Assembly (NCBI GenBank): GCA_020351875.1
Contig: CP070671.1
Span: 515,203 to 579,202, forward strand
DNA length: 64,000 nucleotides
From: Chromatiales bacterium
GTDB taxonomy: Bacteria > Pseudomonadota > Gammaproteobacteria > Steroidobacterales > GCA-2729495
Direction of reading: 5' to 3'
The position numbers were made by a program, and so were the translations under genes. Shown here in pieces: positions 1-64,000 of the stretch (within the stretch, counting starts at the first letter, position 1; each line of letters begins with the position of its first letter). Under the pieces are notes generated by a model. The model ran no database searches. It was not told the origin of the DNA and saw nothing but the letters and a program-made list of their open reading frames with translations.

Positions 1-225
1 GCGCTGTAGCGTTTTCTCCTGCCCATGTTCCACCTCCGGGGCTATTATCAGCCCGTTTCCAGGTGTCCATGAAACTAAGGCAAGACCATCTGGCCGAAAC
101 CGGACATTCGGAATTCGTTTCTTATGAGCGGCGTCGGTTTCGTCGGAGCGTTGATTTATTAGATAGCCGACGATTTTTTTGGACAGTTGAATCAAGGGGC
201 TGCGTTTGCAACCCCTTGATTTAGA
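1..225. other. Gene-free left edge
   Basis: No coding region can be supported here. Short open frames exist, for example about 51 codons from an ATG at 69, but none resembles a known family or has a clear ribosome binding site. The base composition is lower in GC than in the genes to the right. The stretch ends with a hairpin next to the 3' end of the tRNA gene. Confidence 0.5.
191..220 (-). terminator. Hairpin just 3' of tRNA-Arg
   Basis: ATCAAGGGG at 191-199 is perfectly matched by CCCCTTGAT at 212-220. An inner TGC/GCA pair closes a GTTT loop, giving about 12 paired bases with one mismatch. It lies five bases beyond the encoded CCA of the minus-strand tRNA, where a transcript end is expected. 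No T-run follows directly on the minus strand, so calling it a terminator is inference from position and symmetry. Confidence 0.45.
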
Positions 226-302
226 TGGCGCGCCCGGAGAGATTCGAACTCCCGACCTTCTGGTTCGTAGCCAGACACTCTATCCAACTGAGCTACGGGC
301 GC
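226..302 (-). tRNA. tRNA-Arg (ACG)
   Basis: Read on the minus strand, the acceptor arms GCGCCCG and CGGGCGC pair, and the T-arm carries GTTCGAATC. The anticodon stem TCTGG/CCAGA encloses the loop CTACGAA, giving anticodon ACG for arginine CGU-type codons after A34 editing. The 3' CCA is encoded (226-228), making 77 nt in total, which is normal for bacterial tRNA-Arg. Confidence 0.95.
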
Positions 303-506
303 GTGATTTAAATGCGGTGCGGGACCATGGCCCGGCGCGAGCGAGCGCGCAATTCTCTCGCCGATCCCGGATCAGGTCAACGGCCGGCCCGGGGCGCGGC
401 AGCCTGGCGTAGGCAACTTTGCTGATGCTGATTTGCATGCCGGTGAGTTACCATCGGGGCCGAAGCGTTTCCGTGCGTCCGAACCCGACAAGAGCATTGT
501 AAGTCT

Positions 507-3128
507 ATGACTGGTAAGTCCTTTCCATTGGAAGTCGAAGCTCGGCTGCCAGCAAAAATCGCCCGCCTGGCCGAGCTCGGGTCGAACTTCTGGTACAGCT
601 GGCACCGCGCCACCCGGCAGCTCGTTTTCATGCTCGACCAGGAGCTGTTCTGGCGGGTGGATCGCAACCCCCGGGTCTTCCTGCGCTGCGTAGACCAGCG
701 CCGGCTCGACAACGCGGCGGAAAACGAGACCTTCCTGGGCCTGTACCGCAAGGTGCTGGCCGAGTACGACGCCTACCTTGAGCAGGGCCTTGACGGTTAC
801 GCGCCGGCGCAGCTGGAACATGAAGACCTGGTGGCTTACTTCTGCGCGGAATTCGGTTATCACGAAAGCTTTCCAATTTACTCCGGCGGTCTGGGAATCC
901 TCGCGGGGGATCATTGCAAGACCGCCAGCGATATGCGGTTGCCCTTTGTTGCCGTCGGACTTCTCTACCGTTCCGGTTACTTCAAGCAGTTGATTGACCG
1001 GCACGGTAACCAGCTGGTCGAGCACCCGTACCTGCGAGCGGGCGATGGCCCGGTGGAACCGGTGAAGACGGCCGGCGGCAACGACCTGTACGTGACCTGC
1101 CCGATCAAGGGCCACGAGGTTTCCGTGAAGGTCTGGCGGGCCCGCGTGGGGCGGGTGCCGGTGATGCTGCTGGACACGGACATCCCGGAAAACGAGCCGC
1201 AGCACCAGGAAATTACCCGGGTGCTGTACGGGGGCAACAGGGAGCACCGTATCGAGCAGGAGATCGTGCTGGGCATCGCGGGTGTCAGGGCGCTGCTTTC
1301 TGCCGGCATGCAGCCACGTGTCTGGCACATCAATGAAGGGCACGCGGCGTTTCAGGCTGTGGAGCGCATCCGTGGCCTGGTAGCGGGCGGTCTGGATTAC
1401 GCCGCGGCCATGGAAGCGGTGGCCGCGAGCACTGTGTTCACGACGCACACGCCAGTGGCCGCCGGTCACGACATGTTCGACCGGGATCTCGTGCTGTCGC
1501 ATTTCGACGACCTGATCGGTGAGTTGGGAATTTCCGAAGACCAGTTCCTGCGCCTGGGCGAGAACTCGAACCACGGCCACGAGTTCAATATGACGCGGCT
1601 CGCGATTTCGACGTCACGCTTGATCAACGGCGTGAGCCGCATTCACGGCCAGGTGTCCTCGGAGATCTGTGCGTCAGCGTGGCCGGACGTGCCGCCGCGC
1701 GAGAATCCCGTGGGCTATGTGACCAACGGCGTACACGTGCCGACCTTCATAGAGCAAGGCTGGGCGAACCTGCTGGAACAGCACGTGGGCCCGGCCTGGG
1801 GCAGCCAGCTGATGGATCGCTCCTTGGCGAAGGGTATCGAGGACATACCTGACACCCGGTTCTGGAACGTCAACCAGCGCGTGAAAGGCAATATGCTCAC
1901 CTCATTGCGTAAGCGACTCGAGCGCCAGTATCAGCGCAACAATGTCAGTGATGCTCATATCCATCGCTTGCTGAAGTACCTGGACCCGGAAGACCCCAGC
2001 GTGCTGACGGTGGGTTTTGCCCGCCGTTTCGCCACCTATAAGCGTGCGACGCTGCTGTTTCACGATCTGGGCTGGCTCCAGCAGCTGGTGGACCACGACG
2101 AGCGTCCGGTAGTGTTCGTGTTTGCCGGCAAGGCTCACCCGGCGGATGAACCCGGGCAGGAGCTGTTGCGACGCGTGCACGAAATTTCCAATCAACCACC
2201 TTTCGTCGGCAAGGTGATCATGGTGGAGGGCTACGACATGGGCCTCGGCCGCCTGTTGACGGCCGGCGTGGATGTCTGGCTCAACACGCCCATCGCGCCG
2301 ATGGAGGCCAGCGGCACGTCGGGCATGAAGGCGGCGATCAACGGCACGGTGAACCTGAGCGTGCTCGACGGTTGGTGGGCCGAGGCTTACGACGGCACGA
2401 ACGGGTGGGGCATGCCGCCGTCGGCCGCGGAAGACCCGGCGGAACGCGACCGTGAAGATGCGCGCACGCTGTATGAGACGCTGCAGGACGAAGTTATTCC
2501 GCTGTACTACGACCGCCACGAGAAGCACGGTTACTCGCCGGGATGGGTGCACTTGTCCAAGCGTTCGATGGCCACCGTGCTGCCGCACTTCAACAGCCGG
2601 CGTTTCCTGAACGACTACGCGGTGGGTTTCTACGGCCCGGCCTGCCGGCAGGGCAAGCTCCTCGGTGCCGATAATTTCGCGGTCGCCAAGGACCTGGCCA
2701 GGTGGAAGCACAAGGTGCGCGAAGCCTGGCCGCACGTGAGCCTGCAGCTGCAGGGAGCGATCCCGCTGCGCATGCCGGTCGACGGCACTTTGTCCGTGGC
2801 GGTGCAGGTTGCGCTGGGCGGGCTGGCACCGGAAGACGTGCGCGTGGAATGCGTGGTGCACCGCGAGCTGTGTTCCGAAGAATCCGTGCCCCTGCAAAGG
2901 TTTGCCGGTTATGCGCAGGTCGCCGACGGCGTGCGCGAGCTGGACGACGACCTGGTCATGGTCGTGCCGCTCGTGCCTGACTCGGGCAGCGGTGACGGTG
3001 ACCAGCGAACCTATCGCCTGGACATGCAATCGCCCTGGACCGGCCAGTTGCGCTTCGAGATCCGCGCGGTACCCAGCCACCCGCACCTTGCCCATCCGTA
3101 TGAACTGGGCCTGATGCGCTGGCTTTGA
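507..3128 (+). CDS. glgP: Alpha-glucan phosphorylase (DUF3417-type, GT35)
   Basis: This enzyme removes glucose-1-phosphate from the ends of glycogen or maltodextrin chains in the cytoplasm. The first roughly 100 residues, with NFWYSWH, look like the DUF3417 domain that marks the actinobacterial/Thermus-type alpha-glucan phosphorylases rather than the E. coli GlgP/MalP type. The pyridoxal-phosphate site is visible as EASGTSGMKAAING, with the Schiff-base lysine at about residue 608. At 873 aa it has the usual length for this subfamily. It starts a glycogen block, and its stop codon lies within a few bases of the next gene, glgX, so the two are probably cotranscribed. The ATG at 507 gives the expected N-terminus, although its ribosome binding site is weak. 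The family is secure; the preferred chain length is not visible. Confidence 0.95.
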   Translation: MTGKSFPLEVEARLPAKIARLAELGSNFWYSWHRATRQLVFMLDQELFWRVDRNPRVFLRCVDQRRLDNAAENETFLGLYRKVLAEYDAYLEQGLDGYAPAQLEHEDLVAYFCAEFGYHESFPIYSGGLGILAGDHCKTASDMRLPFVAVGLLYRSGYFKQLIDRHGNQLVEHPYLRAGDGPVEPVKTAGGNDLYVTCPIKGHEVSVKVWRARVGRVPVMLLDTDIPENEPQHQEITRVLYGGNREHRIEQEIVLGIAGVRALLSAGMQPRVWHINEGHAAFQAVERIRGLVAGGLDYAAAMEAVAASTVFTTHTPVAAGHDMFDRDLVLSHFDDLIGELGISEDQFLRLGENSNHGHEFNMTRLAISTSRLINGVSRIHGQVSSEICASAWPDVPPRENPVGYVTNGVHVPTFIEQGWANLLEQHVGPAWGSQLMDRSLAKGIEDIPDTRFWNVNQRVKGNMLTSLRKRLERQYQRNNVSDAHIHRLLKYLDPEDPSVLTVGFARRFATYKRATLLFHDLGWLQQLVDHDERPVVFVFAGKAHPADEPGQELLRRVHEISNQPPFVGKVIMVEGYDMGLGRLLTAGVDVWLNTPIAPMEASGTSGMKAAINGTVNLSVLDGWWAEAYDGTNGWGMPPSAAEDPAERDREDARTLYETLQDEVIPLYYDRHEKHGYSPGWVHLSKRSMATVLPHFNSRRFLNDYAVGFYGPACRQGKLLGADNFAVAKDLARWKHKVREAWPHVSLQLQGAIPLRMPVDGTLSVAVQVALGGLAPEDVRVECVVHRELCSEESVPLQRFAGYAQVADGVRELDDDLVMVVPLVPDSGSGDGDQRTYRLDMQSPWTGQLRFEIRAVPSHPHLAHPYELGLMRWL

Positions 3129-3151
3129 GTCGGGCGGCGGAGCCAATCAGC

Positions 3152-5224
3152 ATGTTTGAAATTCGGCCGGGCCAGCATCTGCCGGCCGGTGCCTCCGTCC
3201 ATGAAGACGGCGTCAATTTCTCCATCTTCTGTCGTGGCGCGACCCGGATGTGGCTGCAGCTGTATGCCGGCCCGGACGAACCCGAGCCGGTCGAGATCAT
3301 CGAGCTGGACGCGCACCGTCACCGGACCTTTTTCTTCTGGCACGTCTTTGTCGCGGGTGTGGCGCCCGGCATTTGCTACACGTGGCGCGCCGATGGCCCG
3401 TCCGATACCAGCACCAGCGGCTGCCTGTTCGACCCGCGACGTGAACTGCTGGACCCGTGGGCCCGCGCCGTGGAACCGGGGCGCTGGGACCGTGCTGCGG
3501 CGTGTCTCGATCCTGGCGCGCCGGCAATACGCGCCCGCGTCCTCCCGGCCGACGATTACGACTGGGAGGGTGACACGCAGCTGCACGTGCCGCTGGCGGA
3601 CAGCGTGATCTACGAGCTACACGTGGGCGGCTTTACTCGCGGGGCTGATGCCAACGTGTCCGCGCCCGGAACGTTTCGCGGCCTGACCGAAAAGATTCCC
3701 TACCTCCTGGAACTTGGCATCACGCATGTCGAGTTGCTGCCCGTCATGGCATTCGACGAGCTGGACGTGCCGGAAGGGGCCTCGGATCTCGGTCTGCGCA
3801 ACTACTGGGGTTACAGCACCTATGGGTTTTTCGCGCCCCACCCGGGTTTCGTGGCCGGCGACAATCCGCGCGACGAGTTCCGCGACATGGTCAAGGCGCT
3901 GCACCGGGCAGGCATCGGCGTGATTCTCGACGTGGTGTTCAACCACACCGCCGAGGGCGGGGCAGGCGGCCCGGTTATCAATTTCAAGGGCATCGGCAAC
4001 GAGTTTTTCTATCACCTGGATCCCGACGACCGCGCGAAGTATCGCGATTACACCGGTTGCGGCAACACGATGAATTGCAACCACCCACTCGTCGCGCGGT
4101 TCATACTCGACTGCATGGAGTACTGGGTCCGCGAGATGCACGTGGACGGCTTCCGGCTGGATCTCGCCAGCGTGCTCGCGCGCGGCGAGGACGGCAAGCC
4201 CATGTACCACGCGCCGGTACTGTGGAGCACGGAGTTCTCTAACACGCTGGCAGAGACCCACCTGATCGCCGAGGCCTGGGATGCAGCGGGCCTGTACCAG
4301 GTGGGAGATTTTCCCGGCTTCCGCTGGGCCGAATGGAACGGTGACTACCGGGACACGATGCGCGGCTACCTGCGCGGCGACGATGGCCTGATTTCGCGTG
4401 TCGCATCCCGCCTGGCTGGCAGCAGTGACCTGTACGCTGCGGCCGGCCGGTTGCCGGTAAACAGCATCAATTTCGTCACCTGCCACGACGGTTTTACGTT
4501 GAACGACCTGTTCAGCTACGAGCAGAAGCACAACGAGGCCAATGGGGAAGGCAACCGCGACGGTAACAACCACAACCTGAGCTGGAACTGCGGTCACGAA
4601 GGCCCCACGAGCGACGCCAGGATCAATGCGCTGCGGCTTCGCCAGGCGAAGAATGCGCTGGCCCTGTTGCTGTTGAGCCAGGGTGTTCCCATGTTGCTGG
4701 CTGGTGATGAAGTCCTGCGCAGTCAGCAGGGCAACAACAACGCGTGGTGCCAGGACAATCCGGTCGGCTGGTTCGACTGGGCCCTCGTCCGTCGCCATGC
4801 AGACATGTTGCGCTTCGTCCGCGAACTCATCGCACTGCGCCGGCGGCGTCCGTCGCTGCGCCGCCACCGGTTCCTGACGGGTACGTCGGGCGGTGGGGAC
4901 AACGGGCATCCGGACATCTCGTGGTACGGCGCGCGCCTGGAGGCGCCGGACTGGAATCTGCCCGGGGCCAGCCTGCTGGCTGCAACGCTGTCCGGCGTGA
5001 CCGACGACGAGCCGCGCCTGCACATCGTGATGAACATGGACGACCGGGCACACCCGGTGCGCCTGCCGGCGGGCGTCTGGAACGTGGTTCTCGATACCTC
5101 ACGACCATCGCCGGAAGACATCAACCCACCGGCGCCCGGGCGGCAGATCCGCGGCCGGCGCGTCAGCGTGCGGGCCCGTTCAGTCATGGCGCTGGAGCTG
5201 GATCCCGGCCGGGCCGGCGCCTAG
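3152..5224 (+). CDS. glgX: Glycogen debranching enzyme (isoamylase type)
   Basis: GlgX cleaves alpha-1,6 branches of phosphorylase-limit glycogen. An N-terminal CBM48-like region (DGVNFSIF) precedes a GH13 barrel. The visible conserved blocks are [18 protein letters not shown] with the nucleophile Asp, [11 protein letters not shown] with the acid Glu, and [14 protein letters not shown] with the transition-state His-Asp. I prefer the ATG at 3152, which has CGGAG nine bases upstream. A TTG at 3125 overlapping the glgP stop would add nine residues. The gene converges with glgB, and both end on the same CTAG at 5221-5224. About 690 aa is normal for GlgX. Confidence 0.94.
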
Positions 5225-7455
5225 TCCGGGATGTGCTCCAGCACTACGGTGGCGAGAGGCGGCAGCGTGACCGCGAGGGACTGGCGCTGATCCATCCACG
5301 GCGTGTCGTCAGTGGCCACCGGTAACGGGTTGCCCAGGTCACTGCCGCCGTAGAAGCGCGAGTCCGTGTTCAGGATCTCCCGGTACCGGCCCGCGCGCGG
5401 CACGCCGAGGCGGTAGCCTTCGCGGGGCACCGGCGTGAAATTGATCGCAACCACGAGCTCGGCCTCGTGGCCGATGCGCAGGTAACTGATGGCGGAATTG
5501 TCGGCATCGTCCCAGCGCAGCCAGTGAAAACCTGCCGGGTCGAAGTCGAGTTCGTGCAGGGCAGAATGCGTGCGGTACAGCGTATTCAGGTCGCGAATCA
5601 GGCGTTGTACACCGGCGTGGAGCGGGTCATCCAGCAAATGCCATGGTAATGCGCGGCGCGCGTCCCACTCATCGGGCGGTCCGAACTCCTGGCCCATGAA
5701 CAGGAGTTTCTTGCCCGGATAAGTCCACTGGAAGGCGTAGAGCAGGCGCAGGTTTGCGAAGCGCTGCCAGTCGTCTCCGGGCATGCGTCCGAGCAGCGAC
5801 CCCTTGCCGTGCACGACCTCGTCGTGTGACAGCGGCAGCGCAAAGTTCTCGGAGAACGCATACAGCGGCCCGAAGGTCACGCGCTCGTGGTGGAACCGGC
5901 GATGCACCGGGTCTTCGCTGAGATAGACGAGCGTGTCATGCATCCAGCCCATGTTCCATTTCAGGCTGAATCCCAGGCCGCCGATAAAGGTGGGCCGCGT
6001 CACACCAGGCCAGGCCGTGGACTCCTCCGCAAAGGTGAGGCTGCCCGGGCACTCGCGATGGGTGGTTTCGTTCAGGTGCTTCAGGAAGCTGATGGCCTCG
6101 AGATGTTCGTTGCCGCCGTGGATGTTGGGTACCCACTCGCCATGTTCCCGTGAGTAATCGAGGTACAGCATGGATGCGACGGCATCCACGCGCAGGCCGT
6201 CGATGTGGAACTCCTCGAGCCAGTACAGTGCGCTGGAGGTCAGGAACGACTGCACCTCGTTGCGTCCGTAGTTGAATACCAGCGTGCCCCAGTCCGGGTG
6301 CAGCGCGCGCCGCTCGTCTTCGTACTCGTACAGCGTGGTGCCGTCAAAGCGCGCGAGCCCGTGGGCATCTTTCGGGAAGTGGCCCGGCACCCAGTCGAGT
6401 ATCACGCCGATGCCCGCGGTATGCAGGCGGTTGACCAGGTAGCGCAGTTCATCCGGGTCGCCGTAACGCGATGTCGGTGCGAAATACCCGGTGGGTTGAT
6501 AGCCCCAGGATTCGTCCAGCGGGTACTCCGTGACCGGCATCAGCTCCACGTGCGTGAAGCCGAGCTCCACCAGGTAGGCGGGCAGGACGTCCGCGAGTTG
6601 CCGATAGGTCAGCGTTTCGCCATTGGCATCCCGGCGCCACGAGCCCAGGTGCAGTTCGTAAATCGCGAGCGCCTCGTGCAACCAGTCGTGTTCGTTGCGC
6701 TGGGCGAGCCAGTCATCGTCTGACCAGTCGAAGCGGGATGCATCGGCAACGCGGCTGGCAGTCGCGGGGCGCTTTTCCATCGCCCGGGCAAAGGGGTCGG
6801 CCTTGACCAGCAGCTCGCCGCTGGCGCGGTTGCGGATTTCGTACTTGTAGAGCGTGCCGGCTTTCAAGCCCGGCACGAACAGTTCCCAGACACCGGTGCC
6901 GCCGCGCACGCGCATCGGGTGGCAGCGGCCGTCCCAGCCGTTGAAATCACCGACCACGCTCACGCGCTCGGCATTGGGCGCCCAGACCGCGAAGCGGGTG
7001 CCAACAGCGCCGTCGGTTTCCACCACGTGGGACCCCAGGCAGCGGTGTGCCCGGTCGTGGTCGCCACGATTGAAGGCCTGCAGTTCATCCTCCTGCAGCA
7101 GTGGCGGGAAGCAGTAGGGGTCGAAATCCACGGCCTCGTAGCCGCTGGAGAATACGGTCCTGAGCTCGTAGCGCTCGGGTACCTCGCTGGCCGGGCCCCG
7201 CCACTCGAAGAGGTCGGTGTCGCCGACGCGCGTGAGCGGCCTGTCCGTCGCGGCCAAAAGCACGGCCCGCGCGTGGGGCCGGAATGCGCGCACCACGACC
7301 TCACCGGCCGCAAGCGGGTGGCGACCGAGTACGTCGAAGGGATCGTGGTGCCGGGCGTCCTGCACCCGCTGGAGCGGCTCCGGCAGCGCATCTGCGGCGG
7401 TCGGGTCTGGTTGGGGGTCCATATGGCCCGGGCCCTGGCTAAAAATCATTGTCAA
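5221..7455 (-). CDS. glgB: 1,4-alpha-glucan branching enzyme
   Basis: GlgB cuts an alpha-1,4 chain and re-attaches it as an alpha-1,6 branch during glycogen synthesis. The 744-aa protein has two N-terminal beta-sandwich regions (the second with [23 protein letters not shown]48) and a GH13 subfamily 9 barrel. Conserved blocks are [25 protein letters not shown] (nucleophile Asp), [10 protein letters not shown] (acid Glu) and [14 protein letters not shown]. The ATG at 7455 is used here; the ATG at 7422 is an alternative that would drop eleven residues. It is divergent from glgC across a short AT-rich gap and convergent with glgX. Confidence 0.95.
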
Positions 7456-7523
7456 ATATTACATACAGTCGTAACGTATAGCTCATATATAAGAGCAAGA
7501 GCCCCCATCCAGGGTCCATCGCG
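7456..7523. promoter_or_regulatory. Divergent glgB/glgC promoter region
   Basis: This 68-bp gap between the divergent starts of glgB and glgC is strikingly AT-rich compared with its surroundings. It has several TATA-like words around 7477-7492 and TTGTCA and TTACAT words at 7449-7464. Promoters for both genes must lie here or overlap the gene starts. The exact -35/-10 pairs cannot be fixed by eye because spacings are not ideal. Confidence 0.5.
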
Positions 7524-8807
7524 ATGCAACTCCGCAAGTCCGGGCGCTTTGTCAGCCACCTTACGACCAGCACCATGGCGGTGATCATGGCCGGTGGTCG
7601 CGGCGAACGGCTGAAGCACCTCACGGCCAACCGCGCCAAGCCGGCCACGCCCTTTGGCGGCAAGTACCGGATCATCGATTTCACGCTGTCGAACTGCGTG
7701 AACTCCGGCATCCGGCAGATCCTGGTGTTGACCCAGTACAAGGCCCACTCGCTGATCCAGCACGTGCAACGAGGCTGGGGCTACCTGCGCGGCGAGTTTG
7801 GCGAGTTCGTGGATATCGTGCCCGCGCAGCAGCAGAAGGGCGCCTGGTGGTACCAGGGCACCGCGGACGCGGTGTACCAGAACCTCGACATCGTCGCCGA
7901 GACGCAGCCGGAGCACATCCTGGTGCTCGCCGGTGATCATGTCTACAAGATGGATTACGGGCCGATGATTGCGTTTCACGTCGAGAATCGTGCCGACATC
8001 ACGGTGGGCGTCATCCAGGTACCGGTGAAAGAAGCCAGTGCCTTTGGCGTGATGACCGTGAACGACGAGAAACGTATCGTCGAATTCAATGAAAAACCCG
8101 AGCACCCGCAACCGATGCCCGGTAGCACCGATGTGGCCCTGGCGTCTATGGGCATCTACGTCTTCGACCGGGAGTTCCTGAAACGGCGCCTGGAGGTCGA
8201 CGCGGAAGATTCCAATTCCGCGCACGATTTTGGCAAGAACGTCATCCCGAACAGCATTGACGATTTTCGCGTGTTCGCTTATCCGTTCGAGGACGTGGAA
8301 ACCCGGGCGCAGGATTACTGGCGTGATGTGGGGACGGTGGATGCCTTTTACGACGCCAATCTCGAACTCGTGCACGTGAGCCCGGAATTGAATCTTTATG
8401 ACGAGGACTGGCCGATCTGGACCTACCATGAGCAGGTACCCAGCGCGAAGTTCGTGCTCGACGACAACGGTCGGCGGGGTATGGGTATCAATTCACTGGT
8501 ATCCGGGGGCTGCATTGTTTCCGGTGCCACGGTCCGGGAATCCTTGTTGTTCGTGAACGTGAAGATTGATGAGCGCTCCGACGTGCACCGGTCGGTCTTG
8601 TTGCCGAACGTAAAGATTGGCAAGGACTGCAACATTCACCGCGCCATTATCGACGAAGGCTGTGTCGTGCCCGACGGCACGACAATCGGGACGGACGCCC
8701 AGGCCGATTCGCACCGCTTCCACGTCACCGAGAACGGCGTCGTGCTGGTGACGCGCGACATGCTGGAGCAGGCCGAGCAATCGGCGCCCCGTCTGAAGAG
8801 TGCTTGA
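7524..8807 (+). CDS. glgC: Glucose-1-phosphate adenylyltransferase
   Basis: GlgC makes ADP-glucose from ATP and glucose-1-phosphate, the committed and usually allosterically controlled step of bacterial glycogen synthesis. The nucleotidyltransferase signature VIMAGGRGERLKHLT begins near residue 19 and is followed by NRAKPATPFGGKYRIIDFTLSNC. Further blocks are WYQGTADAVYQN and the DHVYKMDY metal-site motif. The C-terminal part has the left-handed beta-helix character of this family. The 427-aa length and the short lead before the signature match E. coli GlgC, supporting the ATG at 7524. The stop codon overlaps the GTG start of malQ. Confidence 0.96.
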   Translation: MQLRKSGRFVSHLTTSTMAVIMAGGRGERLKHLTANRAKPATPFGGKYRIIDFTLSNCVNSGIRQILVLTQYKAHSLIQHVQRGWGYLRGEFGEFVDIVPAQQQKGAWWYQGTADAVYQNLDIVAETQPEHILVLAGDHVYKMDYGPMIAFHVENRADITVGVIQVPVKEASAFGVMTVNDEKRIVEFNEKPEHPQPMPGSTDVALASMGIYVFDREFLKRRLEVDAEDSNSAHDFGKNVIPNSIDDFRVFAYPFEDVETRAQDYWRDVGTVDAFYDANLELVHVSPELNLYDEDWPIWTYHEQVPSAKFVLDDNGRRGMGINSLVSGGCIVSGATVRESLLFVNVKIDERSDVHRSVLLPNVKIGKDCNIHRAIIDEGCVVPDGTTIGTDAQADSHRFHVTENGVVLVTRDMLEQAEQSAPRLKSA

Positions 8808-10290
8808 CACCCCACAATCACCGGGCCGGCGTCGCGCCGGTGTGTTGTTGCACCCCACGTCTTTGCCTGGCCCCGGGCCGTTGGGGACGCTGGGAGAGGA
8901 GGCCTGTCGCTTCGCCGACCTGATCGCGGAAGCAGGCTTTACCGTCTGGCAGGTCCTGCCACTGGGACCGGTGGACAACAGCCTGTCGCCATATCAGCTG
9001 CGCTCTGCGTTCGCCGGTAACCCGGCGTTGCTGCACCTCGCCGGCATAGAGGCTCAGGACTGGTGGCCCGCAGGTGCGCCCGTCGCGGTGGACCATCGGC
9101 TGGTGACCCGTGCCTGGGGCTATTTTCGCCAGAATGGCTCGGCCGCCGCGTTACACGATTTCACCGAGTTCCGGGCGCGGGAAGCAGCCTGGTTGCTGCC
9201 CTACGCCCTGTTCGAGGTGCTGACCCGGCAGTTCGACGGTCACGCGTGGTGGGACTGGCCGCTGGAATATCGCGATCACGATGCCGACACGATGCGCCGC
9301 ACGCTGCGCGACTGCGCCGACACGCTGAGTACCGTGATGTTCGAGCAGTACCTGTTCGACCAGCAGTGGCGCGCGCTGCACGACTATGCCCGGCAACGCG
9401 ATGTCGCCCTGTTCGGCGACCTGCCGTTCTATGTCGATCGCAACAGTGCCGACGTCTGGTGGCAGCGGCGCAATTTCCGGGTGGACAAGGGCGGTGTACC
9501 GGATGTCGTGGCCGGCGTGCCGCCGGACTACTTCAATGCCGACGGCCAGCTGTGGGGGAACCCGGTTTACGACTGGGGCTACGGCGCCGAACACGGTTTT
9601 GACTGGTGGCTCGCCCGCCTGCGCCACCAGGCGCGCTGGTTTGACCTGCTTCGCATCGATCATTTCCGGGCGCTGGAGTCCTGCTGGGTCGTGCCCCATG
9701 GCGCCGACAGCGCGCGCGACGGCCACTGGGAGCCCGTGCCCGGGGATGCGCTGCTGCAAAAGGTCCGCGAAGAGTTGCCTGACCTGAGACTGGTGGCGGA
9801 AGACCTGGGAACGATTACGCCGGAAGTGACCGAGTTGCGCGAGCGGCACCAGCTGCCCGGTATGCTCGTGTTGCAGTTTGCTTTCGACGGTTCCCCGGAC
9901 AACCCGTACCTGCCCGCCAATCACACCAAGAACGCGGTCATTTACACGGGTACGCACGACAACGACACCACGCTCGGCTGGTACCGGTCGTTGCCCGAAG
10001 ACGCACGTGCCTATGTCGACGAACAGCTCGGCGGTGATATCGGCATGCCGGACGCGTTAATCGGCCAGGCTTACCAGTCCCCCGCGAGGCTGGCCGTGCT
10101 GCCGCTACAGGATTTGCTGGGCCTGGGGGGCGAGGCGCGCATGAATACGCCGGGCACCACCGACGGCAACTGGTCGTGGCGTTTTCAGTGGGACCAGGTG
10201 GATGACGCCTTCATCAACCGGTGCCGCGGCTGGGCCCTGGCCGGCGATCGGGCGCAGGGCCTAGTCGTGCGCGAGCGCTCGGCGGTATAG
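8800..10290 (+). CDS. malQ: 4-alpha-glucanotransferase (amylomaltase)
   Basis: MalQ is a GH77 enzyme that disproportionates maltodextrins, passing short glucans left by GlgX and GlgP into longer chains. Visible motifs are RRAGVLLHPTSLPGPGPLG at the N-terminus, LRIDHFRALESCW with the nucleophile Asp, LVAEDLGTITPEV with the acid Glu, and YTGTHDNDTTLGWY. The GTG start at 8800 overlaps the glgC stop by eight bases, so translational coupling is likely. The 3' end overlaps the convergent glgA end by 30 bases. At 496 aa it is the compact MalQ type. Confidence 0.94.
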   Translation: MLDTPQSPGRRRAGVLLHPTSLPGPGPLGTLGEEACRFADLIAEAGFTVWQVLPLGPVDNSLSPYQLRSAFAGNPALLHLAGIEAQDWWPAGAPVAVDHRLVTRAWGYFRQNGSAAALHDFTEFRAREAAWLLPYALFEVLTRQFDGHAWWDWPLEYRDHDADTMRRTLRDCADTLSTVMFEQYLFDQQWRALHDYARQRDVALFGDLPFYVDRNSADVWWQRRNFRVDKGGVPDVVAGVPPDYFNADGQLWGNPVYDWGYGAEHGFDWWLARLRHQARWFDLLRIDHFRALESCWVVPHGADSARDGHWEPVPGDALLQKVREELPDLRLVAEDLGTITPEVTELRERHQLPGMLVLQFAFDGSPDNPYLPANHTKNAVIYTGTHDNDTTLGWYRSLPEDARAYVDEQLGGDIGMPDALIGQAYQSPARLAVLPLQDLLGLGGEARMNTPGTTDGNWSWRFQWDQVDDAFINRCRGWALAGDRAQGLVVRERSAV

Positions 10291-11706
10291 AGCTTCATAT
10301 TCCGGCACCCGTTGCGCCCACGAGAAATCGCAGCGCATCCCGTTCGCCTGCACACGTTGCCACTGTTCCGGATCGCGGTACCAGTCCAGCGCAGTTTCCA
10401 CAGCCCACCGCAGGCCGTTCACGTCCGCGTCAGGAAACACACTGCCGTTGCCGGTCCCTGTATCCGGGTCAAAGTGCTGCACGGTGTCTGCCAGGCCACC
10501 CGTCTGGCGTACCACCGGCACGGTGCCGTAGCGCATGGCATACATCTGCGTGAGTCCGCAGGGCTCGTAGCGCGATGGCACCAGGAACAGGTCGCTGCCG
10601 GCAACGATCCGGTGGGCCAACGCCTCGTCATAGGCCTGCACGAAGGCCACCCGGCCCGGAAAGTTGTCGCTGAGTTCGCGCAGCGCATCGGTGTACGGCG
10701 TTTCGCCGTCGCCGAGCACAACCAGGCCCACTGGCTGTTCGGCAAGGATGCCGGGCAGGGCCGTCACCACCAGGTCGCTGCCTTTCTGGGCGACGAGCCG
10801 CGAGACCATGCCGAGCAACGGCGCTTCCGGGTCGATTTCCAGGTCTAGCTCGTGCACCAGTGCGCGCTTGCATTCGGCCTTGCCGGCCAGCGTCTCCGGC
10901 GTATAGCGACGGACCAGCGCTGCGTCCGTTGCCGGGTCCCAGTGCCGGTAGTCGGCACCGTTCAGTATGCCGCCGAACCGGTCGCCGCGGGCGAGCAGGA
11001 CCTTGTCCAGCCCCATGCCGTGCTCCGGGGTACAAATCTCTTTCGCGTGCGTGGGGCTCACGGTGGTCAGCGCATCCGCTGCCTCGATGCCGGCGCGCAG
11101 GAAGTTGATCTCGTCGTCGACCACGCTGGCTTCCAAGGCCTCGTGCAGGCCGCCGAGGCCGGCGTCATCCAGCACCCGCGCGGGGTACACGCCCTGGTAA
11201 CTGATGTTGTGGATCGTCAGTACACAGCGGGTGTCGCCAAACAGTCTGTCCACGTGCCGATCTTCCGCCATTAACAGCGGCACCATGGCGGTGTGCCAGT
11301 CGTGGCAGTGCACGATGTCGGGTGCCCACTGCAGGTCATGGCATAGTTGTACGGCGGCCCGGCTCAGCAACAGAAAACGCTGGGCCTCACGTTCACCCGC
11401 GCCATAGATACCACCGCTGCCGAAAAACTCCCGGCAGGCAACGAAATAAACGACGGCGTAATGTACGAGCTCCGGCAGGCGCTGGTATTCGAAGTAGATG
11501 TCGCCACCACCCACCGTGCACTGGTGCGGCTGACCCGCTGATTCCAGCGCCAGATGCGGTGGACGAACCGCGCGATAGTCCGGCATGACCACACGCACGT
11601 CGTGGCCGGCGGCGCATTGTTGAGCAGACAGGCCGCCGACGACGTCGGCCAGGCCACCCGCCTTCGCGAAGGGTGCCACTTCCGCGGCCACGTGCAGAAT
11701 CCGCAT
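10261..11706 (-). CDS. glgA: Glycogen synthase (ADP-glucose, GT5)
   Basis: GlgA adds glucose from ADP-glucose to the non-reducing end of glycogen. The N-terminus MRILHVAAEVAPFAKAGGLA carries the KxGGL ADP-glucose-binding signature. The C-terminal GT-B half contains SRYEPCGLTQMYAMRYGTVP, with the conserved Glu, and RQTGGLADTV. At 481 aa it matches the E. coli enzyme. It is the last gene of a minus-strand run that begins near 16.5 kb, so it may be read from upstream promoters as well. It faces malQ, with overlapping 3' ends. Confidence 0.96.
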   Translation of the reverse strand: MRILHVAAEVAPFAKAGGLADVVGGLSAQQCAAGHDVRVVMPDYRAVRPPHLALESAGQPHQCTVGGGDIYFEYQRLPELVHYAVVYFVACREFFGSGGIYGAGEREAQRFLLLSRAAVQLCHDLQWAPDIVHCHDWHTAMVPLLMAEDRHVDRLFGDTRCVLTIHNISYQGVYPARVLDDAGLGGLHEALEASVVDDEINFLRAGIEAADALTTVSPTHAKEICTPEHGMGLDKVLLARGDRFGGILNGADYRHWDPATDAALVRRYTPETLAGKAECKRALVHELDLEIDPEAPLLGMVSRLVAQKGSDLVVTALPGILAEQPVGLVVLGDGETPYTDALRELSDNFPGRVAFVQAYDEALAHRIVAGSDLFLVPSRYEPCGLTQMYAMRYGTVPVVRQTGGLADTVQHFDPDTGTGNGSVFPDADVNGLRWAVETALDWYRDPEQWQRVQANGMRCDFSWAQRVPEYEALYRRALAHD

Positions 11707-11723
11707 GGCTGGGGTGCCGCAGC

Positions 11724-11906
11724 CTAGGCCGCGCTCTCCACCTGCAAGTCAGCGAGTTCGCCCTGGTGCACTGCGTAGCTGATGCGCATTGGCCGGCAGC
11801 AGACACTGCAGTCTTCGACGTAGTCCTGGCTGTCACCTGACAGGTCGAGTTGCAGCTCCACGGCTTCCCAGCAGGCCGGGCAAGTGACGGTGCGCTCGAT
11901 CAGCAT
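11724..11906 (-). CDS. CPXCG-motif small cysteine-rich protein
   Basis: This 60-aa protein matches the CPXCG small-protein family (PF14255) common in gammaproteobacteria. Cysteines at 9 and 12 (CPAC) and at 33, 36 and 37 (CSVCCRPM) could bind one zinc ion. The usual CPYCG is changed here to CPACW. The acidic QDYVEDC segment between them is typical of the family. Function is unknown. It sits two bases after gloB and 17 bases before glgA on the same strand, so it is probably cotranscribed. Confidence 0.85.
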   Translation of the reverse strand: MLIERTVTCPACWEAVELQLDLSGDSQDYVEDCSVCCRPMRISYAVHQGELADLQVESAA

Positions 11907-11908
11907 GC

Positions 11909-12682
11909 TCAGAAGTGGTCCTTGCGACGCCGCGTTTCGGCAAAGACGCTGACAGGGTCGGCCCCGGTCATGTCCAGCGCCGCCATCAGGCCGGGACTGT
12001 CAGGCCGCAGAAACGGGTTCGTGGCCTTTTCGACGCCCATCGTGCTCGGCACAGTGGCCTGGCCCGCCGCGCGGAGCCCGTCTACCTCCACCGCACGGGC
12101 CTGGAGCGCGGCGTTATCCGGCTCTACGGTCAGCGCGAAACGGGCGTTGCCCTGGGTGTATTCATGGGCGCAATAGATGCGCGTGGTATCGGGCAGCACG
12201 TCGCGCAGCTTTTTCAGCGAGTTCCACATCTGCTCCGGCGTGCCTTCGAACACGCGGCCACAACCCAGCGCGAACAGCGTGTCGCCGACAAAGGCCGCAT
12301 CATCGTCCGCGAAGTGGTAAACGATGTGCCCGCGAGTATGGCCCGGTGTGTCGTAGACCCGTGCGACGCTGTCGCCAAGTCGAAACTCGTCGCCTTCGCC
12401 GACTTCGATGTCGATGCCGGGTATCCGGGCCGTATCGGCCTTCGGGCCGACGACCCGGCAGCCAGTCTTCGTTTTCAGTTCGGCATTGCCGCCGGCGTGG
12501 TCCCAGTGGTGATGGGTATTGAGAATGTAGTCGAGTCGCCAGCCGGTATCGGCCAGCGCCCGTTCAATAGCGGCGACTTCCGGTGTATCGACCACTGCGG
12601 TCTTGTCGCTCGTCTCGTCGTGCAGCAGGTAGCAGTAGTTGTCCTGCAGGGCGGGGAACATGTGGATCTGTAAGCGGCTCAC
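11909..12682 (-). CDS. gloB: Hydroxyacylglutathione hydrolase (glyoxalase II)
   Basis: GloB hydrolyses S-D-lactoylglutathione to D-lactate and glutathione, the second step of methylglyoxal detoxification. The metallo-beta-lactamase motif THHHWDH lies at residues 56-62. It is followed by TPGHTRGHIVYH, FVGDTLFALGCGRVFEGT and CAHEYTQGNARFA, all diagnostic for glyoxalase II. The C-terminal domain ends in ETRRRKDHF, as in the E. coli enzyme. The length of 257 aa is normal. It follows moaB with a ten-base gap. Confidence 0.95.
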   Translation of the reverse strand: MSRLQIHMFPALQDNYCYLLHDETSDKTAVVDTPEVAAIERALADTGWRLDYILNTHHHWDHAGGNAELKTKTGCRVVGPKADTARIPGIDIEVGEGDEFRLGDSVARVYDTPGHTRGHIVYHFADDDAAFVGDTLFALGCGRVFEGTPEQMWNSLKKLRDVLPDTTRIYCAHEYTQGNARFALTVEPDNAALQARAVEVDGLRAAGQATVPSTMGVEKATNPFLRPDSPGLMAALDMTGADPVSVFAETRRRKDHF

Positions 12683-12692
12683 GGCAGGTGAC

Positions 12693-13226
12693 TCAGGTTT
12701 CCAGCAGGCGTGGCATCAGTTCCACCAGGTTGCAGGGCCGCGTGCGGTTGTCGAGTTGCGACACGATCAGCTTGTCCCACCCGGTGGCGCAGGCATTCGA
12801 TGAGCCCGGCAGGCTGAACACGTAGGTGCCGTTCGCGACGCCGGCCACGCAACGCGACTGCAGCGTGGAAGTGCCGATGTCCTCGAATGACAGTGCGCGG
12901 AACACTTCGCCAAAACCTTCGATCACCTTGTCCAGCAGCGGGGTCACCGCTTCCGGCGTGCCATCGCGACCGGTGACTCCCGTGCCGCCCGTCGTCACCA
13001 CGACCTGGATATCCGGGTCGGCGATCCAGCGAGACACAGTGGCGCGAATGCGATAGATGTCGTCGGGTTCAATGACCTTTTCCGCCAGCTGGTGGCCCGC
13101 GGCCTCGAGGCGGTCGCGCAGCAGTGCCCCTGATTTGTCGGTGTCTTCCGTGCGGGTATCCGAGACCGTCAGCACCGCGATGTTCAGGGGCAGGAATGCC
13201 CGGTTCTCGTTGTCGCTATGGGCCAT
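12693..13226 (-). CDS. moaB: Molybdenum cofactor biosynthesis protein MoaB/Mog
   Basis: This belongs to the MogA/MoaB family, which adenylylates molybdopterin before molybdate insertion. The signature [17 protein letters not shown] is clear at about residues 79-95, and LPGSSNAC follows. At 177 aa it has the size of E. coli MoaB. The other cofactor genes are moeA, moaA and xdhC, six to ten kilobases away. Family assignment is safe; whether it is the active Mog-type enzyme cannot be decided by eye. Confidence 0.92.
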
Positions 13227-13252
13227 GAATCAGCGGTTGTGCCAGGATGGGC

Positions 13253-14305
13253 TCAATCTACCAGAAGATCCGGGAAGGCGTGGCGCAGGATCTGCCGCAG
13301 CTTCGGCAGGGACGCATGCGGGTCCAGCAGGTTCAGCGCTGGAATCCCGGTGAGTTTTTCCACCAGCTCGATGCCGGCCGTGGTGTTCGTTGCCGGGCCG
13401 GTAATCAGGTCCGGGGTCAGGCCGAAGGCGGTCTGCACGCCCACCACTGCGTAGGGGTCAGACGCCGACAGTGCCACCAGCCGGACGTGCTTTTGCAGCG
13501 CGTCGATCGCGACGTCGCCGTTATAGGGTTCCAGCGGTGACGCGCCGGCTTCTGCCACCAGGATATCGGGTTGTAGCGCGGCCACGCGGTTGAGCATGTA
13601 GCGCATTGCAGACTTGAAGGTGTCGCGGGGCACGACGGTGGAGGGCAGGCCGGCGTCGACGAAGTCGATGATCGCATCGGCGCCCGCATCGCCGTAGGTC
13701 AGCACGTCCCGGTAGCGGGCCGCACCGGTGAACTTGGCGCCGACTATGCGCAGGTTGCTTTTCTTCAGCTCGTGAATGATCAGGCGTCCGGTCGTGGTCT
13801 TGCCGGCGGACATGGACGTACCGACCAGCAGCACCACCGGCACGTCGAGAGACTGCTGTGCGACCTCCGGCACGAAGTCGGCCATGCGCAGGTGTGTGGT
13901 GCCGCGCATCACGTGGCCTTCGTAGCTCAGGGGCATCAGCCCCGGCAACAAGGCAGACGTCGACGTGGCGCGACCGAGCAGGCCGGCGGTGGTCAGCGCG
14001 TTGAGGGCACCGTCGGCGCCGATGGCGGCCCATTCACCGACACCTTCCAGTGTGGCGGCCCGGTCACCGAGAGCGCCCACCACCAGGTCATCTTCCAGCA
14101 CGCCGATCATGCGGCCGTTGGCGAGTTCCAACTGGTATAGCGGGGTGGGCCGTCCGGTGACGCGCCCGACAATGTAATCGCCGGTGGCCCATTCCGCCCT
14201 CGGCAACGGGCGTGTTTCGAAACCGTGTTGCGCAAGGTCCGTAATCCGGGTCACGGACGCGAGGAGGTGGTGCGGGCTCGCGGTATCAGTTGGGCTCATT
14301 GGCAA
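13253..14305 (-). CDS. P-loop NTPase distantly like DUF1611/DgcN
   Basis: A Walker A loop, GTSMSAGKTTTGR, sits at residues 162-174, after a non-NTPase N-terminal part of about 150 residues. The C-terminal half has VAEAGASPLEPYNGD, then a segment on what appears to be ligand discrimination. This layout recalls DUF1611 proteins, whose characterised member DgcN is a D-glutamate N-acetyltransferase, in which the corresponding motif reads roughly EGQGSLxHPAYSG. The match is from memory and distant. The start overlaps the end of the upstream M20 peptidase by 20 bases, suggesting a shared pathway. Substrate and reaction are unknown. Confidence 0.6.
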   Translation of the reverse strand: MPMSPTDTASPHHLLASVTRITDLAQHGFETRPLPRAEWATGDYIVGRVTGRPTPLYQLELANGRMIGVLEDDLVVGALGDRAATLEGVGEWAAIGADGALNALTTAGLLGRATSTSALLPGLMPLSYEGHVMRGTTHLRMADFVPEVAQQSLDVPVVLLVGTSMSAGKTTTGRLIIHELKKSNLRIVGAKFTGAARYRDVLTYGDAGADAIIDFVDAGLPSTVVPRDTFKSAMRYMLNRVAALQPDILVAEAGASPLEPYNGDVAIDALQKHVRLVALSASDPYAVVGVQTAFGLTPDLITGPATNTTAGIELVEKLTGIPALNLLDPHASLPKLRQILRHAFPDLLVD

Positions 14306-15461
14306 CCTCCAGCGAGGGGGCCATGATCAGCATCGCAAGCAACGCGGTGCGTTCGATCGTGCGGTCGATCAGCAGGTGCTCGTGGCGGGCGTGCGCACCG
14401 TCGCCGACGGGCCCGAGGCCATCCAGCGTGGCCGTGTACTGGCTCACGGTGCTGCCGTCGGAGCCGCCGCCGGCCAGGCCCTCCTCAAGGCTGAGCCCCA
14501 ATGCGGCGCCCAGTTCGGTGGCCAGTTGCCACAGCGCCTGGTTCGCCGGTGTGGGTTCCAGTGGCGGGCGGCCGATGTAGCCGTCGATTTCCAGTTCGAC
14601 TCCCGGCGTTTCCGGGCGGATCTCCGCGATGGCTGCGCTGACGCGTTCGGCATCTGCCTGGCTCTGCACGCGCACGTCGATGACCGCGGTGCTTTCCGGC
14701 GCGATCACGTTGGGCCGAATGCCGCCGTCAATCGTGCCGACGTTGACCGACACGCCCTGTTGCGGATCGTTGAGGCCGAAGAGCTTCTGGATCACGTGCG
14801 ACAGTTCCAGAATTGCGCTGGCGCCACTCTCCGGGTCCAGCCCCGCGTGGGCGGCCTTGCCGCGCGCACGCACCGTGAACCGACCAACACCCTTGCGCGT
14901 GGTCTTGATCGTGCCTTCAGGTCCCATGGACGGTTCCATCACCAGCGCCCGGTTCGCAATCCGGGCCAGGCGCTTGATGTGGCGCGTGGATTCCCGGCTG
15001 CCGATCTCTTCGTCGGAGTTCAGCAGTACGACAGGCGTGACCGCGGGCTCCGCGCCGAGGGCTGCCACGGCTTTGAGCGCGAACACGATCTGCACGATGC
15101 CGCCTTTCATGTCGAATACGCCCGGGCCGCGGACGATGTTGTCATCGACCTGGAAGGGCATGTCGCGCAGCGTGCCGACCGGCCACACGGTGTCGTAGTG
15201 GCCGAGCAGCAGTTGTACCTGCCGGCTACGCGTGCGGCGCACCGGGCTCGCGAACAGCGCGCCGCCGGTGCTGCGGCCGGCGAGCGGCCGCGCGCGAAAA
15301 TCCAGCGCCTGGAGCTGGTCCGCGATCAGGCGCTGCACGGGCAGCTGTGTGCTCGCGTCCGACGACGGCGATTCGATCAGCGTCAGGCGTTCCAGGAGCT
15401 GGAGCATCGCGCCGCGCTGTTGCGCCAGCGTGTCCAGCAACTGCTGCGCATCGGCGGGCAT
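14286..15461 (-). CDS. M20 family metallopeptidase (glutamate-carboxypeptidase-like)
   Basis: A zinc-dependent M20 amidohydrolase. The metal and catalytic residues are visible: GHYDTVWP (His88, Asp90), GPGVFDMKGG (Asp117) and NSDEEIGS (Glu151, Glu152). The pattern is closest to carboxypeptidase G2 and related enzymes that remove a C-terminal amino acid or an N-acyl group. No signal peptide is seen, so it should be cytoplasmic. It is three bases from the flavin reductase gene and overlaps the NTPase gene. The natural substrate cannot be told from sequence. Confidence 0.85.
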   Translation of the reverse strand: MPADAQQLLDTLAQQRGAMLQLLERLTLIESPSSDASTQLPVQRLIADQLQALDFRARPLAGRSTGGALFASPVRRTRSRQVQLLLGHYDTVWPVGTLRDMPFQVDDNIVRGPGVFDMKGGIVQIVFALKAVAALGAEPAVTPVVLLNSDEEIGSRESTRHIKRLARIANRALVMEPSMGPEGTIKTTRKGVGRFTVRARGKAAHAGLDPESGASAILELSHVIQKLFGLNDPQQGVSVNVGTIDGGIRPNVIAPESTAVIDVRVQSQADAERVSAAIAEIRPETPGVELEIDGYIGRPPLEPTPANQALWQLATELGAALGLSLEEGLAGGGSDGSTVSQYTATLDGLGPVGDGAHARHEHLLIDRTIERTALLAMLIMAPSLEVANEPN

Positions 15462-15464
15462 CGG

Positions 15465-16076
15465 CTAGCGCTTCATGCCCGCCGGCATCGGAAATGCGTT
15501 GGTGTCGGCGATGCTCGCAAACCGGCCCGGGTACAGGTAGGCGAACAGCGGTGCCTTGCGGAGCAGGTCCTGATCGTCGGCATCGGAAATGCGCAGTGCG
15601 TCGCGGTGGACGTGCGCCGCGACCACCCGACCGGTGATCAGGCTGTTCACGTCGAAGCCGTCGATGATCTTGAACAGCTCGCACTCCAGGTAGACGTAAC
15701 CGCCGGTCACGAAGACGCCGTCGACCTTTTTCGCCGGCATCGTGTCGAAGGCGTTCAGCACCGGCTTCCCGCCGCCGTCACCACAGCGCGGGGAAGCCGC
15801 GAGGCTGGTGTACAGCACCTGCTCCGGGCGTGGGTACGTGACCGTAAAGACGCCGGTCCGTTGCACGTTCGTGTAGGTCGCGTGACGGGGCGTGCAGACG
15901 AAGCCGAAGTAATTGTCCCAGCTCATCGGAATCGCCAGGTGCTTGGGCGCGATGTCCGGTTTGCCATCCGGTTCCTGCGTACCGACCAGCACGATAGGTG
16001 CCAGGGTAAAAAAGCGCTCCCAGATGGGCTCGTTGACGTCGAGGCTGGTGAGTTGGCCGTCGGTTTCCTGGGTCAT
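15465..16076 (-). CDS. Flavin reductase-like FMN-binding split-barrel protein
   Basis: The protein has the flavin-reductase-like split-barrel fold: an N-terminal APIVLVGTQ strand, DIAPKHLAIPMSWDNYFGFVC, then ATYTNVQRTGVFTVTYP. Members reduce or bind FMN and often serve a partner monooxygenase, but none lies next to it here. The ATG at 16076 has GGAGAAAGG just upstream and is preferred over an ATG 33 bases earlier. The gene is followed three bases later by the M20 peptidase. The specific role is unknown. Confidence 0.8.
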   Translation of the reverse strand: MTQETDGQLTSLDVNEPIWERFFTLAPIVLVGTQEPDGKPDIAPKHLAIPMSWDNYFGFVCTPRHATYTNVQRTGVFTVTYPRPEQVLYTSLAASPRCGDGGGKPVLNAFDTMPAKKVDGVFVTGGYVYLECELFKIIDGFDVNSLITGRVVAAHVHRDALRISDADDQDLLRKAPLFAYLYPGRFASIADTNAFPMPAGMKR

Positions 16077-16124
16077 GCCTTTCTCCGCGCCCGTGTCGGA
16101 CCGGGCCATTGTGTCAGTGTTTGT

Positions 16125-16559
16125 TCAGGCAGCCGTATTGCCACCTGCGCGGCGCAGTTGTTCCCGCAGGTGCTCGGCGAAGGCGCGGCACGCATCCGTC
16201 ACGGTAAACACGCCGGCAAGCTTGCCTTTACGGGTGACGATGGCCGAGCCCAGCTGTTCTTCGGCCATGTGCTGTAGCACTTCGTCCAGCCGCGTGCCCA
16301 GGTCCACGACATAGGCATCGCGGACCATCGCGTCGCGCACCAGCAACTCGTTGCCCTTCGGATAGGCGAAATCCGGGCCCAGCATCAGCTTGATGTCGCG
16401 GTCGGAAATCATGCCCGCGAGTTCACCCCCGTCGGTCACCGGCAGGTGGCGAATCTGGTGTTCACGCATGAATTCCAGCGCGACATCTACCGTCGCGCCT
16501 TCGTCCACCGAGTAGGGGAACGGCGTCATGACGGACTTGATGGCGGGAATGCGTTTCAC
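16125..16559 (-). CDS. Two-CBS-domain protein
   Basis: A stand-alone pair of CBS domains. The first is at about residues 8-60 (VMTPFPYSVDEGATVDVALEFM, ISDRDIK) and the second at about 74-128 (VRDAMVRDAYVVDLGTRLDE, VFTVTDACRAF). CBS pairs usually bind adenosine nucleotides and act as energy or redox sensors, but no enzyme domain is attached. It is divergent from alanine dehydrogenase and heads the minus-strand run toward glgA. The target is unknown. Confidence 0.85.
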   Translation of the reverse strand: MKRIPAIKSVMTPFPYSVDEGATVDVALEFMREHQIRHLPVTDGGELAGMISDRDIKLMLGPDFAYPKGNELLVRDAMVRDAYVVDLGTRLDEVLQHMAEEQLGSAIVTRKGKLAGVFTVTDACRAFAEHLREQLRRAGGNTAA

Positions 16560-16753
16560 AGCCTGTTCCAGTTGTCAGAGTTAATTGTTGCGGGGCGGGC
16601 AGGCGGGGCAATCCGCAGTATTACCTATACCGGTGTTGTTGGCGAGGCGCCGTCGGTTTACCGTTGCTGCATTGGGCCCGGGGCGCCGGACGGCCTCGCC
16701 GGAGGATGGCGCTGCGATGCAGGCTGTGGCCGCAAGGCAATGAGGAGGATCCG

Positions 16754-17872
16754 ATGCTGATTGGCGTCCCGAAGGAAATCAAAACCGACGAGTACCGGGT
16801 CGGGCTCACCCCCTCCAGTGTCCGTGAACTGGTGGCCCATGGTTGCCAGGTCGTCGTGCAGACGGGTGCCGGTGCTGGCATTGGCATGGGGGACGACGCC
16901 TACCGTGACGCCGGTGCCAACATCGCTGCCGACGCGGCGGCCGTGTTTGCCGATGCCCAGCTGATCGTGAAGGTCAAGGAACCGCAGCCGCCGGAGTGCG
17001 CGATGCTCAGTGAAGGGCAGGTGCTGTTCACTTACCTGCACCTCGCGCCGGATCCGGACCAGGCAAAAGCGCTCCTGGACTCCGGCTGCATTGCGATTGC
17101 CTATGAAACGGTCACGGACGAGCACGGCGGATTGCCGCTGCTGGCCCCGATGAGCGAGGTGGCCGGCCGCATGGCGATGCAAGCGGGTGCACACTGCCTG
17201 GAGCGGGAGGCGGGCGGAGCCGGGATACTGCTGGGCGGGGTTGCCGGCGTGCCGCCGGCGCACGTGTTGGTGATCGGCGGCGGCACGGTTGGCACGAACG
17301 CGCTGCGCGTCGCGCTGGGCATGGAAGCGCAGGTCACGGTGATCGACAAGTCCCTGTTCCGGCTGAAAGAACTGGACCTGGTGTTTGGCGGCGGCCTGAA
17401 CACGATTTTCGGCACGGCCGAAGCGGTCGAGCACTACGTGGCAGATGCCGACGTGGTCGTGGGCGCGGTGCTGGTGCCGGGCGCCGAAGCGCCGAAGCTG
17501 GTGTCCCGGGCCCAGGTAGCCCGCATGCGGCCCGGCTCGGTGCTGGTGGATGTCGCGATCGACCAGGGCGGGTGTTTCGAGACCAGTCGGCCGACTACGC
17601 ATTCCGACCCCACCTACGTGGAGGAAGGGGTCGTGCACTACTGTGTCGCAAACATGCCCGGCGCCGTGCCGCGCACGTCTGCGTATGCGTTGAACAACGC
17701 GACCTTGCCTTACGTCCTGGCCCTGGCGCAGCGCGGTTATCCGGGCGCGCTGCTGGAGAACCGGGGCCTGCGGGACGGCTTGAACGTGCACTGCGGGCAG
17801 ATTACGCATCCGGCCGTGGCCGATGCGCTGGGCTATCGTTACGTGCCGCCCGTCGACGCCATGCGCGTCTGA
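16754..17872 (+). CDS. ald: Alanine dehydrogenase
   Basis: Ald interconverts L-alanine and pyruvate plus ammonia using NAD. The N-terminus MLIGVPKEIKTDEYRVGLTP, substrate Lys74 in VKVKEP, His95 in YLHLA and the Rossmann loop VIGGGTVGTNA are all present. The ATG at 16754 is preceded by a strong AGGAGGA and is preferred over an in-frame ATG 90 bases upstream, giving 372 aa, the family norm. It is divergent from the CBS gene. Confidence 0.95.
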   Translation: MLIGVPKEIKTDEYRVGLTPSSVRELVAHGCQVVVQTGAGAGIGMGDDAYRDAGANIAADAAAVFADAQLIVKVKEPQPPECAMLSEGQVLFTYLHLAPDPDQAKALLDSGCIAIAYETVTDEHGGLPLLAPMSEVAGRMAMQAGAHCLEREAGGAGILLGGVAGVPPAHVLVIGGGTVGTNALRVALGMEAQVTVIDKSLFRLKELDLVFGGGLNTIFGTAEAVEHYVADADVVVGAVLVPGAEAPKLVSRAQVARMRPGSVLVDVAIDQGGCFETSRPTTHSDPTYVEEGVVHYCVANMPGAVPRTSAYALNNATLPYVLALAQRGYPGALLENRGLRDGLNVHCGQITHPAVADALGYRYVPPVDAMRV

Positions 17873-17877
17873 TCGCA

Positions 17878-18147
17878 GTGGCGAACTCGCCCACCGGCGC
17901 CCGCGCGCCTTGGCTCCTGGTCCTGGCGGCGGCGGTGGGGTTGTCCGGATGCGCGGCCAGCGCCAGGTCTCCCGACGACACGGCCGCCGTTGCCCTGCAC
18001 GCGCTGGCGACAAGTGTCGATCCCGGGTCACCCCTGGCCGCCAACGCGGTCGTGCGCCAGGGTCCCGGTGGCTACCAGCGCACCACGGTGCCGCCGGAAT
18101 TCCTGGTCCTGATGCTCGGCGTGCCGCTGCTGATCCTGCTGCTCTGA
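17878..18147 (+). CDS. Small putative lipoprotein
   Basis: This reading frame of about 89 aa starts at a GTG five bases after the ald stop. It opens with a hydrophobic signal ending in the lipobox LSGC, and it ends in a second hydrophobic stretch (VLMLGVPLLILLL) at the extreme C-terminus. A lipidated N-terminus plus a C-terminal membrane anchor is unusual. Codon use fits the neighbours. No family is recognised. It may be cotranscribed with ald. Confidence 0.55.
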   Translation: MANSPTGARAPWLLVLAAAVGLSGCAASARSPDDTAAVALHALATSVDPGSPLAANAVVRQGPGGYQRTTVPPEFLVLMLGVPLLILLL

Positions 18148-18316
18148 CTGGTTGCATAATGCGCCGAATCGCCGTTTCTTGCCGGCCGGATCCCTCTGTC
18201 GGTGGCCACGTGCAACATAAACTGGAATGCAGTTCGCCTTCCGTGAGCCGGTTAACGGCACCGGTTCGCCTCGGGCGCTAAGGTCTTAAACGAGCCAAAG
18301 GACATCGAGATCCAAC

Positions 18317-18778
18317 ATGAGACTGTCACGGCTTGATGCCTTCAGATTTCCCGGCTTCGGTGCGCCGAAATCGACGAACAAACCAGCGCGGCGCGGGTCC
18401 CGCGCAAAGCCAGCCAAACAGACCTTTCCCGCCGTGGCCATTGCCGCCGGGTGGTCGTCATGTAAAGCGGCCCGTGAACTGGAAGGCCAGCGCTTCCTGG
18501 CTGGCGAAGCCCCGACACTGCCGCTGCCTGGATGCGACCAGGGCGCCTGTGACTGCGGCTATCAGCACCATGACGACCGTCGGGATGGGCCGCGCCGTGA
18601 TGCCGAACTCGGTGTGCACGGCCTGGGTGTACACCCCAAAGAAGAGCGACGCGAGCGCGTCGACCGCAGGACCGGGAATGGGGCCTCGGGCACCCAGCCG
18701 CCGATGAGCTACTTCGAGCACGCCACCAGCGCTTACTCGCTGGCTGAACTGCAAGGGAACGACAAGACCCGGGACTGA
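18317..18778 (+). CDS. Conserved gammaproteobacterial hypothetical protein
   Basis: A 153-aa protein of unknown function. Its central part reads FLAGEAPTLPLPGCDQGACD, then a Cys/His-rich, strongly charged segment with YQHHDDRRDGPRRD, then RERVDRRTG. This pattern is familiar from small uncharacterised gammaproteobacterial proteins, in which the motif GQRFL..E.P.LPL..C is conserved. I recall this without being able to check it. The CxxxxCxC cluster with HH could bind a metal. The ATG at 18317 has only a weak ribosome binding site. Confidence 0.6.
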   Translation: MRLSRLDAFRFPGFGAPKSTNKPARRGSRAKPAKQTFPAVAIAAGWSSCKAARELEGQRFLAGEAPTLPLPGCDQGACDCGYQHHDDRRDGPRRDAELGVHGLGVHPKEERRERVDRRTGNGASGTQPPMSYFEHATSAYSLAELQGNDKTRD

Positions 18779-18837
18779 TCGTGCGTTCGACAGGGCCGGC
18801 AAGTTAATTGCGCGCCCGAATTCGGGTTGATGCGTCT

Positions 18838-20052
18838 CTACCAGCGATAGAAAGGCGCCACGAAGCCGGCGGGGAACTCGTCCTGCCCGCGCGGTAGCTC
18901 CACGAAACCGTCGCTGCCCGCCAGACTGACGAAGTCGCCCGAGGTATTGGTGGGCCGGGGCACCGCGAGCTGTTCCCCTGCGTCATTGGTGACCAGCACG
19001 ACGGGCAGGAAGCAGGTCAGGTCGGGTTTGAAGTCGAAGGTTTCAGCCAGCCGTGTTCGCGGCGCTGTCACCTGTTGCACGCCAAGGGCCTTTAGCAGCG
19101 CCGGGCACGCATAGCGGACGAAACAAACCAGGCTCGACACCGGGTTGCCAGGCAGCGCGAATACCGGCTGGCCGGCCGCACTCATCCCGAACCACATCGG
19201 CAGGCCGGGCCGTTGCAGCACCTTGTGGAACACGAGCTCTACGCCGAGTTCCGCCATGATCTGCGGGACGTAGTCGTACTTGCCCATGGACACCCCACCG
19301 CTGAGCACCAGCACGTCGCTGTCGTCATGCAGTGTTTTCACGGCGGCGCGCATGGCCTCCAGGTCGTCCGGCAGCCGCGCGCGCGTGATGCGCTCGCAGC
19401 CCCGCCGCTGCAGGGCCGCAGCGATCGCCCAGTCGTTCGAGGCGCGAATCTGGAAATCGGCCATGGGTGCGCCGATGTCCACCAGTTCGTCACCCGTCGA
19501 TACCACCGCGACCCGCGGCCACTGCGCCACGCGTATCGTGGTCTTGCCTGCCACGGTCAGGACTGCCATCTCCGGCACGCCCAGGCGAGTGCCCGCGCCG
19601 AGTATCACGTCGCCGCCAGCGTGATCGGAACCGCGACGGTGAATGAACTGCCCGGCTTCCGGCTGGGAGCCATTCTCGAGCGTCGCCCAGCCGTCCGCCA
19701 CGGCAATGCGCTCTACCGGGACAATCGTGTCGGCATCTTTGGGCAGCATCGCGCCGGTCATGATCTCCACGCAGGCGTCGTCGGCCCCAAGGGTCAGCGC
19801 GGCCGCGCCCGCGGCCTGCGTGCCGCCGATTCGAAAGCGCCTGTGACCCGCCGTCAGCCCCGCAGACCGAAGCGCGATGCCATCCATCGTGACCCGGTCG
19901 AAAGGTGGCTGATCGCGCTCCGCGTGCAGGGTTTCGCGCAGAATGTGGCGGTGCGCAGCCGCCAGCGGAATCTCCACGGCCGGGTATTCGGGCAACCGTG
20001 ACTCCACCAGCGCCGCCGCGTCGGCGACGTCGATCCTGCGCCTGGCATTCAT
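18838..20052 (-). CDS. moeA: Molybdopterin molybdenumtransferase
   Basis: MoeA inserts molybdate into adenylylated molybdopterin. Motifs seen are PPFDRVTMDGIAL near residue 49, EIMTGAMLPKDADTIVPVE, VSTGDEL, SGGVSMGKYDYVP and ALPGNPVSSLVCF, all typical. At 404 aa the length is normal. Its start overlaps the xdhC stop as ATGA, and the quinone oxidoreductase gene is just upstream of xdhC, so the three form an operon on the minus strand, opposite moaA. Confidence 0.95.
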   Translation of the reverse strand: MNARRRIDVADAAALVESRLPEYPAVEIPLAAAHRHILRETLHAERDQPPFDRVTMDGIALRSAGLTAGHRRFRIGGTQAAGAAALTLGADDACVEIMTGAMLPKDADTIVPVERIAVADGWATLENGSQPEAGQFIHRRGSDHAGGDVILGAGTRLGVPEMAVLTVAGKTTIRVAQWPRVAVVSTGDELVDIGAPMADFQIRASNDWAIAAALQRRGCERITRARLPDDLEAMRAAVKTLHDDSDVLVLSGGVSMGKYDYVPQIMAELGVELVFHKVLQRPGLPMWFGMSAAGQPVFALPGNPVSSLVCFVRYACPALLKALGVQQVTAPRTRLAETFDFKPDLTCFLPVVLVTNDAGEQLAVPRPTNTSGDFVSLAGSDGFVELPRGQDEFPAGFVAPFYRW

Positions 20053-21122
20053 GCCGGGGAGTCTAGCGGACCGGGTGCCCTGGCGAAGTGCGCCTGGATT
20101 TCGGCGGTCACCGCCAGCGCGATGGTTTCCGGAGCATCCGCGCCAATGTCCAGGCCCACCGGTCCGTGCAGCCGCGGCTCCAGTGCCAGGCCGTCGGCGG
20201 CCAGTTCGCGGACCAGCCGGTCCCGCCGCGCGCGCGGCCCGAGCAGGCCGACGTAGGCCGGCCCGTTGCCTGCAAGTTCGCGAAGGTGTTCGCGGTCCGA
20301 GTCCAGGTGGTGGGTCATGACGACAGCGGCGTGAAATTCAGCGGGGTTCCGATGGGCGCCGAGGGATCCGGCCCGCGCTTCGATGCGCGCATCGGCCGCC
20401 TCGAGGCCGGGAGCCTGCAGGTAGGCCGGCCGGTGATCCGTAACCGTCACCCGCCAGCCAAGTTCCGCGGCGAGCCGCACCAGCGGCACCGCATCCGGCC
20501 CCGCGCCGATCACGAGCAATCGCGGGACCGGGGCCACTGCGGCATGCAGCACCTGCAGGGTTTTGCCTGCCGCCGACACGGCGTGGAGGCCGGGCCGGCT
20601 GCCAGGCGCGAGGGCCTGGCCCACGGCCTCCGCGGCCACGGCATCCATGTCCGAGTGGCTGATGCCCGCAGCGGCCTGCAGCCATGTCGCCCCTGGCGGG
20701 ATCGCTGGCGTGGAACTCTCGGTGACGATACCCAGCCGGCCGCCCGCGAAGCTCCGGTGACAGGCCGCAATGTCCAGGTACGGCTGGTAGTGATGTTCCG
20801 CATCGAGCCGTTGCACCAGCAGCCGCAGCAGTCCGTTGCAGCCGATACCCAGCCCCCAGATTTCGTCCGCTTCATCGCGCAGATCGTAGGTCAGTAGCTT
20901 CGGGTCACCGCCGGCAATGACCTCGCTCGCGTGCACGGCCAGGTCCCCTTCGAGGCAGCCACCGCTCACCAGGCCGTGATAGTCACCGTTGTCGGCCACC
21001 AGCATCCGGTGGCCCGGCTTGGTGTAAGTGGAGCCCTCGGTGTCGACAACGGTAATCAGCGCGAGCCGGCGCCCCGCCCATCGCCATTCATCGAAGGCGC
21101 TGATCGTGCTGAGCAGACTCAT
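20049..21122 (-). CDS. XdhC family maturation factor
   Basis: XdhC/CoxF proteins bind Moco, help it become sulfurated and insert it into molybdenum hydroxylases such as xanthine dehydrogenase. The N-terminal XdhC_CoxI part has TVVDTEGSTYTKPGHRMLV and SGGCLEGDLA. The C-terminal Rossmann part has LLVIGAGPDAVPLVRLAAELGW and MTHHLDSDREHL. Its presence implies a molybdenum hydroxylase in this organism. The only related subunit in the window is the 2Fe-2S protein at 33491-34003. It overlaps moeA. Confidence 0.88.
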   Translation of the reverse strand: MSLLSTISAFDEWRWAGRRLALITVVDTEGSTYTKPGHRMLVADNGDYHGLVSGGCLEGDLAVHASEVIAGGDPKLLTYDLRDEADEIWGLGIGCNGLLRLLVQRLDAEHHYQPYLDIAACHRSFAGGRLGIVTESSTPAIPPGATWLQAAAGISHSDMDAVAAEAVGQALAPGSRPGLHAVSAAGKTLQVLHAAVAPVPRLLVIGAGPDAVPLVRLAAELGWRVTVTDHRPAYLQAPGLEAADARIEARAGSLGAHRNPAEFHAAVVMTHHLDSDREHLRELAGNGPAYVGLLGPRARRDRLVRELAADGLALEPRLHGPVGLDIGADAPETIALAVTAEIQAHFARAPGPLDSPA

Positions 21123-21129
21123 GCCGGCC

Positions 21130-22158
21130 TCAGTGGCCGGTGGTCAGCACGAGTTTCCCCATGGCCTCGTTGGCTTCGAGTATCCGGTGGGCTTGCGCAG
21201 CCTGTTCCAGCGGCATGATGTCCTGGATCACGGGTGCGAGGTTGCCCGCATCGAGGTGCGGCCAGACCCACTCTTCGAGTGCGGCGGCAATTTCGCCTTT
21301 TTCTGCCGGCAACCGATTGCGCAGTGTCGACGCGGTAATGGTCAGGCGCTTGGTCAGCATGCGGCCGAGGTCCAGTTTGCCCGTGGCGCCACCCAGCACG
21401 CCGATCACGACCAGGCGACCTTCCGTCGCCAGCAGCCGCAGGTTGTCTTCCAGGTAGTTGCCGCCGACGATGTCCAGGATCAGGTCGACACCGCGCCCGT
21501 CGGTCAGCGGCTTGAGCACGTCGACGAAATTCTCGTCGCGGTAATTCACGGCCCGTTCTGCCCCGAGATCTTCGGCCAGTTGTCGCTTCGCGTCGCTGCC
21601 CGCCGTGGCGAACACGCGGGCCCCGAAGGTGCGCGCGAGCTGAATGGCTGTGGTCCCGATACCGCTGGCCCCGCCATGGACCAGCACCACGTCGTCGCAT
21701 TCGAGCCGGCCGCGGTCGAAGAGATTGCTCCAGCAGGTAAACAGCGCTTCGGGCAGCGCCGCTGCATATTCGATATCCATTTCTGCCGGTACGGGTAAGC
21801 ACAGCTCGGCCGACGCGGTGCAGTATTCTGCATAGCCGCCGCCGCTCAGCAGGGTGCAGACGCGGTCGCCGTAGCGCAGGTCCGGGACGTCGGGCCCTTT
21901 GGCGACGACGGTGCCGGACACTTCCAGGCCGGGCAGGTCGGAAGCGCCGGCCGGCGGTGGGTACAGGCCACGGCGTTGCAGGCAGTCCGGGCGATTGATA
22001 CCGGCTGCGGCAACGCGAATCAGGACTTCGCCGTGACCAGGCTTGGGCAACGGACGCGTGGAGGTGGAGAGCACATCGGGAGGACCGTGACGGCTGATCT
22101 CCACTACCCGCATCCGCTCGGGCAGCGGAGCGTGGGTCATGTTGTTGTTGTTGTCCAA
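21130..22158 (-). CDS. NAD(P)H:quinone oxidoreductase (zeta-crystallin/PIG3-like)
   Basis: A zinc-free member of the medium-chain dehydrogenase family. Motifs are the N-terminal MRVVEISRHGPPDVL, VAAAGINRPDCLQRRGLYPPP, LVHGGASGIGTTAIQLA (nucleotide binding) and LDIVGGNYLEDNLR. Relatives transfer one electron or a hydride from NADPH to quinones and are often stress-related. The start may be the ATG at 22158 or the one at 22140, with an odd run of four asparagine codons between them. It leads the minus-strand operon with xdhC and moeA, and its connection to Moco is only by position. Confidence 0.9.
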   Translation of the reverse strand: MDNNNNMTHAPLPERMRVVEISRHGPPDVLSTSTRPLPKPGHGEVLIRVAAAGINRPDCLQRRGLYPPPAGASDLPGLEVSGTVVAKGPDVPDLRYGDRVCTLLSGGGYAEYCTASAELCLPVPAEMDIEYAAALPEALFTCWSNLFDRGRLECDDVVLVHGGASGIGTTAIQLARTFGARVFATAGSDAKRQLAEDLGAERAVNYRDENFVDVLKPLTDGRGVDLILDIVGGNYLEDNLRLLATEGRLVVIGVLGGATGKLDLGRMLTKRLTITASTLRNRLPAEKGEIAAALEEWVWPHLDAGNLAPVIQDIMPLEQAAQAHRILEANEAMGKLVLTTGH

Positions 22159-22255
22159 AATGCGTCCGGTGCATTATACCTCGCCCGTTATGTTGATCGT
22201 TCCGTTTTTGATGCGTGTTAGCGTATTTTTTTCCGACACTTAGCAAAGTTTTTTC

Positions 22256-23296
22256 ATGTCCGAACTTGACATAATAACCATCCATCCCCGGGCCCAACTA
22301 GTCGACCGGCGGCAGCGGCCCCTGCAGGATCTGCGCATTTCGGTCATGGACCGCTGCAATTTCCGTTGCCCGTACTGCATGCCCGAGGACAAGTATCACA
22401 AGGACTTCCGGTTCCTGCAGAGCCACGAGCGCCTGTCCTTTGACGAAATCACGCGCCTGGCTCGGCTGTTTGCGGGCCTGGGTGTGCGCAAGTTGCGCAT
22501 CACCGGCGGGGAGCCCCTGTTGCGCCCGGAATTGCCCGACCTGATCAGCGACCTGCACCAGATCGATGGTATCGACGACGTAGCACTGACTACGAACGGC
22601 ATCCTGCTAGGGCAGCAGGCGGCCGCGCTGAAGGCCGCCGGGCTCGACCGGGTGACTGTCAGCCTGGATGCCCTGGACCCCGAGATCTTCGCAGCGATGA
22701 GCGGCGGGCGCGGCAGTCCGGACAAGGTGCTCGACAGCATCGACGAGGCCCGGGAGGCGGGGCTCGTGCCCATCAAGATCAACACCGTGGTGAAGCGGGG
22801 TGTGAATGACCATGCGGTGCTGGAACTGCTGGAGCGCTTCCGGCACACCGGCGTGATCGTGCGCTTTATCGAGTACATGGACGTGGGCACCATCAACCAC
22901 TGGCAGGCGGGCGAGACGGTGCCTTCGGCGGAACTGGTGGAACTGATCAATGCCTGCTGGCCCATCGAGCCGATGGAGCCCAGCTATCATGGCGAGGTCG
23001 CGCGCCGGCATCGCTTCAGCGACGGGGCGGGGGAACTCGGCTTTATTTCATCGGTCAGCGCGCCGTTCTGTGGCTCCTGCACTCGGGCGCGACTGTCGTC
23101 CGACGGCCAGCTGTTCACCTGCCTGTTTGCCTCCCGGGGCACTGACCTGCGCGGGCCCCTGCGCGCCGGCGCCGACGATGCCGGCCTGCTGGAACTGGTG
23201 CAGAGCGCGTGGCAGCGCCGCGACGATCGCTACAGCGAATTGCGCAGCCGCACCGGAGGCGGCGAAAAGGTGGAGATGTACTACATCGGCGGGTGA
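22256..23296 (+). CDS. moaA: GTP 3',8-cyclase
   Basis: MoaA is the radical-SAM enzyme that starts molybdopterin synthesis from GTP. The SAM-cluster cysteines are at 34, 38 and 41 (CNFRCPYC). The second 4Fe-4S cluster uses Cys272, Cys275 and Cys289 (CGSCTRARLSSDGQLFTC). The protein ends in the double-glycine tail IGG needed for catalysis. At 346 aa the length is typical. It is divergent from the quinone oxidoreductase-xdhC-moeA operon across a short AT-rich gap. Confidence 0.96.
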   Translation: MSELDIITIHPRAQLVDRRQRPLQDLRISVMDRCNFRCPYCMPEDKYHKDFRFLQSHERLSFDEITRLARLFAGLGVRKLRITGGEPLLRPELPDLISDLHQIDGIDDVALTTNGILLGQQAAALKAAGLDRVTVSLDALDPEIFAAMSGGRGSPDKVLDSIDEAREAGLVPIKINTVVKRGVNDHAVLELLERFRHTGVIVRFIEYMDVGTINHWQAGETVPSAELVELINACWPIEPMEPSYHGEVARRHRFSDGAGELGFISSVSAPFCGSCTRARLSSDGQLFTCLFASRGTDLRGPLRAGADDAGLLELVQSAWQRRDDRYSELRSRTGGGEKVEMYYIGG

Positions 23297-23338
23297 CCGG
23301 GCTCGTGCCATGAGCCCGCGCGTTGTTATCGTCATGTA

Positions 23339-26300
23339 GTGAGCGCCAGCCTGTTTCATCCGGCCGTTGCCCGCTGGTTCGAGAGCCACTTTCCGGCGCC
23401 GACCCCCGTGCAGGCCCGGGCCTGGCCGGTGATTCATGCTGGCCGGCACGCGCTGATGGCCGCGCCCACCGGCTCGGGCAAGACCCTGGCGGCGTTTCTC
23501 GCCGTGATCGACCAGCTGGTTCGCGATGGTGAAGTCTTTGGTTTGCCGGATGAAACCCGGGTACTTTATATCAGTCCAATCAAGGCGTTATCGAATGATA
23601 TTCAGGTAAATTTAGAGCAACCGCTCGCGGCGATCCAGGCCGCACTCGGCGCCTTCAGCCCGCTGGTCATTCGCACTGCCGTACGCACGGGCGACACGTC
23701 GGCGACGGCGCGCGCGCGCATGCGTCGCCAGCCGCCCCATATCCTGGTTACGACACCGGAGTCGCTGTACATCCTCCTCACGTCGGCGTCCGGGCGCGAC
23801 ATGTTGCGCACGGTGCGCACGGTCATCCTGGACGAACTGCACGCGCTCGCAGGCACGAAGCGCGGCGCGCACCTGGGCCTGTCCCTGGAGCGCCTGGAAA
23901 GTCTTTGCCACCAGGCGCCGAACCGGGTGGGTATTTCCGCCACGCAGAAACCCATGCAGGCCATGGCCCGGTTCCTGCTCGGCAACCGGGAAGCGCCCTG
24001 CGAAATCATCGACACGGGGCACGTGCGTGACCGGGACCTGGCACTGGAACTGCCGGCCTCGCCGCTGCAACCCGTCATGGCAACGGAAGTGTGGGCCGAG
24101 ATTTACGACCGGCTCGCGGACCTGGGCCGGGGGCATCGCACGACCCTGGTGTTCGTGAACACGCGACGGCTCGCCGAGCGCGTCGCCCGGCACCTGGCAG
24201 AGCGCCTCGGTGAGGACGCCGTGTCGGCCCATCACGGCAGCCTCGCCAGGGAACATCGCCTGCGCGCGGAGCAGCGCCTGAAGGCCGGCGAACTGACCGT
24301 GCTGGTCGCAACGGCGTCGCTGGAACTCGGTATCGACATCGGTGATGTCGACCTGGTCTGCCAGCTGGGTTCGCCCCATGCAATCGCCACTTTCCTGCAG
24401 CGCGTGGGGCGCTCCGGTCATGATGTGCAGGCGTTGCCGAAGGGCCGGCTGTTTCCACTGTCGCGCGATGACCTGGTGCAGTGCACGGCCCTGCTGTGCG
24501 CGGTCCGGGCGGGCGAACTCGACACGCTGGAAAGCTGCGGCGCCGCGACGGACGTGCTGGCCCAGCACATCGTGGCCGAGACCGCCGCGCAGGAGTGGCA
24601 GGCTGACGATCTCTACGCGTGCTGTCGACGGGCCTGGCCTTACCGGGACCTGGCGAGAAGCGACTTCGACGCCGTGATCGGTATGCTCGCAGAGGGCTAC
24701 AGCACGCGGCGCGGTCGCCAGGGCCGGTTCCTGCACCTGGATGCGATCAACGGCCGGCTGCGCGGCCGGCGCGGCGCCCGCCTGGTCGCGATCACCAACG
24801 GGGGCGCTATTCCCGACCAGTTCGACTACGACGTGAGGCTCCTGCCCGCCGATCTGCCCGTCGGCACGCTGAACGAAGATTTTGCCTTCGACAGTTCGCC
24901 AGGCGACATCTTCCAGCTCGGCAACGTGTCGTACCGGATCCTGAAGGTGGAAACCGGCACGGTCTACGTGGAGGACGCCCACGGCGCGCCGCCGAGCATT
25001 CCGTTCTGGTTCGGCGAGGCACCGGGCCGCACCGCCGAACTGTCGCAGGCGGTTTCCGACCTGCGGCAAAAGGCGGCCGACTGCCTGGACCAGGGTGGCG
25101 ATGTCTTGCGCCGGTGGCTGGAAAGCGATGCCGCGCTGCCCGCTGCTGCCGCAGCCCAGCTCACGGAATACCTGGGTGCCAGCCATGCGGCGCTGGGTGG
25201 TTTGCCCACGCACAGGCGCATCGTGTTCGAGCGTTTCTTCGACGAGCTGGGGGACATGCACCTGGTGATTCATTCACCGTTCGGCTCGCGCGTGAACCGG
25301 GCCTGGGGACTTGCGCTGCGCAAGCGTTTCTGCCGCAAGTTCAACTTCGAACTGCAGGCGGCGGCGCTGGAAGACAGTATCGTGCTGTCGCTTGGCCCGA
25401 CCCACAGCTTCCCCCTGGCCGAGGTGGCGAACTACCTGCACCCGGACACCGTGCGCAACGTGCTGACGCAGGCCCTGCTCACCGCCCCGGTGTTTCCGAA
25501 CCGCTGGCGCTGGGTGGCGACCACCGCGCTGGCCGTGCGCCGAAACCGCAACGGCAAGAAAGTCCCGCCACAATTTCAGCGCAGCGACGCGGAAGACCTG
25601 CTGGCGGTGATTTTCCCGGACCAGCTGGCCTGTGCCGAGAACCTGGCTGGCGAGCGTGAAGTGCCTGACCATCCCCTTGTCGAGCAGGCCATCGGCGATT
25701 GCCTGCACGAGCTGATGGATGTGGCCGGCCTGGAAAAGCTGCTGCAGGCGCTGCGCGGCGGTGACATCGAGCTGGTCACGCGGGATCTGGCGGCCGCGTC
25801 GCCGCTGGCCCAGGAAGTCATCAATGCCCGGCCTTACGCCTTCCTGGATGACGCGCCGGCGGAAGAGCGGCGCACGCGTGCGATACGCCACCGGCATGTC
25901 ATGAACCCGGTCGATGCGGCTGAACTGGCCCGACCGGACCCGGCGGCTATTGCCCGGGTGCGGACTGAAGCCTGGCCCGTCGCGCGCGACCCGGATGAAT
26001 TGCATGACGCCCTGGTGCTGAGCGGGTTCCTCGCAACCGCGGAAGCCGCTGCCGCGTGGCACCCGTTATTCGCCGAGCTGCAACGGCAGGGGCGGGCCAG
26101 CGAAGTCACACCGCCCGGGGGCGAAACGCTGTGGGTGGCCAGCGAACGGGCGCCGCTGCTGGCGGCGGCTTGCCCGTCAAGGCCCGGGTCGGCGCCGGAC
26201 CCGTCGGCATTGGCTGAATTGCTGAGGCGGCGGCTTGAGAGCCTGGGTCCCGTCACTGCCCAGGCTCTGGGCAGGCCATTGGGCTTAGTGGCAGAACAGA

Positions 26301-27559
26301 TTAACTTAGTTCTACAAAATCTTGAAACAGAAGGTTTTGTAGTACGTGGATATTTTGACAGCCAGCCGCCGGCCGAACTCGAGTGGTGCGAACGTCGGCT
26401 GCTGGCGCGCATTCATCGGCGCACGCTGAAAAGCCTGCGCAAGCAAATCGAACCGGTGTCGCCGGCGGTCTTCATGCGGTTCCTGTTTCGTCGCCACGGG
26501 CTGACCGGTGAGCGTGGCGCTGGCCTGCCTGGGCTGGGCGCCGCGCTGGCCTGTCTGCGTGGCTGCGCATTGCCGGCGCGGGCCTGGGAGCGGCAGCTGC
26601 TGCCGGCCCGCACGGACGACTACGCGCCCGCGATGCTCGACGGCTTGATGGCCAGCGGGCAGTTCGCCTGGTTTCGTCCCGCCGCATCGGCAGCCGGCCC
26701 CGGCGCCACCGTGCGCAACACGCCGATTGTCATCGTCCCGCGCAGCGAACTGACGGTCTGGCGCAACCTGCTGGCGGCCAACGAGTCGGGGCCGGGGGCA
26801 TTGGCGACCAACGCCGCTCGAATCCAGCAGGCCCTGGTCGCCAATGGCGCGCTGTTTTTTGCCGACCTGCTCGGCGTGACCGGGCTGAACACGGCGCAGG
26901 CAGAAGCCGGCCTGGGCGAACTGGTGGCGCAGGGCGTGGTGACCTGCGACGGGTTCGCGGGTCTGCGGGCGTTGATCGCGCCGGCGCAGCAGCGCCGGCG
27001 GATGCCGGCGGCCGTCGAACAGGCCGGCCGATGGTCCCTGGTCGGCGTCGCGCAGCAGCTGGACGCCACGGTCGCTGCCGACATTGCGGCCCGCGCGCTG
27101 CTGGACCGCTATGGGGTGGTCTTTCGCGCGCTGCTGAAGCGCGAATCGGCTCAGATGCCGCCATGGCGGGACCTGGTGCAGGTGTTGCGGCGCTTCGAGG
27201 CCCGCGGTGAAGTTCGCGGCGGTCGCTTCGTGGCCGGTTTTGGTGGCGAACAGTTTGCGTGGCCCGGTGCGGTGGATGCGCTGCGTCGGGCGCGACGGGC
27301 TGACCAGCACGTCGAAGTGCTGGTTGCCGGCGTGGACCCGCTGAACCTCACCGGCATCATCACCCCCGGGCAACGGGTGCCGGCCAGGGCCGGCAATCGG
27401 GTGCGATACGAGGGCGGTGTGCCCGTGGCCGGCCGCATTGCCGGCAAGCACGTGGCGCTGGTCGCTGGTGCAGTTGCCGCCGAACGGTCGTTGCCTGCAA
27501 TCCCGCTGCGCCCGGTTGCCGCCGGGCCTTATCTTTCCAGTCCTGCCCGCGCCGGCTGA
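23339..27559 (+). CDS. lhr: ATP-dependent helicase Lhr
   Basis: Large helicase-related protein, a superfamily 2 enzyme thought to act in DNA repair. The RecA-like core has Walker A APTGSGKT at about residue 42, the DELH box in VILDELHALAG, SATQKP, and HHGSLAREHR with LQRVGRSGH (motif VI). Winged-helix and Lhr-core parts follow, then a long C-terminal domain. The 1406 aa and this domain order match the long Lhr form. The GTG start at 23339 gives the expected short lead. Two unusually AT-rich codon patches lie at about 23570-23615 and 26283-26356. Confidence 0.94.
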   Translation: MSASLFHPAVARWFESHFPAPTPVQARAWPVIHAGRHALMAAPTGSGKTLAAFLAVIDQLVRDGEVFGLPDETRVLYISPIKALSNDIQVNLEQPLAAIQAALGAFSPLVIRTAVRTGDTSATARARMRRQPPHILVTTPESLYILLTSASGRDMLRTVRTVILDELHALAGTKRGAHLGLSLERLESLCHQAPNRVGISATQKPMQAMARFLLGNREAPCEIIDTGHVRDRDLALELPASPLQPVMATEVWAEIYDRLADLGRGHRTTLVFVNTRRLAERVARHLAERLGEDAVSAHHGSLAREHRLRAEQRLKAGELTVLVATASLELGIDIGDVDLVCQLGSPHAIATFLQRVGRSGHDVQALPKGRLFPLSRDDLVQCTALLCAVRAGELDTLESCGAATDVLAQHIVAETAAQEWQADDLYACCRRAWPYRDLARSDFDAVIGMLAEGYSTRRGRQGRFLHLDAINGRLRGRRGARLVAITNGGAIPDQFDYDVRLLPADLPVGTLNEDFAFDSSPGDIFQLGNVSYRILKVETGTVYVEDAHGAPPSIPFWFGEAPGRTAELSQAVSDLRQKAADCLDQGGDVLRRWLESDAALPAAAAAQLTEYLGASHAALGGLPTHRRIVFERFFDELGDMHLVIHSPFGSRVNRAWGLALRKRFCRKFNFELQAAALEDSIVLSLGPTHSFPLAEVANYLHPDTVRNVLTQALLTAPVFPNRWRWVATTALAVRRNRNGKKVPPQFQRSDAEDLLAVIFPDQLACAENLAGEREVPDHPLVEQAIGDCLHELMDVAGLEKLLQALRGGDIELVTRDLAAASPLAQEVINARPYAFLDDAPAEERRTRAIRHRHVMNPVDAAELARPDPAAIARVRTEAWPVARDPDELHDALVLSGFLATAEAAAAWHPLFAELQRQGRASEVTPPGGETLWVASERAPLLAAACPSRPGSAPDPSALAELLRRRLESLGPVTAQALGRPLGLVAEQINLVLQNLETEGFVVRGYFDSQPPAELEWCERRLLARIHRRTLKSLRKQIEPVSPAVFMRFLFRRHGLTGERGAGLPGLGAALACLRGCALPARAWERQLLPARTDDYAPAMLDGLMASGQFAWFRPAASAAGPGATVRNTPIVIVPRSELTVWRNLLAANESGPGALATNAARIQQALVANGALFFADLLGVTGLNTAQAEAGLGELVAQGVVTCDGFAGLRALIAPAQQRRRMPAAVEQAGRWSLVGVAQQLDATVAADIAARALLDRYGVVFRALLKRESAQMPPWRDLVQVLRRFEARGEVRGGRFVAGFGGEQFAWPGAVDALRRARRADQHVEVLVAGVDPLNLTGIITPGQRVPARAGNRVRYEGGVPVAGRIAGKHVALVAGAVAAERSLPAIPLRPVAAGPYLSSPARAG
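26312..26342 (+). repeat. Inverted repeat inside lhr
   Basis: CTACAAAA (26312-26319) and TTTTGTAG (26335-26342) match perfectly, and an inner CTT/AAG extends the pairing after one mismatch. It sits in the AT-rich patch of lhr. It may be an incidental result of codon choice or a real structural element; no function can be assigned. Confidence 0.4.
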
Positions 27560-27625
27560 CCCGTCCCGCGTTTCGGGGCGGGCCGCCAACGGGCAAGCCG
27601 CCGCCTGCAAACTGGAGACGAGACG

Positions 27626-28024
27626 ATGGATTTCAGTGAGATCGAGAGCGCGAACGAGACGCTTGTGAACGACTTCTGCCGCGACTGGTCGTTGCGCGAT
27701 GCGGACGCGCTGGCCAAATACCTGGCCGAAGACCTGGTCTACCAGATCGCGCCGGGCCAGCCGCTGATCGAGAGCTATGAACAGTTCCGCACGCAGATGG
27801 GGCCGTTCATGCAGCGCATGGAATCCATTCGCTGGGACATCCTGCGCTCGCACGCGGTGGGGCCGCTTGTGCTCAATGAGCGCATCGACCATTTCAATGC
27901 ACCGGACGGGTCGCAGGCACCGAGCATGCGCTTTCACGTCGCCGGTCATTTCCTGGTCCAGGACGGCAAGATCCAGGTCTGGAAAGACTGGCCGATGCCC
28001 GGCGCCAAACAGGTGGTCGGCTGA
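27626..28024 (+). CDS. SnoaL/limonene-1,2-epoxide hydrolase-like protein
   Basis: A 132-aa NTF2-like cone-fold protein. The catalytic Asp-Arg-Asp triad of limonene-1,2-epoxide hydrolase appears to be present as Arg86 and Asp88 in NERIDHF and Asp121 in WKDWP, with spacing close to the Rhodococcus enzyme. Hydrolysis of an epoxide is therefore plausible but not shown. The ATG at 27626 has GGAGACGAG upstream. It precedes an FAD oxidase and two DUF1838 genes on the same strand, suggesting a small catabolic pathway. The substrate is unknown. Confidence 0.75.
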   Translation: MDFSEIESANETLVNDFCRDWSLRDADALAKYLAEDLVYQIAPGQPLIESYEQFRTQMGPFMQRMESIRWDILRSHAVGPLVLNERIDHFNAPDGSQAPSMRFHVAGHFLVQDGKIQVWKDWPMPGAKQVVG

Positions 28025-28135
28025 AGCCGGTCACGCCGCCAGCTGGCGAAACTGGTAGCCTTAGGGATTGCCCTGCGGCAGTGCCCGGACGCGCGCCGGG
28101 TTGATGCGAAGCTATCTCTAGAGAGAACATCAAGA

Positions 28136-29716
28136 ATGTCTGCTAACGCTCAGAATTTAATGGAAATTTCTGATCAACTCATCGCCGCGCTGGGCGCCGG
28201 CAACGTGCTGCTGGATGACGCCGATCGCGAGTTCTATGCGATGGACGTGTACAACTTCCGCGAACTGCCAATGGCGGTGGCCCAGCCTGGCAGCCTGGAA
28301 GAGTTGCAGGCCGTGGCCCGAATCGCATCGGCCGCCGGCGTCGCCCTGGTGCCGCGCGGGGGCGGGGCGTCGTACACCGACGGCTACCTGCCCACGACCG
28401 GACGGTCGATCCTGATCGACACCGGCCGCATGAACCGGGTGCTCGAGGTCAACGCGCAGGACATGTACGTGACCGTCGAGCCGGGCATCACCTGGGCCGA
28501 CCTCACGGCGAAGCTCGCCGAGCAAGGCTTGCGCACCGCATTCTGGGGGCCATTCTCCGGCCTGAAAGCGACGGTGGGCGGCTCCATGTCGCAGAACGCC
28601 GTGAGTCTCGGCTCCGGCAACTACGGCTGCTCGGCCGAAACCGCCCTGTCCTTCGACATCGTGCTGCCAAACGGGGAACTGCTGCGCACCGGTTCGGCGG
28701 CCATCGACACTGCGTCGCCGTTTTTCCGCTGGTACGGGCCGGACCTGACCGGGCTGTTCACCGGCGATGCGGGGGCCCTCGGCATCAAGGCGCGCATTAC
28801 GCTGCGGCTGATCCCGGCCCCGACGCATTCCGCTACCGCGTCTTTTGGTTTCGATGACTACTACTCGATGTCGGCTGGCATGAGCGCCGCCGCCCGCACG
28901 GGCGTGGTGGCCGACGGCTTCGGGCTGGACCCGAAGCTGCAGCAGGGACAGCTGGGCAGCACCAGTACCAAGGATGCGATGCAGGCGGTGTGGGCCGTGT
29001 TGAAGACGTCGACCAATCCCCTCGACGGGCTGACCCGGGTCATCAGAATGGCGGCTGCCGGCAAGCGCTTCCTGAGTGGTTTCGATTACTCCGCTCACTA
29101 CGTGGTGGAAGGCACGACGCGCGCCGAAGTGAACGCGAAGCTCGCGCAGGTGCGCGCGGCGATGACCGGACACGGCACCGAGATCGCGAATACCATTCCC
29201 ACGGTGCTGCGCGCGATGCCCTTCATCCCGCTGTACCCGATACTGGGCCCGCGTGGGCAGCGCTGGGTGCCGATGCACGGCATCCTGCCGTTCTCGAAGC
29301 TGCGTGATTTTCACGACCGGCTGGCGCAGGTCTACGCGCAGTACGCCGACCGCATGCAGCAGCACAAGGTCGAGAAGGCGGCGATGTTCACGACGATCAG
29401 CACCAACGCTTTCCTGTATGAGCCGGTGTTCTACTGGGAAGACGACCGCACGGCCTTCCACAAGCGCTACCTGCCGCAGGAATACCTGGACATGCTGCCC
29501 GAGTACCCGGCCAACCCGGAGGGCCGCGCGCTGGTGCAGGAAATGAAGGCTGCGATCCAGGACGTGTTCAGTGCGGTGGGTGCGACCCACATGCAGGTAG
29601 GCAAGGCCTATCCCTACCTGCGGGGCCGGCAGGCTGAGGCGGAGCGGCTGTTGCGTGACATCAAGGGCGCGGTGGATCCGCAGGGACTGATGAACCCGGG
29701 TGCACTGGGACTTTGA
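28136..29716 (+). CDS. FAD-binding oxidase/dehydrogenase
   Basis: A 526-aa flavoprotein with an N-terminal FAD-binding type 4 (PCMH) domain and a C-terminal FAD-linked oxidase domain, as in glycolate oxidase GlcD and vanillyl-alcohol-oxidase relatives. Visible are ALVPRGGGASYTDGYLP, VTVEPGITWADL, GGSMSQNAVSLGSGNYG and GDAGALGIKARITLR. There is no signal peptide. A ten-base palindrome (28115-28124) lies just before the start. The substrate is unknown; position next to an epoxide-hydrolase-like gene and two DUF1838 genes suggests oxidation of an alcohol or hydroxy acid. Confidence 0.85.
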   Translation: MSANAQNLMEISDQLIAALGAGNVLLDDADREFYAMDVYNFRELPMAVAQPGSLEELQAVARIASAAGVALVPRGGGASYTDGYLPTTGRSILIDTGRMNRVLEVNAQDMYVTVEPGITWADLTAKLAEQGLRTAFWGPFSGLKATVGGSMSQNAVSLGSGNYGCSAETALSFDIVLPNGELLRTGSAAIDTASPFFRWYGPDLTGLFTGDAGALGIKARITLRLIPAPTHSATASFGFDDYYSMSAGMSAAARTGVVADGFGLDPKLQQGQLGSTSTKDAMQAVWAVLKTSTNPLDGLTRVIRMAAAGKRFLSGFDYSAHYVVEGTTRAEVNAKLAQVRAAMTGHGTEIANTIPTVLRAMPFIPLYPILGPRGQRWVPMHGILPFSKLRDFHDRLAQVYAQYADRMQQHKVEKAAMFTTISTNAFLYEPVFYWEDDRTAFHKRYLPQEYLDMLPEYPANPEGRALVQEMKAAIQDVFSAVGATHMQVGKAYPYLRGRQAEAERLLRDIKGAVDPQGLMNPGALGL

Positions 29717-29776
29717 CGGACGTGGTGCCGGGCTGACGGCGCACAAAACAACGAAACACATCGGGGAGTGATCGCG

Positions 29777-30637
29777 ATGGGGGGAAGTCTGTCCCGACGG
29801 GGATTCCTGGCGGGTGCGGTATCGCTGCTGGCCGCCGGCGAAGCCCTGCCGCGTATCGGTGGTGACCTGCCCGCCGGTGCACCCGATCTGAGCAAGCCTG
29901 CAGAAAACCTCGATGCGGTGCTGCGGGTGACCGGCAGCCTGGCGGAGGAGGACGTGCCGTGGTGGTACGATGGCACCATCTTTGGCATCGTCGGCGAACA
30001 ACAGCCGCGCCCGCTCGTGAAGTTCGAGGGCATGGAACTCTACTGGGTCCGGCACCTGGACGACGGCGAGTATGAGCTGATCGGTAACACGGTGACCTTC
30101 TTCCGCGACGTGGAAACGGGGAAGATGATCGATACCTTCGAGAACCCCTACACCGGCAAAAACAACACCGTGACACCGGCGGTGCAGGGCGGTGGTCCCG
30201 GCCGCGGCTTCAACTACTCGGTGCGCGGCATTCGCCCGACCCCCTTCATGGAGCAGATGCCGGAATGGCCGCTGGTCCTGGACTGGAGCTTTGCCCGCGA
30301 CATGGTCTGGCTGCACAACCAGACGCAGTATCCGCCCGGCATGCCGCCGCCGCGAGCCCAGCGGCAGACCATGTTCGTGCCCCTGGCCCAGTTCAGCGAC
30401 CGGAAGATCAAGAACCTGCCGACGGTATTCAGCTCCACGGTGTTTATGCCCTGGCTGAAGTGGATGGACATGGGCAATCTGCCCGGGCACGTGATCTGGC
30501 ACGCATCGGGCGCGAAGCTCGAATCCATGGACCAGTTGCCGACCGAGTACCGTCGCCGTGCGGAGATGGAATTTCCCCAGTACATGACCGCAAACCCCGA
30601 AGCCCGGGAGAAGTGGATGAAACCCACCTATGACTGA
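29777..30637 (+). CDS. DUF1838 protein with Tat-like signal
   Basis: This DUF1838 protein starts with SRRGFLAGAVSLLAAG, a probable twin-arginine export signal, so it is likely folded before export to the periplasm. The mature part contains VPWWYDGTIFGIV, LYWVRHLDDGEYELIGN and FENPYTGKNNTV, and it ends in AREKWMKPTYD, typical of the family. DUF1838 has no assigned function known to me. The ATG at 29777 follows GGGGAG; a GTG nine bases earlier is possible. A paralogue follows 72 bases later. Confidence 0.82.
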   Translation: MGGSLSRRGFLAGAVSLLAAGEALPRIGGDLPAGAPDLSKPAENLDAVLRVTGSLAEEDVPWWYDGTIFGIVGEQQPRPLVKFEGMELYWVRHLDDGEYELIGNTVTFFRDVETGKMIDTFENPYTGKNNTVTPAVQGGGPGRGFNYSVRGIRPTPFMEQMPEWPLVLDWSFARDMVWLHNQTQYPPGMPPPRAQRQTMFVPLAQFSDRKIKNLPTVFSSTVFMPWLKWMDMGNLPGHVIWHASGAKLESMDQLPTEYRRRAEMEFPQYMTANPEAREKWMKPTYD

Positions 30638-30709
30638 CTGGTTGCCCGACGCGTCCGGTTCCGCGCGCATCGGAGGCCAACTGGACAAACACACCCGGAG
30701 GAGTCCGAG

Positions 30710-31753
30710 ATGCTGAATTCCACGCTGCTGAATGCGATGGCCTCGCGCCGCGATGCGCTGAAGATGTTCACGATGGGCGGGGCGGCTGCTGCCATGCCTG
30801 CGCTGACGGCCTGCGCCCAGGACAGCGGCGCGCCGGCCACCAGCGCGCCGGCGGCGCCACCGGCCGCCGCACCCGCAACGCCATGTGCCGCCGCGCGCGA
30901 CAACGTAGAGCTGACGATCAATTTCCAGGACCCCGCGCAGAACCTGCGCAGTTTCATCAAGGTGCTGGGCAATCTCGACCCCAGCGTCGAAACCATGGGC
31001 TGGTTCGGCGGCGATCTCTTTGCGGTCACGAGCCCGGACAAGCCGCTGCAGAAAATGTTCGGCGTAGAGGGGATGGGCGTGCTGCGCGTGGAGCCCCAGG
31101 AAGACGGCAGTTACCGTTTGTTCAACCGGGAATGCGCGTTCTACAAGCACCCGTTCACCGGCCAGTACATCGATACCTGGCAGAACCCGTTCACCGGCGA
31201 AGAGGTGCAGGTGTCACCGATACACAACATGGTGGTGAATGCTGAGGTCGCGCCGGTGTTCAAGATGGATTTCGACGGTGAAGTGCAGGAAATGCCCTTC
31301 ACACCGCCCTGGTGGGTGCAGGAGAAGATCAACACGGCCATGAGCATGTTCGAGGTGCACGTGGTCGCACCGAACCCGATGACCGTGGAGGAGTGGCCGC
31401 GCGAATCGGCAGGTCCGATGAACCGGATCAGCGAGATGTTCCACCGCAGCGTGCGGCTCAGCGAATTGCAGGACGAGAACACCACGAGTGCCGACTACGA
31501 AGGCGTCTGGACGCGGGTCGGGCCCTGGCTGCCCTGGATGCTGCAGGGCCAGGCCGAGGGCCACTTGCTGTATCGCACCTTCATGACCCGTCCCGGCACG
31601 ATTGACCGGATGCCCGACCAGCTGCTGCAGCAGGTGGCCGACAAGCTGGGCGAAGAGTATTTCGTCGCACCGCCCCCGGAGACCTGGGGCCAGCAGAACG
31701 ATTCGAGCTTTAGCGTCTACATGGAGGAGAACGAGCCGGCGCCGATGCCCTAG
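30710..31753 (+). CDS. DUF1838 paralogue, Tat-type, Ala/Pro linker
   Basis: A second DUF1838 protein, diverged from the first. It has a twin-arginine-like start (SRRDALKMFTMGG) ending in a TAC context that could be lipidated, followed by an Ala/Pro-rich linker of about 30 residues. The core shows YKHPFTGQYIDTWQNPFTGE, parallel to the FENPYTGK block of its neighbour, and later QAEGHLLYRTF. It is the last gene of the cluster and is followed after 17 bases by a strong terminator. Function is unknown. Confidence 0.8.
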   Translation: MLNSTLLNAMASRRDALKMFTMGGAAAAMPALTACAQDSGAPATSAPAAPPAAAPATPCAAARDNVELTINFQDPAQNLRSFIKVLGNLDPSVETMGWFGGDLFAVTSPDKPLQKMFGVEGMGVLRVEPQEDGSYRLFNRECAFYKHPFTGQYIDTWQNPFTGEEVQVSPIHNMVVNAEVAPVFKMDFDGEVQEMPFTPPWWVQEKINTAMSMFEVHVVAPNPMTVEEWPRESAGPMNRISEMFHRSVRLSELQDENTTSADYEGVWTRVGPWLPWMLQGQAEGHLLYRTFMTRPGTIDRMPDQLLQQVADKLGEEYFVAPPPETWGQQNDSSFSVYMEENEPAPMP

Positions 31754-31770
31754 CGCGGTCTGGTCCGGAA

Positions 31771-31816
31771 AGCAGCACGCCTCGCGGTGGTCGCTCCGCG
31801 AGGCGTGCTGCTTTTT
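31771..31816 (+). terminator. Strong rho-independent terminator
   Basis: AGCAGCACGCCTCGCGG (31771-31787) pairs perfectly over 17 bases with 31796-31812 around an eight-base loop, followed by TTTTT. It ends the DUF1838 cluster. Confidence 0.93.
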
Positions 31817-31872
31817 GATTCGGCGGTATTGCCCTGACTGGTTGTGCCCCGTGACGGGCCTCCGAAGGATCG

Positions 31873-31926
31873 GCGGCTGACAACCCGCGCCCGATGACGC
31901 ATTTGGTTTCGCGAGCTGCCAGCCGC
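31873..31926 (+). repeat. Hairpin copy A (type 1 arms)
   Basis: Left arm GCGGCTGACAACCCGCG and right arm CGCGAGCTGCCAGCCGC pair over 17 positions with a few wobbles or mismatches. It is preceded by GGATC, as is copy D. Confidence 0.88.
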
Positions 31927-31986
31927 TTACCTGTGTGGAAACCGAAAATCTTCCCCATTTACGGTTTCCATTCTGCTTAAGGCGCT

Positions 31987-32036
31987 GACCGGCAACCCGC
32001 GCCCGATGACGCATTTGGTTTCGCGAGTGGCCGGCC
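31987..32036 (+). repeat. Hairpin copy B (type 2 arms)
   Basis: Same core as copy A, but the outer stem is CCGGC (31989-31993) with GCCGG (32030-32034), a different but still complementary pair. A spacer hairpin at 31936-31970 (TGGAAACCG/CGGTTTCCA) lies between copies A and B. Confidence 0.88.
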
Positions 32037-32103
32037 ATTGCCTTACCCTTGGAGGTCGGTCCCGGGATGGGGCCGATTCCATGCAGCTGATGATGATGCG
32101 ATT

Positions 32104-32150
32104 TGCAGACTGCTCGCCCAGTCTCGTCATCGCCACGCGGTTTTCGGCCT
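32104..32150 (-). repeat. Possible decayed inverted copy X
   Basis: CTCGC, CGTCATCG (32125-32132) and CGCGG occur in the order expected for the reverse complement of the repeat. The position is about midway in the 225-bp gap, where a copy at 112-bp spacing would fall. The match is partial and could be chance. Confidence 0.3.
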
Positions 32151-32209
32151 TCTCCCTGTACTTATTCGTGTCTTTGCCCGATTTCTGTCCTCTGCGCTTT
32201 CGGAAAATT

Positions 32210-32264
32210 GCGGCCGACAACCCGCGCCCGATGACGCATTTTGGTTTCGCGAGCTGCCAGCCGC
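32210..32264 (+). repeat. Hairpin copy C (type 1 arms)
   Basis: Left arm GCGGCCGACAACCCGCG, right arm CGCGAGCTGCCAGCCGC. It is followed at once by the small palindrome TTCCCCTGGGGGAA. The corresponding bases after copy F read TTCTCCGTGGGAGA, which can also pair. Confidence 0.88.
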
Positions 32265-32316
32265 TTTCCCCTGGGGGAACCTTGTTTCTAATTGTTCTGG
32301 GCTTACCCGAGGATCG

Positions 32317-32371
32317 GCGGCTGACAACCCGCGCCCGATGACGCATTTTGGTTTCGCGAGCTGCCAGCCGC
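32317..32371 (+). repeat. Hairpin copy D (type 1 arms)
   Basis: Arms are identical to copy A, and the loop is one T longer (CATTTTGG rather than CATTTGG). The upstream GGATC is also shared with copy A. It starts the second 444-bp unit. Confidence 0.88.
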
Positions 32372-32432
32372 GTACCTCTTGGGAAATCGTGACTCTAGTC
32401 AGTCACGTTCTCCGTTCCCGGCAAAGCCTGTA

Positions 32433-32478
32433 CCGGCGACCCGCGCCCGATGACGCATTTGGTTTCGCGAGTGGCCGG
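32433..32478 (+). repeat. Hairpin copy E (type 2 arms)
   Basis: CCGGC/GCCGG outer stem, as in copy B exactly 444 bp earlier. The D-E spacer holds its own hairpin, CGTGACT/AGTCACG at 32388-32407. Confidence 0.88.
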
Positions 32479-32540
32479 ATGCTGTGCCCTGGAAGCCTGG
32501 TTCTGACTGCTTCACGACAACACGAATTGACAATGAGGGC

Positions 32541-32587
32541 GGGCAGCTTTGCCCGGCTACGGTCAGGTCGCGGTGTCGTTCAGCGGT
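32541..32587 (-). repeat. Possible decayed inverted copy Y
   Basis: GGCAGCTT, GGTCA, TCGCGG and a TGTC-TTCAGC tail resemble a worn reverse-complement copy, placed in the second 225-bp gap like X in the first. Weak evidence. Confidence 0.25.
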
Positions 32588-32655
32588 TCTCCTTTATTCG
32601 TTTGTCTTATGCGTTGCAGTTTTCGTCGTTGCTTACAGATCTGTGGTAGATGGCA

Positions 32656-32706
32656 GACCGACAGACCGCGCCCGATGACGCTTTTTGGTGTCGCGATCTG
32701 TCAGTC
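32656..32706 (+). repeat. Hairpin copy F, compensated arms, overlaps gene end
   Basis: Arms GACCGACAGACCGCG and CGCGATCTGTCAGTC pair over 15 positions, with two wobbles and no mismatch. Both arms differ from the other copies in a matching way (GACAGA with TCTGTC). The right arm contains the stop codon and last codon of the minus-strand ribbon-helix-helix gene. Confidence 0.85.
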
Positions 32707-33189
32707 GCCTTTCTCCGTGGGAGATCTGTAGATGTATTTGTCGTAAAAATAGGTGCGCAGCGTTTCCGGTACGTCGGAGTGATCCACACCCTTTTTCTTT
32801 AGTTCTCTCAATTTCGCGTGCACTTTCGTCTCGTGCAGGCCAGACATAGACAGCAGCACGAGATCTTCCTGTTCCACCTGCTCTGCCGACTGTTCCTCTT
32901 CGCCATTCAGGATTCGATCCAGCCGCGTGACGTCCAGGTCGAAGTAGCTGGCGAGTTCCGCGCCGTATTCCACAAACACCGGAATCAGGCTGCAACCGCT
33001 TGCATTGGGTTCGTGCAGCGGCGCGAGCCGGTTCAGCATGCTGCGAACCGCATAGCGCATGACTGAGGCCTCGGTTGCTCCCAGGCGCTTTGCGATTTCC
33101 CGCAACTTGACGTGTTCCGCCTCCGTGAGGCGCATCGAAAAGGTCTTGGTTCTGCTTTCGCTCACCACGGCGCCTGAAGTGGGTTTCAT
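32701..33189 (-). CDS. Ribbon-helix-helix (CopG/Arc-like) DNA-binding protein
   Basis: A protein of about 162 aa. The N-terminal stretch RTKTFSMRLTEAEHVKLREIAKRLGATEASVMRYAVRSML (residues about 12-50) has the strand-helix-helix pattern of the CopG/MetJ family. The remaining 110 residues are acidic and then Lys-rich (AKLRELKKKGVD) and match no family I know. The ATG at 33189 is preferred over a TTG two codons upstream. Transcription runs toward the repeat array, and the stop codon lies inside hairpin F, so the transcript would contain the array's minus strand. Autoregulation through the upstream inverted repeat is likely but inferred. Confidence 0.72.
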   Translation of the reverse strand: MKPTSGAVVSESRTKTFSMRLTEAEHVKLREIAKRLGATEASVMRYAVRSMLNRLAPLHEPNASGCSLIPVFVEYGAELASYFDLDVTRLDRILNGEEEQSAEQVEQEDLVLLSMSGLHETKVHAKLRELKKKGVDHSDVPETLRTYFYDKYIYRSPTEKGD

Positions 33190-33490
33190 GCTCAAACGGC
33201 ATCGGCAAATGGCTTATTCATCAGTTTAATAGGTTAAATGTATGTAAAAATCATTGCAATACCAATACGTTAATACTACGTATAGGCTACAAACAAAGCA
33301 CAAACCTGATACAAAGCGGTGAATTGCGCGGTTTTCCTGCCTTGGTTCCTCACCAGTCCGGAGGGTCTTATGTTGAATCGCGGCGCCTGGTTAGCCGTCC
33401 CGGCCCGCAGATTTCGGGTTGAATCGCTGGCCTGGATGCGCCGCGGCACGGGAGGCTGCGTGCTAGACTCCGCGCCGTGTTGGCCCCCGG
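33190..33490. other. AT-rich regulatory gap
   Basis: No gene can be supported. The left part (about 33200-33310) is AT-rich and should hold the promoter of the ribbon-helix-helix gene. The right part returns to normal GC and leads into the 2Fe-2S protein gene. An 87-codon open frame at 33319-33582 overlaps the real gene and looks spurious. Confidence 0.5.
33265..33283. promoter_or_regulatory. Inverted repeat, candidate operator
   Basis: ATACGT and ACGTAT flank a seven-base spacer in the AT-rich region upstream of the ribbon-helix-helix gene. Proteins of this family often bind such short inverted repeats next to their own genes. The assignment is by position only. Confidence 0.35.
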
Positions 33491-34003
33491 ATGCGTCCTG
33501 TGATTCGTTTGACCGTCAATGGCACTGCGATCGAAACGATGGTCCCGGCAGACATGCCGTTGCTATGGGTCCTTCGGGATGAGCTGGGCCTGACGGGTGC
33601 GAAGTACGGCTGCGGCATCGGGCAGTGCGGCGCTTGCACCGTGCACATCGATGGCCGCGCCGTGCGCAGCTGCGTGGTGCCGGTATCGACCGTCGCCGAT
33701 CGCAGCGTCACCACTATCGAAGGTCTGTCCGCCATCCCCGGGTTACACCCGGCGCAGCGCGCGTGGATTGACGAACAGGTGCCCCAGTGCGGTTACTGCC
33801 AGCCGGGCATGATCATGGCAACGGCGGCACTGATCAGTGAAAATCCCGACCCCACGGACGCTGACATCGATCGTGCCGTGACCAATATCTGCCGTTGTGG
33901 CACCTATCCGCGAATCCGTCGCGCCATTCACCTGGCCGCGCGGCTGTCGGCGGACGGGCAGCCACAATCGGCGAGTCCTGCTACAGAGGAGAATGACCGA
34001 TGA
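33491..34003 (+). CDS. 2Fe-2S subunit of a molybdenum hydroxylase (IorA-like)
   Basis: Small electron-transfer subunit of the xanthine dehydrogenase family, most like isoquinoline 1-oxidoreductase alpha. The plant-type cluster uses Cys41, Cys46, Cys49 and Cys61 ([10 protein letters not shown]). The second cluster uses Cys100, Cys103, Cys134 and Cys136 ([16 protein letters not shown]). The expected large Moco-binding subunit does not follow. Instead the stop overlaps, as ATGA, the start of a cytochrome c. The partner may be encoded elsewhere, or has been lost. Confidence 0.9.
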
Positions 34004-34482
34004 CGCACTTTCGCACTGCGGCCCTGCTGGTGCCGGCAGCCCTGTTTTTGCTGGCCGCCTGCGCCGAAGATTCGTCAACCCCGGCGTCCCCGGAAGCGGG
34101 CAGTGCGCCGGCGGCCGCGGCTGGCGGCGCGGATGAAGGCGATAACCTGGCAACCCTCCTGGCCCAGGCCGACGTGAAGCGCGGTCAGACCCTGTTCCTG
34201 CAGTGCCGTGCCTGCCACAGCCTGGAGGCGGGCGAGCCCCACAAGGTGGGCCCGAACCTGCACGGCATGTTCGGTCGCCAGGCCGGGATTGCGCCGGGTT
34301 TCGACTACTCCCCGGCGCTGCAGGAAGCCGACGTCGTCTGGACGCCGGAGGCGCTCGATGAATGGCTGGAGCGCCCCAGCGAATACCTGCCTGGCAACCG
34401 GATGGTCTTCATCGGCGTGAAGCAGCCGGCGGACCGCGCGAACCTGATCGCCTACCTGCAGCAGGCCACCGCAGCGGAGTAG
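34000..34482 (+). CDS. Lipoprotein cytochrome c
   Basis: A class I-like c-type cytochrome of 160 aa. A signal peptide ends in the lipobox LLAAC (Cys21), followed by an Ala/Pro-rich linker. The haem site CRACH is at residues 69-73, with [15 protein letters not shown] after it and a likely Met ligand in GNRMVFIGV. It would be anchored on the periplasmic side and could accept electrons from a molybdenum hydroxylase. It overlaps the 2Fe-2S gene and is convergent with dgkA. Confidence 0.9.
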
Positions 34483-34589
34483 CGCGGATGGCCGCCTGGT
34501 TGCGGCCGATTTCTTCCAGTCGGTTCTGCAAGCTCAGCCGGTCCAGGGAACCGATCGGCAGGCTCGTGAAGATCGCGATTAAGTCAGCC

Positions 34590-34994
34590 TCACGGGCCGA
34601 AGATCCGCGCCCCCGCGAACCAGCCCCAGGTCAGGGCACACAGGACGAGACTCAGCATCACGGCGGCTGAACCCAGGTCTTTCGCGCGCCCGCTCAGTTC
34701 GTGGCGTTCGGGACCGATTCGGTCGATCGTCGCTTCGATAGCGCTGTTCAGCAGTTCGACGATCAGCACCAGCAACACGGTACCTGCCAGCAGAACCGTT
34801 TCCACTGCATTGGTGCCCAGCCAGAGGGCAGCCGGCAGCAATACAACTGCCATCACGGCTTCCTGGCGGAATGCGGCCTCGTTATGCCACGCGGCTGCCA
34901 GGCCGGCCAGGCTAGAGCGGGTTGCGGCCAGCAGCCGCTTGACGCCCCGCTGGGGCTGGATCCCGGGGTCGACCGGCTCGGCGCTATTCGTCAT
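34590..34994 (-). CDS. dgkA: Diacylglycerol kinase
   Basis: Small integral-membrane kinase that returns diacylglycerol to phosphatidate. Key blocks are AWHNEAAFRQE, the three membrane helices, and VELLNSAIEATIDRIG with KDLGSAAVM, which hold the catalytic Glu and the metal site. I use the ATG at 34994 (MTNSAEP), which gives 134 aa; an earlier in-frame ATG would add 39 residues atypical of the family. It is divergent from the CHAD gene. Confidence 0.93.
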   Translation of the reverse strand: MTNSAEPVDPGIQPQRGVKRLLAATRSSLAGLAAAWHNEAAFRQEAVMAVVLLPAALWLGTNAVETVLLAGTVLLVLIVELLNSAIEATIDRIGPERHELSGRAKDLGSAAVMLSLVLCALTWGWFAGARIFGP

Positions 34995-35130
34995 GGATTT
35001 TCCGTCTGTCGCAGGCGGCGCTTGTCCGCGCCCGATCTTGCTGTGCATACTACCAACAGGAGCAGATTCGTCCGGAGTACCGGCTGACTTCTCCTTTGTC
35101 GCCCGCAACATACACTTAATAACTGGGCCG

Positions 35131-36033
35131 ATGTCTTATCTTGTGCGTCGCAAAGCGCAGCCTGCCCGCGAGATCAGGCGCGTGCTGCTTGAGCAAAATC
35201 GCAAAGCACGAACGCTGCTGGAGACCTGGCAGCGGGACCCCGCTCGGCACATCCACCTGGCCCGCCAGGGCTTCAAGCGTATCCGGGCGACCTTGTGGCT
35301 GCTTCGGCCCAACCACCGCTATGTGTACACGGTAGAAAACCGTGCCTACCGGGACCTCGCGCGCCAGCTCGCCTATGCCCGGGATGCCTCGGCGATGGTG
35401 GAAGCGACCGATCTGCTCGCCGAACGCTTGTGGGAACCCGGGCCCAGGCAGTCTCTGATGATGCTGCGCAGGAGCCTGGAGGCCCAGGCCGAGCAGGAAG
35501 TGGTCGACGCACTGGCCGGCATGTCCCGCAGCGTCGCTGCGGTGCGTGAAGAACTGCCCTTGCTTGCGGCGCGCATCGAGCGTTTGCCGCTGGACGGGCT
35601 GCGCCGCAAGCACCTGCGTGCCGGTGCGCGGGCTACGTTTGCCCGTGCCGGCCGAAACTACCGGCGCATTGGCCCTGCCAGCGGGTCGGCGCTCTATCAC
35701 GACTGGCGCAAGCACGTGAAGTACGGGTATTACCAGGCCTCGTTGATGGCCGAACTGATGCCGCGGTGGAGCGCGAGAAACAAGCGGCATCTGCGTGAAC
35801 TTGCCGCGTTGCTTGGCCACGTGCAGGACCTGAATGTGTTGGATGCGCTGATTGGTGAGCAGCCCGATGCATTGGGCATCGACATTCATTGGCGGCGCAT
35901 GCGGCGACTGGTGCACGACGTGCAGGGCGAGCTCCAGGCACAGGCTTCGGCGCTGGGTAAACAGCTGTTCCGAAAAGCTCACCGTCGCCGTGGGGAGGTC
36001 GTTGTTCTGCCCGTCGATGCCCGGCGGGCCTGA
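35131..36033 (+). CDS. CHAD domain protein
   Basis: The 300-aa protein is a conserved histidine alpha-helical domain, rich in Arg, Lys and His and almost wholly helical. Repeated blocks such as HLARQGFKRIRATLWLLRP and LYHDWRKHVKYGYYQ supply the basic pocket that binds polyphosphate in characterised CHAD proteins. No CYTH triphosphatase domain is attached. It lies directly before phoB-phoR and the Pst genes, which fits a polyphosphate link. The ATG at 35131 opens the homologous part. Confidence 0.88.
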   Translation: MSYLVRRKAQPAREIRRVLLEQNRKARTLLETWQRDPARHIHLARQGFKRIRATLWLLRPNHRYVYTVENRAYRDLARQLAYARDASAMVEATDLLAERLWEPGPRQSLMMLRRSLEAQAEQEVVDALAGMSRSVAAVREELPLLAARIERLPLDGLRRKHLRAGARATFARAGRNYRRIGPASGSALYHDWRKHVKYGYYQASLMAELMPRWSARNKRHLRELAALLGHVQDLNVLDALIGEQPDALGIDIHWRRMRRLVHDVQGELQAQASALGKQLFRKAHRRRGEVVVLPVDARRA

Positions 36034-36075
36034 GCGCGCTTCTGTAGAATACCCGCAGCCTGACAGGCGCTATCG

Positions 36076-36093
36076 TCGTAACACTTCTGTAAC
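36076..36093 (+). promoter_or_regulatory. Candidate Pho box before phoB
   Basis: TCGTAAC and CTGTAAC are separated by four bases (ACTT), the 7+4+7 arrangement of a PhoB site. The right half matches CTGTNAY fully. The same layout occurs upstream of the porin at 44098. Located 25 bases before the phoB ATG. Confidence 0.5.
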
Positions 36094-36117
36094 GCTGTGC
36101 CGGTGTAATCGTGGTCT

Positions 36118-36822
36118 ATGACTGGGGCTCCGCCAATGACTGCCCGCCGCATTCTCGTGGTTGAAGACGAGGCCGCGATCCGCCAGATGATCGCGTTTAA
36201 CCTCAACCGCGCGGGGTTCGACGTGGCGGAAGCTGAAGACTGCGCGTCAGCCCGCAACATGATTGCGGATACGCGCCCGGACCTGGTGCTCATCGACTGG
36301 ATGCTGCCGGATTCCAGCGGCCTGGAGCTCACTCGGCTGCTGCGCCGCGACGACGCGAACCGCCATTTGCCAATCATCATGCTGACCGCGCGTGCCGAAG
36401 AGGTGGACAAGATCTCCGGCCTGGACAGTGGGGCGGACGACTACATCACCAAGCCCTTCTCCCCACGCGAACTCCTGGCCCGTATCGGCGCACTGCTGCG
36501 CCGGTCGGTGCCGGCCGAGGACGAGCCGATCGTGGCGGGAGACCTGACCATCAACCCGGTGAGTCACCGCGTGACCATCGGTGATACGGAGATTTCCCTG
36601 GGCCCAACAGAATACCGACTCCTGAAGTTCCTGATGACGAACCCGGACCGTGTCTACAGCCGCTCGCAATTGCTGGATTTCGTCTGGGGCCAGAATGTCT
36701 TCGTGGAGGAACGCACCGTGGACGTGCACGTGCGCCGGCTGAGAAAAGCGCTGGAACCTTTTGGCGCGGACAAGTTCGTGCAGACCGTGCGCGGTGCCGG
36801 TTATCGTTTTTCTGCGTGCTGA
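36118..36822 (+). CDS. phoB: Phosphate regulon response regulator
   Basis: OmpR/PhoB-type regulator with an N-terminal receiver domain (RILVVEDEAAIRQ, acceptor Asp60 in LVLIDWMLPD, Lys in DDYITKPFSPRELLARI) and a C-terminal winged helix (LGPTEYRLLKFLM, VFVEERTVDVHVRRLRKAL). The protein is 234 aa from the ATG at 36118, or 228 aa from the ATG at 36136, and both are plausible. The stop overlaps the GTG start of phoR. The neighbouring phoR, phoU and pst genes support the name. Confidence 0.95.
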   Translation: MTGAPPMTARRILVVEDEAAIRQMIAFNLNRAGFDVAEAEDCASARNMIADTRPDLVLIDWMLPDSSGLELTRLLRRDDANRHLPIIMLTARAEEVDKISGLDSGADDYITKPFSPRELLARIGALLRRSVPAEDEPIVAGDLTINPVSHRVTIGDTEISLGPTEYRLLKFLMTNPDRVYSRSQLLDFVWGQNVFVEERTVDVHVRRLRKALEPFGADKFVQTVRGAGYRFSAC

Positions 36823-38114
36823 CGATGCCAGCGCTTTGGGTCAAGACCTTGTTGCAGCACGCGGCTGTGATTGCCGCGGGGCTGTTTATCGGCTGGATTT
36901 ACGGCGGAGCCGTCTGGGGATTGCTGACAGCCATCACCGTCTTGCTTGGCTGGCATATCTATCACCTCTACATTCTCGAGAACTGGCTGCGGACCGACAG
37001 GCCGGGACCGGTGCCGCATGGCAGTGGCCCCTGGTCACAGGTCGTTGCGCGCATCAACGCGGTGAAGCAGCGCGGCAGGCGCAATCGGCGGGCCTGGCTG
37101 AAGCTGATCAAGGAAATCCGTGCGTCTACCAAGGCGCTGCCCGATGGCGGCATCATGCTGACCGGGGACCTGAAAATCGTTCGCTGTAATAAGGCGGCAC
37201 GACAACTCCTCGGCCTGAAGAAGAAGCGTGACCGCGGCACGCGCATCGACAACTTGATTCGTCATCCGGACTTCGTTAGCTACCTGGAAACCGGGACCAC
37301 CAAGGAGAGCGTGGAAATTCCGGCGCCTGGCAGCAGCGAGCGCTGGTTGTCGTGCCGCCTCGTACCTTACGGGATGGATCAAAAGCTCCTGCTGGTGCGG
37401 GATATTACGCAGAGCGTTGCCATGGAACGGATGCGCCGGGACTTTGTCGCCAATGCGTCGCACGAGCTGCGCTCGCCGCTGACCGTGATCACCGGCTACC
37501 TCGGCGCGATGGCCGAAGACGACACTCTGCCCGAGACCTGGCGGGCACCGGTGCTGGACATGAACGAGCAGGTCGAGCGCATGGGCGCGCTGATCAGGGA
37601 CCTGCTCACGCTGTCGAAGCTGGAGTCCTCCGAGTCCTGTCCGCGCGACCACCGTGTCAAAATCAACGCCATCCTGGAGGCAGCGAGGCGGGATGCGTTG
37701 ATGGAGTCCAGCGGCCCGCGTCGCATCGAGCTGACGATTAATAGTCACGCGGACATCCTGGGTGAGCAGACGGAGATCCAGTCAATCGTCAGTAACCTGG
37801 TCAACAATGCGGTCAGGTATACGCCTGAGGATGGATCGGTCACCATCGGCTGGCACACGGACAAGAAGGGCGGTCACCTGTCGGTGGCGGATACCGGCAT
37901 CGGTATTCCCGCCGACGACATTCCGCGGCTGACTGAGCGTTTTTACCGCGCGGATTCGGGCCGGGCGCGCCAGAAGGGTGGGACCGGACTGGGCCTCGCC
38001 ATCGTGAAGCACGCGTTGAAGCGTCACGATGCCGAACTGGAAATCAACAGCGAGGTGGGCGCAGGCAGCGAATTCGTATGCCACTTTCCCGCCGACCGAC
38101 TGGCTGCCTCATAA
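36816..38114 (+). CDS. phoR: Phosphate regulon sensor kinase
   Basis: Membrane histidine kinase. Two hydrophobic helices lie at about residues 12-48 with almost no periplasmic loop, as in PhoR. A PAS-like region follows (about 105-200). The dimerisation site is His216 in NASHELRSPLTV, then N-box NLVNNAVRYTP and G-boxes DTGIGIP and GGTGLGLAIVKH. It senses phosphate through PstSCAB/PhoU. The GTG at 36816 overlaps the phoB stop; the ATG at 36825 is an alternative. Confidence 0.95.
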   Translation: MLTMPALWVKTLLQHAAVIAAGLFIGWIYGGAVWGLLTAITVLLGWHIYHLYILENWLRTDRPGPVPHGSGPWSQVVARINAVKQRGRRNRRAWLKLIKEIRASTKALPDGGIMLTGDLKIVRCNKAARQLLGLKKKRDRGTRIDNLIRHPDFVSYLETGTTKESVEIPAPGSSERWLSCRLVPYGMDQKLLLVRDITQSVAMERMRRDFVANASHELRSPLTVITGYLGAMAEDDTLPETWRAPVLDMNEQVERMGALIRDLLTLSKLESSESCPRDHRVKINAILEAARRDALMESSGPRRIELTINSHADILGEQTEIQSIVSNLVNNAVRYTPEDGSVTIGWHTDKKGGHLSVADTGIGIPADDIPRLTERFYRADSGRARQKGGTGLGLAIVKHALKRHDAELEINSEVGAGSEFVCHFPADRLAAS

Positions 38115-38172
38115 TTTGCTGACTAGTTGTCCGGCCCGACCAGGGAATGCCGGAGCACGGAGGTTCGGAACC

Positions 38173-38886
38173 ATGGAAACAGAGCAGTTCAAGCAACACA
38201 TCTCCAAGCGCTTCAACGAAGAGCTGGAGCACCTGCGCAACGAGGTGCTGCGCATGGGTGGGATGGTCGAGAATCATCTCGAAACCGCCATCGAGGCGAT
38301 TACCGCCGGCGACAGCGAGATGGGTCTGCGGGTGGCGGGTGAAGACTACAAGATCAACGAAATGGAAGTGTCCATCGACGAGGAGTGCAGCCGCGTGCTG
38401 GCAACGCGGGCGCCGGCAGCCGGCGACCTGCGCCTGATTGTCGCGGTCATCAAGACCATCACAGACCTGGAGCGCATTGGTGACGAGGCGCAGCGCATTG
38501 GCTACCTGGCCTCAAACCTGGCCTCGCAGCAACAGCCGCACGACCACTACAGTGAACTGCAGACCCTGGGTCAGCACGTGCAGACCATGGTGCACGACGC
38601 GCTGGATGCGTTTTCCCGCCTGGATGCGGAGGACGCGTTGCAGGTGGTCGAGGAGGACAAGCTGGTGGACGAGGGCTATGACCAGATCACCCGCCAGTGC
38701 ATCTCGATGATGATGGAGGACCCGCGCACGATACGCCGGTTCATGGATATCGGCTGGGCGGCGCGGGCGCTCGAGCGGATCGGCGACCATGCGAAAAATA
38801 TTGCCGAATATGTCATTTATCTCGTACATGGGCGCGATGTGCGGCACCTGCGCCTGTCGGAGCTCAAGCGGGAAGTGGGCGGTTAA
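38173..38886 (+). CDS. phoU: Phosphate signalling protein PhoU
   Basis: PhoU couples the Pst transporter to PhoR and restrains signalling when phosphate is plentiful. Two three-helix PhoU repeats are visible, each with a metal-binding ExxxD-type signature: ITDLERIGDEAQRIG and ARALERIGDHAKNIAEYV. The 237-aa length is usual. Its place between phoR and pstS, rather than after pstB as in E. coli, is a local variant. The ATG at 38173 follows a GGAAC sequence and starts the typical METEQFKQHIS. Confidence 0.95.
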   Translation: METEQFKQHISKRFNEELEHLRNEVLRMGGMVENHLETAIEAITAGDSEMGLRVAGEDYKINEMEVSIDEECSRVLATRAPAAGDLRLIVAVIKTITDLERIGDEAQRIGYLASNLASQQQPHDHYSELQTLGQHVQTMVHDALDAFSRLDAEDALQVVEEDKLVDEGYDQITRQCISMMMEDPRTIRRFMDIGWAARALERIGDHAKNIAEYVIYLVHGRDVRHLRLSELKREVGG

Positions 38887-38957
38887 GCTCCACGGGCGCT
38901 GAAATATTTGCTTAACACTGAGTCCTTAGACTCCCCGGCATCGAGGCTGAGTCATCA

Positions 38958-40040
38958 ATGATGGAGATAACAGTGTTTCTGAGAGTCAATTTCGCACGGC
39001 CGCTGGTGTTGGCCGCAGGCTTCGCTTTGCTGAATGGCCCGGCTTTCGGGCAGGCGGCGCGCGACTACATCAGCATCGTCGGTTCATCCACGGTGTATCC
39101 CTTTGCCACCGTGGTTGCGGAACAGTTCGGCCGCACTACCGACTTCAAGACCCCGAAAATTGAATCGACGGGTTCTGGTGGCGGCCTGAAACTGTTCTGC
39201 ACCGGTATCGGTGTCGATCATCCCGACGTCACGAATTCGTCCCGCCGCATCAAGGCATCTGAAGTGGAAATGTGCGCGGAGAACGGGGTGGAGCAGATCG
39301 TCGAGGTCAAGATCGGTTACGACGGCATCGTGCTGGCTAACTCCACGGAGACAGCGGTGCTGGAGCTGACGCTGCGCCAGGTGTTTTTGGCGCTGGCGAA
39401 AGACGTGCCGGACCCGGGCGGCGCGCGGAAGCTGGTGCCGAATCCCTACCAGAAGTGGAGTGACATCGACCCGGGCTTGCCGGCGGTCAGGATTGAAGTG
39501 CTCGGTCCACCGCCGACATCCGGCACGCGTGATGCATTCGCGGAACTCGCGATGGAGGGCGGCTGCAAGACCTTCGACTGGATCAAGGCCATCAAGTCGG
39601 AAGACAAATCACGCTTCAAGGCCATCTGTCACGCAGTCCGTGAAGACGGCCGCTATATCGAGGCGGGCGAGAACGACAACCTGATCGTGCAGAAGTTGCG
39701 GGCCAATCCCGACGCACTGGGCATTTTCGGCTTCAGTTTTCTCGACCAGAATGCAGACGTGGTCCAGGGCTCCATCATCAACGGCTCTGGCCCCACCTTC
39801 GACGCCATTGCCGACGGTGACTATGCCGTGTCCCGGCCGCTGTACTTCTACGTGAAAAAGGCGCACGTGGACGCGATTCCCGGGATTCGAGAATACCTGG
39901 AAGAGTTCACGGGCGAGCGCGCGGTGGGTCAAGAGGGTTACCTGGCAGACCGCGGGTTGATCCCGTTGCCGGAGGACGAGTACGAAGCCGTGGTGGCGTC
40001 GGTGCGCAATCTCGATAACCTGAGCCTGGCGGCCAACTGA
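38958..40040 (+). CDS. pstS: Phosphate-binding protein PstS
   Basis: Periplasmic binding protein for phosphate uptake. After a signal peptide ending near GPAFGQA, the mature protein starts DYISIVGSSTVYPFATVV. It contains IESTGSGGG and TSGTRDAF, the loops that hold phosphate in this family. At 360 aa it resembles the larger PstS/SphX type. A GTG at 38973 with GGAG six bases upstream is a credible alternative to the ATG at 38958. Upstream lies a degenerate CTGAAAT-like Pho half-site (38899-38905) and a GAGTC/GACTC palindrome (38920-38933). Confidence 0.94.
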   Translation: MMEITVFLRVNFARPLVLAAGFALLNGPAFGQAARDYISIVGSSTVYPFATVVAEQFGRTTDFKTPKIESTGSGGGLKLFCTGIGVDHPDVTNSSRRIKASEVEMCAENGVEQIVEVKIGYDGIVLANSTETAVLELTLRQVFLALAKDVPDPGGARKLVPNPYQKWSDIDPGLPAVRIEVLGPPPTSGTRDAFAELAMEGGCKTFDWIKAIKSEDKSRFKAICHAVREDGRYIEAGENDNLIVQKLRANPDALGIFGFSFLDQNADVVQGSIINGSGPTFDAIADGDYAVSRPLYFYVKKAHVDAIPGIREYLEEFTGERAVGQEGYLADRGLIPLPEDEYEAVVASVRNLDNLSLAAN

Positions 40041-40076
40041 CCTGCAGTGTCGGGTTCATCGACAATTTGTCCTGCC

Positions 40077-40106
40077 AAGCGGCGGTCCGGTAACGGGCCG
40101 CCGCTT
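40077..40106 (+). terminator. Strong hairpin between pstS and pstC
   Basis: AAGCGGCGGTCC and GGGCCGCCGCTT form a 12-bp stem with one wobble around a GGTAAC loop. No T-run follows. It probably stabilises the pstS message or partly ends transcription, so that PstS is made in excess of the permease. Confidence 0.65.
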
Positions 40107-40133
40107 CGGTTTCCCGGCTAGGTCATTACAGAG

Positions 40134-41522
40134 ATGCGCCTGTCGACCCTGTTGCTGATCCTTACCGTGATGGCCATTGCGGCCTTCATGCTCGGGCGAC
40201 GCCGGTCGATCCAGGTAGCCGGTGGCTATGGGGCCATCCGCACACTGCATTCGTTGCCGAAGTACTACGGCTATTACGTCGCGATCTGGTGCGGCGTACC
40301 CGGCCTGTTGCTGTTCGGCTTGTGGCTGTCGTTCGGCGACGCACTGATTATGGGCAGGGTAGTGGCGAGCCTGCCCGAACAATTGCGCGACTTGCCAGAC
40401 GCACAGCTCAGTCTCGTCGTTAACGACATCAAGAACATGGCGGCCGGACAGTTCATGAATCCCCAGCGCGGTGCGGAGATCGCGGTGGCCGCAGACCTCT
40501 ACAACAGTTTGCGTGTATCCGCTCGCTGGATCCTGTCGGGCCTCATCGTTGCCCTTGGCCTGGCCGGCTCGGGACTCGCCTGGACCCGCCTGCGTCCCGA
40601 ACTGCGGGCACGCAACCGCGTGGAAGGCATCGTGAAGCTGGGGCTGATCCTGGCCTCGACCGTCGCGATCCTGACCACGATCGGCATTCTGCTGTCGGTC
40701 CTGTTCGAAGCCATTCGCTTCTTCCAGAAAATACCAATGACCGATTTCCTGTTCGGACTGACCTGGAGTCCCCAGACCGCGTTGCGGGCCGACCAGGTGG
40801 GGTCTTCCGGTTCCTTCGGCGCGATCCCGCTGTTTACCGGCACGCTGCTGATCTCCGCGATTGCGATGCTGGTAGCGATGCCGCTGGGCCTGATGACCGC
40901 GATTTTCCTGTCCGAATACGCCACGCCCCGGGTGCGGGCCTGGGTCAAGCCGGCGCTGGAGATCCTCGCCGGCGTACCGACAGTTGTGTACGGCTACTTC
41001 GCGGCGCTCACCGTTGGTCCACTTCTCGGGGATCTCGGCGCGCTGCTCGGCCTGGACGTGGCTTCAGAGAGCGCCCTCGGGGCCGGGCTCGTCATGGGCA
41101 TCATGATCATTCCGTTCGTCTCCTCGCTGTCCGACGACGTGATCAACGCCGTCCCGCAGGCGATGCGGGACGGTTCTTACGGGTTGGGCGCGACGCAGTC
41201 TGAAACCATCAAGCACGTGGTGCTGCCCGCGGCATTACCGGGCATTGTCGGTGGCGCGCTGCTGGCCGTGTCCCGTGCCATTGGCGAAACAATGATCGTG
41301 GTGATGGCGGCGGGCCTAGCCGCCAACCTGACCGCGAACCCGCTGGAGGCAGTTACCACGGTGACCGTGCAGATCGTCACCTTGCTGGTCGGCGACCAGG
41401 AGTTCGACAGCGCGAAGACGCTGGCCGCCTTCGCCCTCGGCCTGGTGTTGTTCATCGTCACGCTGCTGCTCAACGTGGTGGCGCTGCGCGTCGTGCGCAA
41501 ATACCGGGAACAGTACGAGTAA
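40134..41522 (+). CDS. pstC: Phosphate ABC transporter permease PstC (large type)
   Basis: Inner-membrane permease. At 462 aa it is much longer than E. coli PstC. Two N-terminal hydrophobic helices (about residues 3-20 and 45-66), a polar segment and another helix (about 126-146) come before the usual permease domain. The permease part has the EAA-loop-type sequence QAMRDGSYGLGATQSETIKHVVLPAALPGI. Long PstC forms with an added N-terminal region occur in marine gammaproteobacteria. It ends six bases before pstA. Confidence 0.93.
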   Translation: MRLSTLLLILTVMAIAAFMLGRRRSIQVAGGYGAIRTLHSLPKYYGYYVAIWCGVPGLLLFGLWLSFGDALIMGRVVASLPEQLRDLPDAQLSLVVNDIKNMAAGQFMNPQRGAEIAVAADLYNSLRVSARWILSGLIVALGLAGSGLAWTRLRPELRARNRVEGIVKLGLILASTVAILTTIGILLSVLFEAIRFFQKIPMTDFLFGLTWSPQTALRADQVGSSGSFGAIPLFTGTLLISAIAMLVAMPLGLMTAIFLSEYATPRVRAWVKPALEILAGVPTVVYGYFAALTVGPLLGDLGALLGLDVASESALGAGLVMGIMIIPFVSSLSDDVINAVPQAMRDGSYGLGATQSETIKHVVLPAALPGIVGGALLAVSRAIGETMIVVMAAGLAANLTANPLEAVTTVTVQIVTLLVGDQEFDSAKTLAAFALGLVLFIVTLLLNVVALRVVRKYREQYE

Positions 41523-41528
41523 CCCGTT

Positions 41529-42827
41529 ATGGCAGCCACCGGCCCATCGTCGACAGAGACACTGGAACGGGTTCGTGCCGGGCTCGCGGCGCGCTATCGC
41601 CGGGAGCGCAGGTTCCGCCTGTTTGGAGCGGCTTCGGCCATTCTTGGCCTGCTCTTCGTGCTGATGCTGTTCGTCTCTATCTTCAGTAACGGCTACTCGG
41701 CCTTCTGGCAAACGCAAGTGAAGCTGGATATCTACTTCGATCCGGAAGTGATCGATCCTGGAGCGACGGGTGAGCCGCAGGTCATCGGCAAGGCCAACTT
41801 CGACAAAGTGGTGCGTGGCGCGCTGTACGATTTATTTCCGGACGTCAGCGGTCGCCAGGAGCGCCGCGACCTGAAGCGCCTGGTGAGTGCCGGCGCCGGA
41901 TTCGAGCTGAGGGAGCAGGTGCTAGCGGACCCTGCCCTGGTGGGCCAGACCCGGACCTTGTGGCTGCCGGCCGACGACGAGGTCGACATGCTGGTCAAGG
42001 GTTACATTGACCGTGACCTGCCCGAGGCGTCGCGACGATTGAAGGACCGGCAGATCGCGTGGATCGATGCGCTGGCCGAGAAGGGCCTGGTAGAACGGCA
42101 ATTCAATGCCGCGTTTTTCACCACCGGCGATTCCCGGGAACCGGAACTCGCCGGTATCGGCGGCGCGATCAAGGGCTCGTTCTTCATGCTCGTGGTGACC
42201 CTGATTCTGTCATTCCCGCTCGGCGTGGCCGCCGCCGTGTACCTGGAAGAGTTTGCGCCGAAGAACCGGTGGGTGGATCTGATCGAAGTCAACATCAATA
42301 ACCTCGCGGCGGTCCCATCCATCGTGTTCGGGTTGCTCGGCCTGGCCGTGTTCATCAACTTTTTCGGCTTGCCGCGTTCGGCGCCGGTGGTGGGCGGCCT
42401 CGTACTGACCCTGATGACTTTGCCGACCGTGATTATCGCCTCAAGAGCCGCCATCAAATCTGTGCCCCCGTCCGTGCGCGAGGCGGCCCTCGGCGTCGGT
42501 GCATCGGCGATGCAAACCGTGTTTCACCACGTTATCCCGCTGGCGATGCCGGGCATGTTGACGGGCGCGATCATCGGCATGGCGCGCGCGCTGGGTGAAT
42601 CGGCACCGTTGCTGATGATTGGCATGATTGCCTTTATCGTCGAGGTGCCTGAGACGCCGCTGGATCCGGCGACCGCGTTGCCGGTGCAGATCTACCTGTG
42701 GGCCGACAGCCCCGAACGGGCCTTCGTGGAGCGGACCTCGGCCGCGATCATCGTCCTGCTGGCCTTCCTGCTGGTGATGAACGGCCTCGCCATCTGGATG
42801 AGGAAAAAATTCGAACGCCGCTGGTAG
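41529..42827 (+). CDS. pstA: Phosphate ABC transporter permease PstA (large type)
   Basis: The partner permease, 432 aa against about 300 in E. coli. One helix (about residues 28-52) is followed by a soluble, probably periplasmic, insert of about 150 residues. The permease domain then begins around residue 210 ([24 protein letters not shown]). The cytoplasmic loop [29 protein letters not shown] contacts PstB. The large inserts in both PstC and PstA suggest they pair with each other outside the membrane. Confidence 0.93.
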
Positions 42828-42859
42828 TAGATTTCTTTAGTGAACAGGTTGTGCTTATC

Positions 42860-43798
42860 ATGGATACGGCTGAACAGGCTTACGACATGACGAATATCGA
42901 GAAGGCGGAGACGGTCCCGCCCCGGCCAGACCCGGGGCCAGAGCCTGCCGTGGTCCAGTTCGCGCCCGAGGCTGAGCCTGCGGAGCAGGAGGTGGCCGAG
43001 GAACGCGCCGAATACGACACGATCGGCGATGTCACCGCCAAAGATGCGGTCATGACGGTGCGTGACTGCAACGTGTTTTACGGCGACAACCACGCCCTGC
43101 AGCACGTCAACCTGGATGTCGGCCGGAACGAGGTCGTGGCATTGATCGGCCCGTCGGGCTGCGGGAAGTCGACGTTCATCCGCTGCCTGAACCGTATGAA
43201 CGACACCATCGAAACCGCACGCGTGACTGGCGAGATCCGGTTACACGGTGACGACATCAACAGTCGCGAGACAGACGTGGTATTGCTGCGCGCCCGTGTC
43301 GGCATGGTCTTCCAGAAGCCGAACCCGTTCCCGAAGAGTGTCTACGATAACGTGGCCTACGGGCCGAAGCTGCACGGGCTGGCGTCGAATCGCACCGAGC
43401 TGGACGAAATCGTCGAGCGGAGCTTGTTGCGTGCAGGGCTGTGGGACGAGGTCAAGGATCGGCTGGACGACCCGGGTACCGGCCTGTCTGGTGGCCAGCA
43501 GCAAAGACTGTGCATTGCACGGACCATTGCAGTGGATCCGGAGGTGATCCTGATGGATGAGCCATGTTCAGCGCTGGATCCGATCGCGACCGCCAAGATC
43601 GAAGACCTGATCGACGAACTCGCACAGAACTATGCGATCGCGATCGTTACGCATTCCATGCAGCAGGCGGCCCGCGTGTCCCAGCGCACCGCCTATTTCC
43701 ACCTCGGCAAGCTGATCGAGGTGGATAGCACGGACAAGGTGTTCACGAACCCCGGGCACCGGCTGACTGAAGACTACGTCACCGGGCGTTTCGGCTAA
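42860..43798 (+). CDS. pstB: Phosphate ABC transporter ATPase with N-terminal extension
   Basis: ATPase of the Pst system. Walker [10 protein letters not shown] is at residues 97-105, followed by the Q-loop [12 protein letters not shown], signature LSGGQQQRL, Walker [12 protein letters not shown] and the switch His in THSMQQ. The ATG at 42860 gives 312 aa. About 60 residues rich in Glu, Pro and Ala precede the point where PstB normally starts ([16 protein letters not shown]). A start at 42887 would shorten this tail by nine residues. It follows pstA by 32 bases. Confidence 0.94.
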
Positions 43799-44097
43799 GC
43801 GCGGAGCATTTTTTCGAGCCAGAGGGCCGACCTGCTGGCAGTTGCCACACAGTGGACCTAGCTGTCCGGAGCTTTCTTTTATCCGATGCAGCGAGGGCCG
43901 CGCATAGCTGCGGCGAAATCGTTGCGCCGGGCCAACGGGGAAGATTGTTCAATCGTAATAATCCTGTAACCCGCCGACGCCAAACTTCCGCTTGGTTAAT
44001 CCGAGGCTGAGTTCATCAGCAATAGTTCACCGTCGAGACAGCTGTGTTCTGTACGTGACAGTGAATTCAACACGACTTTTTTCTGCGGAGAAAGAGC
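43799..44097. other. Intergenic region before first porin
   Basis: About 300 bp without a gene. It contains the candidate Pho box at 43953-43970 and then a leader of about 130 bp to the porin ATG. No good terminator after pstB can be seen, so part of the porin transcript may come from pst readthrough. Confidence 0.55.
43953..43970 (+). promoter_or_regulatory. Candidate Pho box before porin
   Basis: TCGTAAT and CTGTAAC around a four-base AATC spacer reproduce the 7+4+7 PhoB site layout and nearly copy the site before phoB. It is AT-rich against a GC-rich background and lies 127 bases before the porin start. Confidence 0.6.
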
Positions 44098-45396
44098 ATG
44101 AAACGTTTGGGGATAGTGCTGGGTATTTGCCTGGCATTGGTAAGCCAGTTCGCAATGGCCGGCGCACACGACAATCCGTCCGGTGCCGCTGCGACTATTT
44201 CGGCGGCGGACTTCGAGGCATTCAAGAGAGACATGCAGCGGCGTGTTGCCGCACTGGAAGCTGAGAATGCGGCCCTGCGCCAGGGCCGGCAGCAGAACCA
44301 GGAGGCGGTGGTCAAGATTCGCGGCGCGCAGGAAGATTCTGCAGACATCTGGACGGATCGCATCGCGTGGAAGGGCGACTTTCGTTATCGCTACCAGCAT
44401 GACGAAGTCGATTTGTCCGGTATCAACAACCGCAACCGCCAGCGTGTCCGCGCGCGGCCGGCGCTGATAGCGAAACTGCCGTCCAACATCGAAGTGGGTT
44501 TTGGTATTGCAACCGGCAGTGATGACCCGGTGTCCTCGAACCAGACGCTCGGCGGTGGCGGCTCTTCCAAGGGTGTGAACCTGGACCTGGCCTATTTCAG
44601 CTGGGGCACGCCGATTGAAGGTCTGACGCTGGAGGGCGGCAAGTTCAAGAACGAATTCGTCCGCACCGGCGGCAACGGCCTGCTCTGGGACAGCGACTGG
44701 CGGCCGGAAGGTATCCAGGTTCTGTACGAGCGCGGCCTGTTCTTCGGCAACTTGCTAGGCACCTGGCTGGAGGCTGACAGCAGCTCCGGTGAAGGTGAAG
44801 AATTCGCCTGGGGTGCCCAGGCAGGCATCAAGACGGAGCTTGGCCCGGCGAAGATCAAGGCGGGCGCCAGCTATTTCGACATTGGCGTCGAAGGCGACCC
44901 CTGCCTGTTTGAAGCGGACGACTGTTTCGGTAACACCGCCGTTCCAGATCCCGGAAGCCCGGGCGAATTTCTGTACGCCTTTGATTTCACCCTGCTCAAT
45001 GGCTTCCTGGAAGTCGACTTTGAGGTGTTCGACCTGCCTTCGCAGATCTTTGTCGACTACGTGAAGAACGACGATGCTGACAGTGAAGACACGGGTTACG
45101 CAGTCGGCGCCCGACTCGGCAAAGCCAAGAAGCAAGGCAGCTGGCAGGCAAGTTATACTTACCAGGATCTCGAAGCGGACGCAGTGCTGGGCCTGCTGAC
45201 GGACTCCGACTTTGCCGGTGGCGGAACGGATTCCAAGGGCAGCAAGTTCGGCGCGGCCTACGCACTGACGGATGCCAGCAAGGTCAAGCTGACCTACTTC
45301 CTGACCGAACGTCAGGACAGCAACGGCGTAGAGAACGGCTTCTCGAGCTTCGACGTCGACACGCTGCAGCTGGACTTTGAGTTCAAGTACAAGTAG
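44098..45396 (+). CDS. Porin, probably phosphate-regulated
   Basis: Outer-membrane beta-barrel protein of 432 aa, most like the putative porin family Porin_5. A signal peptide ends at AMAGA. A short coiled-coil-like segment follows (FKRDMQRRVAALEAENAALRQ). The barrel has alternating strands such as WKGDFRYRYQHDEVD and ends LQLDFEFKYK. Two cysteines in GDPCLFEADDCFG probably form a loop disulfide, shared with the next gene. Position after pstB and behind a Pho box suggests entry of phosphate or phosphorylated solutes. Substrate not proven. Confidence 0.85.
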   Translation: MKRLGIVLGICLALVSQFAMAGAHDNPSGAAATISAADFEAFKRDMQRRVAALEAENAALRQGRQQNQEAVVKIRGAQEDSADIWTDRIAWKGDFRYRYQHDEVDLSGINNRNRQRVRARPALIAKLPSNIEVGFGIATGSDDPVSSNQTLGGGGSSKGVNLDLAYFSWGTPIEGLTLEGGKFKNEFVRTGGNGLLWDSDWRPEGIQVLYERGLFFGNLLGTWLEADSSSGEGEEFAWGAQAGIKTELGPAKIKAGASYFDIGVEGDPCLFEADDCFGNTAVPDPGSPGEFLYAFDFTLLNGFLEVDFEVFDLPSQIFVDYVKNDDADSEDTGYAVGARLGKAKKQGSWQASYTYQDLEADAVLGLLTDSDFAGGGTDSKGSKFGAAYALTDASKVKLTYFLTERQDSNGVENGFSSFDVDTLQLDFEFKYK

Positions 45397-45446
45397 TTAA
45401 GCAGCTAACACGCTGTTGGGTCCGGTTTCGCGGATCCGCAAGCAAC

Positions 45447-45485
45447 AGCGGGGCGGTTCGTTACGAGCCGCCCCGCTTTTTTTTT
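45447..45485 (+). terminator. Rho-independent terminator after first porin
   Basis: AGCGGGGCGGTTCG (45447-45460) pairs with CGAGCCGCCCCGCT (45464-45477) through one wobble around a TTA loop. It runs into a tract of nine T (45477-45485). It separates the two porin genes, so the second needs its own promoter. Confidence 0.94.
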
Positions 45486-45546
45486 ACTGCCCCGTTTGCG
45501 GCATCATTGTCGCTATTGTCGATAAGCAATCGCCCGGAGCAGGACC

Positions 45547-46869
45547 ATGAAACCACTCGTTATGTTCGTTGCACTTGGCCTGGCGATCGCCGGTCAGACG
45601 GCGACCGCTACGACCCAGCATGAAGCAGCCCAAACGGTTATGGCCGTGTCGGTAGAAGAATTTCAGGCGCTGAAACAAGAATTCGCTGCCCTGGCGCGAC
45701 GCTTTGATGCGATGGAGGCGGAGAATGCCCGCTTGCGGGGCGGTCAGGTGGCAACTCGCCGGGCAATGGGTCGATTGGAGGACGATCATGACGGCCAGCC
45801 GGGAGCTGAAGCACCGGTTAGCTGGACGGAGCGTATCTCGCTGTCCGGCGACTTCCGCTATCGTTACGAGTACACCGGCACGGATCAGAACGGCGCCAGC
45901 AACCTCAGCCGCAACCGCATCCGCGCCAGGCCCGTTTTGAAGGCGCAGTTGCCTGCGGACGTAGAAGTGGCTTTCGGTCTCGCGACGGGCAGCACGGACC
46001 CGACGTCTGCGAACCAGACGCTGGGGGAATTCGGCGAGGACGCGGACGTGGCCCTGGACATCGCCTACGTGAACTGGGCAACGCCGATCGACGGCCTGCA
46101 CGTTTTCGCCGGCAAATTGAAAAACAGTTTCATCCGGGCGGGGGGTAACGGCCTGCTCTGGGACGGCGACTGGCGCCCGGAGGGCCTGAACGTCGTCTAT
46201 GACGACGGCACCTTCTTCGGCTCACTGCTCGGCAATATCGTCCAGGCGGACGATGGCGTTGGCAGCCACGAAGAGTTTTCGTGGGGGGCGCAGGGCGGCG
46301 TGAAGGCTGCGCTGGGCGCGACACAGATCAGGGCTGGGGCGACCTACTTTCATTTCCCCGCGGAGGGGAACCGCTGCTATTTCGAGACCGATGACTGCCG
46401 GGGTAACACCGCGGTACCCGATCCCGCAAATCCGGGCAATTTCCTGTACGCCTTCGACTACGAGATGCTCGAGGGCTTTCTCGAAGTAGATTTCGACGCC
46501 TTCGGGCTGCCGGCCGAGTTCTTCGTTGACTACGTGAAAAACGGGGATGCCGACGGCGAGGATACCGGGTACGCGGTCGGGTTGCGCCTGGGCCAGACGG
46601 ATGCTCGGGCCACCTGGCATGCGCGTTATCACTACCAGGACCTAGAAGCGGACGCGGTGATCGGCCTGTTGACGGATTCCGATATGGCCCTGGGTGGGAC
46701 TGACTCGAAGGGCCACAAGCTCAGTGCAGCGTATTCCTTTACCGATGCGAGCCGGGTCAACCTGACTTATTTCATTGCCGAGCGGCAAGACTCCAACGGC
46801 GTGGAGAACGGCGGTGAAGCCTACGATGTGGATACGCTATTTGTGGATTTCGAGTGGAAGTACAAGTAG
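45547..46869 (+). CDS. Second porin, paralogue of the first
   Basis: A 440-aa porin clearly duplicated from its neighbour. It has the same signal peptide and coiled-coil lead (FAALARRFDAMEAENARLRGG), the same GGNGLLWDGDWRPEGL block, the same two-cysteine loop (NRCYFETDDCRG) and the same ending (VDTLFVDFEWKYK). Surface-loop regions differ most. It lies behind a strong terminator and shows no evident Pho box in the 60 bases between, so expression may differ. The substrate is unknown. Confidence 0.85.
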   Translation: MKPLVMFVALGLAIAGQTATATTQHEAAQTVMAVSVEEFQALKQEFAALARRFDAMEAENARLRGGQVATRRAMGRLEDDHDGQPGAEAPVSWTERISLSGDFRYRYEYTGTDQNGASNLSRNRIRARPVLKAQLPADVEVAFGLATGSTDPTSANQTLGEFGEDADVALDIAYVNWATPIDGLHVFAGKLKNSFIRAGGNGLLWDGDWRPEGLNVVYDDGTFFGSLLGNIVQADDGVGSHEEFSWGAQGGVKAALGATQIRAGATYFHFPAEGNRCYFETDDCRGNTAVPDPANPGNFLYAFDYEMLEGFLEVDFDAFGLPAEFFVDYVKNGDADGEDTGYAVGLRLGQTDARATWHARYHYQDLEADAVIGLLTDSDMALGGTDSKGHKLSAAYSFTDASRVNLTYFIAERQDSNGVENGGEAYDVDTLFVDFEWKYK

Positions 46870-46905
46870 CCGCTTGAACGTGTATTCGACGGGCGTGGCC
46901 TTCGA

Positions 46906-47853
46906 TCAGGCAGCGACACCCCAGCCACCGGTGCCGTAACCCTTCGGCAGGCCCGCGTCCGGCGTGAAGCCGTACATCTCTTCATCCGGCAAGGCTGCAA
47001 TCACGATCTCGCGCACCATCAGCAGCCGGTCGAGGTCGATACCAGTGCGCAGGCCCATCGCGTCGAGCATGAACGCGAGATCCTCGGTCACGATGTTGCC
47101 GCTGGCGCCGGGTGCGAACGGGCAGCCACCCAGGCCGCCCAGCGAACTGTCGAGCGTCGTGATGCCTTCTTCCAGCGCGGCCACTGCATTGGCAAGGCCC
47201 AGTCCCCGCGTGTTGTGCAGGTGCACGCCGGTGAGCTTGTCCTTGCCGACCTCGGCCCAGACCAGCTTGATCAGCCGGCGTAACTGCGTCGGGTTTGCGT
47301 AGCCGGTGGTGTCCGACAGGCCGACTTCGTCGCACCCGAGATCGATCAGTTGTCGCGCCAGTTCTACGACCTTGGCTTCGGGCACTGCGCCTTCCAGCGT
47401 GCAGCCGAAAGCGGTGGACAGGCCGCCTTCGAAGGCAGGACGCTCGTCCGCCGGCAGGGTCTCAAGCAGCTCGACAATTTTCCGGACCTCTTCCAGTACC
47501 TGCGCATGCGTTTTCTTCAGGTTCGCCTGGCTGTGCGTTTCACTGACGGACAGCGGCAGCGTGATCTTGTGTGCGCCGGCCTTTATCGCGTTCTCGGCGC
47601 CCTTGAAGTTGGGCACCAGCGCGGCCACGGCAAGCCCGGGAATCGTGCGCGCCCAGGCCACGACCTCGGCGGTGTCGGCCAGCTGCGGCAACAGTTTCGG
47701 TGGCACGAAAGAGCCTACCTCGATTTCCCGGACGCCCGCGGCGGCCTCGGCCTTGATCCAGGCCTGCTTCGCCTCCAGCGGCATGATGGACTGAATGCTC
47801 TGTAACCCGTCACGCGGGCCGACTTCACTGATCAGTACGTCGATGTCGTTCAT
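46906..47853 (-). CDS. Hydroxymethylglutaryl-CoA lyase-like enzyme
   Basis: HMGL-type aldolase of the DRE-TIM superfamily, 315 aa from the ATG at 47853. SEVGPRDGLQ carries the conserved Arg-Asp. Other blocks are VGSFVPPKLLPQLADT, GLSDTTGYANPTQL, VHLHNTRGLGLAN with the metal-binding His pair, and GLGGCPFAPGASGN with the catalytic loop Cys. It cleaves HMG-CoA or a close analogue such as a citramalyl-type CoA ester. The gene is divergent from a CaiB-type CoA-transferase, suggesting the transferase activates the acid that this lyase splits. Confidence 0.9.
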   Translation of the reverse strand: MNDIDVLISEVGPRDGLQSIQSIMPLEAKQAWIKAEAAAGVREIEVGSFVPPKLLPQLADTAEVVAWARTIPGLAVAALVPNFKGAENAIKAGAHKITLPLSVSETHSQANLKKTHAQVLEEVRKIVELLETLPADERPAFEGGLSTAFGCTLEGAVPEAKVVELARQLIDLGCDEVGLSDTTGYANPTQLRRLIKLVWAEVGKDKLTGVHLHNTRGLGLANAVAALEEGITTLDSSLGGLGGCPFAPGASGNIVTEDLAFMLDAMGLRTGIDLDRLLMVREIVIAALPDEEMYGFTPDAGLPKGYGTGGWGVAA

Positions 47854-47997
47854 TGTTGTGTCCTGGCTCACAGCCCGCGCGGCGCGCCGGCCTCTGGCAA
47901 TGCGATGGCGGTTGGCCTTCAGGCATAATGCGATCCCCGGCAGGGTGGGGACCGCCGGCGCAACCGGCTGATTAATTTTAACAAATCGGGAAACACG

Positions 47998-49200
47998 ATG
48001 TCTGAAGATCACGCAGCACCGCTGGCCGGCGTCAAGGTAATCGAGTTCACGCACATGGTCATGGGTCCGGCGGCAGGTCTGATCCTGGCCGATCTCGGCG
48101 CCGACGTGATCAAGATCGAGCCCACCGGTGGCGACAACACGCGGCGGCTGCCCGGCTCCGGTGCCGGCTACTTTCCGATGTACAACCGGAACAAGCGCAG
48201 CCTGTGCGTGAATCTCAAAGCCGCCGAGGGCAAGGCAGCCGTACTGAAGCTAATCGAAGGCGCCGACGTCGTGATCGAAAACTTTCGCGCGGGCACGATG
48301 GATCGTCTGGGATTCGGTTACGAGGCGCTGCAAGCGCTGAATCCTCGCCTGATCTACTGTTCGGAGAAGGGTTTCCTGAGCGGTCCCTACGAGCACCGCA
48401 CGGCCCTGGACGAGGTCGCCCAGATGATGGGCGGGCTCGCGTACATGACCGGGCCGCCTGGTCAACCTCTCAGGGCCGGTACGTCGGTGATCGATGTGCA
48501 GGGCGGCATGTTCGGGGCCACCGCCGTGCTCGCCGCATTGTTCCAGCGACAGGCCACGGGCAAGGGTCAGCATGTGGTCGCGTCGTTGTATGAAAGCACC
48601 GTGTTTCTCGTCGGCCAGCACATGGCGCAGTACGCAGTGACTGGCAAAGCCGCGGCCCCGATGCCGGCGCGCGTGTCCGCGTGGGCGATCTACCAGGTCT
48701 TCGACACCGGCGACGACGACCAGGTGTTCGTCGGTGTGGTCAGCGACAAGCAGTGGAAAGTGTTCTGCGAAGCCTTCGGGCTGGACGAGTTCGCCAACGA
48801 TTCCAGCCTGGATACCAACAACGATCGCGTGGCGCACAAAGAGCGCATCCTGCCCGTTATCAAGGACACGTTCCGCCAGTACACGAAAGCGCAGTTGATG
48901 GAAAAGCTCGAGAAGACCGGCTTGCCCTTTGCACCGATCGCCAGGCCGGAAGAGCTCTTCGACGATCCGCACTTGGCAGCCGGCGGCGGGCTGTTGCCCT
49001 TAACGGTGACAGATGGTGAACACGCCGGTCAGGCGATGAGGCTGCCCGGTTTGCCGCTGGAGATGGCTGGCGAGCGGTTTGGCGTGCGCATCGACGTGCC
49101 GCGAGCAGGCCAGCACACGCGCGAGATCCTGGGCGAAGCCGGCTACAGTGCGGATGAAATCGACACGCTGACCGCCGACGGCACGGTTACGAGCGAGTAG
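47998..49200 (+). CDS. CaiB/BaiF (type III) CoA-transferase
   Basis: Family III CoA-transferase of 400 aa. The N-terminus GVKVIEFTHMVMGPAAGLILADLGADVIKIE is typical, followed by NRNKRSLCVNLK and VIENFRAGTMDRLG. A likely catalytic Asp is in TALDEVAQMMGG. The family moves CoA between carboxylic acids. Opposite the HMG-CoA-lyase-like gene, a substrate such as hydroxymethylglutarate or citramalate is reasonable; the human relative SUGCT uses glutarate/HMG. The 3' end overlaps the convergent protease gene by 14 bases. Confidence 0.9.
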   Translation: MSEDHAAPLAGVKVIEFTHMVMGPAAGLILADLGADVIKIEPTGGDNTRRLPGSGAGYFPMYNRNKRSLCVNLKAAEGKAAVLKLIEGADVVIENFRAGTMDRLGFGYEALQALNPRLIYCSEKGFLSGPYEHRTALDEVAQMMGGLAYMTGPPGQPLRAGTSVIDVQGGMFGATAVLAALFQRQATGKGQHVVASLYESTVFLVGQHMAQYAVTGKAAAPMPARVSAWAIYQVFDTGDDDQVFVGVVSDKQWKVFCEAFGLDEFANDSSLDTNNDRVAHKERILPVIKDTFRQYTKAQLMEKLEKTGLPFAPIARPEELFDDPHLAAGGGLLPLTVTDGEHAGQAMRLPGLPLEMAGERFGVRIDVPRAGQHTREILGEAGYSADEIDTLTADGTVTSE

Positions 49201-50821
49201 CGCGGCGCCGCAGGGCAAGGCAGCCGCCAAACAGCAGCGCCAGGGTGCACGGCCCGAGTGCACCACCACCGCCCCCACCACCGCCGCCCTGCACGGCAGC
49301 GGTGGCCTTCACGTTGACGTTAATCGTAGCGCGATCGGCATCAGGCGTGAAGTCTGTCGCCAGCGCGACGATGATCGCGAAATTGCCCGTGGTGGGTGAC
49401 TGGATCTCGAAGCTCAACGGTACCTGCTCGCTGTCGGCCAGGTCGCCGAGATCACAAAGCGCGCTCCCCTGGCTCAGGGTGCAGGCGATGCCCTGCGGCT
49501 GTACGTCGAGACTGGCAGGGTAGGTCAGGCTCAGTTCCACGCCCGTGGCCGTACCTTCCGAGTTGATGACCCGGAAGTTCAACGTTGCGGGTGCGTCGAC
49601 GACCGCCGGCAGGGTGGCCGGCACGCCGTCCAGATAGGGCCCGATCCCGCTCACGCACGATGTCGACAACGTGTTCAGGTAGTTCGTCATCGTGTCGATG
49701 CTGCACTGGGAAAACTGGTCGGACCCGGTGATGGTCGGCGCCATCAGGAAAGTTTCCGGCACCGTATCGCACGGGTTCGGGAAGCCCGGGTCGCTCGACA
49801 CTTCGCCGTCGTGCTGCGCGTTCAGGTTGTGGCCGATTTCGTGCGCGGCGATCAGCGCGCCGAAGGTCAGGTTCGATCCCACCTGCTGGCTGAGCGCCGC
49901 CGCGAAGGTCGTCATGCATGCGCTGCCGAGATAGGCGATGCCGCGCGTGGTGCCCTGCAGGTCACGCCACGTGAACAGGTGGGTCAGGCCCTCGCCGGTG
50001 GCGCGGCTCACGCGGTAGTCCACCACCTCGTCCAGCAGGTCGCCCGGTACATCCGTGGTGAAGGGGTCGGCCGCTGTCTGGAAAACTTCTACCGCCGCGA
50101 CGTCGATTTCCAGCCCGAGCTGCGAGCTGAAGATGCCGTCGACGATATTCATCCGCGACAGGATCTCGGCTTCCGACGTGATGCCCCAGGTCTGGAAGAA
50201 TTCATAGTCGGCGACCGCGCGCAGCTCGATACGCCGGGTGGCACCCTGCGCCTCGAGCTTCGGCAGGTTGCCGAGCTCGTCGCCGAGCTGGGCGAAGGCC
50301 ACGTCGCCGCGCACCACCTTCGCCGGCAGCGCCGGACCACAGCTGGCCGCACCCACCGGCAGCAGCACGTCGCGCAGGCGATAGACGGCGTTCGTCTCGC
50401 CGTCGTTGTCGCCACCGGTGGCCGACTGTGCCTGGATGTCTTCCCAGGGTTCGATCGCGTAGTGCTCGTCGCCGTCGAAAAACATGCCGGCGAGCCGGTC
50501 GCCGCGACGGGTCAGGCGCGCCCAGGAACCGGGCTGGCCGTCGACCCGGCCGCGCAGCAGGTCGTAATCCAGCCGAACGCGGCGGCGCTGCATGCGGGCA
50601 TTCGGGGTCAGGACGAGTTCGAAGCGGCGGCCGAGCGCATCGAAGACCAGGCGCTCGACACCCGACCGGCTGGTATCAGCGGACAGCAGCCGCAACGGCT
50701 CCTGGTACAGGATGGTGCCTTTGTCCTGGGCGAGCAGGGCAGGCGGGGCGAGCATCGCCCCGACAGCAACCACAAGCCCGGCGACTGCTCGCCGGGAGAA
50801 TCCTTTCCCGATTACCCGCAC
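49187..50821 (-). CDS. Secreted zinc metalloprotease with GlyGly-CTERM tail
   Basis: A reprolysin-like protease. The zinc motif HEIGHNLNAQHD has the HExxHxxxxxH form. A signal peptide (FSRRAVAGLVVAVGAM...LLAQ) precedes a pro-region. After the catalytic domain comes a beta-sandwich-like region, then a nine-glycine run, a hydrophobic helix (LALLFGGCLAL) and an Arg-rich end (RRRATRS). That ending fits GlyGly-CTERM, which rhombosortase cleaves before type II secretion partners release or anchor the protein. I prefer the GTG at 50821; a GTG at 50890 would add 23 residues before the signal. Confidence 0.85.
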   Translation of the reverse strand: MRVIGKGFSRRAVAGLVVAVGAMLAPPALLAQDKGTILYQEPLRLLSADTSRSGVERLVFDALGRRFELVLTPNARMQRRRVRLDYDLLRGRVDGQPGSWARLTRRGDRLAGMFFDGDEHYAIEPWEDIQAQSATGGDNDGETNAVYRLRDVLLPVGAASCGPALPAKVVRGDVAFAQLGDELGNLPKLEAQGATRRIELRAVADYEFFQTWGITSEAEILSRMNIVDGIFSSQLGLEIDVAAVEVFQTAADPFTTDVPGDLLDEVVDYRVSRATGEGLTHLFTWRDLQGTTRGIAYLGSACMTTFAAALSQQVGSNLTFGALIAAHEIGHNLNAQHDGEVSSDPGFPNPCDTVPETFLMAPTITGSDQFSQCSIDTMTNYLNTLSTSCVSGIGPYLDGVPATLPAVVDAPATLNFRVINSEGTATGVELSLTYPASLDVQPQGIACTLSQGSALCDLGDLADSEQVPLSFEIQSPTTGNFAIIVALATDFTPDADRATINVNVKATAAVQGGGGGGGGGALGPCTLALLFGGCLALRRRATRS

Positions 50822-50902
50822 GTCCGCTCCGTCTAACAACCGGATGGGCTGGCGCTGTGTGACGCTGTCGTGGCCCCTGCCCTGGGGCACCTGCAGCTTA
50901 AC

Positions 50903-51925
50903 TCAGCGCAAGGCGGGCAACACCTGCTCGCCCAGCATCCGGATGGCATCAGCAGGATCATCGTGGATTCTGGCGGCTATTTCCGTGAACCCTTCGGCAT
51001 CAAAGCGCTTGAAGCGCTCGATGTGCCGGTCCACAGAATCCGGGCCCCCGGCCATGCTCAGCTCGTCCACCAGCGTCTGCACGATGTCAGGTGGCACGTC
51101 CTGCACGTCGCCCGAGCGATCCCGAAAAGCTTTTAAAAACGAAGACTTACGTTCTTCCACCAGGGCAACTGCCTCCGCTTCCAGGTAGGGTTCCAGCCAC
51201 GGCCGCTCCAGCCAGCCCCTGATGATCAATTCGCGGCGGGATTCCCGGTAGGAGTCCGCCGGGTCCGGCTTCACATGCCAGGCCAGGAAATTGCTGACCC
51301 GGAAATCCTCCCGGCTGCGCCCCGCCTGATCGAGGCCATCCCACAGGTGGGGCAGGTGGTTCGCGAACATCGCCGGCTGCATGTCGCTCATCATCACGCC
51401 GTCGGCTGCTTCGGCGGCCACGTGCAGCAGTTGCTCGCCGCTGGCCCCCGCGTAAATCAACGGGCGCGGGCCGGAATACCAGGGTGCGGAATAACCCAAG
51501 GAGTGGAAGATCTCGCCGTCGTAATTGAACGGCTCCGGGCTCAGCGCGTGGGTCGTGATGTGCAGGACCTCGCGGGACGTTGTCAGCCGCTTGCCGTAAC
51601 CTATCTTCATCACACCGTTCCACTCGCCGCCGGCACCCACCACGATGCAGGCACGCCCACCCGCGTATTCGGCCAGCGTGCCGATCGCATTCGTGATCTT
51701 CAGCGGATGCAGTTCGTAGGGACTCACCACCACGACGCCCACCATCAGGCGCTCGGTCGCCATGGCCAGCGGCACGGCTGTGAGGAATGCGTCCCGCGCA
51801 CGAGCGTAGTTCTGTACCCACAGCGCGCGGAAGCCGAAGGATTCGGCCAGCAGACCGAGTTCCTTCACTTCACCAGGCGTGAGGTCGGGTTCGAGGATGA
51901 TGTCCAGGTCCACGGTCTTCTCCAC
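50903..51925 (-). CDS. Luciferase-like flavin-dependent oxidoreductase
   Basis: A 340-aa member of the bacterial-luciferase-like monooxygenase/F420 reductase superfamily. Typical blocks are LGLLAESFGFRALWVQNY, VGVVVVSPYELHPLKITNAIGTL and IVVGAGGEWNGVMKIG, with AAEAADGVMMSD later. Whether it uses FMN or F420 is not visible. The start is a GTG at 51925. It lies 12-80 bases upstream of the protease, depending on the protease start, with no obvious functional link. Confidence 0.87.
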   Translation of the reverse strand: MEKTVDLDIILEPDLTPGEVKELGLLAESFGFRALWVQNYARARDAFLTAVPLAMATERLMVGVVVVSPYELHPLKITNAIGTLAEYAGGRACIVVGAGGEWNGVMKIGYGKRLTTSREVLHITTHALSPEPFNYDGEIFHSLGYSAPWYSGPRPLIYAGASGEQLLHVAAEAADGVMMSDMQPAMFANHLPHLWDGLDQAGRSREDFRVSNFLAWHVKPDPADSYRESRRELIIRGWLERPWLEPYLEAEAVALVEERKSSFLKAFRDRSGDVQDVPPDIVQTLVDELSMAGGPDSVDRHIERFKRFDAEGFTEIAARIHDDPADAIRMLGEQVLPALR

Positions 51926-52052
51926 CGATCATTGCCAATTGCGATCGCGATTTCGAATCTAGCACGCGGGAGCGCGCCATCAGGCGAGTGGGGATAAGGA
52001 CTTCTACGTAGCGCGGACCGATTCAGTGGCAGGCCCCGCGGGCTGAGCCCTG

Positions 52053-52913
52053 CTATGCGTCGCTGATTACCAGCCGGTAAGTGTCGCCGTCGGTCACGAT
52101 GTGCCCGGCTGACGGCGTGGCGAAGTGCGTGCCGATCACAAGGATTGGTGAATCGCTGTGGTCGTTGATGAAACTTTTGCGCGTGTTCAGTGCGCGCGAC
52201 TGGTCGAAGTCGAAGGGGCTGCACCAATGCGGGCGGGCGATCTGGCAAGGGTGGTGCATCAGGTCGCCGGTCACGATCGCCCGGGCCCCGCCGGATTCGA
52301 TCAGCACACTCATGTGGCCTGGCGAATGGCCCGGCGTGGACACCATTCGCACCTCGTCGGTGATGGCGTAGTCCGGCACGATGATGTCGGCGAGACCGGC
52401 ATCCACGACCGGCCGCACCGAGTCGCCGCAGTAATCACCCAGCGGGGTGACCGGCGCCTGGTCCAGCCAGGCCCAGTCCGCTTCGCTGAAGAGATAGCGT
52501 GCGTTCGGGAACGTCGGGACCCATTGCCCGTCTACCAGCATGGTGTTCCAGCCGACGTGATCGGGGTGCAGGTGCGTGCAGGCGACGTAGTCCACGGTGT
52601 CCCGCGGGAAACCGGCGGCCGCGATCTCTTCGAGAAATGCTCCCTGGCGCTCGTTCCAGTCCGGCACCGCGCGCGGCTTGTCGTTGCCCAGGCAAGTGTC
52701 CACGACCAGGCGCTTGCCCTGGCTTTCCACTAATAATGAGTAAATGCTGGAGATCAGTTGCCCGTCTGCCGTGACGAAATGCGGCCGCAGCCAGTCGATT
52801 TCGGCGAGCGCTTCGGGCGTGGCGTCCGGCACCATGAAGTCCGCCGCCATGGAGGTATCTTCGGTCTCGATGATCCGTGTGATGCGGACGTCGCCTATCT
52901 GCCAGGTCTGCAT
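52053..52913 (-). CDS. Metallo-beta-lactamase-fold hydrolase
   Basis: A 286-aa MBL-fold enzyme with the metal motif CTHLHPDHVGWN, then STPGHSPGHMSVL, VTGDLMHHPCQI and VIGTHFATPSAGH, placing it with lactonase/AttM-like and related hydrolases. The N-terminus WQIGDVRITRIIETED is common in this branch. No signal peptide. Possible substrates include lactones or thioesters; none can be chosen. It is divergent from the biotin genes. Confidence 0.87.
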   Translation of the reverse strand: MQTWQIGDVRITRIIETEDTSMAADFMVPDATPEALAEIDWLRPHFVTADGQLISSIYSLLVESQGKRLVVDTCLGNDKPRAVPDWNERQGAFLEEIAAAGFPRDTVDYVACTHLHPDHVGWNTMLVDGQWVPTFPNARYLFSEADWAWLDQAPVTPLGDYCGDSVRPVVDAGLADIIVPDYAITDEVRMVSTPGHSPGHMSVLIESGGARAIVTGDLMHHPCQIARPHWCSPFDFDQSRALNTRKSFINDHSDSPILVIGTHFATPSAGHIVTDGDTYRLVISDA

Positions 52914-53032
52914 AATGCCACCGCAGTGTTAATCCGAGCCGCAGCATAGCTGCGGCCGCCCCACGCAACCCGGGTAGAATAATCGCCCACCAATGCTTGG
53001 TCAGCGGGCCGATCTTGACGGGATTTGATGAC

Positions 53033-54193
53033 ATGCAGGCGCAGCTCGACCAGTTGCGCGCGCAGCAAATGTACCGGCGCCGACGCGTGCTGGACGCCGC
53101 GCAGGGTCGCGAGGTGCAGCTCGGTGGGCGCCGGCTGCTGAATTTCTGCAGCAATGACTACCTGGGGCTTGCCGCTGACGGGCGCGTGCGTGCGGCCTTC
53201 AAGGCCGGCATCGACCGGTGGGGCGCTGGCAGCGGGGCGTCGCACCTGGTCTGCGGCCACATGACCGTGCACCATGAGCTGGAGGACGCGCTCGCGGAGT
53301 TTACCCAGCGCCCGCGAGCACTGCTGTTCTCCAGCGGTTACGCCGCGAATGTCGGTACGATCAATGCGCTGACCGGCCTTGGCGATCACGTGTTCGAAGA
53401 TCGCCTGAACCACGCATCCCTGCTGGACGGCGGCTGGCTGAGCCGCGCGCAGTTCCACTGGTTTCGCCACCGCGACACCGCGCACCTGGCCGGCAAGCTG
53501 GCCGCGGCAGAGGGCGGCCGTAAGCTGGTGGTCACGGACGGCACGTTCAGCATGGACGGCGATCTGTGCGCGCTGTCCGAGCTGGTGCCTGCCGCTGCCG
53601 AACACGGCGCGTGGCTGATGGTGGACGATGCCCACGGGCTTGGCGTGCATGGCCGGCAAGGCTGCGGCGTGGTGGATCCCGAGACCTTCGGCGGGGCAGA
53701 CGTGCCCGTGCTGGTCGGGACACTCGGCAAGGCTTTCGGCACGGCCGGTGCTTTCGTGGCCGGCGAAGAAGCGCTGATCGAAACGCTGATCCAGCGTGCG
53801 CGGAACTACATCTATACCACCGCGTTACCACCGGCCGTTGCGGCGGCGACGATTACCAGCCTGCAGATCGTGATTAAAGAGGAGTGGCGACGCGAGCATC
53901 TTGCAGAACTGGTAACGAGATTCCGCGCCGGTGCGACCGAACTCGGGCTCACGCTGATGGAATCGGCCACGCCGATACAGCCTGTCGTGCTCGGCGAAGC
54001 GGGGGAGGCGGTGGCCGCCAGCACGGCGCTGGAGGACCGCGGCCTGCTGGTGGGTGCGATTCGACCACCCACCGTGCCGAAGGGCACCTCGCGCTTGCGG
54101 GTGACGTTTACCGCGACACATACCGAAGAGGATGTGGACCGCCTGCTTTCGGGGCTTGCCATCGCAGTGGGTAACGGGAACGCTCAGTCTTGA
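53033..54193 (+). CDS. bioF: 8-amino-7-oxononanoate synthase
   Basis: BioF condenses pimeloyl-ACP (or -CoA) with L-alanine in biotin synthesis, using PLP. Blocks seen are LLNFCSNDYLGLA, GAGSGASHLVCGH, FSSGYAANVGTINAL, DDAHGLGVHG and the PLP-lysine in VGTLGKAFGTAGAF (about residue 233). I use the ATG at 53033 (386 aa); a start at 52997 would add 12 residues. The stop overlaps the TTG start of bioD. Confidence 0.95.
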   Translation: MQAQLDQLRAQQMYRRRRVLDAAQGREVQLGGRRLLNFCSNDYLGLAADGRVRAAFKAGIDRWGAGSGASHLVCGHMTVHHELEDALAEFTQRPRALLFSSGYAANVGTINALTGLGDHVFEDRLNHASLLDGGWLSRAQFHWFRHRDTAHLAGKLAAAEGGRKLVVTDGTFSMDGDLCALSELVPAAAEHGAWLMVDDAHGLGVHGRQGCGVVDPETFGGADVPVLVGTLGKAFGTAGAFVAGEEALIETLIQRARNYIYTTALPPAVAAATITSLQIVIKEEWRREHLAELVTRFRAGATELGLTLMESATPIQPVVLGEAGEAVAASTALEDRGLLVGAIRPPTVPKGTSRLRVTFTATHTEEDVDRLLSGLAIAVGNGNAQS

Positions 54194-54891
54194 GTCAGCG
54201 CGCATATTTCATCACCGGCACGGACACCGGCGTGGGCAAGACGCTGGTCGGGGCCGCATTACTGCATGCCGCTAACGCGCAGGGCTGGTCCACCATCGGC
54301 TTGAAGCCGGTGGCCGCGGGTGGAACGCATCACGATGGCGTTTTCATGAATGAAGACGCCTGCTTGTTGCAGGCCACGGCGAGTATCGAACTGGACTACG
54401 CAGCAGTGAACCCGGCGGCGCTGGCCGATGCCATCGCTCCGCACATTGCGGCCGAGCGCGACGGGCGCACGCTGAACGCGGCAGAGCTTGCGACGCACTG
54501 CCGGCACCAGCTGGCCACCAGCGGCGCAGAGTTCGCGGTGGCGGAGGGCGCGGGTGGCTGGCTGGTGCCGCTAGACGCGCGCACGACCATGGCCGACCTG
54601 GCCACCAGCCTCGGCTGGCCGGTGATCCTGGTCGTGGCCATGCGGCTCGGGTGCCTGAACCATGCGCTGTTGACCGCCCGGGCGATCGAGGCCGCGGGCC
54701 TCGCGCTGGCGGGCTGGGTTGCGAACGTAACTGGTGAACAGATGGCAGCGGAGGCGGCGAACCTGGCGACGCTGGACAACTGGCTGCCGGCGCCGAGACT
54801 CGGTTGCATTCGCCAACTCGGGCCGGACCCGCAGCCGGCCGATGCCGCCGGGTACCTGGACCTGTCGTTGTTGCCGGAGCTTGCCGGGTGA
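54190..54891 (+). CDS. bioD: Dethiobiotin synthetase
   Basis: BioD closes the ureido ring of dethiobiotin. The P-loop [18 protein letters not shown] starts the protein, followed by GLKPVAAG and [13 protein letters not shown]. The TTG start at 54190 overlaps the bioF stop, and the bioD stop overlaps the bioA GTG, so the three genes are translationally linked. Length is 233 aa. One difference from E. coli BioD is a rather short region after VANVTGEQ. Confidence 0.93.
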
Positions 54892-56144
54892 CGGACTTCG
54901 ACCGCAAACACCTGTGGCACCCGTACACGTCGGCCATCGACCCGTTGCCGGCCTACGAAGTCGTGTCGGCCGAGGGCGTGCGTATCCGCCTGGCCGACGG
55001 CCGGGAACTGATCGACGGCATGTCGTCCTGGTGGTGCGCGATTCACGGTTACAACCACCCGGCGCTGAACGCAGCGGTGACCGGGCAGCTCGACAAGATG
55101 GCCCACGTGATGTTCGGGGGACTCACTCACGAACCGGCCGTGAAACTCGGCCGGCAGCTGCTGGCGCTCGCGCCCACCGGCCTGCAGCACGTGTTCTTGG
55201 CCGACTCGGGCTCGGTGTCAGTGGAGGTGGCGATCAAGATGGCGCTGCAGTACTGGTTCGCGCAGGGCCGGCCGGAACGCAAGCGCCTGCTGACGATCCG
55301 TGGCGGTTACCACGGGGACACCTTCGGTGCGATGGCCGTCTGCGATCCCGTGACCGGTATGCACGAACGCTTCGCCGGCGCGCTGCCGCGACACCTGTTC
55401 GCGCCGCGCCCGGCCAGTCGCTTCGGTGAAGAGCGGCTTCCTGGGGAACTGGACGATGTCGCCGCGCTGCTGACCGCACATCGCGATGACATCGCGGCGG
55501 TGATCCTGGAGCCCATCGTCCAGGGTGCAGGCGGCATGTGGTTCTATTCCGCCGACTATCTCGCGGGCGTCGCCGAGCTCTGTGCCGAGCATGATGTGTT
55601 GCTGATTGCCGATGAGATCGCGACGGGTTTCGGCCGCAGCGGACGCATGTTCGCCTGCGAATATGCCAACGTGACGCCGGACATCCTGTGTGTTGGCAAG
55701 GCGCTGACTGGTGGCTACCTCACGTTGGCTGCGGCACTGGCGACGCCACGCGTCGCGCGAGGCATCGAAGCGGACGGCGGCGTACTGATGCACGGGCCGA
55801 CCTTCATGGCCAATCCGCTGGCCTGTGCCGTCGCGTCGCGCAGCATCGGGTTGCTCCAGGAGATGGACTGGCAGGCGAAGGTGGCCGGCATCGAGTCCCA
55901 GTTGCACGATGAATTGTCCGCCTACGCGGATCATCCTGCGGTGGCCGACGTCCGCGTGCTCGGTGCGATCGGTGTCGTGGAACTGCATGAACCTGTCGAT
56001 GTTGCGGAAGTGCAGCGGCGCTTTGTCGATGCCGGTGTCTGGATCCGGCCCTTCGGCAAGCTGGTCTACCTGATGCCGCCCTACGTGATCGACGTACAAG
56101 ATCTGTCACGACTGGCAGCGGCCATCCGCCTGGCCCTGGAATGA
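54888..56144 (+). CDS. bioA: Adenosylmethionine-8-amino-7-oxononanoate aminotransferase
   Basis: BioA makes 7,8-diaminopelargonate with SAM as amino donor. Seen are [26 protein letters not shown] (BioA-specific WW), [29 protein letters not shown] and the PLP lysine K271 in [16 protein letters not shown]. The GTG at 54888 gives 418 aa. It is followed by modA through an ATGA overlap. In the order of reactions the operon is bioF, bioA, bioD; bioB and pimelate genes are not in the window. Confidence 0.95.
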
Positions 56145-56974
56145 CGCGCGTCATGCTCGCGGCTCTCTTGATCGCGTTGCTGCTGACGGCAGCGCCTACG
56201 TATGCCGAGGAGGCGCTGGTGGCCGTCGCCGCGAACTTCGTCGAGGTGGCGCGCGAACTGGAACGTGAGTTCGAGCGCGATTCAGGTTACCGAATCGAGC
56301 TAGTCGTCGGTTCCACCGGCAAGCTCTACGCACAGATCATCAACGGCGCGCCGTTCGACGTGTTGCTCGCGGCAGACCAGGAGCGACCAAGGCGGCTGGA
56401 AGACAACGGGCTGGCGGTGCCGGGGTCCCGGCGCACCTATGCCGTCGGCCGTCTCGTGTTGTGGAGCCCAGACCCGCAGCGTTTGACGGGCGACGGCGCG
56501 GCCGTGCTTCGTAGTGGTGAATTCAGGTCCATTGCGATCGCGAACCCGCGCCTGGCGCCCTACGGCGCGGCGTCTTTGCAGGCCTTTAAATCGATGGGCA
56601 TTTATGCTGATATCCGCGATCGCATCGTGATGGGCGAGAACGTCGGCCAGGCCCATGCGATGGTAGCCAGCGGTAATGCGGAACTGGGGCTGCTTGCGTT
56701 GTCGTCCATCACGCGACCGGATGAATCGCCGGCGGGCAGCCGATGGTTGGTGCCGGCGGCGTTGCACTCGCCGATTCGCCAGGACGCGGTGTTGCTCGAA
56801 AGGGGCAAAAAAACGGATGCGGCACTCGCCTTTCTGGATTTCCTGGGAGGCGCTTTTGCGATCCAGATAATCGAGCGCTTCGGTTATAAAGCCCACCGTC
56901 AACTTGCCGCCGATCATCGCTATTGGGCGGCGGTCGGTCTCCGGCGGGTGGGTTTCGCTATACCGCGACCGTAA
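56141..56974 (+). CDS. modA: Molybdate-binding protein ModA-like
   Basis: Periplasmic binding protein for molybdate or a similar oxyanion. A signal peptide ends at TYAEE. The mature start [20 protein letters not shown], then [12 protein letters not shown] and [13 protein letters not shown], match ModA. The usual family end IIERFGY occurs at about residue 247 and is followed by an unrelated tail of about 28 residues. No modB or modC follows; the next gene is a sulfatase. It overlaps bioA, which is an unexpected operon partner. Confidence 0.88.
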
Positions 56975-57192
56975 GATTGCGCACCGGCGGCACGCTGGGC
57001 GAAGGGCCGTAAAGTCTAACAAGAAGATACTTATGCTGATATGGTGAAGCCGCAAAACGCTGACACGAAACTACGCACAGATTCTGTGGATCGTAGAGCC
57101 CGATCTGCGTGGCGTTTGCGCTCATTTGATTCGGACTCCCGAGACAAGTCCCGAATAGCGCTGCAAGGTACATATCCAGCCAGGAGCCAAGA

Positions 57193-58746
57193 ATGAACAA
57201 CCTGAAACAATCGTTCGCTTTGGTCGCTCTTATCACCATTGGACTTTCCGCCAATGCTCAGGACAAGCCCAACATTCTGGTGATATGGGGCGACGACATT
57301 GGTCAATCGAACATCAGTGCCTACACCTTCGGTCTCGTCGGGTATCGCACCCCCAATATCGATCGGATTGCGAAAGAAGGCATGATGTTCACCGACTATT
57401 ACGGCGAACAATCCTGTACCGCGGGCAGATCATCTTTTATTACCGGCCAGAGCGTGTTCCGTACGGGCCTGTCCAAGGTGGGGTTTCCCGGCGCCGAACT
57501 CGGTATGCGCGAAGAAGATCCCACAATCGCAGGGCTCCTGCAGGCTCAGGGTTATGTGGCAGGCCAGTTTGGCAAGAACCACCTTGGCGACAAGGACGAG
57601 CATCTGCCGACGAACCATGGTTTCGAGGAGTTCTACGGCAATCTCTACCATCTGAACGCGGAGGAGGAGCCGGAGAACGAGGACTATCCCGGCAATTTCG
57701 TCCTGAAAGACGGGCAGACCTTTGCCGAACGATTCGGCCCGCGCGGCGTGATCCACTCGTTCTCCGATGGCCGCATCGAGGACACTGGCCCACTGACCCG
57801 CAAGCGCATGGAAACCGTGGACGACGATACCGCCGAGCGGGCCGTCAACTTCATAAAGTGGGCTGAAGCGAACAAAGTGCCCTGGTTTGTATGGTGGAAT
57901 GGCACGCGGATGCACTTCCGGACGCATGTGAAAGACGAACTCCGTGGTATCTCCGGGCAGGACGAGTACGCCGACGGCATGGTCGAGCACGATATGCACG
58001 TGGGCAAATTGCTGGCCGTGCTGGACGAGCTGGGAATCGCGGACGAGACCATCGTGTTTTATTCCACCGATAACGGGCCGCACATGAATACCTGGCCCGA
58101 TGCGGCCTGGTCACCGTTCCAGGGCGAGAAGAACACGAACTGGGAGGGCGGCTGGCGCGTACCCGCCATGGTGCGCTGGCCCGGCAAGATCGAGCCGGGG
58201 ACAGTGAGCACTCAGATCGTGCATCACATGGACTGGTTGCCGACTTTCCTCGCCGCGGCCGGGCGGCCCGAGATCAAGCAGGAGCTGAAAGAAGGCGGCG
58301 TGCGGGCCATGGGGCGCAAGTACAAGGTGCACCTGGATGGCTACAACATCTTGCCCATGTTGACGGGAGCGACAGACGAGAGCCCACGGGAGGAGATTTT
58401 TTACTTCTCGGACACGGGTGACCTGACCGCGGTGCGCTGGGACGATTGGAAGCTCATCTTCATGGAGCAGAAGGAGAAAGAGACACTGCGGGCGTGGATC
58501 GAACCCTGGACGCCTCTACGGGTGCCGCTGATCTTCAATCTGCGCCGCGATCCCTATGAGCGGGCCTATTTCACGTCGAACACTTATTACGACTGGGTCA
58601 TTGACCGGGCCTTCTTCCTGGTGCCGGCCCAGCAGTACGTGGGTGAATTCCTCTCAACCTTCCAGGAGTTCCCGCCACGGCAGAAGGCAGCGAGCTTCAG
58701 CATTGATCAGGTACTGGAGAGACTGCAGACTCCGTTGAGTAACTAG
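57193..58746 (+). CDS. Secreted sulfatase
   Basis: A sulfatase-family hydrolase of 517 aa. A signal peptide ends at ANAQD, and DKPNILVIWGDDIG gives the metal-binding Asp pair. The active-site sequence CTAGRSSFITG has Cys75, the residue converted to formylglycine, and Arg79 (C-x-A-x-R). Further sites are GKNHLGDKDEHLP and YSTDNGPHMNTWPDAAW. Its overall pattern is that of arylsulfatases. AGGAG precedes the ATG. Maturation needs a formylglycine-generating enzyme, not in this window. An RND pump operon follows 41 bases later. Confidence 0.93.
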   Translation: MNNLKQSFALVALITIGLSANAQDKPNILVIWGDDIGQSNISAYTFGLVGYRTPNIDRIAKEGMMFTDYYGEQSCTAGRSSFITGQSVFRTGLSKVGFPGAELGMREEDPTIAGLLQAQGYVAGQFGKNHLGDKDEHLPTNHGFEEFYGNLYHLNAEEEPENEDYPGNFVLKDGQTFAERFGPRGVIHSFSDGRIEDTGPLTRKRMETVDDDTAERAVNFIKWAEANKVPWFVWWNGTRMHFRTHVKDELRGISGQDEYADGMVEHDMHVGKLLAVLDELGIADETIVFYSTDNGPHMNTWPDAAWSPFQGEKNTNWEGGWRVPAMVRWPGKIEPGTVSTQIVHHMDWLPTFLAAAGRPEIKQELKEGGVRAMGRKYKVHLDGYNILPMLTGATDESPREEIFYFSDTGDLTAVRWDDWKLIFMEQKEKETLRAWIEPWTPLRVPLIFNLRRDPYERAYFTSNTYYDWVIDRAFFLVPAQQYVGEFLSTFQEFPPRQKAASFSIDQVLERLQTPLSN

Positions 58747-58787
58747 TCGAAAGACAGACGTTTCTTCTTCTCGCAGGAGGGCATCAG

Positions 58788-60365
58788 ATGAGGCGCCGCG
58801 GAGCGACTTCCGTAACGGCCATTGCCTTCTCCGTACTCACCGGTGGGTGCGTCACCGTGGGGCCGGATTTCGAGACGCCGGAGGCCGATGTCGCCGAGGC
58901 GTGGCAGCAGGCGCAGGATCAGCGCATCAGCGCCGGCCAGGGCGACTATTCGGAGTGGTGGGCGAGTTTTAACGATCCAGCTCTACAGAGCCTCGTCCAA
59001 CAGGCCTTCGACCAGAACAAGACGCTACAGATCGCCGGACTGCGTGTATTCGAGGCGCGGGCCATCGTTGGCGTGGCCGTCGGCAATTTATATCCCCAGT
59101 TGCAGCGGGCCAGTGGTTCCGCGGGCCGTATCAAGATCAGTGAGAACGCCGATCTCATCTCGGGGCTGCCGGGCCCGGTGCGCAACGATATCGACACGAC
59201 CTTTCAGGATTACCGGGTGGGCTTCGACGCCGCGTGGGAACTCGATTTCTGGGGGCGGTTCCGCCGCAACGTCGAGTTCGCCGATGCGAATCTCGCGGCG
59301 TCGATTGCAACCTATGACGACGTGCTGGTGACGCTCGCCGGTGAGGTGGCCGCCGCCTACATCATTCTGCGCACACTGGAGGAACGTCTCGGGGTTGCAG
59401 AAGCCAATGTCGCCATTCAGCAGCGCAGCCTGGAGATTTCGGAGGTCCGCAACCGTAACCAGCTGACGACTGAGCTCGATCCACAGATTGCCCGCGCATT
59501 CCTGCGCGATACGCAGGCAACGATTCCCCCTTTGAAGGCCGGTATCCGCCAGGTTCGCAACGCGCTGTGTGTGCTGGTCGGCAAGGTGCCGGGAGAGCTG
59601 GACCCGCTGTTGGGCTCGGCGGGGACCATACCCAACGCGGCTTCGGAGGCGGCTATCGGCGTACCGGCCGAGTTGCTGCGCCGGCGGCCGGACATCCGCC
59701 AGGCCGAGCTGCAGGCGGCGGCTCAGAGCGCCCGTGTCGGCGTTGCGGTCGCCGACCTGTATCCGGCCTTCGGCTTGACGGGCACGATTGGCTTCGCGGC
59801 CGACAGCACGGGCAGTGTGTTCGAGAGCGACAGCCAGAGGGGCCTGGGGACTTTCGGTTTCAGCTGGAACATCCTGAACTACGGTCGGATCAGAAGCCGC
59901 ATCCGGGCCGAGGACGCGCGCCTGCAGCAGGCGATCACGAACTACCAGGAGACAGTGCTGCGGGCTGCGCGCGAGGTCGAGGACGCCACCGCCGACTTCA
60001 TCGCCGCCCAGGAAGAAGCGGCGTTCTTCGAGGACGGCACCGCAGCGGCCTTACGCGCCGTGGACCTGTCCCTGGTTCAATACCGCGAAGGCACCGCAGA
60101 CTTCACTCGCGTGCTCGACGCACAGCGCTTGCTATTGGCCCAGCAGGACGGCCTGACACAGGCGCGCGGCAAGCACGCCCGCAGCGTGGTGGCCATCTAC
60201 AAGGCCTTGGGCGGCGGCTGGGAGAATCGCAGTCTCGACAACCTGGTGCCGGAGGCCATGAAACAAGAGATGCAGGACCGCACCAAGTGGGGCAACTTGC
60301 TGGACGCGGAAGCCGTAGAACCGGTACCAGCGGAAGAACGCGGCACCTGGCGGGCCCCGGACTGA
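58788..60365 (+). CDS. RND efflux outer-membrane lipoprotein (NodT/OprM type)
   Basis: TolC-like outer-membrane channel of 525 aa with lipobox LTGGC near residue 20, then VGPDFETPEADVAEAW, typical of the NodT family. The two halves each hold the long coiled coils (e.g. LDAQRLLLAQQDGLTQARG near the end) and AAWELDFWGRFRRNVE. AGGAGG precedes the ATG at 58788. It is first of a three-gene pump set with the adaptor and the inner-membrane pump. Confidence 0.93.
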   Translation: MRRRGATSVTAIAFSVLTGGCVTVGPDFETPEADVAEAWQQAQDQRISAGQGDYSEWWASFNDPALQSLVQQAFDQNKTLQIAGLRVFEARAIVGVAVGNLYPQLQRASGSAGRIKISENADLISGLPGPVRNDIDTTFQDYRVGFDAAWELDFWGRFRRNVEFADANLAASIATYDDVLVTLAGEVAAAYIILRTLEERLGVAEANVAIQQRSLEISEVRNRNQLTTELDPQIARAFLRDTQATIPPLKAGIRQVRNALCVLVGKVPGELDPLLGSAGTIPNAASEAAIGVPAELLRRRPDIRQAELQAAAQSARVGVAVADLYPAFGLTGTIGFAADSTGSVFESDSQRGLGTFGFSWNILNYGRIRSRIRAEDARLQQAITNYQETVLRAAREVEDATADFIAAQEEAAFFEDGTAAALRAVDLSLVQYREGTADFTRVLDAQRLLLAQQDGLTQARGKHARSVVAIYKALGGGWENRSLDNLVPEAMKQEMQDRTKWGNLLDAEAVEPVPAEERGTWRAPD

Positions 60366-60414
60366 TGAGTTATTCAGGCATTGCAGCCGTGATGCCGCTG
60401 GCGGAGATATCTGC

Positions 60415-61560
60415 ATGCTGAACAAGTTGAACAACAGCTGGATGACGGTGGCGCGGGCCGCCTCTTTCGTCATCGTCATCGCCTCGGTGCCCGGCTGCGC
60501 CCCCGAGCCCGAGCCGGCTCCGCCGCCGCGGGTTGTGAAGGCCATGCAGGTGGTCGAGGCATCGACCTTCGCGGCCCGGTCCTTCCCCGGTCGCGCCAAG
60601 GCTGGGCAGGAGGTGAACCTGTCTTTCCGCGTGGGCGGGCCGCTGATCGAGTTGCCGGCATCAGTGGGCAAGCGAGTCGAGCAGGGCGAACTGGTCGCCC
60701 GCATCGATCCCACCGATTACCAGTCGGTCCTGTCCAGCCTGGAAGGTCAGCTGCAAAGTGCGCAGGCTGCCGCCAACCGCGCCCAGGCGGACTTCGAGCG
60801 TATTGAGAACACTTTTCGCGAGGACCCGGGTGCGACGACCGAGATGGCCCTGGACCGCGCGCGGCAACTGCGTGACTCCACTGTGGCCACCGTGCGGAGC
60901 GCGCGAGCCACCGTGCAGGGTGCGCGTGACCAGCTCAGCTACACGAGTCTGAGCGCGCCGTTCGACGGCGAGGTAGTCGAGACCTATGTGGAGAACTTCG
61001 AGACCGTCATACCGAAGCAACCCGTCCTGCGGATCGTCGATCCCACGCGCATCGAGTTCACGATCAGCGTGCCCGAGAACCTGATTGGCTATGCTCCCTA
61101 CGTGACGGGCGCCCAGGTGAGATTCGATGCGCTGCAGGGGGTTAACGTCCCCGCGGACATCAAGGAGATCAGTACCGAAGCGAGCCAGGCCACGCGAACC
61201 TATCCGGTCACGCTGGCAATGCAACGGCCCGAGGGCGTGAATATTTTGCCGGGCATGGCCGGGGAAGCCCTGATCGAGGCCACTCTCCCCGAGGAATCGG
61301 TGCGCCTGGGTATACAGATACCGACGACCGCCTTGTTTGCCGAGGCTGACACCGAGAGGTCTTTCGTCTGGGTCATCGACCGGGCGACCAATACCCTCGA
61401 GCGGCGCGAAGTGCAGACCGGTGACCTGTCCGAGTTCGGCATATTGATCCGATCCGGCCTGCAGGCCGGCGAATGGATCGTCGTCGCCGGGGCAACGCTG
61501 CTGAGCGAGGGCGAAGAAGTCCGCATCCTCGACGCGCCGGGTGAGAGCGCACCGCAATGA
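60415..61560 (+). CDS. RND efflux periplasmic adaptor lipoprotein
   Basis: Membrane-fusion protein of 381 aa with lipobox VPGC near residue 26. Typical parts are the lipoyl-like SFRVGGPLIELPASVGKRVEQGELVARIDP, the helical hairpin (about 105-160) and YTSLSAPFDGEVVETYVE. The C-terminal membrane-proximal domain ends in VVAGATLLSEGEEVRI. It links the outer-membrane channel to the pump, whose start overlaps its stop as ATGA. Confidence 0.93.
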   Translation: MLNKLNNSWMTVARAASFVIVIASVPGCAPEPEPAPPPRVVKAMQVVEASTFAARSFPGRAKAGQEVNLSFRVGGPLIELPASVGKRVEQGELVARIDPTDYQSVLSSLEGQLQSAQAAANRAQADFERIENTFREDPGATTEMALDRARQLRDSTVATVRSARATVQGARDQLSYTSLSAPFDGEVVETYVENFETVIPKQPVLRIVDPTRIEFTISVPENLIGYAPYVTGAQVRFDALQGVNVPADIKEISTEASQATRTYPVTLAMQRPEGVNILPGMAGEALIEATLPEESVRLGIQIPTTALFAEADTERSFVWVIDRATNTLERREVQTGDLSEFGILIRSGLQAGEWIVVAGATLLSEGEEVRILDAPGESAPQ

Positions 61561-64000
61561 ACCTGACCAGTTTCGCGCTGGAGCGCGAGGCGCTCGCAAA
61601 CTTCCTGGTATTTCTGATCGTCGCCGGGGGGATCTTCAGTTTCTTCACGCTCGGCAAGCTGGAGGACCCGGACTTCACGGTCAAAACCGGTGTAGTGATC
61701 ACCCAGTACCCCGGGGCCAGCCCGGCAGAAGTCGAACTGGAGGTCACTGATCGGCTGGAGCGGGCGATCCAGGAGATGCCGCAGCTGGATACCCTGTATT
61801 CTTTCTCCAAGCCGGGGCTGTCGATCATCAAGGTCGATATCAGGCCCCAGTTCACGGCGGCCATGTTGCCGCAGGTCTGGGACGAGGTACGCAAGAAGGT
61901 CCGCGATGCCACCCCCGACTTGCCGCCGGGCGCCCTGAAACCGGACGTCGTGGACGACTTCAGCTTTGTTTTCGGCTTTGTACTGGCTGTCACCGGGGAG
62001 GGCTACAGCTACGCAGAGCTTGAAGAGTATGCAAAGGCAATCAGGAAAGAACTCAGCCTGGTTAAAGGCGTATCCCGGGTGGAACTCTGGGGCGTACAGC
62101 CGAAAGTTATCTACCTTGATTTACCTGAGACGCAACTGGCTGCACTGAAAATTTCCCGCGAGGATGTGCTGGCAACACTGGCCCTGCAGAACATGGTGGT
62201 CAGTTCCGGGGCCATCGAAGTTGCCGGACAGCGTCTGCGCGTGGAGACGACAGGGCAGTTCCAGAGCCCGGAAGATATCGGTGACCTGGTCATTCGCCGG
62301 TCCATTGCCGACACCATGCAGACAGCTGGCCAGGAGAGCAGTCAATTCTCGCGAACCCTGCAGAGCTCCCGGCCGGTGGGCGGCGCCAGATCGGGGAGCG
62401 CGGCAACGGCGGCGGACGCCGAGTTAATCCGGATCCGGGACGTTGCCACCGTGCGCGAGGGCTACCTCGAACCGGCCCAGACCATCATGCGCTTCCAGGG
62501 CAAGCCGGCCCTGGCGATTCAGCTGGCGAACGTGGAAGGCGGCAACATCATCACCACCGGCGCTGCGCTGGATGCGCGCCTGGAGGAGATTAAGGCGTTT
62601 CTGCCCGTCGGTATAGAAGTCGAGCGCTTCACCTGGCAATCAGACCTGGTCAACGAATCCATCAACGGTTTCATGATCAACCTGGCGGAGGCCGTGCTGA
62701 TCGTCCTGGTAGTGCTGGCCCTGGCCATGGGCTGGCGGATGGGCCTGGTGATCGGCTGGGCGCTGATCGTGACCATCCTCGGCACCTTCGTGGTGATGAA
62801 CGTCATTGGTATTGACCTGCAGCGAGTGTCGCTGGGTGCGCTCGTGGTCGCGCTCGGCATGATGGTCGATAACGCCATTGTCGTAGCCGATAACTACTCA
62901 GTGCGGCTGGCCAAAGGCATGAAGCCGAAAGAAGCGGCCATCGACAGTGCGGCCACGCCCAGCATCGCGCTGCTCGGTGCAACTATTGTTGCCGCGATGG
63001 CCTTTTTCCCGATTTACACCGCCAAATCCGATGCCGGCGAGTACGCACAATCGCTCTTCACCGTGGTCGCCATCGCGCTGATCCTGAGCTGGGTCATTTC
63101 CATGACCATGACGCCACTCAACTGCATTGCTTTCTTGAAGCCACCGAAAGACTCCGGTGGCAAGGGCGATCCTTACGACACAGGGTTCTTCCGCGCTTAT
63201 CGTCGCTTGCTGGAAGGGGCAATCCGGCGCCGGGTGTTCACGATCGCCGCGATGATCGCACTATTTGTTGGCGCGGTGGCCGGCTTCACGAATGTCCCGC
63301 AGGAGTTCTTTCCGGACTCCACGCGCACCCAGCTGATGGTGGACTACTGGGCACCCGAGGGCACGCCCATCGACGCCGTCGCCAGGGGCCTGCAGCCTAT
63401 CGAAGAGAGGCTGATGGCGGATCCACGTGTCAAGCACGTGACCGCGTTTATCGGCGCCGGCGGGCCCAGGTTTTACCTGCCGGTCGATCCCGAGTTTCCG
63501 TACCTGTCCTACGCACAGCTCATTGTGACGACGCAGGATTACGCGGGCTTGAACGAGGTGCTAGACGATACCGAGCCCTGGCTGGCCGAGAACTACCCGA
63601 ACGTCCTGACGCGGGTACGCAAGTACAAAGTAGGATCGGGTGATACCTGGCCCTTTGAACTGCGCATCAGCGGCCCGGCAGAAGCAGATCTGAACACCTT
63701 GCGTCGGCTTGGCGCAGAGAGCGTTGAGATCCTGCGGGAAGAGCCGCTCGCCAAGCAGGCACGCGTCGACATGCGTCAGCGAGTCCCGAAAATCGTGCTG
63801 GACTACGACCAGCAGCGGGCCCGCTGGTCCGCCGTGAACCGGGCCGATGTGGCCGAGGCGACTCGGCGGGCGTTTGACGGCACACCCATCGGGGTCTACC
63901 GCGAAGGCGATGATCTGTTGCCCATCATTGCCCGCAACAACGAAGCGGCGCGCCAGAGCGTGGCCGGGCAATTGGATGTGCTTCAGGTCGTGCCTACCCT
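61557..64000 (+). CDS. RND efflux pump (partial, runs off window)
   Basis: The first 814 codons of an AcrB/MdtB-type proton-driven transporter. TM1 (FLVFLIVAGGIFSFFTLG), the periplasmic porter segments (VITQYPGASPAEVE, KGVSRVELWG), TM2-6 from about residue 378, and the proton-relay motif GMMVDNAIVVADN in TM4 are visible. The second half begins near TM7 (about 560). Between porter segments, about residues 255-293 form a Ser/Gly/Ala-rich insert not usual in this family. The branch resembles the DFTVKT-type heavy RND pumps of unknown substrate. The 3' part is beyond base 64000. Confidence 0.92.
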   Translation, partial: MNLTSFALEREALANFLVFLIVAGGIFSFFTLGKLEDPDFTVKTGVVITQYPGASPAEVELEVTDRLERAIQEMPQLDTLYSFSKPGLSIIKVDIRPQFTAAMLPQVWDEVRKKVRDATPDLPPGALKPDVVDDFSFVFGFVLAVTGEGYSYAELEEYAKAIRKELSLVKGVSRVELWGVQPKVIYLDLPETQLAALKISREDVLATLALQNMVVSSGAIEVAGQRLRVETTGQFQSPEDIGDLVIRRSIADTMQTAGQESSQFSRTLQSSRPVGGARSGSAATAADAELIRIRDVATVREGYLEPAQTIMRFQGKPALAIQLANVEGGNIITTGAALDARLEEIKAFLPVGIEVERFTWQSDLVNESINGFMINLAEAVLIVLVVLALAMGWRMGLVIGWALIVTILGTFVVMNVIGIDLQRVSLGALVVALGMMVDNAIVVADNYSVRLAKGMKPKEAAIDSAATPSIALLGATIVAAMAFFPIYTAKSDAGEYAQSLFTVVAIALILSWVISMTMTPLNCIAFLKPPKDSGGKGDPYDTGFFRAYRRLLEGAIRRRVFTIAAMIALFVGAVAGFTNVPQEFFPDSTRTQLMVDYWAPEGTPIDAVARGLQPIEERLMADPRVKHVTAFIGAGGPRFYLPVDPEFPYLSYAQLIVTTQDYAGLNEVLDDTEPWLAENYPNVLTRVRKYKVGSGDTWPFELRISGPAEADLNTLRRLGAESVEILREEPLAKQARVDMRQRVPKIVLDYDQQRARWSAVNRADVAEATRRAFDGTPIGVYREGDDLLPIIARNNEAARQSVAGQLDVLQVVPT

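Follow-up and report, generated by a model that had tools for sequence, protein, structure and literature searches.

The window analysed here is a 64,000-nucleotide stretch of a gammaproteobacterial genome (G000; 3.49 Mb, one contig), in which an array of six long hairpins lies directly 3' of a gene for a ribbon-helix-helix (RHH)-like protein of 164 aa (32701–33195, minus strand; the start is probably the ATG at 33189). Exact copies of CCGCGCCCGATGACGC occur six times in the window, starting at 31885, 31997, 32222, 32329, 32441 and 32666, at spacings of 112, 225, 107, 112 and 225. A search of the 64 kb allowing up to two mismatches returned the same six copies only (shuffled sequences: mean 0.46, maximum 3), confirming the number and spacings given by the first-pass annotation. 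Around every one of the six cores there is a long hairpin, with the core as part of its loop. All are on the minus strand: hairpin 1 (31874–31925) has a 16-bp stem and, in the sense of the RHH-like gene (RHH sense), a loop with UGCGUCAUCGGG; hairpins 2 to 5 lie at 31986–32037, 32211–32263, 32318–32370 and 32430–32481; and hairpin 6 (32655–32707), nearest the RHH-like gene, has a loop starting with AGCGUCAUCGGG. The region had been described as lacking supportable genes, which is true of the array proper, but the RHH-like gene abuts it and the stop codon (32701–32703) lies within the 5' arm of hairpin 6, in the RHH sense. No sigma-70 consensus promoter was found at 31700–33520. Two tandem DUF1838 genes (29768–31753) converge on the array from the other side, with no PEP-CTERM gene there, and a 19-bp perfect inverted repeat between them and the array (31769–31814) is a possible terminator for an array transcript; the terminator caller gave no call. 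Small hairpins, e.g., TTCTCCAAAGAGA, stand ahead of several of the large ones in the RHH sense (31936–31970 in the window; also at loci L056, L057 and L059) and are possibly processing signals.

The first-pass annotation also presented the six hairpins as two exact 444-bp units. Each of the first three copies does have a counterpart 444 bp away among the last three, but the sequence of the halves is not exact: ungapped identity at the 444-bp offset is 52%, and a comparison block by block (37 nt each) gives at best 0.89 and 0.97, in hairpin blocks, and only 0.27–0.38 in 6 of the 12, several of the spacer blocks being unrelated. Over 70 nt, hairpin 3 has an identity of 0.87 to hairpin 4 and only 0.73 to hairpin 6. 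An old duplication is nevertheless possible, since the gapped identity of the halves (338 of 479 columns, 0.71) exceeds the maximum for 200 random pairs (0.65).

The protein encoded beside the array is probably a ribbon-helix-helix DNA-binding protein. This assignment is made at the level of the fold, because Pfam gave sub-threshold matches only (NikA-like) and because Foldseek matches of the predicted model (pLDDT 77) to Arc, CopG and NikA are partial (E above 1, probability up to 0.89). Among 99 genomes, homologues were found in G000, G001, G002 and G004 (63–69% identity to the window protein), with a distant one in G074. In other taxa, homologues lie, as judged by eye, beside exopolysaccharide genes (19 homologue loci overall); the neighbours at L063 match export and chain-length models of the XrtA system below cut-offs, and the gene next to the RHH relative at L069 encodes a VPLPA-CTERM protein scoring above cut-off. 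No hairpin array was found at 16 such loci of other taxa. The relatives at L063 to L078 belong to an uncharacterised RHH-like family of 150–200 aa from other gammaproteobacteria, with a conserved C-terminal part.

Copies in related genomes had been named by the first-pass annotation as a check on its reading, and the array is present in all five genomes of the genus examined (g1; G000–G004), with 3 to 6 hairpins per genome and 20 in total. The same annotation had counted freely varying spacings against itself, and the spacings do differ among the congeners (128 and 116 in G001; 111, 112 and 200 in G002; 200 and 201 in G003; 186, 81 and 194 in G004). These 20 hairpins were used to build a covariance model; run on 40 genomes of the family, it recovered all 20, each on the RHH strand, and added no further strong one. 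Weak matches were to the opposite strand of the same hairpins, to a seventh site in G000 (0.003) and to two genomes of genus g4 (G034, 6.6e-5; G039, 0.004); the g4 matches do not resemble the array and were rejected as members. Among 396 genomes drawn evenly from the order, under filters stricter than in the family scan, only the five g1 genomes had a match at 1e-4. A plasmid search gave no match; in viral contigs a 17-mer of the loop had no match, and a 14-mer matched at least 120 stretches, which is the chance level. In G002 and G004 the cytochrome c gene, the RHH gene and the hairpins are followed by a VPLPA-CTERM gene, and G003 has the same order without the RHH gene; these three array-adjacent genes score 26.5 (G002), 34.8 (G004) and 20.5 bits (G003) with TIGR03370, for a cut-off of 25.35. 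The contig of G001 ends at the array. In all four genomes with the RHH-like gene, its stop (GD*) falls within the 5' arm of the first hairpin; G003, which is 87% complete, has three hairpins and no RHH match. The array of G004 is separated from a DUF1838-like gene by a PEP-CTERM gene and a response regulator.

Covariation of the stems, together with a wobble bias towards the RHH-sense strand, makes the array look like RNA. In the alignment of 20 hairpins from five genomes, 94.7% of cells are paired and 13 of 16 pairs show double changes; none of 500 shuffles reached the alignment on any measure, and sliding it by 1–3 columns reduced pairing to 28–44%. The covariation whose absence the first-pass annotation had counted against itself is present, and its option of a structured non-coding RNA in tandem gains support from these double changes and from wobble pairs that favour one strand. 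Pair types summed by hand gave 38 G-U against 4 A-C on the RHH-sense strand, the strand on which the structure had been derived, and a strand-neutral helix finder gave a wobble count of 37 against 11 for the same strand (p=1e-4). In that finder, 19 of 21 sites (the 20 hairpins and a cytochrome c start) lay above the 95% control, and the RHH-sense strand folds more stably than its opposite at 17 of 21 sites (the 20 hairpins and the seventh G000 site). The pair and strand counts are not independent, because the hairpins are related, and the invariance of the loop is partly a matter of selection, because the hairpins were collected through their core. At gathering thresholds, Rfam found one tRNA only in the window; under lenient settings, six related loci and eleven leader or g6 loci gave weak sub-threshold matches to unrelated families.

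What links the array to other genes is its loop. UGCGUCAUCGGG is the exact antisense of CCGAUGACGCA, a motif found upstream of many VPLPA-CTERM genes. Each g1 genome has 8–20 copies of CCGATGACGCA, arrays included, and 0–1 copies of the same pattern read backwards. Outside the array, G000 has 15 copies, eight of them before an open reading frame with a PEP-CTERM-like end; the remainder include a cytochrome c start, the 3' region of yeiH and sites without a PEP-CTERM-like frame. We scored 80 of 84 VPLPA-CTERM matches in the genus (E of 0.01 or less, with many falling short of the curated cut-off; of the four dropped, three had no start codon before the contig end), treating both strands alike over upstream stretches of 154–1176 nt, which may include coding sequence. 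The motif is present with at most one mismatch upstream of 32 of these 80 genes: 20 have it exactly and 12 with a single mismatch. In the reverse orientation the count is 4 of 80, all of them exact; 48 genes have no core within one mismatch. Three of the four reverse cases are the array-adjacent PEP-CTERM genes, at which no forward core was found even with two mismatches allowed; the remaining gene carries a further core in the opposite orientation. From two mismatches on, both strands are at background (12 sense and 15 reverse). In a smaller set, the core was present within one mismatch at 9 of 21 PEP-CTERM loci (9/30 without a frame found).

The one-mismatch forms are C2>T (3), C1>T (3), C8>T (1), A11>G (1), A11>T (2) and A4>T (2). 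Eight of the 12 are therefore C>T or A>G changes that keep a G-U pair, and four (A4>T, A11>T) lose a pair. With 7 of 33 possible substitutions keeping the pair, the binomial chance of at least 8 in 12 is near 0.001; for transitions only, 8 of 8 seen against 7 of 11 possible has a chance of 0.03. Both chances are hand arithmetic, and paralogues are not independent. The calculated loop-leader duplexes have energies of -21 to -24 kcal/mol, and the loop itself is predicted to be partly folded (mean unpaired probability of 0.60 over 10 nt).

In genera g4, g8 and g9, none of 28 VPLPA-CTERM genes (16, 6 and 6, respectively, from the 30 best-scoring of 105 matches; two were dropped for no start and a short upstream stretch) has a forward core within one mismatch and one has a reverse core; no alternative core was seen to be shared by their leaders, and the pattern counts of 0–7 per genome, mostly 2–5, are near background. 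The core was also considered as a dispersed repeat or uptake sequence, and this was rejected: when k-mers of predicted intergenic DNA were ranked by over-representation in 464 kb of G000 (the window plus 400 kb picked without regard to the core), it did not come out near the top, and the dispersed copies track PEP-CTERM genes. The cytochrome c gene of the window begins with CCGATGACGCA (33997–34007), its ATG inside the core. This start codon, at 34000, was rejected as the single target of the array and the match is probably due to chance, because the corresponding genes of G001, G002 and G004 start differently. The dispersed sites were likewise rejected as strong hairpins. At 61 of 79 of them the antisense strand gave the more stable fold, but this test is biased because the antisense core is rich in G and T; a first helix finder was non-discriminating (1410 of about 1420 random sites passed), and with a stricter one only 7 of 41 and 4 of 29 sites lay above the 95% control, a weak signal. 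One protein downstream of a core copy (L309, C1:1817839 region of G000) contains masked letters (X) that hide the nature of its C terminus.

The 16-mer core occurs seven times in G000, six of them in the array. The seventh (L007, 1420–1560; C1:1431742 region) is in the loop of a hairpin with a shorter stem, between genes that by eye are glutamate dehydrogenase-like and yeiH-like. It lies 3' of the yeiH-like gene and in its sense, with another hairpin and a strong terminator after it. This hairpin could be a sponge RNA derived from a 3' UTR and carrying the target sequence.

The position of the core was examined at 80 sites with flanks from genera g1 and g6, not all of which have a PEP-CTERM gene. 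Hexamers of the -10-like form TA..[AT]T peak 21–25 nt upstream of the core, where 16 of 80 sites have one; no other 5-nt bin holds more than 6. Matches to TTGACA-17-TATAAT with up to three mismatches occur at 16 of 80 sites in the sense orientation and 5 in the antisense, and nine of the 16 end 16–18 nt before the core. Given this spacing, the core is probably located near the 5' end of the mRNA, at about +10 to +25 of the leader. At 16 sites with a PEP-CTERM frame starting with ATG, the core ends 17–190 nt before that codon. Sigma-54 sites were not enriched at the 80 core sites, matches being alike on both strands. Intrinsic terminators that begin with the ACGC[A/G] of the core were found at 7 of 91 sites, compared with 7 of 10,680 random anchors, and six of the seven are upstream of the scored VPLPA-CTERM genes.

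A second antisense element is found in genus g6. Its four genomes have 24, 10, 9 and 7 copies of the core, 14 of the g6 sites inspected being before a PEP-CTERM-like frame, and they have no RHH match and no array match by the covariance model. All four do have a conserved element of 60–66 nt (L425–L428 and L439; 91–100% identity to the query), with a second copy at 87% identity in G016. Its 5' end is the antisense 12-mer ATGCGTCATCGGGACC, or, in G009, the 11 letters CACGCGTCATCGGGACC. At the four loci read, which exclude the second G016 copy, the element begins 6 nt after a promoter-like TAAATT or TAATAT, itself preceded at a distance of 17 nt by TTGACT or TTGATA. A gene starting with MRSYDL follows, whose G009 copy is a MerR_1 protein, and in both loci that reach far enough a PEP-CTERM-like gene comes after MerR (one such gene scores 18.3 bits in Pfam, for a cut-off of 20.7). 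In the g1 genomes the element is absent, the only match being one of 19 nt at a core site of G001. The element may be a small RNA, or else serve as the MerR leader. Both antisense elements share their locus with a gene for a predicted DNA-binding regulator (RHH or MerR), and where the flank is readable a PEP-CTERM gene is beside the element at 3 of 4 arrays and 2 of 2 g6 loci. The co-occurrence in g1 and g6 may be one event, because both genera may share one origin.

On balance we favour, with moderate confidence, the reading that the array specifies tandem regulatory RNAs in the RHH sense, which would pair in trans with PEP-CTERM leaders and set the expression of the regulon. The RHH-like gene and the array would share one transcript; each stable stem would display the same loop, antisense to C[C/U]GAUGACGC[A/G] in the leaders of exosortase-sorted VPLPA/PEP-CTERM genes; and the array RNAs would bind these leaders by base pairing, either intact or after processing. 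Transcription, pairing in the cell, the direction of control and any role of the RHH-like protein are what we infer, and the computed support consists of the hairpins, their covariation and strand bias, the place beside the RHH-like gene, the leader motif and its orientation, the promoter-like spacing and the cross-genus co-occurrence. Weighing against the reading are the 48 genes lacking a core, the terminator at only 7 of 91 sites, the partly folded loop, the weak hairpins at dispersed sites, the four core variants that lose a pair, the array-adjacent genes with no forward core, the G003 array with no RHH match and the negative search for a sigma-70 consensus promoter near the array. As to mechanism, at those leaders whose core doubles as the 5' arm of a terminator, pairing with UGCGUCAUCGG would occupy this arm, block the terminator and turn the gene on. 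That the whole regulon is controlled by such an antitermination switch, with dedicated antisense RNAs of two architectures in two genera releasing terminators at the leader core, is a tentative proposal that we think could be right but would not expect to be.

The hairpins might instead act as DNA. The core could be an operator placed immediately after PEP-CTERM promoters, in which case the array would be an operator cluster, serving autoregulation or titration of the RHH-like protein or another regulator; a position near +10 to +20 suits a repressor, the RHH-like gene adjoins the array in four of five genomes, and its relatives elsewhere are beside exopolysaccharide or XrtA-type genes. Yet g6 has the core before PEP-CTERM genes and no RHH match, the 16 RHH loci of other taxa have no hairpin array, an operator has no need of 16-bp stems that covary and whose wobble pairs lie mostly on one strand, and in two genera the targets carry the core and the regulator loci its complement, each in the sense of the transcript. 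We consider this explanation unlikely, and the protein-binding array that the first-pass annotation had offered as an option is less likely than an RNA. Mobile palindromic repeats, another of its options (REP/BIME-like elements), would account for inverted repeats in non-coding DNA whose copy number varies by species. However, each genome has one array in one syntenic place, the covariance model adding a single weak G000 site to one long-stem array per genome; the loop is the conserved part, and the dispersed cores track PEP-CTERM genes, which makes such an origin extremely improbable.

Two further explanations keep the array as RNA and remove the pairing with leaders. Several identical tandem loops, in 3–6 copies depending on the species, are what would be expected of a CsrB-type sponge that binds a protein or a core-bearing RNA, and the G000 hairpin with a strong terminator 3' of the yeiH-like gene could be such a bound RNA. 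We found no protein candidate, however, and the leaders carry the complement of the loop rather than the loop, so that one protein would not read both alike; a sponge seems to us quite unlikely. It is very unlikely that the hairpins act only in cis, as a stabilising 3'-UTR structure of the RHH-like mRNA or as the leader of the PEP-CTERM gene that follows. This would fit the RHH stop codon inside the first hairpin in four genomes and the VPLPA-CTERM gene after the array in G002, G003 and G004, but G000 has no PEP-CTERM gene at that place and G003 no RHH match, and stem strength alone leaves the conserved loop and its complement in the leaders unexplained.

If the proposal of trans-acting array RNAs is true, one antisense 12-mer in two RNA architectures would offer a clean system for two-sided mutation tests. 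The array and the leader motif suggest an RNA switch for a surface-protein family in uncultured gammaproteobacteria. To our knowledge, control of PEP-CTERM/exosortase proteins is known mainly through a predicted sigma-54/PrsK-PrsR system, and we know of no RNA-level control of the regulon, which would be new. Among the matches listed in searches of the open-licence literature, none treats RNA control of a PEP-CTERM regulon by its title, and none for the 10-mer core is related by title.

The array was compared with several known systems. CsrB-type sponge RNAs present many identical loops on one RNA and bind CsrA; the array is like them in its loops and unlike them in that complementary leaders exist. 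Integron attC sites have conserved ends, a variable loop and cassette genes between them, whereas in the array the loop is conserved, the stem ends vary and the spacers, of less than 180 nt, have no genes. CRISPR arrays consist of near-identical repeats with uniform short spacers; here, spacings range from 107 to 225 and stems differ. In type III toxin-antitoxin systems, RNA repeats precede an endoribonuclease toxin gene, and the neighbour of the array is RHH-like and 5' of it. Trans-acting small RNAs are expected to be antisense to a set of mRNA leaders, as is found here (32/80 versus 4/80 in reverse). Cuckoo RNAs have loops that resemble the anti-Shine-Dalgarno sequence, unlike the array loop, which corresponds to a single leader motif in a single gene family; nor does a DUF1127 gene adjoin the array, whose neighbour is RHH-like. 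The PEP-CTERM box described by Haft in 2006, a 17-nt motif with TTTACA at its end, lying about 63 nt ahead of a sigma-54 site and described together with PrsK/PrsR (PMC1569441), is like the core in being shared upstream of many PEP-CTERM genes in one genome; the core differs from the box as given there in its sequence, its sigma-70-like promoters and its apparent place inside the transcript, and exact TTTACA is not enriched at the 80 core sites (2 sense, 3 antisense). Small RNAs that choose in trans between termination and read-through, as covered in a review of such control (PMC6582626), are what the array RNAs are proposed to be, with the difference that ours is a proposal from sequence and that the antisense is a loop array beside an RHH-like gene. 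The nearest known layout, by analogy, is that of the ccaF1-CcsR1-4 operon of Rhodobacter sphaeroides (cuckoo RNAs, CIN1 locus), in which, as at the array, a protein gene is followed by several homologous small RNAs in tandem (PMC10253847). As described for that operon, the protein is an RNA-binding DUF1127 protein, the setting is alphaproteobacterial, and co-transcription and RNase E processing have been shown, whereas the array has an RHH-like neighbour and is known from its sequence.
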